Shown: positions 1 through 24,279 of the stretch, piece by piece
Position numbering within the stretch: the stretch's first letter is position 1
How the letters are laid out: each line of letters begins with the position of its first letter
Virus record (IMG/VR): IMGVR_UViG_3300011116_000039
Span: 1 to 24,279 of that record
Origin: a virus
Strand: one strand, 5' to 3'
DNA length: 24,279 nucleotides
Program-made: the position numbers and the translations under genes
Notes under the pieces: generated by a model
The model's database searches: none
The model's input: only the letters and a program-made list of their open reading frames with translations
What the model was told of the DNA's origin: nothing

Positions 1-677
1 CCGTATTTGATCCACTCTTCCTTGAAGATGTCAGAGCCAGCGTTGGTAAACGAAGCCATGTACTCCTGTTTAAAAGCAAAGGTGCTTAGGGTCTTTTTAG
101 CACTTTCTATCTCTTTTTGGTCAATCAAGGGGTTATCAGCAGTGGTGAAGTGCCAACTCTTCCAATCAGGATCATCCTCGCTTTCGCCCAACTTAAAGGT
201 ATCGTAGAACCAGTTTCTGCCCTTTGGAGTTCCGATGAAGAGTGCTCTCCCCCGTTTATCAGACAAACTGGCTCGAATGACCTGTTCCCATGCTTCGGGT
301 TTGATATCGGCTACCTCGTCTAGTACGGCATAGGTCAGAGACACACCACGAAGGGTATCGGGTCTGTCAGCACCACGAACGTAGATTCTTGCTCCGTTTA
401 TCAGGGTAATGTCTAGGTTGTTGACGTGGGAGGACTGAATAACCTCTCTGCCAAGGTCTAACAGTAAGTCCCAAATGATTTGACGGCTTTGTCCCATAGT
501 AGGGGAGACGTACAGCACAGCAGAGCCTTGTGGACACTTGAGTCCTTCAATCAGTAGGGTAACTGCCGCCATCCTACTTTTGCCACAACGTCTTCCGGCA
601 GCTACTACTTTGAATCTTGTTTGGTCTTTGAAGACTTCTTGTTGCCAAGGAAGAAGGGAGAAGTTGAGGTCAGCCAT
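1..677 (-). CDS. terL: Terminase large subunit (C-terminal part beyond window)
   Basis: This is the ATPase motor and nuclease that packages phage DNA into proheads. The gene starts at ATG 677-675 and reads without a stop to the left edge, giving about 225 residues; the nuclease domain lies outside. Visible motifs are a Walker A loop, GRRCGKS, at about residues 28-34; a Walker B strand, YAVLDE, ending in D120-E121; and a GTPKG coupling-type motif near 149-153. All are typical of TerL ATPase domains. The start codon lies inside the last codons of the upstream small-subunit gene (8-nt overlap), so the two are probably translationally coupled. The family assignment is secure. The subtype, and hence whether packaging is headful or cos, cannot be judged from this half. 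Confidence 0.95.
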   Translation of the reverse strand, partial: MADLNFSLLPWQQEVFKDQTRFKVVAAGRRCGKSRMAAVTLLIEGLKCPQGSAVLYVSPTMGQSRQIIWDLLLDLGREVIQSSHVNNLDITLINGARIYVRGADRPDTLRGVSLTYAVLDEVADIKPEAWEQVIRASLSDKRGRALFIGTPKGRNWFYDTFKLGESEDDPDWKSWHFTTADNPLIDQKEIESAKKTLSTFAFKQEYMASFTNAGSDIFKEEWIKY

Positions 678-1089
678 ACTTAGCCTCTACGTCTTGTGCA
701 TCGGTGTCGATGATCGTTGGCTCTTGACCCAAGCCAGTGATGTTGATCGTCACGGCACTTCGTTGGCCTTTGTCTTTTTCAAACATTGAGATTGGCAGTG
801 TGCGGTCAATGCACATCTTGAGCGCTGCCATCTGGCCTGGGTGGTCATCATTGAGCGCAATCTCAATCACCTTCTGCGCCACATCCTTGCCGCCAGACCG
901 GATCATCAGCTCCTTCAACTCTTTCAGGCGCTGGTGGTCTGTCTTAGGCAAAACCTTGGGTGGGTTGTTCGCATAGCGCTGAATGGTCATCTTGACCGAA
1001 CCCTTGGGACGACCACGCCCCTTCTTGGCAGGGGTTTGTTGCGTTTGTTGCGTTTCTTGCGTTTCTTCGGTTGCAGGGGTGAATTCCAC
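670..1089 (-). CDS. terS: Putative terminase small subunit
   Basis: A 139-residue protein directly upstream of terL and overlapping it by 8 nt; the position is the main argument for TerS. The start is GTG 1089-1087, preceded by an AAAGGA ribosome-binding site six bases away. The N-terminal 20 residues are Thr/Gln/Glu-rich, followed by a basic AT-hook-like KKGRGRPKGS at about residues 22-31, which fits DNA recognition. The middle is helical and charged, and the C-terminal part contains SMFEKDKGQRSAVTINITG, a segment I have seen in phage proteins that precede terL. No classical helix-turn-helix is obvious. It would bind the packaging site and load the large subunit. Another small DNA-binding protein in the same place cannot be excluded. 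Confidence 0.65.
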   Translation of the reverse strand: MEFTPATEETQETQQTQQTPAKKGRGRPKGSVKMTIQRYANNPPKVLPKTDHQRLKELKELMIRSGGKDVAQKVIEIALNDDHPGQMAALKMCIDRTLPISMFEKDKGQRSAVTINITGLGQEPTIIDTDAQDVEAKYG

Positions 1090-1273
1090 TTTTTTCCTTT
1101 CGGGAAGCTGGGTTTGATGGATTCTAGTCCATTTTGCTTTTTGCGTGGGGGGGTGGCACCACCAATTTCACTAGCGAGGCCGACCCCCTCCCCCCCCATG
1201 CAAAACAGCCCAAAACCAAGGGTTTTCCCGATTTTACTTTATACAACCTCCATTATGTTAAGTTGACGCAAAG

Positions 1274-1362
1274 ATATCCACAGATATTTGAATACTTTGT
1301 TTGTACCCAGCGAGTTATCCACAGGAAACTGTGGACAAGTTGAACAAAACCCTTGTGGATAA
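1274..1362. promoter_or_regulatory. Cluster of four DnaA-box-like sites
   Basis: Two 9-mers match the E. coli consensus TTATCCACA perfectly: 1315-1323 on plus, and 1354-1362 on minus (read as TGTGGATAA on plus). Two more differ at one position: ATATCCACA at 1274-1282 on plus, and TTGTCCACA on minus at 1330-1338. The middle two face each other six bases apart and also form an inverted repeat, CCACAG-GAAA-CTGTGG (1319-1334). A given 9-mer is expected well under once in a 24-kb window counting both strands, so two perfect copies within 48 bp are unlikely by chance. The presumed role is recruitment of host DnaA. Confidence 0.65.
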
Positions 1363-1445
1363 TTGGGTTCGGATCGATTTGAATTGGGGGCGGGAGAAAA
1401 AAGGGAAAGAGGCGGAGGGTGCATTCCACGCATACCTGACCACCA

Positions 1446-1466
1446 GTTATAGCATTTTGTTATAAC
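1446..1466. repeat. Short inverted repeat, possible operator
   Basis: GTTATA at 1446-1451 is mirrored by TATAAC at 1461-1466 with nine bases between. It sits between the DnaA-box cluster and the end of the small gene at 1507-1767. A protein-binding site is possible, but a six-base arm can occur by chance. Confidence 0.25.
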
Positions 1467-1506
1467 CCAAAAAATTTGTGAGGAAAACCCAAACCATCCA
1501 ACCAGT

Positions 1507-1767
1507 TCAGGAATGCCCTTCAGGCGCATCAAAAGCCTCTACAACGCTCTCAGACGCTTGGTCTGTACCATTGCCTACCCTCAAGCAATCAAGGCTCTTA
1601 TGCGGTCTAAAACCTTGAGTCCATAAAAATGAATAGACTTCGAGTAGATGATGAAAGCCAGCGGACATATCGCCTCGGCCTGCGTGAACCAAAATCTTTT
1701 TTTCTGCGGGTTTCAAAATGCGTTGAAAGTATTTTGACTTTGGACTAGCTGGTCTACCTACAGACAT
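1507..1767 (-). CDS. Small hypothetical phage protein
   Basis: An 86-residue protein I cannot name. ATG 1767-1765 is preferred because a GGGGG tract lies just upstream as a possible ribosome-binding site; a TTG at 1779 would add four residues. The N-terminus is basic (MSVGRPASPKSKYFQRI). It is followed by a segment of the form KPAEKKILVHAGRGDMSAGF and a hydrophobic helix, HHLLEVYSFLW. That pattern resembles small DNA-binding proteins of ribbon-helix-helix type (strand, helix, GN/DxSxGF turn, helix), but the match is weak. It is in line with the minus-strand replication/terminase operon, between the resolvase and the DnaA-box region. The C-terminal 25 residues look disordered and acidic. Confidence 0.55.
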   Translation of the reverse strand: MSVGRPASPKSKYFQRILKPAEKKILVHAGRGDMSAGFHHLLEVYSFLWTQGFRPHKSLDCLRVGNGTDQASESVVEAFDAPEGHS

Positions 1768-1794
1768 ACGAACCCCCAAAAAAAAGGGTACTCA

Positions 1795-1822
1795 CGCCCG
1801 AAGGCGCTTTCCCCGAAGGCGC
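1795..1822 (-). terminator. UUCG hairpin with repeated arm between resolvase and small gene
   Basis: CCCGAAGGCGC occurs twice (1797-1807 and 1812-1822). On the minus strand 1806-1795 reads CGCC-TTCG-GGCG, a stem capped by an extra-stable cUUCGg loop. An eight-T run follows on that strand at 1785-1778, but about nine bases separate stem and T-run, so this is not a textbook intrinsic terminator. It could attenuate or stabilise the transcript downstream of the resolvase gene. Confidence 0.3.
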
Positions 1823-1848
1823 AACAATCAATGGCAACTGCGCGCATC

Positions 1849-2178
1849 TCATCGTATCACCTCGATCTCAACTTTGTAAACTTTGGGGCCAGCAGCCCTT
1901 TGAGCGTATTGCCAATCAATGAGGCCATTGCCATCGTCTACGCCAAGCCAATCAGCGACACCATCCCTGACGGCCTTAAATCCAGACTGTAGGTTATCGC
2001 CGTCCAAGCGCCGTGGTGCGACTCTGGTCAAAACGACAGTAAGGGGTAGCTCCAAACCAGATGACTGAGCCGCAGCATTCAGGCTCATCCGAGTCCTGGT
2101 TCTCTGATCCCGAGCCAGCTTTGCCTTGACTGCCCAATGCAACCTCAAGTTCGCCACGCTGACGATTTTCATGTTCAT
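1849..2178 (-). CDS. rusA: RusA-family Holliday junction resolvase
   Basis: A 109-residue endonuclease that would cut four-way junctions in replicating or recombining phage DNA before packaging. The signature is RRLDGDNLQSGFKAVRDGVA followed by DWLGVDDG (about residues 57-83). The acidic D59, D61, D72 and D81/D82 and the nearby K68 match the RusA metal-binding pattern, although the lysine is seven residues after the second Asp rather than four as in E. coli RusA. The length is close to the usual 110-120. ATG 2178 is chosen; ATG 2172 is two codons later, and a TTG further up is less likely. It lies downstream of the primase gene across a 193-bp repeat-filled gap. Function is confident; the start is less so. 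Confidence 0.85.
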   Translation of the reverse strand: MNMKIVSVANLRLHWAVKAKLARDQRTRTRMSLNAAAQSSGLELPLTVVLTRVAPRRLDGDNLQSGFKAVRDGVADWLGVDDGNGLIDWQYAQRAAGPKVYKVEIEVIR

Positions 2179-2239
2179 TTCCACTTCAATCAAGCCACAA
2201 CTCCAATCCTATCAAAACCACCCCAAAATCCGCCGGACT

Positions 2240-2426
2240 GTACCGAAACCCTTTTTGTACCGAACCTGAACGTGTCTATAGACACGTTCGGTACGTTTCG
2301 GTACACCAGAGGGGGTTTGCTTCGGTACATTTCGGTACGTTTCGGTACATTTCGGTACACGCTTCGGTACATCACACCTCATTACCGACTGTACCGACTT
2401 CGGTACATTTCGGTACACTTCGGTAC
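2240..2426. repeat. Iteron-like CGGTAC array, largely 10-bp spaced
   Basis: CGGTAC occurs ten times on plus, with first bases at 2289, 2299, 2323, 2333, 2343, 2353, 2365, 2401, 2411 and 2421. The reverse form GTACCG occurs at 2240, 2258 and 2391. Most forward copies are exactly 10 bp apart and sit in the wider form TTTCGGTACA, so a bound protein would contact one face of the helix. The last three copies lie within the 3' end of the primase gene, the rest in the gap before the resolvase gene. The layout resembles iterons of plasmid or phage origins. The units have no spacers, so it is not CRISPR. Confidence 0.75.
2268..2289. repeat. 22-bp perfect palindrome inside the iteron array
   Basis: GAACGTGTCTA at 2268-2278 is followed immediately by its exact reverse complement to 2289, with no loop. 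One more pair (2266/2291) matches after a single mismatch. The right arm runs into the first forward CGGTAC copy. A perfect 22-bp dyad suggests a dimer-binding operator or a cruciform-prone element. It is too short in loop to be an ordinary terminator and has no T-run. Confidence 0.7.
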
Positions 2427-4429
2427 ATCCCAGAGTTCTCCAAAACCATGTTTTTCTTGGTTAGTGCTTCCAAACATTCCTTGAACCGCCGAGCGTTTAG
2501 ACCATGCCCTTTGGCTGAATCTCGCCATTCGTCGTAGTCCACCATGGCAGCAAAACCCTCGATGCCGTCACTGGCTCGTTTGGCCTCAATCGCCACCAAG
2601 CAGTTTAATGCAATGCGCTGGTTGCCTGAAAGAACTGTGCGCTTTTGGATGTTACCGATCAGGCCGGAGATGTCTACTGCCGTGAGATACGCGCCCCGAA
2701 CTGGCGCTCCATTCTTGTCTTGGATCGGCAAATCCACTTGGGTGATCTGGAAGTTTTTGGGTGCAGGCATCTCTGCATCCTTCATTTTTTTGGATTCAAA
2801 GGCTATTGATTTGGTTCCCGAATCCAACTGGCAGCGATACTCTGCATCAAGCGCACCCTTCAAGGCTGTGCTACCTCTAGACCTATCCTTATCTGCCACG
2901 CCGGAGTGATGCACTACTAAGACACAGCATTTCCAAGGTTGGCGAAGGTACACATCCAAGTGTTGGATAAACGCATTCATGTCTTGGGTGGAGTTCTCAT
3001 CACCGCCATGATTTCTGGCTAAAGTATCAATGATGATCAAACTTGGAGTTGTCCCTGCTTGCGCTGACAGCTCCTTGATGCTCTCAGCCACCACTGCCGC
3101 CTCTGTTGCATCGTACAACTGCGCTGCCCTATGGCTCTTGTACAGAGGCGCACCATCCAAAGTCTGCCCATTACCTAGCTGCCATGCCTTGAACCGCCTA
3201 GCTAGGCCGTTATGGCCTTCACCTGCGATGTAGAACACCGAGCCTTGCTTGACATCATGCCCATGCCACGCCTTGCCAGTGGCAACGCAGCAAGCTATGT
3301 CAATTGAGACAAAGGACTTACCACCGCCTGGGTCGCCAAACACCTGCGCCAAAGAGTCGCTCTCGATGTAGTCATCCACAATCCAATTGATCTGTGCCAA
3401 CTCCAAGCTATCTATTCTGGAGAACTCAAAAGCCAGTTTGTCCCGCATAGGGCCAGCCACACGCTCGATCTGCTCTTTGACCGCATCCAAGCCTTGCAGG
3501 CAGTGAAGGTCATTGAAGTCTGTTGGCTTGTTGTCCACCATGTCAGACTCCCCAAATGATGGGTACACAATCTCACCAAACACCAAGGCAGCCGCCGCAC
3601 GGCCCTTCGTTACACCAGGGTTGCCCTCCGTGAACTGGTCATTGTCTGCACCGATGATGATCTTCGAGCCTGGGAACATCTCTTTCGCGCTCTTAGCCAC
3701 CTTGGCTAAGTTCCCACAATCAAACGCCACCATGACCGTGTAACCAGTCGCCTCATGGATACTGGCGCAGGTGGCAAACCCTTCACCCACAAATACAATC
3801 TTCCGATTGCCCCTGAGTTCATAAAACCCACCCTCAATCTTGCCACCCTTTAAGAACCTTTTGTTGCCATCTGCATCAATGGTCTGATATGAGAGAATTT
3901 CCCCTGCTTGATTGATCACAGGCACAACCAGCCTGCCTGCCCTGTCAATCTTGATCCCATGCGCCCCAACGTGCTTCCTGACAAGGTAAGGATGATCGTC
4001 AGACGCATCTGCATACGTCCCTACCTCATCCTCTGCACGTTCGGCAGCCACCGCCTGCGATGCCAACCTGTCAGCATCCTTCTTGGCTTTCACCTCTACC
4101 AACCACTTGTCATGCTCAAAGCGCTCAGTAAAAGACATTTGCCTGCCAGTGTCTGCTATCCATTTACTCTCAAACACTGGCTCCTTCCAACAGCCTGCAA
4201 TGCCCACAGGCACTTTGCCACTGGAGTGCAAGATGTACCAACCATCAAGCGCACCCTTCTTGCTCGACACATGAGCCACCCTGTGAATCTCACCATCTGC
4301 GATGATCTCCTTGATCAGCAGGCCAGATGCCTCACAGTGCTTCCTGAACCCCTCTTCAGGGTTGATTAGGTCTTGCGATTCTGTGGCAGCTGCGAAGCCG
4401 TTGGGGAAAATAGATGTAAGACTGCTCAT
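2372..4429 (-). CDS. TOPRIM primase fused to RepA-type helicase
   Basis: A 685-residue replication protein that would make primers and unwind the fork. ATG 4429 is chosen: it overlaps the upstream stop as ATGA and has GAGG nine bases before it. Residues 1-200 resemble the N-terminal region of phage primases. A TOPRIM fold follows, with E216 in VFVGEG and the ADND acidic pair at 261-264. The second half is a RecA-fold helicase of the AAA_25/RepA kind: Walker A GDPGGGKS at 365-372, Walker B SLIIIDT ending at D468, and VVHHSG plus RSRGSTALKGALD at about 505-528, typical of hexameric RepA/DnaB-like enzymes. No N-terminal zinc finger is seen. The last 18 residues (MYRSVPKCTE...) are encoded by the CGGTAC array and probably reflect DNA constraint rather than protein function. 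Confidence 0.9.
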   Translation of the reverse strand: MSSLTSIFPNGFAAATESQDLINPEEGFRKHCEASGLLIKEIIADGEIHRVAHVSSKKGALDGWYILHSSGKVPVGIAGCWKEPVFESKWIADTGRQMSFTERFEHDKWLVEVKAKKDADRLASQAVAAERAEDEVGTYADASDDHPYLVRKHVGAHGIKIDRAGRLVVPVINQAGEILSYQTIDADGNKRFLKGGKIEGGFYELRGNRKIVFVGEGFATCASIHEATGYTVMVAFDCGNLAKVAKSAKEMFPGSKIIIGADNDQFTEGNPGVTKGRAAAALVFGEIVYPSFGESDMVDNKPTDFNDLHCLQGLDAVKEQIERVAGPMRDKLAFEFSRIDSLELAQINWIVDDYIESDSLAQVFGDPGGGKSFVSIDIACCVATGKAWHGHDVKQGSVFYIAGEGHNGLARRFKAWQLGNGQTLDGAPLYKSHRAAQLYDATEAAVVAESIKELSAQAGTTPSLIIIDTLARNHGGDENSTQDMNAFIQHLDVYLRQPWKCCVLVVHHSGVADKDRSRGSTALKGALDAEYRCQLDSGTKSIAFESKKMKDAEMPAPKNFQITQVDLPIQDKNGAPVRGAYLTAVDISGLIGNIQKRTVLSGNQRIALNCLVAIEAKRASDGIEGFAAMVDYDEWRDSAKGHGLNARRFKECLEALTKKNMVLENSGMYRSVPKCTEVGTVGNEV

Positions 4430-4644
4430 GCTTTGGCCTCCACAAGTTCTGGCCAAATAGACTGCCAACTGCCCTGGCACACCATCTGCCGAGTAAGCCT
4501 GCCCTCACTGGCCTGTTCTACCCGAACGGCCTCCCAAGCTGACATTTCTCGCCTGCCAGTGAGACATTGGTAAAGGTACTGCTCATTGATGCCAACTTTT
4601 TCTGCCAGTTGTCGGCGCTCATCTGGTGGTATTTGTGTGTTCAT
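4426..4644 (-). CDS. Cro/YdaS-like HTH repressor
   Basis: A 72-residue DNA-binding protein. After MNTQIPPDERRQLAEKVGI the segment NEQYLYQCLTGRREMSAWEA (about residues 20-39) has the helix-turn-helix spacing of Cro and YdaS-type regulators, and the end (LTRQMVCQGSWQSIWPEL) matches the usual Cro/YdaS tail. ATG 4644 gives the standard length; a GTG at 4695 would add 17 atypical residues without a good ribosome-binding site. Its stop overlaps the primase start by ATGA. It stands at the head of the minus-strand operon and faces the plus-strand early operon, the position of a switch repressor. TCTAGCA sites in the region between are its likely operators. No CI-type partner is present in the window. 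Confidence 0.8.
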   Translation of the reverse strand: MNTQIPPDERRQLAEKVGINEQYLYQCLTGRREMSAWEAVRVEQASEGRLTRQMVCQGSWQSIWPELVEAKA

Positions 4645-4654
4645 AGCTATCCAC

Positions 4655-4748
4655 TCTAGCACATTGATAGATTCTTTTGGCAATAGGGAAAACACCTATG
4701 AAAATAATTCTAGCAAAGGGCTTGACAACATCTAGCAACTCGCTAGAA
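4655..4748. promoter_or_regulatory. Putative operators TCTAGCA (three direct, one inverted)
   Basis: TCTAGCA occurs at 4655-4661, 4709-4715 and 4731-4737, and the inverted core GCTAGAA at 4742-4748. The last two form TCTAGC-AACTC-GCTAGA, a dyad covering the -10 box of the plus promoter. The first copy lies just upstream of the repressor start. Such placement would let one protein control both divergent operons. Binding by the neighbouring Cro-like protein is inference. Confidence 0.55.
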
Positions 4749-4749
4749 T
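4722..4749 (+). promoter_or_regulatory. Sigma-70 promoter of the early operon
   Basis: TTGACA (4722-4727, perfect -35) is followed after 16 bp by TAGAAT (4744-4749, one mismatch to TATAAT). Transcription should begin near 4756, leaving a leader of about 60 nt before the gene at 4815. The -10 lies in the inverted operator copy, so repression is likely. Confidence 0.75.
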
Positions 4750-4754
4750 TCAAA

Positions 4755-4797
4755 GCGTGGCAGGGAAATTGGTTCTCTGTCCATCACGCCGAAAGGC
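4755..4797 (+). promoter_or_regulatory. Structured 5' leader of the early operon
   Basis: GCGTG 4755-4759 pairs with CACGC 4785-4789. Within it CAGGGAA 4761-4767 pairs with TTCTCTG 4773-4779 (one G-T pair) around a five-base loop. An adjacent GCC-GAAA-GGC (4788-4797) shares two bases with the first stem, so the two may alternate. The ribosome-binding site AAAGGA follows at 4801-4806. It may protect the 5' end or tune translation; no known riboswitch is recognised. Confidence 0.35.
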
Positions 4798-4814
4798 CAT
4801 AAAGGAAACACAAA

Positions 4815-5195
4815 ATGAACACAACTTACACAGCTTATCCATGGAGCGATTTATACAACGCCGGTTTTTCATGCGATGGTCAGCCCTTCATCGCCGAACA
4901 GTATTACGTTGTGATTGAAAACGAAGCCGGTCGCCGCTTCCGTCATCAAGCCACTTTTAATGGCACTCAAGAAGTTGTTTGCCCTGAGTCTGGCGATTCT
5001 TATTTTCCCGATATGCGCGATCAAGCGAAAGCTAAAGCCAGCAAGTTGGCTATTCGCGTCAACGCTTCTCTCAAAGCTGGTAAAACATTATCACCATCTT
5101 TTTGGTACGAAATTGATCCTGCTTATGGTTCTGACTCTTACGTTGATCAGGGCACAGAAGCCACACGCTTATTTGCTGAGAAAGCCGCAGCCTAA
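4815..5195 (+). CDS. Hypothetical early phage protein
   Basis: A 126-residue acidic, soluble protein, first gene of the plus-strand operon, with AAAGGA eight bases before its ATG. I do not recognise a family. It begins MNTTYTAYPWSDLYNAGFSC, contains several aromatic residues and a basic helical stretch (DQAKAKASKLAIRVNAS, about residues 73-89), and ends in an Ala-rich tail. There is no signal peptide, membrane segment or catalytic motif. As the first gene behind the strong repressed promoter it could be an early host-takeover or accessory protein, but nothing in the sequence says which. Confidence 0.75.
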   Translation: MNTTYTAYPWSDLYNAGFSCDGQPFIAEQYYVVIENEAGRRFRHQATFNGTQEVVCPESGDSYFPDMRDQAKAKASKLAIRVNASLKAGKTLSPSFWYEIDPAYGSDSYVDQGTEATRLFAEKAAA

Positions 5196-5205
5196 TCCAA
5201 TCCAC

Positions 5206-5219
5206 GGGGCTTCGGCCCC
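5206..5219 (+). terminator. GGGGC-UUCG-GCCCC hairpin
   Basis: A five-base GC stem with a cUUCGg tetraloop in the 36-bp gap after the first early gene. It has no T-run, so it is more likely a stability or processing element that sets the level of the first gene apart from those behind it. Confidence 0.4.
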
Positions 5220-5231
5220 CGAAAGCACAAC

Positions 5232-5375
5232 ATGAAACACCATAAACATTTCCACTACCCTGAAGTCAAGAGCGCCAGGCTAACCGCCTGCGCAGAAGCA
5301 GGACTTGACCTTCTCACCGCCCTTGCCATTGGCATCAGCTTGTCCGCCTTACTGGTTGCATGGTGGTCAACATGA
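5232..5375 (+). CDS. Small predicted membrane protein (47 aa)
   Basis: This short reading frame is easily missed. It opens MKHHKHFHYPEVKSARLTAC, a His-rich, basic segment, and ends with a hydrophobic helix LLTALAIGISLSALLVAWW (about residues 27-45) long enough to span the membrane. Its TGA overlaps the next ATG as ATGA, and that next frame overlaps the following gene the same way, which supports real translation. The ribosome-binding site is weak (GAAAG). The function is unknown; small early membrane proteins of phages sometimes act in superinfection exclusion or on the host envelope, which is only a possibility here. Confidence 0.55.
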   Translation: MKHHKHFHYPEVKSARLTACAEAGLDLLTALAIGISLSALLVAWWST

Positions 5376-5485
5376 AATCAGTTTTGATACCTATCAAACC
5401 TAAATTGACACGCTGTGAAATTCTTGGCGTATGTCAGTCCAAACACAACCCAGCCTGCAACAAACAATGTAGGAGAGCTGAATGA
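5372..5485 (+). CDS. Tiny four-cysteine protein (37 aa)
   Basis: It starts at an ATGA overlap with the membrane-protein gene and ends at another ATGA overlap with the gene at 5482, so it fills the gap exactly in one frame. The cysteines C15, C21, C29 and C33 (C-x5-C-x7-C-x3-C) plus H25 could bind one zinc ion. The N-terminal half is basic (MKSVLIPIKPKLTR). I recognise similar small Cys-rich proteins in phage early operons but no named family or function. Confidence 0.5.
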   Translation: MKSVLIPIKPKLTRCEILGVCQSKHNPACNKQCRRAE

Positions 5486-5757
5486 ACCCCACACCCGCCT
5501 GCCCCCAAGGAATCATTGAGTTTGAGTGCGAACTCGAAGGTGTCGATTTGGTCTGCCACTTGGAGTACATCCCAGAAGAAATTGGCTCACTCGATAGCCG
5601 TGGCTTACCTGATGAGCCTGACTACGCCGAAACTATGGAACTTGTCAGCGCTTACATCAAAGGCACAGACATAGACATTGGTCACTTGATCTTGCAGGGC
5701 CTTGTTGACCACATCACAACCACAGCACTTGAGGACTACAAAAATGACGATCTCTGA
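5482..5757 (+). CDS. Hypothetical acidic phage protein
   Basis: A 91-residue strongly acidic protein with AGGAG 8 bases before its ATG, the clearest ribosome-binding site in this stretch. Residues 10-30 alternate hydrophobic and acidic residues as in a beta hairpin (IIEFECELEGVDLVCHLEYI), and the C-terminal half is likely helical. No motif is recognised. It overlaps the next gene by 14 nt. It precedes the recombination module; a DNA-mimic or a partner of that module is conceivable but unsupported. Confidence 0.75.
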   Translation: MNPTPACPQGIIEFECELEGVDLVCHLEYIPEEIGSLDSRGLPDEPDYAETMELVSAYIKGTDIDIGHLILQGLVDHITTTALEDYKNDDL

Positions 5758-6112
5758 ACTGGCAACCTTACTACGCAAAGCCAAGCAAGCCGAGACTGAT
5801 GCCAAGGCCGAGCGCCTTCGCATTGAAAGCCTGATCACCGACCAATTTGCCAAGCCTGAGAATGGCGAAGGCACACACCAAGATGAAGACTTCACCATCA
5901 CTTGGAAACTGACCCGAGCAGTAGATACCGACCGCCTAGCCGCCGACTATGACGATCTGCCTACCAATGCACAAAAAGCCTTTCGTTGGAAAGCAGAAGT
6001 TAATTTGGCTTATCTGCGATCCCTCTCCGAAATTGACTCTTCTGCCTACAACAAGGCAGCAGTGTTCATCACCAGCAAACCCGCAAAACCATCCATTGAC
6101 TTGAAAGACTAA
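5744..6112 (+). CDS. Phage protein next to Sak4-like ATPase
   Basis: A 122-residue protein starting at MTISELATLLRKAKQAETDA, an N-terminal helix rich in Lys, Glu and Ala that should form a coiled coil. A beta-rich part follows (FTITWKLTRAVD, about residues 48-59) and then a segment ending FITSKPAKPSID. This pattern matches a phage family I know only as a companion of AAA_24 ATPases; possibly DUF7173, but I am not certain of the number. ATG 5744 is preferred, with GAGG upstream; it overlaps the previous gene by 14 nt and ends one base before the ATPase gene. The role is probably in the recombination module. Confidence 0.75.
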   Translation: MTISELATLLRKAKQAETDAKAERLRIESLITDQFAKPENGEGTHQDEDFTITWKLTRAVDTDRLAADYDDLPTNAQKAFRWKAEVNLAYLRSLSEIDSSAYNKAAVFITSKPAKPSIDLKD

Positions 6113-6113
6113 C

Positions 6114-6860
6114 ATGGCATTCGACCTATCATCCATCTCCAAAACCAAACGTGTACGCTCACCCAAGATTGTGGTGGTGGGCCAAGGCAAGATTGGCAAG
6201 ACCACTTTCGCGGCTATGGCTCCCAACGCCATTGGCATCCTGACTGAAGACGGCGCTGATGCGGTGGACGCAAACGCCTTCCCATTGGCTGCCAGCCTGC
6301 CCGAGGTTTATGCCGCCATCGACACGCTGATCAACCAAAAGCATGACTTCCAGACCTTGTTCATTGACAGTCTGGATTGGCTCGAACCCATGATCCAAGA
6401 GTATGTGTGCAAGCAGAACAATTGGAAGAACATTGAAGCACCAGGCTTCGGCAAGGGCTACGTTGCCGCCGCCGAGGAATGGCGTAACCTGTTGTCTGGC
6501 CTAGAAGTCCTGCGTTCAGCCAAGGGCATGGGCATCATCCTGATTGCCCACGACAAGATCAAGCGCATAGAAGACCCGTTGACCGAGGGCTATGACAGCC
6601 ATGTCCTTAAACTGCACGACAAAGCCGCTGGCCTAGTGCAAGAGTGGGCAGATGTCATTGGCTACGCAGGCTACCGCATTTTTACAAGCAAGACAGACGC
6701 AGGTTTCTCTAAGAAAGAAACCAAGGCCACGACAACTGGCGAGCGCATCTTGCACGTTGAACCTCATCCGGCTCATTGCGGTGGCAACCGCTTTGGCCTT
6801 CAAAATATGCCGCTTGACTGGACGGCATTCCAAGCAGCGCTTACACAAGCGCAGTCTTGA
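6114..6860 (+). CDS. Sak4-like RecA-fold ATPase (AAA_24)
   Basis: A 248-residue ATPase of the phage single-strand annealing/recombinase group. Walker A is GQGKIGKTT at residues 23-31, Walker B is TLFIDSLDWLE with D85, and IILIAHDKIKR (about 142-152) supplies the sensor strand with its histidine, as in Sak4 and RecA cores. It would load onto single-stranded DNA and promote annealing or strand exchange, working with an SSB-like partner; the next gene encodes a DUF669 protein, the usual neighbour. The length is typical. The precise activity (true recombinase or annealing helper) cannot be read from sequence. Confidence 0.85.
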   Translation: MAFDLSSISKTKRVRSPKIVVVGQGKIGKTTFAAMAPNAIGILTEDGADAVDANAFPLAASLPEVYAAIDTLINQKHDFQTLFIDSLDWLEPMIQEYVCKQNNWKNIEAPGFGKGYVAAAEEWRNLLSGLEVLRSAKGMGIILIAHDKIKRIEDPLTEGYDSHVLKLHDKAAGLVQEWADVIGYAGYRIFTSKTDAGFSKKETKATTTGERILHVEPHPAHCGGNRFGLQNMPLDWTAFQAALTQAQS

Positions 6861-6899
6861 TCACCCCAGTTCGTAACTTAACTTTTTAGGAAATTTATC

Positions 6900-7427
6900 A
6901 TGGCTCAGTTTAATTTTGACGCATCCCAAGTCGCTCCCCAACAGTCCACAGGCCCACTGCCTGCCGGAACTTATTTGGCTCACATCACCGAATCTGATGT
7001 GCAGCCTTTGAAGTCTGGCAATGGCGAAGGCTTGAAACTTACCTTTGAAATCCTCGATGGACAATACAAAGGCCGCAAGGTTTGGGAGAACTTGAACATC
7101 CGTCACGCCAACGAAGATACTCAACGCATTGCCCAAAGCCAGTTGTCTGCGCTTTGCCATGCCGTGAACGTGATCAAGTTGATGGACACTGCCGCCCTGC
7201 ACTTCAAGCCAGTTCGCATCAACGTGACTGTGCGCGAGGCCCAAGGCATTTACAAAGCAAGCAACAACATCAAGGGCTATGAGGCCGCAGGCGGTGGCAT
7301 CAGCGCACCAGTTGCACCAGCTACTGCACCAACGCCTATGCCTACGATGGCAGACACAGTTGCATGGCCTACCGCCGAGCAAGAGGCCGCCAAGTCCAAA
7401 GCACCCGCATGGGCAAGGAAAGGCTGA
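6900..7427 (+). CDS. DUF669 family, SSB-like protein
   Basis: A 175-residue protein with the DUF669 pattern: LPAGTYLAHITESDVQPLKS, then EGLKLTFEILDGQYKGRKVW, then RIAQSQLSALCHAV. These proteins are thought to bind single-stranded DNA and help Sak4-type ATPases. The C-terminal 45 residues are Pro/Ala-rich and unstructured, and end with a basic WARKG rather than the acidic tip of bacterial SSBs. The ATG has TTAGGA upstream. It lies 39 bp after the ATPase gene and one base before the nuclease gene. The family call is firm; the DNA-binding role is from family knowledge. Confidence 0.85.
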   Translation: MAQFNFDASQVAPQQSTGPLPAGTYLAHITESDVQPLKSGNGEGLKLTFEILDGQYKGRKVWENLNIRHANEDTQRIAQSQLSALCHAVNVIKLMDTAALHFKPVRINVTVREAQGIYKASNNIKGYEAAGGGISAPVAPATAPTPMPTMADTVAWPTAEQEAAKSKAPAWARKG

Positions 7428-7428
7428 C

Positions 7429-8517
7429 ATGGCCTTGCTTCCACAATCAGTTGTTGATCCTGTGGCTGATGCCATCTTTGCCCATTACAAGGCAAAGTAT
7501 GGCTCAGAAGCACAAAGACCTTACCTTGGTGCATCAAGCATTGGTAAGCCTTGCCTGCGCCAGCATTGGTACTCTTTCCGGTGGTCAAAGCCTGCCGAGT
7601 TCTCTGGCAGGCTTTACCGAGTGTTTCAGTCTGGTCACTTGCAGGAACCTAGAGTTTATGCAGACTTGGCAAGCATTGGCTGCACTGTCTACCAACTCAA
7701 CCCCGCCACAGGCCGCCAGTGGTCATTCACCGAAGCGACCACAGGCCATCATTTCCAAGGCAATGCGGACGGCATTGTCACGGGCCTACCGCAAGCGCCA
7801 AAGTCTCCGCACTTGTTGGAGATCAAGACCGCATCTGACAAGATGTTTAAAGATATGCAAAAAAATGGCGTAAAGAAGGCCAAGCCAGAGCATTACGCAC
7901 AGATGCAAATATACATGAAATGGTCAATTGATGAGTTTGGAGAAGATGGGTGTAAACGTGCGCTTTACTTTGTCGTGAACAAAGACAATGATGACATCTA
8001 CACCGAGCGCATAGAATTTAACAAGGATGAGGCACAGGAGATTGTCGCCAAGGCAATGGCGGTGATTACCGCGCCCGAGCCGCCAGTTGGAGTGTCTACC
8101 GATCCAACTTGGTTTGAGTGCAAGTTCTGCGACTACCAGGCTATTTGCCACGGCACAGATGTCCCTATGCCAACGTGCCGTTCATGCGTTCACGCCACGC
8201 CTGAATTGGGTGGCAATGCAGTTTGGTCATGCGCTTCACATAGCACAGTTTTGTCAGAAGGAATGCAACGAAAAGGTTGCAATGATCACCGCTACATCCC
8301 CATCTTGCTTGCTAAGACAGCCCATCCAGTTGACCTTGATCAAAATGACAATGTGATCTACAAAATGGCAGATGGCAAACAGTTTGTGAACGGCGACCCA
8401 GACAAAAACTTTGACCACATCAGTAGCGCAGAAATCCATGCCTGCACAGACAAGACCGCCTTGGTGGACGAGTTTGCTCTGGGCCTGCGTAAACAACACA
8501 ATGCGAGGTTCGTATGA
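7429..8517 (+). CDS. Cas4/RecB-like PD-(D/E)XK exonuclease
   Basis: A 362-residue nuclease, probably resecting DNA ends for the Sak4-like ATPase. ATG 7429 follows GGAAAGG. The nuclease core shows H70, D114 in GNADG, E131 and K133 in LLEIKT, and Q158 in HYAQMQIYM, the full RecB-type set. C42 together with C231, C234 and C240 (CKFCDYQAIC) has the layout of the iron-sulphur cluster of Cas4 and AddB nucleases. A further set, C250-x2-C253-x14-C268-x15-C284 with nearby histidines, forms a second likely metal site in a C-terminal extension not found in plain Cas4. No CRISPR array or other cas gene is present, so this is a phage recombination nuclease. It overlaps the next gene by 4 nt. Confidence 0.85.
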   Translation: MALLPQSVVDPVADAIFAHYKAKYGSEAQRPYLGASSIGKPCLRQHWYSFRWSKPAEFSGRLYRVFQSGHLQEPRVYADLASIGCTVYQLNPATGRQWSFTEATTGHHFQGNADGIVTGLPQAPKSPHLLEIKTASDKMFKDMQKNGVKKAKPEHYAQMQIYMKWSIDEFGEDGCKRALYFVVNKDNDDIYTERIEFNKDEAQEIVAKAMAVITAPEPPVGVSTDPTWFECKFCDYQAICHGTDVPMPTCRSCVHATPELGGNAVWSCASHSTVLSEGMQRKGCNDHRYIPILLAKTAHPVDLDQNDNVIYKMADGKQFVNGDPDKNFDHISSAEIHACTDKTALVDEFALGLRKQHNARFV

Positions 8518-8705
8518 AAACACCATCAATTAACAACATGACATTGCGTGACTTTTTTGCAGGGCAAGCTCTTGCTGGCGATCTCGAACAAGGAACGCAA
8601 GATAATATGAGCTATAGCTGGTGGCATGAGCCTTCAAAGATTGCAGAAAGGGCATATAAAATTGCAGATGCAATGATCAAGGAGCGCGAGTTTGATCCTT
8701 CGTGA
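8514..8705 (+). CDS. Small phage protein, MTLRDFFA family
   Basis: A 63-residue protein whose MTLRDFFAGQALAGDL and IAERAYKIADAMIKERE segments belong to a small protein family common in phages and prophages of Gram-negative bacteria. It is all helical, with no catalytic residue visible. It begins in an ATGA overlap with the nuclease gene and overlaps the helicase gene by 14 nt, so it is translated as part of the recombination module. The function of the family is not known to me. Confidence 0.8.
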   Translation: MKTPSINNMTLRDFFAGQALAGDLEQGTQDNMSYSWWHEPSKIAERAYKIADAMIKEREFDPS

Positions 8706-10302
8706 CTATCAGTCCCGCGCAGTCACAGACCTGTTTGCATGGTGGACAAAGCACCAAGAAAACACCGACATTCCTCTGTTGGTGCTACCCACCGCCGCAG
8801 GCAAGTCGGTGATCTGCGCTGAGATTGTGCGCCAGATGTGGGATCAATGGCCTCTGTTTCACCCTCGCACTGTGGTGCTCGTTCCATCCAAGGAACTGGC
8901 AGAACAGAACGCTGCCAAACTTAGGGCCTTGCTTCCCCCAAACATCAGCGTTGGCTTTGTCAGCGCCAGTTTGGGCAAGAAACAGCACCAAGCAGATGTG
9001 ATTGTTGCCACCATTGGCAGCATCCACAGGGATGCTCAACTCTTGGGAAACATCAAGGCCGTGGTCATTGATGAGGCTCATCTGGTGAGCCAGAAGGGGG
9101 ATCAAACTGGAATGTTCAGATCGTTTCTGTTTGACCTTAGCCAACTTTGCGAGTTCAGAACTGTTGGCATGACCGCCACGCCGTTTAGAGGTAATGGTGT
9201 TTGGTTGACTGATGGGGATGAGCCATTGTTCACAGGCATTGCAAGCCGAGTCTCCATGCGTGAATTGCTTGATGCCAAGTTCATTGCACCACTGGTTCCA
9301 CCAGACCGGATTGAAACCCGCATCGATGCCAGCCACGTTGGGATAGCCAATGGAGACTATAAGGTTGGCGAACTTTCCCGTGAGGTTGAAAAATACCTAT
9401 CCAAAGTAGCCGCAGAAGCTACCAGAATCGCCTCAGAGCGTAAGAAATGGATCGCCTTTACACCGAGTGTCAAAAACGCTGAAAGCCTTGCAGATCGCTT
9501 AAATTATCGAGGCATTGTCAGCGCGGTGGTTTGCGGCGAAACCCCCAAACAAGAGCGTGAAGACTTGATTGCTCAATTTAGAAATGGTCAAATTCACTGT
9601 TTGGTCACTGTTTTGGCTTTGTCGGTTGGCTTTGATGTGCCAGACGTTGACTGCATTATTTGGTGTAGGCCCACGAGGTCGCCAGTGCTTTATGTACAAG
9701 GGATGGGCCGAGGCACTCGAATTGCAGATGGCAAGACTGACTGCCTGGTGCTTGACTTTACCGACACAGTTGAGCGCTTGGGGCCAGTCGATACCATCCA
9801 AGGCAGGGCTAAGAAGAGGTCAGGCACTCAGGAAGCGCCCTTCTGCATCTGCCCTAACTGCGGTGAGCGCAACGCACCCGCAGCTCTTATTTGCATTCAT
9901 TGTGGTGGTCAAATCCGAGAAGAAGAAGCCAAACCACTTGATGCCAAGGTTTCATTGGCAGCGCTCTTGTCAAGTCGGGCGAGTGTAGATAATTTTGTTT
10001 GGCATGATGTGAGTAGGGTTGCCTATGCCATCCACCGCAAAGAAGGCAAGCCTGATTCATTAAGAGTGGACTATTACGCTGGCTTACTGATGGTCGCAAG
10101 TGAGTGGATTTGCTTCAGTCACGTTGGCTACGCTCGGCAAAAGGCCGAAAACTGGTGGATGCGAAGGGAAAAGAAGTCTATGCCATCAGGCACACAAGAG
10201 GCATTTACATGGACTGTTTTGCATAAAATCAAAGAACCAGACAGGATTTTGACCCGTAAAAATGGAAAATATACTGAGGTAAAAGAATATGAATTTTATT
10301 GA
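8692..10302 (+). CDS. SF2 DEAH-type helicase with zinc ribbon
   Basis: A 536-residue superfamily 2 helicase of the UvsW/SSL2/YprA-like phage type. The start is TTG 8692, supported by AAGGAG at 8679-8684 seven bases upstream and by MILRDYQSRA being the usual first motif. Walker A is PTAAGKS (33-39), DEAH is at 127-130, motif III TAT at 161-163, and motif VI QGMGRGTR at 336-343. After the helicase core, C387-x2-C390 and C401-x2-C404 form a zinc ribbon. The last 120 residues have no recognised fold. It would unwind branched or damaged DNA, working with the nuclease and ATPase. It overlaps both neighbours by 14 nt. Confidence 0.9.
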   Translation: MILRDYQSRAVTDLFAWWTKHQENTDIPLLVLPTAAGKSVICAEIVRQMWDQWPLFHPRTVVLVPSKELAEQNAAKLRALLPPNISVGFVSASLGKKQHQADVIVATIGSIHRDAQLLGNIKAVVIDEAHLVSQKGDQTGMFRSFLFDLSQLCEFRTVGMTATPFRGNGVWLTDGDEPLFTGIASRVSMRELLDAKFIAPLVPPDRIETRIDASHVGIANGDYKVGELSREVEKYLSKVAAEATRIASERKKWIAFTPSVKNAESLADRLNYRGIVSAVVCGETPKQEREDLIAQFRNGQIHCLVTVLALSVGFDVPDVDCIIWCRPTRSPVLYVQGMGRGTRIADGKTDCLVLDFTDTVERLGPVDTIQGRAKKRSGTQEAPFCICPNCGERNAPAALICIHCGGQIREEEAKPLDAKVSLAALLSSRASVDNFVWHDVSRVAYAIHRKEGKPDSLRVDYYAGLLMVASEWICFSHVGYARQKAENWWMRREKKSMPSGTQEAFTWTVLHKIKEPDRILTRKNGKYTEVKEYEFY

Positions 10303-10489
10303 ACTAAGCGCTATCAAAAGGCATTTGGACAGTCAAGTCAAACAGATTAACACCATCCAAGTCAATTGCCGCCAGTGTAACAATTTTGAGACAGGCATCT
10401 GTCAACAATATGGAGCAAAGCCGCCGCTAGAGTGGATCACTGGCATAGTTGAGTGTGAGCATTGGGAATGGGATCAAATCCCCTTTTAA
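10289..10489 (+). CDS. Small zinc-binding-like phage protein
   Basis: A 66-residue protein with CRQCNNFETGIC and a later VECEHWEWDQIPF end, a family common in betaproteobacterial phages. C27, C30, C38 and C56 probably bind zinc. Interestingly the same CRxC-type arrangement appears in the C-terminal extension of the nuclease at 7429-8517. GAGGT precedes its ATG, and it overlaps the helicase gene by 14 nt. The function is unknown. Confidence 0.8.
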   Translation: MNFIELSAIKRHLDSQVKQINTIQVNCRQCNNFETGICQQYGAKPPLEWITGIVECEHWEWDQIPF

Positions 10490-10498
10490 GGAGACATC

Positions 10499-10684
10499 AT
10501 GTTAGAAAAACCACCCTATTCAAAAATCAGCTACCCGTCAATTCCTGCTAAGGATTTTAAGTGGGAGTCCGGATCGGATGTGCAAGCCCTCTGGCGCAAA
10601 CATGGTTGGACACCGCCTAGTGAGGGTATGCCGCCACCGCCGCCCGAGCGTGTGATGGATATGCCACTTAGGAGAGTCCGGTAA
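10499..10684 (+). CDS. Small hypothetical phage protein
   Basis: A 61-residue protein with AAGGAG six bases before its ATG. It contains KISYPSIPAKDFKWESGSDV and LWRKHGWTPPSEG, recurring motifs of a small phage protein family. It is proline-rich near the end (PPPPPERV), so probably partly unstructured. It ends directly against the next ATG with no gap. The role is unknown. Confidence 0.75.
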   Translation: MLEKPPYSKISYPSIPAKDFKWESGSDVQALWRKHGWTPPSEGMPPPPPERVMDMPLRRVR

Positions 10685-10876
10685 ATGCCACGCCCCAAAC
10701 CACCCGAGCCATTGATAGGACGACAGATCAGGATGTCTGACAGACATTGGATGATCTTGCAAGAACTTGGCGGCGCTGAGTGGCTGCGTAAGCAATTGGA
10801 CAAGAAAGCCAAGATGCCTGCCAAGTATTACCGCCGTGAACTGGACGCACCTTCAAAGAAAGAAACCAATGACTAA
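10685..10876 (+). CDS. Small basic phage protein
   Basis: A 63-residue basic protein. MPRPKPPEPLIGRQIRMSDR followed by WMILQELGGAEWLRKQL has a basic arm, a short strand and two helices, a shape shared with small phage DNA-binding proteins, but no defined HTH or RHH motif is certain. It follows the previous stop directly and overlaps the next gene by 8 nt. A recurring phage family of unknown function. Confidence 0.75.
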   Translation: MPRPKPPEPLIGRQIRMSDRHWMILQELGGAEWLRKQLDKKAKMPAKYYRRELDAPSKKETND

Positions 10877-11060
10877 CCAAAGTGGCTGGCGCAAGCGCCA
10901 AATTCAAATGCCCAAGTTTGACATTTGGGAGCGCGAGAGTTTGGTTGATTTTGCAGGCGAATGTTATGTCAAACTGTGCGAACAGGATGACCGCATTCAG
11001 CAGTTGCAATGCGATCTGAAGACGGCTATTGAGGCTTATAGGGCGCTGGTTAAAGAATAA
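10869..11060 (+). CDS. Small helical phage protein, last of early operon
   Basis: A 63-residue protein starting at ATG 10869 (MTNQSGWRKRQIQM). The C-terminal half (YVKLCEQDDRIQQLQCDLKT) should be a coiled coil. A recognisable small phage family without known role. Its stop codon overlaps the stop of the convergent lysozyme gene by 11 nt, so the two large operons collide here with no visible terminator. Confidence 0.75.
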   Translation: MTNQSGWRKRQIQMPKFDIWERESLVDFAGECYVKLCEQDDRIQQLQCDLKTAIEAYRALVKE

Positions 11061-11493
11061 GAGCGCATTCGGCCTGTCTGCGTTTGAGTAAACCAGGCAA
11101 GACCTTACCGCCCCCTTTTGTCCACAGCATCAATTGCTCTTTTGCCCCGTCCCAATCCCCTGCGTTTATCTTGCGTTTGAGGGTTGATGTTTGAAGTCTG
11201 CCAATTCCAAGGTTGTAGCAAAAATCCACAATAGCGTTGCACTTGCGCTCATCAGTTGCAAGAATTGGACAGTTACGCAAAGCGCCAGGCAGGTAGGTAT
11301 GTTCCAGCTCAATCATCAAAAGCGCCCTAGCCGTGGGTTCATCCATTGGTGGGTCTTCCAAAGTCACTTTGCGTTTGTCTGCGTAGTAGGTAGAACCATA
11401 GCCAATCGTAGCCACGCCAGCCGGACACAAGTACGGCTTGGCGCGGTAGCCCTCAAATTGGCGGCACAAAGCGGCAGCTAACTCTAGGTTCAT
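11050..11493 (-). CDS. Phage lysozyme, GH24 endolysin
   Basis: A 147-residue muramidase that cleaves peptidoglycan at the end of infection. E14 in RQFEGYRAKPYLC, C23 and T29 in ATIGYGS occupy the positions of T4 lysozyme E11, D20 and T26 (spacing +9 and +15 conserved). Cysteine in place of aspartate occurs in some phage endolysins, and T4 D20C is known to remain active, so this enzyme is probably functional. There is no signal peptide or signal-anchor, so release depends on the holin-like protein encoded upstream; the two genes overlap as ATGA. It is the last gene of the late operon. Confidence 0.9.
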   Translation of the reverse strand: MNLELAAALCRQFEGYRAKPYLCPAGVATIGYGSTYYADKRKVTLEDPPMDEPTARALLMIELEHTYLPGALRNCPILATDERKCNAIVDFCYNLGIGRLQTSTLKRKINAGDWDGAKEQLMLWTKGGGKVLPGLLKRRQAECALIL

Positions 11494-11984
11494 ATTCCAC
11501 GCTTGGCAAGAGTTCTATCAAGGAACCAATAATTGATTGTTCCAGACAGCAGGGCTGAGAAATCAGGAGTCATCATGGTTTTAAACACTTCTACAGCAGG
11601 CGCACCAGCAAGCCACGCATTCCATGCAAACCACACATGAATGAACGACCAGACAAATAGCACCCAATAAGTTACCAGCGGCCTGACACTAGCACTCAAT
11701 GATGCAACCCATCCACCTGCAGCCTTGACCATTTCGGCCTGCTGAGTGATGGCATTATTAAACGCATCCATCACGCCCACATCAATGGCAGCCTCTCTTT
11801 GAGCACCAATTTCAGCCAGCTTTTGCTGACCGCGCAGTTGCTCCAGTTCGCACTGACGGGAAAACATCAAGAGTTCATGCGCTCTTTCATTTTTCTTATC
11901 GAGCCATTTGAGCACCTCTGGCGCCATCCTAAAGATGCCACCAAAGATAGAGCCTAATAAACCACCACTAAGAATATCTAACAT
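11490..11984 (-). CDS. Holin-like membrane protein
   Basis: A 164-residue protein upstream of the lysozyme. ATG 11984 is chosen because GGAGGA lies six bases before it; a TTG at 11990 is too close to that site. A Gly-rich hydrophobic N-terminus (LDILSGGLLGSIFGGIF), a charged helical middle, a hydrophobic segment beginning VRPLVTYWVLFVWSFIHVWF, and a third, weaker one near the end (FSALLSGTINYWFL) agree with a three-segment phage holin, and SVRPLVTY is typical of that group. The predicted role is to open the inner membrane for the endolysin. Position and topology carry the call; no direct motif of function exists. Confidence 0.7.
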   Translation of the reverse strand: MLDILSGGLLGSIFGGIFRMAPEVLKWLDKKNERAHELLMFSRQCELEQLRGQQKLAEIGAQREAAIDVGVMDAFNNAITQQAEMVKAAGGWVASLSASVRPLVTYWVLFVWSFIHVWFAWNAWLAGAPAVEVFKTMMTPDFSALLSGTINYWFLDRTLAKRGI

Positions 11985-11986
11985 AA

Positions 11987-12718
11987 TCAATCCTCCGACA
12001 TATCAGTTGCCGCCAAGTTAATCCGAGTCTTTAAAGCCGCAATATCTTCTGGCTTTTCCTTAAATCCAATCGCTACATACCCTGCAAACTTACCCATATC
12101 TGGAGGAATCGAGCCTCTACACATAAACTTGATACCTTGCTTTACACCCCACTCACCTACCTTAGACGATGGGTTAAATTCCTCACACAGAACCTCACCA
12201 TTGAGCATAGCCACCATTGCGCCATTGCGGTCTGCGCTTGCGTTGAACAGGGACGTTACAGACCCTTCAACAGCCTTTTCTCGTGACCCATCAGCGTTCA
12301 AAGCTAAGACAGTAGTGCGTGAGTTTGTTGCTAAATTGGCTTTGTGAACCAAAAGAACAACCCCATCTACGTCCTTCATTAAGCTACGAGCAGGTGCAAG
12401 CAATGATTCTTGCTTTGCCAACTGTGGCATCTTATCTTGCGTTGTGATGGCGTGAAGAATGACCTGCCTAGAATCCCATGCAAACCAACCAGCAAACGCT
12501 AGGAATGACAGCAAAATGACTGTAAACAGCTTAAATGGGCTATCCACCCACTCAATCAAGCCTATGACTTTACCTAATGTAGAGTCGTCTTTTTTGGCTT
12601 CAGTCTTTGGCGCAGGAGCTGGCGCAGCCATCGTCACATTGATAGTTTGTTCTGCTTTGGGTTTGGGTGTCCTGCGCTTAACAGGGGCTACCTTTGCAGG
12701 GGGTTTTTTAGTGACCAT
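11987..12718 (-). CDS. Single-pass membrane protein of the lysis region
   Basis: A 243-residue protein with a Lys/Pro/Ala-rich cytoplasmic arm (about residues 1-60), one membrane helix, PFKLFTVILLSFLAFAGWFAW (near 61-82), and a soluble domain with two cysteines that would face the periplasm. I do not recognise a family. Its start follows the previous stop as TAATG, and its stop is close to the holin-like gene, whose ribosome-binding site lies in its last codons. It may assist lysis (spanin or antiholin-like), but lacks a coiled coil or lipobox partner, so this is speculative. Confidence 0.7.
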   Translation of the reverse strand: MVTKKPPAKVAPVKRRTPKPKAEQTINVTMAAPAPAPKTEAKKDDSTLGKVIGLIEWVDSPFKLFTVILLSFLAFAGWFAWDSRQVILHAITTQDKMPQLAKQESLLAPARSLMKDVDGVVLLVHKANLATNSRTTVLALNADGSREKAVEGSVTSLFNASADRNGAMVAMLNGEVLCEEFNPSSKVGEWGVKQGIKFMCRGSIPPDMGKFAGYVAIGFKEKPEDIAALKTRINLAATDMSED

Positions 12719-12957
12719 TATGCGTATATATCCAGTTTGCGGTTGGTAAAAATCTCAAGGCTAAGTTGATTGCGTTCTGCCTTCTTGACGTACAACTCAA
12801 ACTCAAGGTCATCAATTTTGTCCTTCACCTTCTTCATTTTCAAGGCTTGTTTGTATTCTTCCGACAGACGCTCTGCCCTGCGTTCAAGCGCATCAGTCCT
12901 GTTTGGATAACCTTCTGGTTGTACCATTGGATACCATTTGTGTATGGGCGGTATCAT
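12718..12957 (-). CDS. Small coiled-coil protein
   Basis: A 79-residue protein. After MIPPIHKWYPMVQPEGYPNR almost the whole chain is a charged helix (ERLSEEYKQALKMKKVKDKI and onward) predicted to form a coiled coil. No signal peptide. It overlaps the upstream gene by ATGA and the downstream by TAATG, so it is tightly coupled in the late operon. It may be a minor virion or lysis-control protein; the function is unknown. Confidence 0.7.
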   Translation of the reverse strand: MIPPIHKWYPMVQPEGYPNRTDALERRAERLSEEYKQALKMKKVKDKIDDLEFELYVKKAERNQLSLEIFTNRKLDIYA

Positions 12958-13241
12958 TTCTTTTCACGCTCAAGTGCATCTTTGTATCCATGAACAACCA
13001 AACTTCTGGTTTCTGCTGAATCGGCTGTACCCGCCCACTCGGACAAGTTGTTCCAAATAACTACGTAATCTTGGCTCCTGCAATACTGAGCATTGTTTTT
13101 GAGCCACTGAATCATCTGCTGATGGCGCTCTGATGGGTTGTGAATTGTGTACGCTATCCCATAGAACTCGCGCACATGACAGCCATTCTTGGCCGTGGCA
13201 CTGACCAGCGCCAGCAGTGTTAAAAGAATAAGCCAACGCAT
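12954..13241 (-). CDS. Small secreted protein with signal peptide
   Basis: A 95-residue protein with an N-terminal signal sequence (MRWLILLTLLALVSATA, cleavage after ATA plausible), then a mature part with C21 and C54 that could form a disulphide in the periplasm. The motifs YGIAYTIHNPSERHQQMIQW and YVVIWNNLSEWAG are shared with phage proteins I have seen beside lysis genes; no function is known. There is no lipobox, so it is not an obvious outer-membrane spanin. It may act on the envelope at lysis. Confidence 0.7.
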   Translation of the reverse strand: MRWLILLTLLALVSATAKNGCHVREFYGIAYTIHNPSERHQQMIQWLKNNAQYCRSQDYVVIWNNLSEWAGTADSAETRSLVVHGYKDALEREKK

Positions 13242-13337
13242 TTACCACGCCCAACTCCATGCAATCATGTATGTGCCAAAAATTACAAAAGCCACTATAC
13301 AGGCCGCCGCAATGATTGCTTCAGCCCAGTCTTTCAT
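13242..13337 (-). CDS. 31-aa membrane peptide
   Basis: A very short reading frame, MKDWAEAIIAAACIVAFVIF followed by GTYMIAWSWAW, that is almost entirely one membrane helix behind a short polar start. It fills the gap between two late genes exactly: its ATG follows the upstream stop by one base and its TAA abuts the next ATG. Similar tiny single-span proteins are frequent near phage lysis genes. It could be an accessory holin; this is not demonstrable here. Confidence 0.55.
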   Translation of the reverse strand: MKDWAEAIIAAACIVAFVIFGTYMIAWSWAW

Positions 13338-13338
13338 G

Positions 13339-15396
13339 TTATTGACCAGACAACATACCTGTTGCCATTTGGTTAATATTGGGAGCAACATTTCCACCAA
13401 TTGAGCCAAGTGAGAACGGGCCAAGCAATGCTCTACCTAAAATTGGCAACACTTCTGGCGCTTCTTTTCGCAAAACAGTTCTGATGTCATTACCCGCCAA
13501 CTCTTTAGCAATTCTTTGCAATTTGGTTGGGTCACTTGTTGTTAAAACCCTTGCAATTTCACTGGCAGTAGCTTTGAGTTGTTGATCGCCAAGGTCTTGA
13601 AAATCTCTTTGCAAAGCTCTCATAATGAATTGTGCGCCCGTCATAACTGGTAACTCTCTTTGAGCGCCTTCTTTGATTGTTCTGATTGCCTCAGTACGTC
13701 CAGCAGTTTGTGAGCCTTGCAAAACAACTTTAGAAGTGGTTTTCATTTCCACCTCACTCATTAAGTTACTCATAAACTTGTTATAAGCCTTTTGACCAGC
13801 CTCATCACTATCAAATGTTGCTTTAATAATCCTAACATTTTTAGGATTTTTCAATATATCCATTGCAGGGTTTCCAACTGCGCTCACCATTGTGTCTGCT
13901 GTTTGAGCGCCACCAAGACGATCAAGAAGACTTTGCATAGTGCCAAGTCTCAATGCGTCTTTTTCAGACTTTGACATGGTTTTTACATCATTCAAAAGTG
14001 CATCTAAATCAGCAGGTTTTTTGCTAAAAATTGTTCTACCTTCATTCATGGCATCTAAAACAGCAGTATCGTTTGCCCAATAATTTCTAGCTCTTTTATA
14101 AGCAGGATTTGAATTATCTAGTAAATCAATAAATTCACCTCTTGTTTGCTTAATTGCACCAAGTTGTGTGCTGCCTATACCTGATGTTGGTGATTTTCCT
14201 GTATATACCAAATCATCAAGTCCCATTTTCATATAGTGCATGAAAGTAGTGTCTATGTCTGTAACTGGTAATCCTTTATCAGTTACTAATTTACCCTCTG
14301 CACTAATTTGAACTTTAGGCAATTTGATGCCTTGTTCTTGAGCCAAATTAACTGCTCTGTCATAAGCCTGTTTCATGCTTGGGCGCTGAAGCAACTCAGT
14401 AAATTCGGTAGTAATCTCAACTGGCCTTGGCAAAGCAGCTCCGTACAACTTACCACCAATAGCTGAACGTGCTTCTTTTAAAGCATTGAACTCATCAAAG
14501 TAAGCAGCCTTGTTACCAAACGCAACTTGCATATCGCTTGTCAGGCGCTTAAGTAAACCCTTGTCTCTGTCTTCTAAAAATGTTTTGGCGGCTTGTTTGC
14601 CAGGCCCAGGCAACTGGTTTACAGCATCCAAATATGCCCTTGAATTAGGGCCAATATCTGCAAGCGTATAAGGCTTTCCAGCCTTGTCTAGGATCATCTT
14701 AATGGCCTCATCTACGCCACCAGCGTCTGCGCCTAAAGCCTCTCTAATCATTGCCCTAGATTGATCTACACCCATTCTTTGTGGGTTGTCAAACATGGCA
14801 CTTACTGCTGATCTGTAACCTTTACCAATAACAAGCCCAAATCCTTTTGCAATTGGCACAGATGCCATTGCTATGCCAGTTCCTGTTAATGCTTCTTTTC
14901 CTGTTTCTGGGCTAAACAATTCAGCCTCAGATTCACCAACACCAGAAGTAGCACCCACAAGGCCAGCTAAACCCATTTGACCAATCATTGATTGTGGGCC
15001 TGGTCGTTTTGTCACAAGTGATGGAACCATTGCGCCACCGACTTGATAGGCAGCAGACCTAAAAGGATTTTCTTGTGAGTATTCTGATTGAGCAACTCTC
15101 TCAAGAGCAGTACCAACTTCTCTTGGTGTTGGTTGTGGTTCTTGTGGGTTGATTTTCTTTATTGCTTCTGAAATAGCTTTTGGTTCAGATGAAATAAAAG
15201 ACTTTAAAGCACCAATTCCTTCATCTGAAAAGTTTGCTGTCATTCCTTTCAAGAATTGTCCAAAACCACCAGTTTGCCATTGCCCACTTTGAATTTGACC
15301 TAACAATTTCACGCCTTCTGGAGTTATTTTTCCTTCATCTTTTGCAACAAGGAGTTCATTTTGCAGGTCAGTAATTTGATCTTTTAGGGTTGCCAT
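13339..15396 (-). CDS. Large internal-virion-type protein
   Basis: A 685-residue protein with GGAG before its ATG. The first 100 residues are helical; residues of about 110-195 are Gly/Ala-rich and moderately hydrophobic (QMGLAGLVGATSGVG, GTGIAMASVPIAKGFGLVIG), as in ejection proteins that insert into membranes; the rest is long helices with Lys/Asp/Glu. I see no transglycosylase motif. Size, composition and location between tail and lysis genes fit a podovirus internal virion (ejection) protein that passes into the cell with the DNA. It could alternatively be another minor structural protein. Confidence 0.65.
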   Translation of the reverse strand: MATLKDQITDLQNELLVAKDEGKITPEGVKLLGQIQSGQWQTGGFGQFLKGMTANFSDEGIGALKSFISSEPKAISEAIKKINPQEPQPTPREVGTALERVAQSEYSQENPFRSAAYQVGGAMVPSLVTKRPGPQSMIGQMGLAGLVGATSGVGESEAELFSPETGKEALTGTGIAMASVPIAKGFGLVIGKGYRSAVSAMFDNPQRMGVDQSRAMIREALGADAGGVDEAIKMILDKAGKPYTLADIGPNSRAYLDAVNQLPGPGKQAAKTFLEDRDKGLLKRLTSDMQVAFGNKAAYFDEFNALKEARSAIGGKLYGAALPRPVEITTEFTELLQRPSMKQAYDRAVNLAQEQGIKLPKVQISAEGKLVTDKGLPVTDIDTTFMHYMKMGLDDLVYTGKSPTSGIGSTQLGAIKQTRGEFIDLLDNSNPAYKRARNYWANDTAVLDAMNEGRTIFSKKPADLDALLNDVKTMSKSEKDALRLGTMQSLLDRLGGAQTADTMVSAVGNPAMDILKNPKNVRIIKATFDSDEAGQKAYNKFMSNLMSEVEMKTTSKVVLQGSQTAGRTEAIRTIKEGAQRELPVMTGAQFIMRALQRDFQDLGDQQLKATASEIARVLTTSDPTKLQRIAKELAGNDIRTVLRKEAPEVLPILGRALLGPFSLGSIGGNVAPNINQMATGMLSGQ

Positions 15397-15408
15397 TTTT
15401 TTACTCCA

Positions 15409-16938
15409 TTAAGGATTTATGAAATTACCACGTTGCAATGTGTTTCGAGCAGGAGTTGGTGTTCTACCAGCGCCAGTTGTTTGCAATTGAATTATGCGTT
15501 GACGCAGTACATCTGCTTGTGGCTTGTAAAGTGGACTTGTTTGAACATAGTTATTAAACGCATCATTAAATTGTGTTTGAGCAATAATTGGATTGTTTTT
15601 AACAGTATTAGCATTTTGGGCTAACCATTGATTGCTAAATTTAGCCAAGTCTTGTTCACGCTGAAGTTTTAACTCCAATGTGTCCAACAGAATTAAGTTA
15701 CCCTGCGGAGACTTTGAAAGACTTGGTGAGCCTTGAACAATAAACTTCAAGTCAGTATCAGTTGGATTAACTCCAAGTTTCTTCACCTCTGGCAAAATCA
15801 CAGAATTGGAAAATGCTTGGAATGCTTCAGCACCTGCAACTCCTGAAACTTTAAAGTTTGGATCAAATGCTTGTCCTACTCTAGCTAATTGAACCATAGT
15901 ATCAGCACCAAATCCCGTCTTTGTTCCTTCTTCAATCAAGGCTTTCATGCTCTGTACAGTACCAAGAGTGTTTCCTGCAACTCTGCCACCCCTTAAATTA
16001 GCGGTTAAAGTTTCAGTTAAATCTTCACCAAAACCTTTTTGCATATTGATTGAAACTGGAGCTGTTACATTGACAATTTGTCGTTTTGCTTCAGTCATTG
16101 TTAATGCTTTTTTCTCAACAGCGTCAATGCCTGCTTGACCATATTGAGCAAAAATTTTAGCCGGATCATCAGTTCTATACAAAGCATTTGCAGCATTTGC
16201 TAAATCGCCTGTAAATGGTCTTGGTTTTTCACCGCCAGTAGCAATTTCTTTGTAACTTTGACCAGCCTCAGTCGGAACTGTGTAAAGTTTCTCACCTTCT
16301 TTAAGCGAAACTGTCTCTGGTCTCATTGCTTTTTGTACTGCCAATGCAGCAGTTAATTGAGCAATGCCAGGCGCACCAAGTGCTTGCAACTGAGGAGCAA
16401 CTCTGCGAATGTCATAACTTGGTGCAACAGCAGGAATGTTCTCAGGCATTGGAGTGCCTTGATCTGACATCTGCTGACGTTCCTGAACATCCAACATCTG
16501 TGGTCTTTCGGGAATGCCAGGCTGATATGCACGTTGTGCAATAAGTTGGGCTAAAGAAGTCTGTTGTTGTGTTTGCATCTGCTGCGCTCTAACTTGAGCT
16601 GCATCTGATAAATCAAGTAATTTTATAGCCAATGGCGTATTACCCATTTGATTAGCTTGTATTGCCGCCGCTTCCAAAGATTGCGGATCACGCAAATTCA
16701 AGCCTTGCAATAACTGCGCTTGTTGCGTAATCATCTTCAACTGAGGGTCTTCTATGCCCATAGCACCTGCAAATCCACGACCTAGTTGACCAACACTAGC
16801 CTGTAGACCCGCTTGAGCCGCAGCACCAGGGGAGAGTTGTGCCAACTCATAGCCTCTTTTAAGGTCTTGGTTGTACTGTTGGTTTTGATACATTTGTGGA
16901 GTCAAACCAAACAGACCCGCTACCATACTATCTGCCAT
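15409..16938 (-). CDS. Gln-rich virion protein, probable ejection protein
   Basis: A 509-residue protein opening MADSMVAGLFGLTPQMYQNQ with a long Gln- and Ala-rich helical stretch (about residues 15-160, for example VRAQQMQTQQQTSLAQLIAQ). Such Gln-rich helices are common in phage internal-core and scaffold-type proteins. No enzyme motif is seen. AAGGAA precedes the ATG, and genes for other virion proteins lie on either side. I infer a second internal virion protein that partners the 685-residue one. Confidence 0.6.
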   Translation of the reverse strand: MADSMVAGLFGLTPQMYQNQQYNQDLKRGYELAQLSPGAAAQAGLQASVGQLGRGFAGAMGIEDPQLKMITQQAQLLQGLNLRDPQSLEAAAIQANQMGNTPLAIKLLDLSDAAQVRAQQMQTQQQTSLAQLIAQRAYQPGIPERPQMLDVQERQQMSDQGTPMPENIPAVAPSYDIRRVAPQLQALGAPGIAQLTAALAVQKAMRPETVSLKEGEKLYTVPTEAGQSYKEIATGGEKPRPFTGDLANAANALYRTDDPAKIFAQYGQAGIDAVEKKALTMTEAKRQIVNVTAPVSINMQKGFGEDLTETLTANLRGGRVAGNTLGTVQSMKALIEEGTKTGFGADTMVQLARVGQAFDPNFKVSGVAGAEAFQAFSNSVILPEVKKLGVNPTDTDLKFIVQGSPSLSKSPQGNLILLDTLELKLQREQDLAKFSNQWLAQNANTVKNNPIIAQTQFNDAFNNYVQTSPLYKPQADVLRQRIIQLQTTGAGRTPTPARNTLQRGNFINP

Positions 16939-16947
16939 GATGATTCC

Positions 16948-19032
16948 TTACAAGAATAAGCCAAGGTCTTGATTTCCATAGGCTAGACCAGTTCCAAAAC
17001 CAGACGAACCTAAACCAGTTCCACTAAATGCAGATTGAAGACCGCCTCCAAATAAACCACCCAATGCCTGACCAAACATTGCATTAGGATTACCTGCCGC
17101 TATCAGACCTTGAGCCGCTAGGTTTCTGGTTGCATCTGCGCCTGTTGCTAAGTTTGTACTTAATTGTGCGCCTGTCAAACCAAGTTTTCCAACATTTGCA
17201 CCTGCTTGAGAACTAATTTGTCCTAAGTTGATACCCATTTGTAAAGGTTGTTGTGCCAATTGCTCTAAGTTTTGTACTTGTCCAAAAGCACTTGTAAATG
17301 GTGCATAAGCCGCTTGTTGACCACCATAGTAGTTACCCATAGTCTGTGCGCCAGTGCCTAATAGACCTGCACCAAACAATACATCTCTCTGACCTAATTG
17401 TTGAGCATTAGCCGCTAATTCAGCCTCTTGTCTAGCACGAGCGTTATACAAAGCTTGTAGTTCAGGGGTTGTAGCACCTAAACCACCGCCTTGCGACACA
17501 GATAAACCTAAACGACCTTGATTTCTTAGTTTGGTTTGCAGATTAGCTAACTCTAACTCTCTGCCTGGTTGCAATAAAGCCATTTGTTCAGCAAGATAAT
17601 TTTGTGCAACATCTCTTGGAGTTTGTGCTAAATACTTGTTACCTAACGTAAACAAGCTCTGTGCGCCTGTTTGGAGTGGTTCAAAGGCTTTCTGTGCGCC
17701 TTCAGCTTGAACTAATCCAGACTCAGCTAACTTAACCAAACGATCTTGAGCATTTTTAGCTTCAGGGCTTAATGTGTACCCTGCACTAGTCAATTGACCT
17801 GTTGTAGGATCAATTTGAAACTGTGAAGTACCAAATCTAGTGGTCATGCCAATCGGTCTAAATTGAGCCGCTTGTTTAGCTGCCGCAGTCTCAGCATCAA
17901 TTCTTTGTTGCGCTCTTTGAGCCGCTTCACGAGATTGTTGCATCTGTAGCAAACTACCCGCAGTACCTAAACCACCAGATAAAAGATTTCCAAGATTTAA
18001 AGAGCCAGTTCTGTTTAATAAGGTGTTAACAAGACCAGTGCCTATAGTTGTTCCTGCACCAGTAACCAATCCTGTTCCCAATCCTGTACCTACACCTGTT
18101 CCGACACCAGTTCCAACTCCAGTTCCAACTCCAGTTCCTGTTCCTGTCCCCGTACCTGTCCCTGTTCCTGTTCCTGTCCCCGTACCTGTCCCTGTTCCTG
18201 TTCCTGTTCCAGTACCTGTCCCCGTGCCTGTTCCTGTTCCAGTACCTGTCCCCGTGCCTGTCCCTGTTCCTGTCCCCGTCCCAGTTCCAGCACCTGTGCC
18301 AGTGCCAGTTCCAGTTCCTGTACCAGTTAAAGCACCAGTTAAAGTTCCTGCCGCCAAACCACCTAGTTGTTCAGCGAGTGTCAAAGCACCCAAAGTTCCA
18401 CCAGCACCACCAAGAGACATATCAAGTTGAGTCAACTCAGATAACGTCAATCCTGTGTTGCCAATAGTTCCTGCCGCTCCAACATTGGCTAAAGAGCCAC
18501 CAAGATAGTCTGCTCCTGCACCCGCACCCGCATTCAATGCTTCAAATGCTGATCCTGCATTAGTACCACCACCAAATAAACTCTCAAAACCACCGCCTAA
18601 ACCACCAAACAACCCTGCCGCACCCAATATAAATGGAAGCATTGAGTTGTCAACAGCTTGAGTTTGCGTAGTTTGTTGGTATTCACCAGTAGGAGAATAT
18701 TGCTTAACATCAGTACCAGTTGCTACTTGATCGTTAATACCACCAGTAGTTTTATAAGTTAGAACATTCTCAATCCCGCCAACTTGACGATCTTCACCTG
18801 AACCAATAACTTGATATTGAGGCTGAACCCAAGTATCACCAAGAAGTTTTGCTTGTCCTTCAGGAACAGTAGCCGCCACACGAGAGATAACCTCACCCTC
18901 TGGGACGCCAACAGCTTGTGCCATTTGAGCAGGAGAAACCCCATACTGCTCCATAGCCGCGACGATATCGGCATCGCTCATGCCAGGATTTGCAGTCAAG
19001 AAATCCAATATTTGTTGATTGGTCACGGCCAT
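16948..19032 (-). CDS. Virion protein with Thr-Gly repeat domain
   Basis: A 694-residue protein. The first 60 residues form short helices ([20 protein letters not shown], a UBA-like or small helical pattern). Residues of about 130-235 are Gly-rich ([16 protein letters not shown]). About 235-320 is a Gly-Thr dipeptide array of some 33-40 units with a few Val, Leu or Ala substitutions, and 340-694 is Gln/Ala/Gly-rich helical. GAGG precedes the ATG. The late-operon position and low-complexity composition suggest a minor virion or internal core protein; a tail-tip role is also possible. The repeat is encoded by a hexanucleotide microsatellite with recent duplications. Confidence 0.65.
18076..18328 (-). 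repeat. Hexanucleotide microsatellite encoding (Gly-Thr)n
   Basis: The unit is GGNACN on the coding strand (CCNGTN on plus), repeated about 40 times. Third positions vary, so most units differ silently while the protein stays Gly-Thr. Within it 18141-18170 equals 18171-18200 exactly, and 18201-18230 equals 18231-18260 exactly: two different 30-bp blocks, each perfectly duplicated. Being multiples of six, such changes keep the frame and alter only repeat length. Confidence 0.9.
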
Positions 19033-19037
19033 GATAT

Positions 19038-19178
19038 TTATTCCTCTTCTTTAGGCAACTGAGCCTCTGCTTGCTCTTTAATTTTAACAATCAAAGGCCA
19101 TACACCACTTGACGATGGGAGGTTGCCCAAAGTCTGTAAAACAAAGTTAATCTCATTAATGTCTAATTCAATGTTCAT
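19038..19178 (-). CDS. Small hypothetical protein (46 aa)
   Basis: A short acidic protein, [20 protein letters not shown] then [20 protein letters not shown] and a KEEE end. It overlaps the upstream gene as ATGA and its stop lies six bases before the next start, so it fills its gap in one frame. The pattern [14 protein letters not shown] occurs in small proteins of phage structural regions that I cannot name further. Its last codons carry the GAGG ribosome-binding site of the next gene. Confidence 0.6.
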
Positions 19179-19384
19179 GCTGATGCCGCCTGCAATGGTG
19201 ACAAATCTTCTGTTGTCCAGAAGTCTTTAGCCAACATAATTTGCAAATGCTCTTTATTACGAGCAAGGCAGTCAGCCCATTCAGCATCAGTCATTGTTGA
19301 TGGCTTGCCACCATTGATTAGGTTTACGCTATCCATTGCGGCAGAGTAATGCTGTGCAATTTGCTCTGGTGTTTGGTTTTCCAT
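19175..19384 (-). CDS. Small phage protein after tail fibre
   Basis: A 69-residue protein (MENQTPEQIAQHYSAAMDSV; WADCLARNKEHLQIMLAKDF) directly after the fibre gene, two bases beyond its stop. Mostly helical. Proteins of this kind often follow fibre genes in phages and may assist fibre assembly, but no assembly-chaperone motif is evident. Recognisable as a phage family, without known function. Confidence 0.7.
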   Translation of the reverse strand: MENQTPEQIAQHYSAAMDSVNLINGGKPSTMTDAEWADCLARNKEHLQIMLAKDFWTTEDLSPLQAASA

Positions 19385-19386
19385 GA

Positions 19387-22383
19387 TTAGTTTCCTTGAA
19401 GTTGAGATTTGAGGCTATCTACCTCGGCTTTAAGTTCCTTGATGGCATTTATCATGTACCAAGTCAGGTTATCGGTGTCCACAGACATAACGCCAGTGGA
19501 TTCTGTTTTCACACATTCAGGCAGAACGGCTTGCAGTTCTTGAGCAATTACGCCAAGTTGAACACCTTGCTTTTTAATGGCTTGGTCTTTTGGCAGTTCT
19601 GTAATTTCATCTTCTGTACGATATTCAAAATTGCGGACTTGAATTTGCGTGAGCTTTTCTAAGCCAACATCATTGTTGACGATGTTTTTCTTGAGCCGTT
19701 GGTCAGAAGTGGTTGACCAAGTAGATGAATTGTTGCCTTGATAAATGCCACCGCCACCTGCCCATATAAAGCCTGTAGAACCACCTTTTCCTGTGGCGGC
19801 ATTAGTTGAAAGAACAAGACAATAGTTATCTGTACCAGCGTTCAAAGCCGCCTCTTGTCCAATAAGCGTATTGTATGCACCAGTAGTTAATGAAGACCCA
19901 TAATAACCAGCGGCAAAACCAACCAAAGTATTACGATATCCAGTTGTAAGCGAATATCCTGCTTGAAGGCCAACAGCGGTGTTGTTGCCGCCTGTTGTAG
20001 TTGAAGTAAGCGCAGTATGACCAAAAGCGGTATTACTTCCACCAGAACTATTTGCTTGCAAAGAAGCATGACCCATTGCGGTATTGGAATTTCCTGTATT
20101 TGCATACAAAGATTGATAACCAAAAGCGCAATTAGAACTAGCAGTTGTTGTTGAATATAAGGCTTGGTATCCAAATGCGTAGTTGTAACTACCTGTAGTG
20201 TTATTAATGAGTGTTGCTACTCCGACCCCCACGTTGTAAGAACCAGTTGTATTTTGGGCTATTGAGCCACCACCAACTGCCGTGTTATTAGAGCCAGTTG
20301 TATTTTTTTGTAAAGAAGCTAAATCGTTTGCATCTCTACCACCAAGAGCCGTGTTATATGTACCAGTTGTGTTTGCGGTTAAAGCAGTAAATCCAACAGC
20401 CGTATTATTAGATGCTGTATTTGCTGCCAATGCAGAACTTCCAACTGCTGTAATATTGCTTCCAGTAACATTGTTGTACAAGGTTTGGTAAGCACCAACT
20501 GCCGTGTTATTAGCACCAGTTGTGTTAAGTCCCATTGCCTGTCTGCCAATGGCAACATTTTCACTACCACTTGTATTTGATGCTAAAACATTAATACCAC
20601 CAATAGCAACATTGTTATCACCCGTACTTGAGCCACTTAAAGCGTCTTTTCCAATGGCAACGCAATAAGTTCCAGATGCTGTAGCCCCAGCACCATATCC
20701 ATAAGCAGTTAAAAATGGTGTTCCACCGCTTGTAGTTTGCTTTCCATACACAGTACCCAATGCAGTAGGCGTAGCGGCAGAAGCACCAGAAGACGCAATC
20801 GTAATTGCACCAGATGCATTGGTAATCGTAATATTTGAACCCGCAGTTAAAGTTGTGCGAGTAAAGCCTGTTCCATTACCAATATCTAAAGCACCATTGG
20901 TAGGGGTTGTTGTCAACCCTGTACCACCATTGGCTACTGGCAAAGTTCCTGTAACACCTGTGCTTAAAGGCAAGCCTGTTGCATTTGTTAGAGTAGCACT
21001 TGCAGGAGTACCCAAGACAGGGGCAACAAGAGTCAATGCTGTGCCGTTAGTGGTAGCACCTGTGATGCCACCAAATGCACCTGCATTGTTATACTGAACT
21101 TGAGTAGTTGAACCGCCTGGTGTACCGCCACTGCCTGAAGCTGCAATCGTTATAGAGCCATTACCATTTGTAATGGTTACACCAGAACCCGCTGTTAGGG
21201 CGGCTTTGGTTAGAGTGTTGCCAGTAGAGTTACCGATCAATAACTGACCATCTGTGTAAGAAGTCTGGCCTGTACCACCATTGGCAACAGGAAGTGTTCC
21301 TGTCACACCAGTAGAAAGAGGCAAACCAGTTGCATTGGTCAGGGTTGCGCTTGTTGGTGTTCCAAGGATAGGAGTTACCAAGGTAGGTGAAGTTGCAAAG
21401 ACATTAGCACCTGTTCCTGTTTCATCAGTTAAAGCACCAAGCAATTGGGCAGAAGTAAATGAACCTAATGAGGTAGCATTGCCAACTGAAGTAACCGCAC
21501 CAGTAAGGTTTGCGTTAGTTGTTACATTACCAGCAGTTAAACCAGAGGCAGTACCTGTGATATTTGTTCCCACCAAAGCAGATGGAGTGCCTAAAGCGGG
21601 AGTAACCAAGGTAGGGCTTGTTGACAACACGACATTTCCAGTACCTGTAGAAGACGTTACCCCTGTACCGCCATTGGCTACCGCAAGAGTGCCAGTAATG
21701 TCGGCAGTAGAAAGGCTTACTGCATCCCATGATGCGTTTGTGCCATCGGTCTGAAGATACTTGTTTGCATTACCTGTTTGACTAGGCAAAAGGTTGTTTA
21801 AAGCACCAACTGCTGTAGAAGCACCTGTACCGCCATCAGCAACCGCTAGATCAGTAATGCCTGTGATCGTGCCACCCGTGATGGTTGCACTAGAAGATGT
21901 GAGTGGGCCAGTAACACCCGCAGTAGCTGTCACAGCACCCGTCAATGTCGATGTACCCGTTACCGCCAAAGTCGTACTAGCGGTGATTGCTTTAGCCGCC
22001 AAGGTTGTGTTATTGACTGTGGCAATTCCTGTAGCCGCACCAAGGTTCACAGCAGTAGCCGCACCACCCAGATTTAAGGTAGTTGTAGTTGTGTTAAATG
22101 CCGCCTGAGTTGCCGCACCCACCAATGCACCCGCCAAAGTTGTTGTGCCTGAAGCCGCTAGGGTTGTAAAAGCACCTGCTGCTGGGGTAGTCCCACCAAT
22201 AGCCGCACCATCAATCGTACCGCCAGTAATTGCGGCAGAAGAGTTATCTGTCTTAGTTGCAACAGCAGTAGCAATGTTGTTGTACTCAGTATCAATCTCA
22301 GTTCCTTTGACAATCTTTAGTGGATTGCCTGGCGAGAGATTATCTTTGGTTGCAAAGTTAGTGGTTTTGGTGTAATTACTCAT
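19387..22383 (-). CDS. Tail fibre with S74 intramolecular chaperone
   Basis: A 998-residue trimeric fibre, probably the receptor-binding protein. The N-terminal part (about 1-500) is built of Thr/Ala/Gly-rich beta repeats, including several TGTLPVANGGTG-type modules usual in phage fibres. Residues of about 550-850 hold roughly fourteen repeats of the pattern NTAVGxxAL..NTTG, about 20-24 residues each, expected to form a beta-helical stalk. At the end, SDQRLKKN begins a Peptidase_S74 chaperone: S893 and K898 sit at the catalytic spacing known for endosialidase fibres, so the last 106 residues should be cut off after folding. LGVIAQELQAVLPE and a final coiled coil support this. The N-terminus (MSNYTKTTNFATKDNLSPGN) should anchor to the tail. 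Confidence 0.9.
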   Translation of the reverse strand: MSNYTKTTNFATKDNLSPGNPLKIVKGTEIDTEYNNIATAVATKTDNSSAAITGGTIDGAAIGGTTPAAGAFTTLAASGTTTLAGALVGAATQAAFNTTTTTLNLGGAATAVNLGAATGIATVNNTTLAAKAITASTTLAVTGTSTLTGAVTATAGVTGPLTSSSATITGGTITGITDLAVADGGTGASTAVGALNNLLPSQTGNANKYLQTDGTNASWDAVSLSTADITGTLAVANGGTGVTSSTGTGNVVLSTSPTLVTPALGTPSALVGTNITGTASGLTAGNVTTNANLTGAVTSVGNATSLGSFTSAQLLGALTDETGTGANVFATSPTLVTPILGTPTSATLTNATGLPLSTGVTGTLPVANGGTGQTSYTDGQLLIGNSTGNTLTKAALTAGSGVTITNGNGSITIAASGSGGTPGGSTTQVQYNNAGAFGGITGATTNGTALTLVAPVLGTPASATLTNATGLPLSTGVTGTLPVANGGTGLTTTPTNGALDIGNGTGFTRTTLTAGSNITITNASGAITIASSGASAATPTALGTVYGKQTTSGGTPFLTAYGYGAGATASGTYCVAIGKDALSGSSTGDNNVAIGGINVLASNTSGSENVAIGRQAMGLNTTGANNTAVGAYQTLYNNVTGSNITAVGSSALAANTASNNTAVGFTALTANTTGTYNTALGGRDANDLASLQKNTTGSNNTAVGGGSIAQNTTGSYNVGVGVATLINNTTGSYNYAFGYQALYSTTTASSNCAFGYQSLYANTGNSNTAMGHASLQANSSGGSNTAFGHTALTSTTTGGNNTAVGLQAGYSLTTGYRNTLVGFAAGYYGSSLTTGAYNTLIGQEAALNAGTDNYCLVLSTNAATGKGGSTGFIWAGGGGIYQGNNSSTWSTTSDQRLKKNIVNNDVGLEKLTQIQVRNFEYRTEDEITELPKDQAIKKQGVQLGVIAQELQAVLPECVKTESTGVMSVDTDNLTWYMINAIKELKAEVDSLKSQLQGN

Positions 22384-22393
22384 GGTTTACCTC

Positions 22394-23938
22394 TTAGCCT
22401 AATTTGCCATCTTTGGCTTGAATTTCAATCTTTTGAAGAGACAACGCAACATTATTGATTGTTGTCTCATACCCTGTTTGAACAATCTTTCCCGCACCAG
22501 AACCATTGGCTCTTAATGTCTTAATTGGTACGCCAGATGTGTACTCAGCTACTCCATATTCAGCAATTCCATACTCATAGCTTACTTGCGTGGGGATATA
22601 AATGTTTTGTGCTTGATAAGCACCTGAGTAATCAAAGCCCCACTTGATCGTTAAATACTGGTTTGAACCACCAATCACAATGGCTGAAATTGTCTTCAAA
22701 ATAGAAATTTGATTTGGATTTCCAAGGTCAGCATTGTTTGTATAGTACGCAAATCGGTATGTCGATGTGTCATCTAAATAGCCAGAATATTTACCAATAT
22801 ATCCAGTTTTACCAATGTACAAATCACCATTTCTAAGTGACCTTAAAGATGTTGGTGCAATTGAGTCCCACTTAGTAACCCTAGATGCACCATCTTGCAA
22901 ACTTTGTTTGGTATCAAAACAATAAACTTGTGCGGTAGTCGGCAAAACAAGCAAATAAAAGGCTTCTTTTTCTGAGTAAACAGACTTCAGATTAGCCATT
23001 GTTTCGCTCACCAAAGACGAATTCAAATCAAAACGAACATTCTTAGACAAGTCTCTAAGTGGTGCAGACTTCTCTTGAATAGTCCTCATCAATGAGCGAA
23101 CACCTGAGTCAGACAAGAAAATCACATCAGAACCAACGCTTTGAATCGTATCCCTTGCAATACACCCAATTGAGCCTACTGTGTCGCTTAGAACAAGAGA
23201 TGCGGGTGTAGAAGCACCAGAATAAACAAGAATCTGCCTCTTACCAAAGATAAACAAGAAATCATTGTGCGCTGCCAAGCCCATCACTTCATCCGCACCA
23301 TTAGGCCATACCCTAGAGACATCGAGTGATCCTGAAGTGCCACCAGACCATACATGACCCGCAATCAGATCAGAGAATGTAATGGTTACTTTGTCTGTTG
23401 AGGTGTTAGCTACCCACAAACGACCAAAAGCAGAGATGGCAATGTTTGCAGAAGGAACACTACCCGCATAACCTGTTTTCTCAGATACCCGTCTAAATGT
23501 AGATGTACTGACAGCAGGGTCATAAATGAGTGGATCGTGTCCTGTTTGGAAGAAGTAAGCAATACCATTCAATGAGGCAGTTTGCCAGTTAGATGCAGTA
23601 ATAGTAGGAGCTGTTCCTCCACCACCATATGTCAACTCAGTCACCGCATTAGAACTACCAAGTTTAAATAACTTGTTATTACCAGCAAACAAAACAGTCA
23701 AAGTGCCATCGGTCTGGACTAACTCATGGATAACACCAACATCATTAGCACCAAGATTTCCAGAGGAAGAATTAACCCTTGTCCAACCTTTTCTAGCACC
23801 AATACGACCATACTGATCCAAGATGCAGTTAGTCGCAACCAAAGCAAAGCCAGCCCCTAAATCAAGGGGAGAATCTTCAGTATTCAGGCCATAAAAGCCT
23901 GGTGCTGAGAGACTATAACTTTGAAGTTGTTTAGACAT
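22394..23938 (-). CDS. Tail nozzle-like beta-propeller protein
   Basis: A 514-residue beta-rich protein. It begins SAPGFYGLNTEDSPLDLGAG and continues with repeated short strand patterns (FAGNNKLFKLG, DFLFIFGKRQILVYSG, SDVIFLSDSGVRSLM) that fit a beta propeller. Proteins with this opening and architecture occur in podoviruses as tail stabilisation or nozzle proteins, comparable in role to P22 gp10 or T7 gp12. Its start shares one base with the stop of the gene before it (TAATG). The structural role is well supported by position and fold pattern; the exact counterpart is uncertain. Confidence 0.75.
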   Translation of the reverse strand: MSKQLQSYSLSAPGFYGLNTEDSPLDLGAGFALVATNCILDQYGRIGARKGWTRVNSSSGNLGANDVGVIHELVQTDGTLTVLFAGNNKLFKLGSSNAVTELTYGGGGTAPTITASNWQTASLNGIAYFFQTGHDPLIYDPAVSTSTFRRVSEKTGYAGSVPSANIAISAFGRLWVANTSTDKVTITFSDLIAGHVWSGGTSGSLDVSRVWPNGADEVMGLAAHNDFLFIFGKRQILVYSGASTPASLVLSDTVGSIGCIARDTIQSVGSDVIFLSDSGVRSLMRTIQEKSAPLRDLSKNVRFDLNSSLVSETMANLKSVYSEKEAFYLLVLPTTAQVYCFDTKQSLQDGASRVTKWDSIAPTSLRSLRNGDLYIGKTGYIGKYSGYLDDTSTYRFAYYTNNADLGNPNQISILKTISAIVIGGSNQYLTIKWGFDYSGAYQAQNIYIPTQVSYEYGIAEYGVAEYTSGVPIKTLRANGSGAGKIVQTGYETTINNVALSLQKIEIQAKDGKLG

Positions 23939-24279
23939 TAGACGGGTTCAAAGTTATCTTCAATATAACGAGTGCTTTCCAACGCAATTGCATCAGAGAG
24001 CATTCCCCTAAAGAGTGCATAGGCTTCGGAAGAGGCAGTTCCTCCATCCTCACCACGCTCAATCAAAGCACGAGCATAAGCACTCTGAGCAACTAAGTAA
24101 TCTAATACTTTGACAGATGTTCCATCTGAAGATAAAGCAGCTTGTGGAACAACCAGATCAAACAAAATAGTGTAAACACCATCAGGAACAGGAAATAACT
24201 CTACTTTGGTATCTCCACTAGCATCTACACCACTAAAGGTAAATTCTGAAGGAATAGAAGTTGCGGGTGTAGCAAAGTT
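23938..24279 (-). CDS. Tail adaptor-like protein (N-terminal part beyond window)
   Basis: The frame is open from the right edge without a stop, so 113 residues of a longer protein are seen; a TTG within it should not be taken as the start. It begins with a beta segment (KVELFPVPDGVYTILFDLVV) and ends in helices (ARALIERGEDGG, FRGMLSDAIALESTRYIED). This beta-then-helix order and the place before a nozzle-type protein recall tail tubular protein A/adaptor proteins (T7 gp11-like). The name is tentative because the first part is missing. Confidence 0.6.
   Translation of the reverse strand, partial: NFATPATSIPSEFTFSGVDASGDTKVELFPVPDGVYTILFDLVVPQAALSSDGTSVKVLDYLVAQSAYARALIERGEDGGTASSEAYALFRGMLSDAIALESTRYIEDNFEPV

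Follow-up and report, generated by a model that had tools for sequence, protein, structure and literature searches.

DnaA boxes joined to a putative host XerCD site near the packaging genes of uncultured phages

Does a cluster of DnaA boxes in a phage genome mark a replication origin opened by the host initiator, even when the phage brings a primase-helicase of its own? The locus studied here lies in a complete IMG/VR record of 24,279 bases, referred to below as the window. The initial annotation described four DnaA-box-like 9-mers within 89 bp, two of them perfect, and took them for a possible host-DnaA-dependent origin. All four 9-mers are present, and the middle pair is indeed inverted, 1315(+) versus 1330(-). 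The cluster lies, as described, in a gene-free region of 417 bp (1090-1506), which extends from the ORF in the terS position to the next ORF and contains no conserved gene. The spacer at 1283-1314 is AT-rich, with 62.5% AT versus 53% in the window. The phage does encode its own primase/helicase, since ORF 2372..4480 has Toprim_3 and AAA_25 domains. The features of the locus are listed in Table 1.

Table 1. Features of the composite element and its neighbourhood in the window
Feature	Position	Strand	Remarks
Terminase large subunit, N-terminal part	3..677	-	PF03237
ORF in terS position	670..1089	-	about 147 bp from XerC arm; assigned by its place before terL
XerC-type arm, dif-like site	1236..1246	+	ACTTTATACAA; identical to XerC arm of Comamonadaceae-family dif L286/L455
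6-bp centre of Xer site	1247..1252	+	CCTCCA; varies in relatives
XerD-type arm	1253..1263	+	TTATGTTAAGT; hardly varies over 160 distinct elements; same as the XerD arm of host dif
Linker, XerD arm to DnaA box 1	1264..1273	.	10 bp
DnaA box 1	1274-1282	+	ATATCCACA, 1 mismatch; 1.86 bits in relatives
DnaA box 2	1315-1323	+	TTATCCACA, perfect; 1.75 bits in relatives
DnaA box 3	1330-1338	-	TTGTCCACA, 1 mismatch; 1.82 bits in relatives
DnaA box 4	1354-1362	-	TTATCCACA, perfect; lowest conservation of the four, at times shifted by 1 bp in relatives
114-aa ORF	1849..2193	-	co-occurs with box cluster; no Pfam match
Iteron-like array, 11 CGGTACA units around perfect 22-bp palindrome (2268-2289)	2239..2428	.	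competing origin candidate
Primase-helicase, Toprim_3 and AAA_25 (RepA-type helicase)	2372..4480	-	PF13362, PF13481

The box cluster and the conserved site beside it

The clustering of the four boxes is significant. When the window was shuffled 1000 times with its dinucleotides preserved, no shuffle placed four boxes with at most one mismatch within 89 bp, and the biggest shuffled cluster, of three boxes, appeared in 2 of the 1000. The pattern TTWTNCACA, which the initial annotation proposed for scanning, is by itself not enriched in the window (2 found versus 3.8 expected); it fits two of the four boxes and misses the other two. Successive boxes are separated by steps of 41-15-24 bp. The 32-bp spacer between boxes 1 and 2 keeps its length in the relatives but not its sequence, and its mean AT content there is about 65%. 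In an alignment of 19 + 40 distinct sequences, the boxes carry 1.85 bits versus 1.10 between boxes. Substitutions within the boxes concentrate at positions 3 (A/G/T) and 5 (C/G), the positions tolerated by DnaA. Because the cluster is conserved and the changes follow DnaA-box degeneracy, host DnaA is very probably the reader of the boxes. A hairpin or RNA element, TCCACAG-GAAA-CTGTGGA, was rejected: in some relatives the stem is disrupted by changes in boxes 2 and 3, and in others the unit is inverted.

The same alignment revealed a second conserved block outside the boxes, which the initial annotation, correct about the boxes, had overlooked along with its fusion to them at a fixed spacing. 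The block is a 28-bp motif at 1236-1263, ACTTTATACAA-CCTCCA-TTATGTTAAGT, and its 11+6+11 layout is that of dif and other XerCD sites, within the two 11-bp arms and 6-8 bp centre of an xrs. The boxes are thus one half of a larger composite element of about 127 bp (1236-1362). In relatives the XerC arm reads ACTTnATACAA and the centre is typically YGWCCA. Over 160 distinct elements, conservation falls from 1.98 bits in the XerD arm to 1.70 in the XerC arm and 1.42 in the centre; the XerD arm is nearly invariant and the centre variable (36 distinct sites). This agrees with the published xrs rules, by which the XerD arm is conserved better than the XerC arm and the centre is not conserved (PMC11724359). 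The phage site is AT-rich (72%) and is found once per genome in 10 near-complete contigs and in the window. We infer that 1236-1263 is a putative XerCD site worked by host proteins.

The two halves are tightly coupled. The XerD arm stands 10 bp from the first box in 101 of 104 distinct elements, and the sequence of this linker is unconserved (0.86 bits). A scan of viral contigs that started from the Xer site found DnaA boxes at 100 of 100 distinct sites among the matches listed, with two or more boxes at canonical offsets in 96 and shifted offsets in the other 4. Conversely, a scan that started from the box layout found the XerD arm in 62 of 63 distinct elements, again among the matches listed, so that both counts are samples of those matches and not totals. 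Wherever possible, distinct sequences were counted; several loci share contigs or metagenomes, and some elements were retrieved with patterns that include parts of the element. The composite unit is present in well over 100 IMG/VR phage contigs. The distance between the centre of the XerD arm and that of the first box is 20 bp, about two helical turns, and DnaA and XerD would therefore sit on one face of the helix.

Other viral contigs contain related arrangements. Between its terS and terL, an unrelated phage (L497:3187-3230) carries the classical dif-like site AGTTCGCATAA-TCAACA-TTATGTTAAAT and a single DnaA-like box, a weaker version of the element. A separate phage group, possibly of Bacteroidota (L213, L485, L489 and L492), has TAGTAAGATAA-TAAACA-TTATGTTAA(A/G)T, a linker of 6-9 bp and inverted DnaA boxes; Xer-DnaA pairing may have arisen there independently. 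The motif GCAAATATCCA-AGCTTT-TTATGTTAAAT-TATCGTTAAAT-TTATCCACA occurs in viral contigs as long as 161 kb, in several copies in some (L473, L475-L478, L480-L484, L487, L488, L490 and L493-L496); it is not Xer-like and was set aside because it has no XerC arm.

The match to host dif

The dif site of Rhodoferax ferrireducens is ACTTGATACGA TGTATA TTATGTTAAGT (PMC2731167). It has the XerD arm of the phage element and an XerC arm with ACTTnATACrA in common. Its centre differs, TGTATA versus YGWCCA. A scan of genome contigs identified dif of an uncultured beta-proteobacterium (L286) in which both arms are identical to those of the window, and all 22 arm bases equal the dif of L286 and L455. The L286 site is downstream of tmk, holB, tatD and an ankyrin-type gene, as read from translations, and so are the L274 and L293 sites. 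Among 401 host-family genomes, ACTTNNTACNA..TTATGTTAAGT was matched in 21, in exactly one copy each and with the TGTATA centre in 20 of them. The distance from dnaA to the site is 0.90-0.97 of half the genome in the four genomes with both on one contig, and on this account the site fits a true dif. To judge by the dif arms only, the phage host is probably a Rhodoferax-like member of the Comamonadaceae. The arms may serve as a sequence signature linking uncultured phages to their hosts.

The box cluster adjoins the phage site and not the host dif; no DnaA-box cluster was found beside host dif at 20 sites. The element is not a copy of host oriC either: the stretch upstream of dnaA in six host-family genomes has no more than two consensus boxes, spaced by about 50 bp and without the 41-15-24 pattern, and the triple-box pattern had zero matches in eight host-family genomes. 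The intact element was found in none of the 401 host-family genomes and nowhere in the genome-contigs scan. Two Rhodoferax MAGs (L285 and L320) contain Xer-like sites with the phage-like centres TCACCA and TCATCA, near primase-like and XRE-like genes and without DnaA boxes; they probably represent other mobile elements located at Xer sites or close to them.

Gene neighbourhood and the origin question

We collected 80 relative loci for the primase-helicase and 80 for the ORF in the terS position, which itself had no Pfam or PHROG match. The box cluster is present in 36 of the 80 terS loci and absent from 43 that have at least about 440 bp upstream, and none of these 43 matches the primase or the 114-aa ORF. 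The element profile is positive in 72 of the 80 primase loci, and the other 8 end within 1.7 kb after the primase. The boxes therefore travel with the replication side and not with terS. The initial annotation had regarded loss of the boxes from relatives with the same flanking genes as evidence against its proposal; this is what the 43 relatives show on the terS/terL flank, whereas on the primase flank all 72 loci reaching far enough retain the boxes. The box-less relatives tested encode O-like or DnaD-like initiators instead (PHROG 678, 26426 and 10469), and relatives with the same terS/terL and such an initiator have neither the Xer half nor the box half.

Relatives with the window's TerS have boxes at 0+, 24+, 39- and 80- on the terS coding strand, and most other primase relatives at 0+, 41+, 56- and 80-. 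The internal steps of the two layouts are equal, and the whole unit is inverted relative to the primase. A terS terminator or promoter was rejected, as orientation and position relative to terS vary. The element accompanies Toprim-AAA_25, PriCT_2-AAA_25 and PriCT_2-VapE replication proteins and differing terminases. It adjoins terS, before or after, in each lineage examined, with five TerS/replication combinations. The recombination site is thus near terS-type genes, as in P1-like cyclisation near pac, with the place of pac assumed. In 15 near-complete contigs neither a phage integrase (PF00589), the domain sought for a phage-encoded tyrosine recombinase, nor ParA (PF13614) was found.

Named phages gave no DNA match to the window. 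The nearest primase relatives are in Alteromonas phage PB15, Idiomarinaceae phage 1N2-2 and Salicola phage CGphi29 (32-34% identical), and the box cluster is absent from all three. Plasmids showed no more than partial similarity to the primase. Just upstream of the primase-helicase, at a divergent early-gene junction, is a small YdaS/Cro-like regulator (4426-4695). A long Thr-Gly coding repeat (18066-18328) lies within a 694-aa ORF (16948-19032).

The boxes are not the sole origin candidate, because an iteron array and the palindrome GAACGTGTCTATAGACACGTTC at the 3' end of the primase gene resemble an origin. In the window, about 0.9 kb separates the iterons from the boxes. Relatives carry arrays of other units at the same place (GAACCGAA/TTACCGAA, TCGGTGCA, GGTTCA and GGGGACA), and similar repeats are found in phages 1N2-2 and PB15; the one exception among the Toprim-AAA_25 relatives examined is L068, with no array in the stretch checked. 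That the place is kept while the unit sequence differs suggests co-evolution of the iterons with a binding protein. In 10 near-complete relatives GC skew, a check put forward in the initial annotation, tracks gene strand and does not turn consistently at the boxes; it was discarded as an origin test because gene strand dominates the signal. Of the host-DnaA-dependent origin originally proposed, the part concerning DnaA has held up, with a conserved cluster degenerate at positions 3 and 5; the origin role lacks support from skew and competes with the iteron array.

Possible functions and known systems

We tentatively prefer, with a confidence just short of even, to read 1236-1362 as a composite cis-element of about 127 bp at which host XerCD would produce unit circles, with DnaA alongside as an accessory or regulator. 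Host DnaA would bind the four boxes, and host XerC and XerD the 28-bp site. If a molecule carried the site twice, either in a circular multimer or dimer or at terminally redundant packaged ends, host XerCD could then recombine the copies into unit-length circles. In this scheme packaging is assumed to be headful and pac to lie near terS. DnaA by the XerD arm would form an accessory or timing complex, the role of ArgR/ArcA at cer and psi, and may additionally help replication start on the same circle. The site anatomy, the reciprocal coupling, the fixed spacing, the host dif match, the single site per genome and the position by terS speak for the Xer reading. So do the lack of the element where initiators are O/DnaD-like, the confinement of box substitutions to positions that DnaA tolerates and the presence of another origin candidate elsewhere. 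Against it, we know of no case in which DnaA acts as a Xer accessory protein, and multimer resolution would oppose concatemer packaging unless it is regulated. In addition, the accessory sequences of cer and psi adjoin the XerC site (PMC11724359, PMC5357621), whereas the boxes are on the XerD side.

The main rival explanation, which could coexist with the preferred one, is a host-run plasmid-maintenance cassette of 127 bp, in which host DnaA opens a plasmid-like origin and the Xer site resolves dimers. We consider it a serious but lesser possibility. P1, which combines a DnaA-box origin with dimer resolution, is a parallel, and the four conserved boxes, the AT-rich 32-bp spacer (65% AT mean) and the AT-rich Xer site (72%) would suit an origin. 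So would the occurrence of the element in both orientations, its mutual exclusion with O/DnaD-like initiator genes in the relatives examined and the lack of integrase and ParA genes in the contigs searched. An origin at this place is harder to reconcile with a GC skew without a consistent turn at the element, with the iterons and palindrome by the primase in all Toprim-AAA_25 relatives examined except L068, and with the arrays, but no box cluster, that accompany the primase relatives in Alteromonas and Idiomarinaceae phages. Nor is a dedicated unwinding element conserved, and such an origin needs no fixed 10-bp spacing to the XerD arm.

Three further explanations fare worse. The site could be the attP of an integrative element that uses XerCD to enter host dif, as VGJphi and CTXphi do, with the DnaA boxes as regulators. 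Its arms are identical to host dif, the phages have no integrase gene, and several phage centres share TG or TGT on the XerC side, as the VGJphi attP does with dif1 (PMC5357621). Nevertheless, integrated copies at host dif were found neither in the 401 host-family genomes nor in the genome-contigs scan, and the window centre CCTCCA has almost nothing in common with TGTATA, which makes this explanation improbable. We give still less weight to a DnaA titration decoy or a DnaA-controlled promoter of the terminase operon. The boxes are upstream of terS in the window type, yet the element can also lie downstream of terS and can point either way, a set of four is small for titration, and the fixed coupling to the Xer site is left unexplained. 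A packaging site (pac/cos) read by the terminase, with the boxes and the Xer match incidental, has the slightest chance of all. The element is near terS in every lineage examined, but its TerS and TerL partners belong to different families, it is missing from relatives whose TerS is the same (up to 89% identical), and box substitutions obey DnaA rules.

The composite site resembles a DNA-recombination switch run by the host more than a simple replication start, and a DnaA-box cluster in a phage need not equal an origin. Integrase-less phages that are common in IMG/VR, probably on Comamonadaceae, would outsource circularisation or resolution, and perhaps the start of replication, to two host systems at one 127-bp site; these freshwater phages seem to use two host machines at one spot beside their packaging genes. 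A more far-reaching proposal, rather unlikely in our estimate, is that host DnaA, as an accessory regulator, governs Xer recombination in tailed phages and so ties the formation of circles, or the resolution of phage DNA, to the replication initiator. If true, replication initiation would be linked directly to recombination. It would be a third mode of XerCD control after FtsK (dif) and ArgR/ArcA-PepA (cer and psi), adopted by several lineages of phages and, perhaps independently, in other hosts (L497; L213/L485/L489/L492). Our search of the open literature returned no report pairing DnaA boxes with a dif-like phage site.

Among known systems, cer of ColE1 and psi of pSC101 likewise join a short XerC/XerD core to adjoining host-protein sites and depend on host proteins only. 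They differ in that ArgR or ArcA, together with PepA, takes up about 180-200 bp on the XerC side, whereas the phage boxes begin 10 bp from the XerD arm and lie within 100 bp. The iteron plasmid origins of pSC101 and RK2 have iterons and DnaA boxes in one replicon, but in the window the two stand about 0.9 kb apart, with the iterons by the primase gene. The filamentous or satellite phages VGJphi, CTXphi and TLCphi (IMEX) also bear a dif-like site for host XerCD; they integrate at dif, whereas integrated copies of the phage element were not found in the genomes scanned. The P1 plasmid prophage, with DnaA boxes in oriR and Cre-loxP near pac, similarly has a site for circle formation or dimer resolution near its packaging genes. 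Circle formation by host XerCD would be the counterpart of the Cre-lox job in P1. P1, however, encodes Cre and RepA, whereas here the recombinase and DnaA would be those of the host and the two sites are fused into one.
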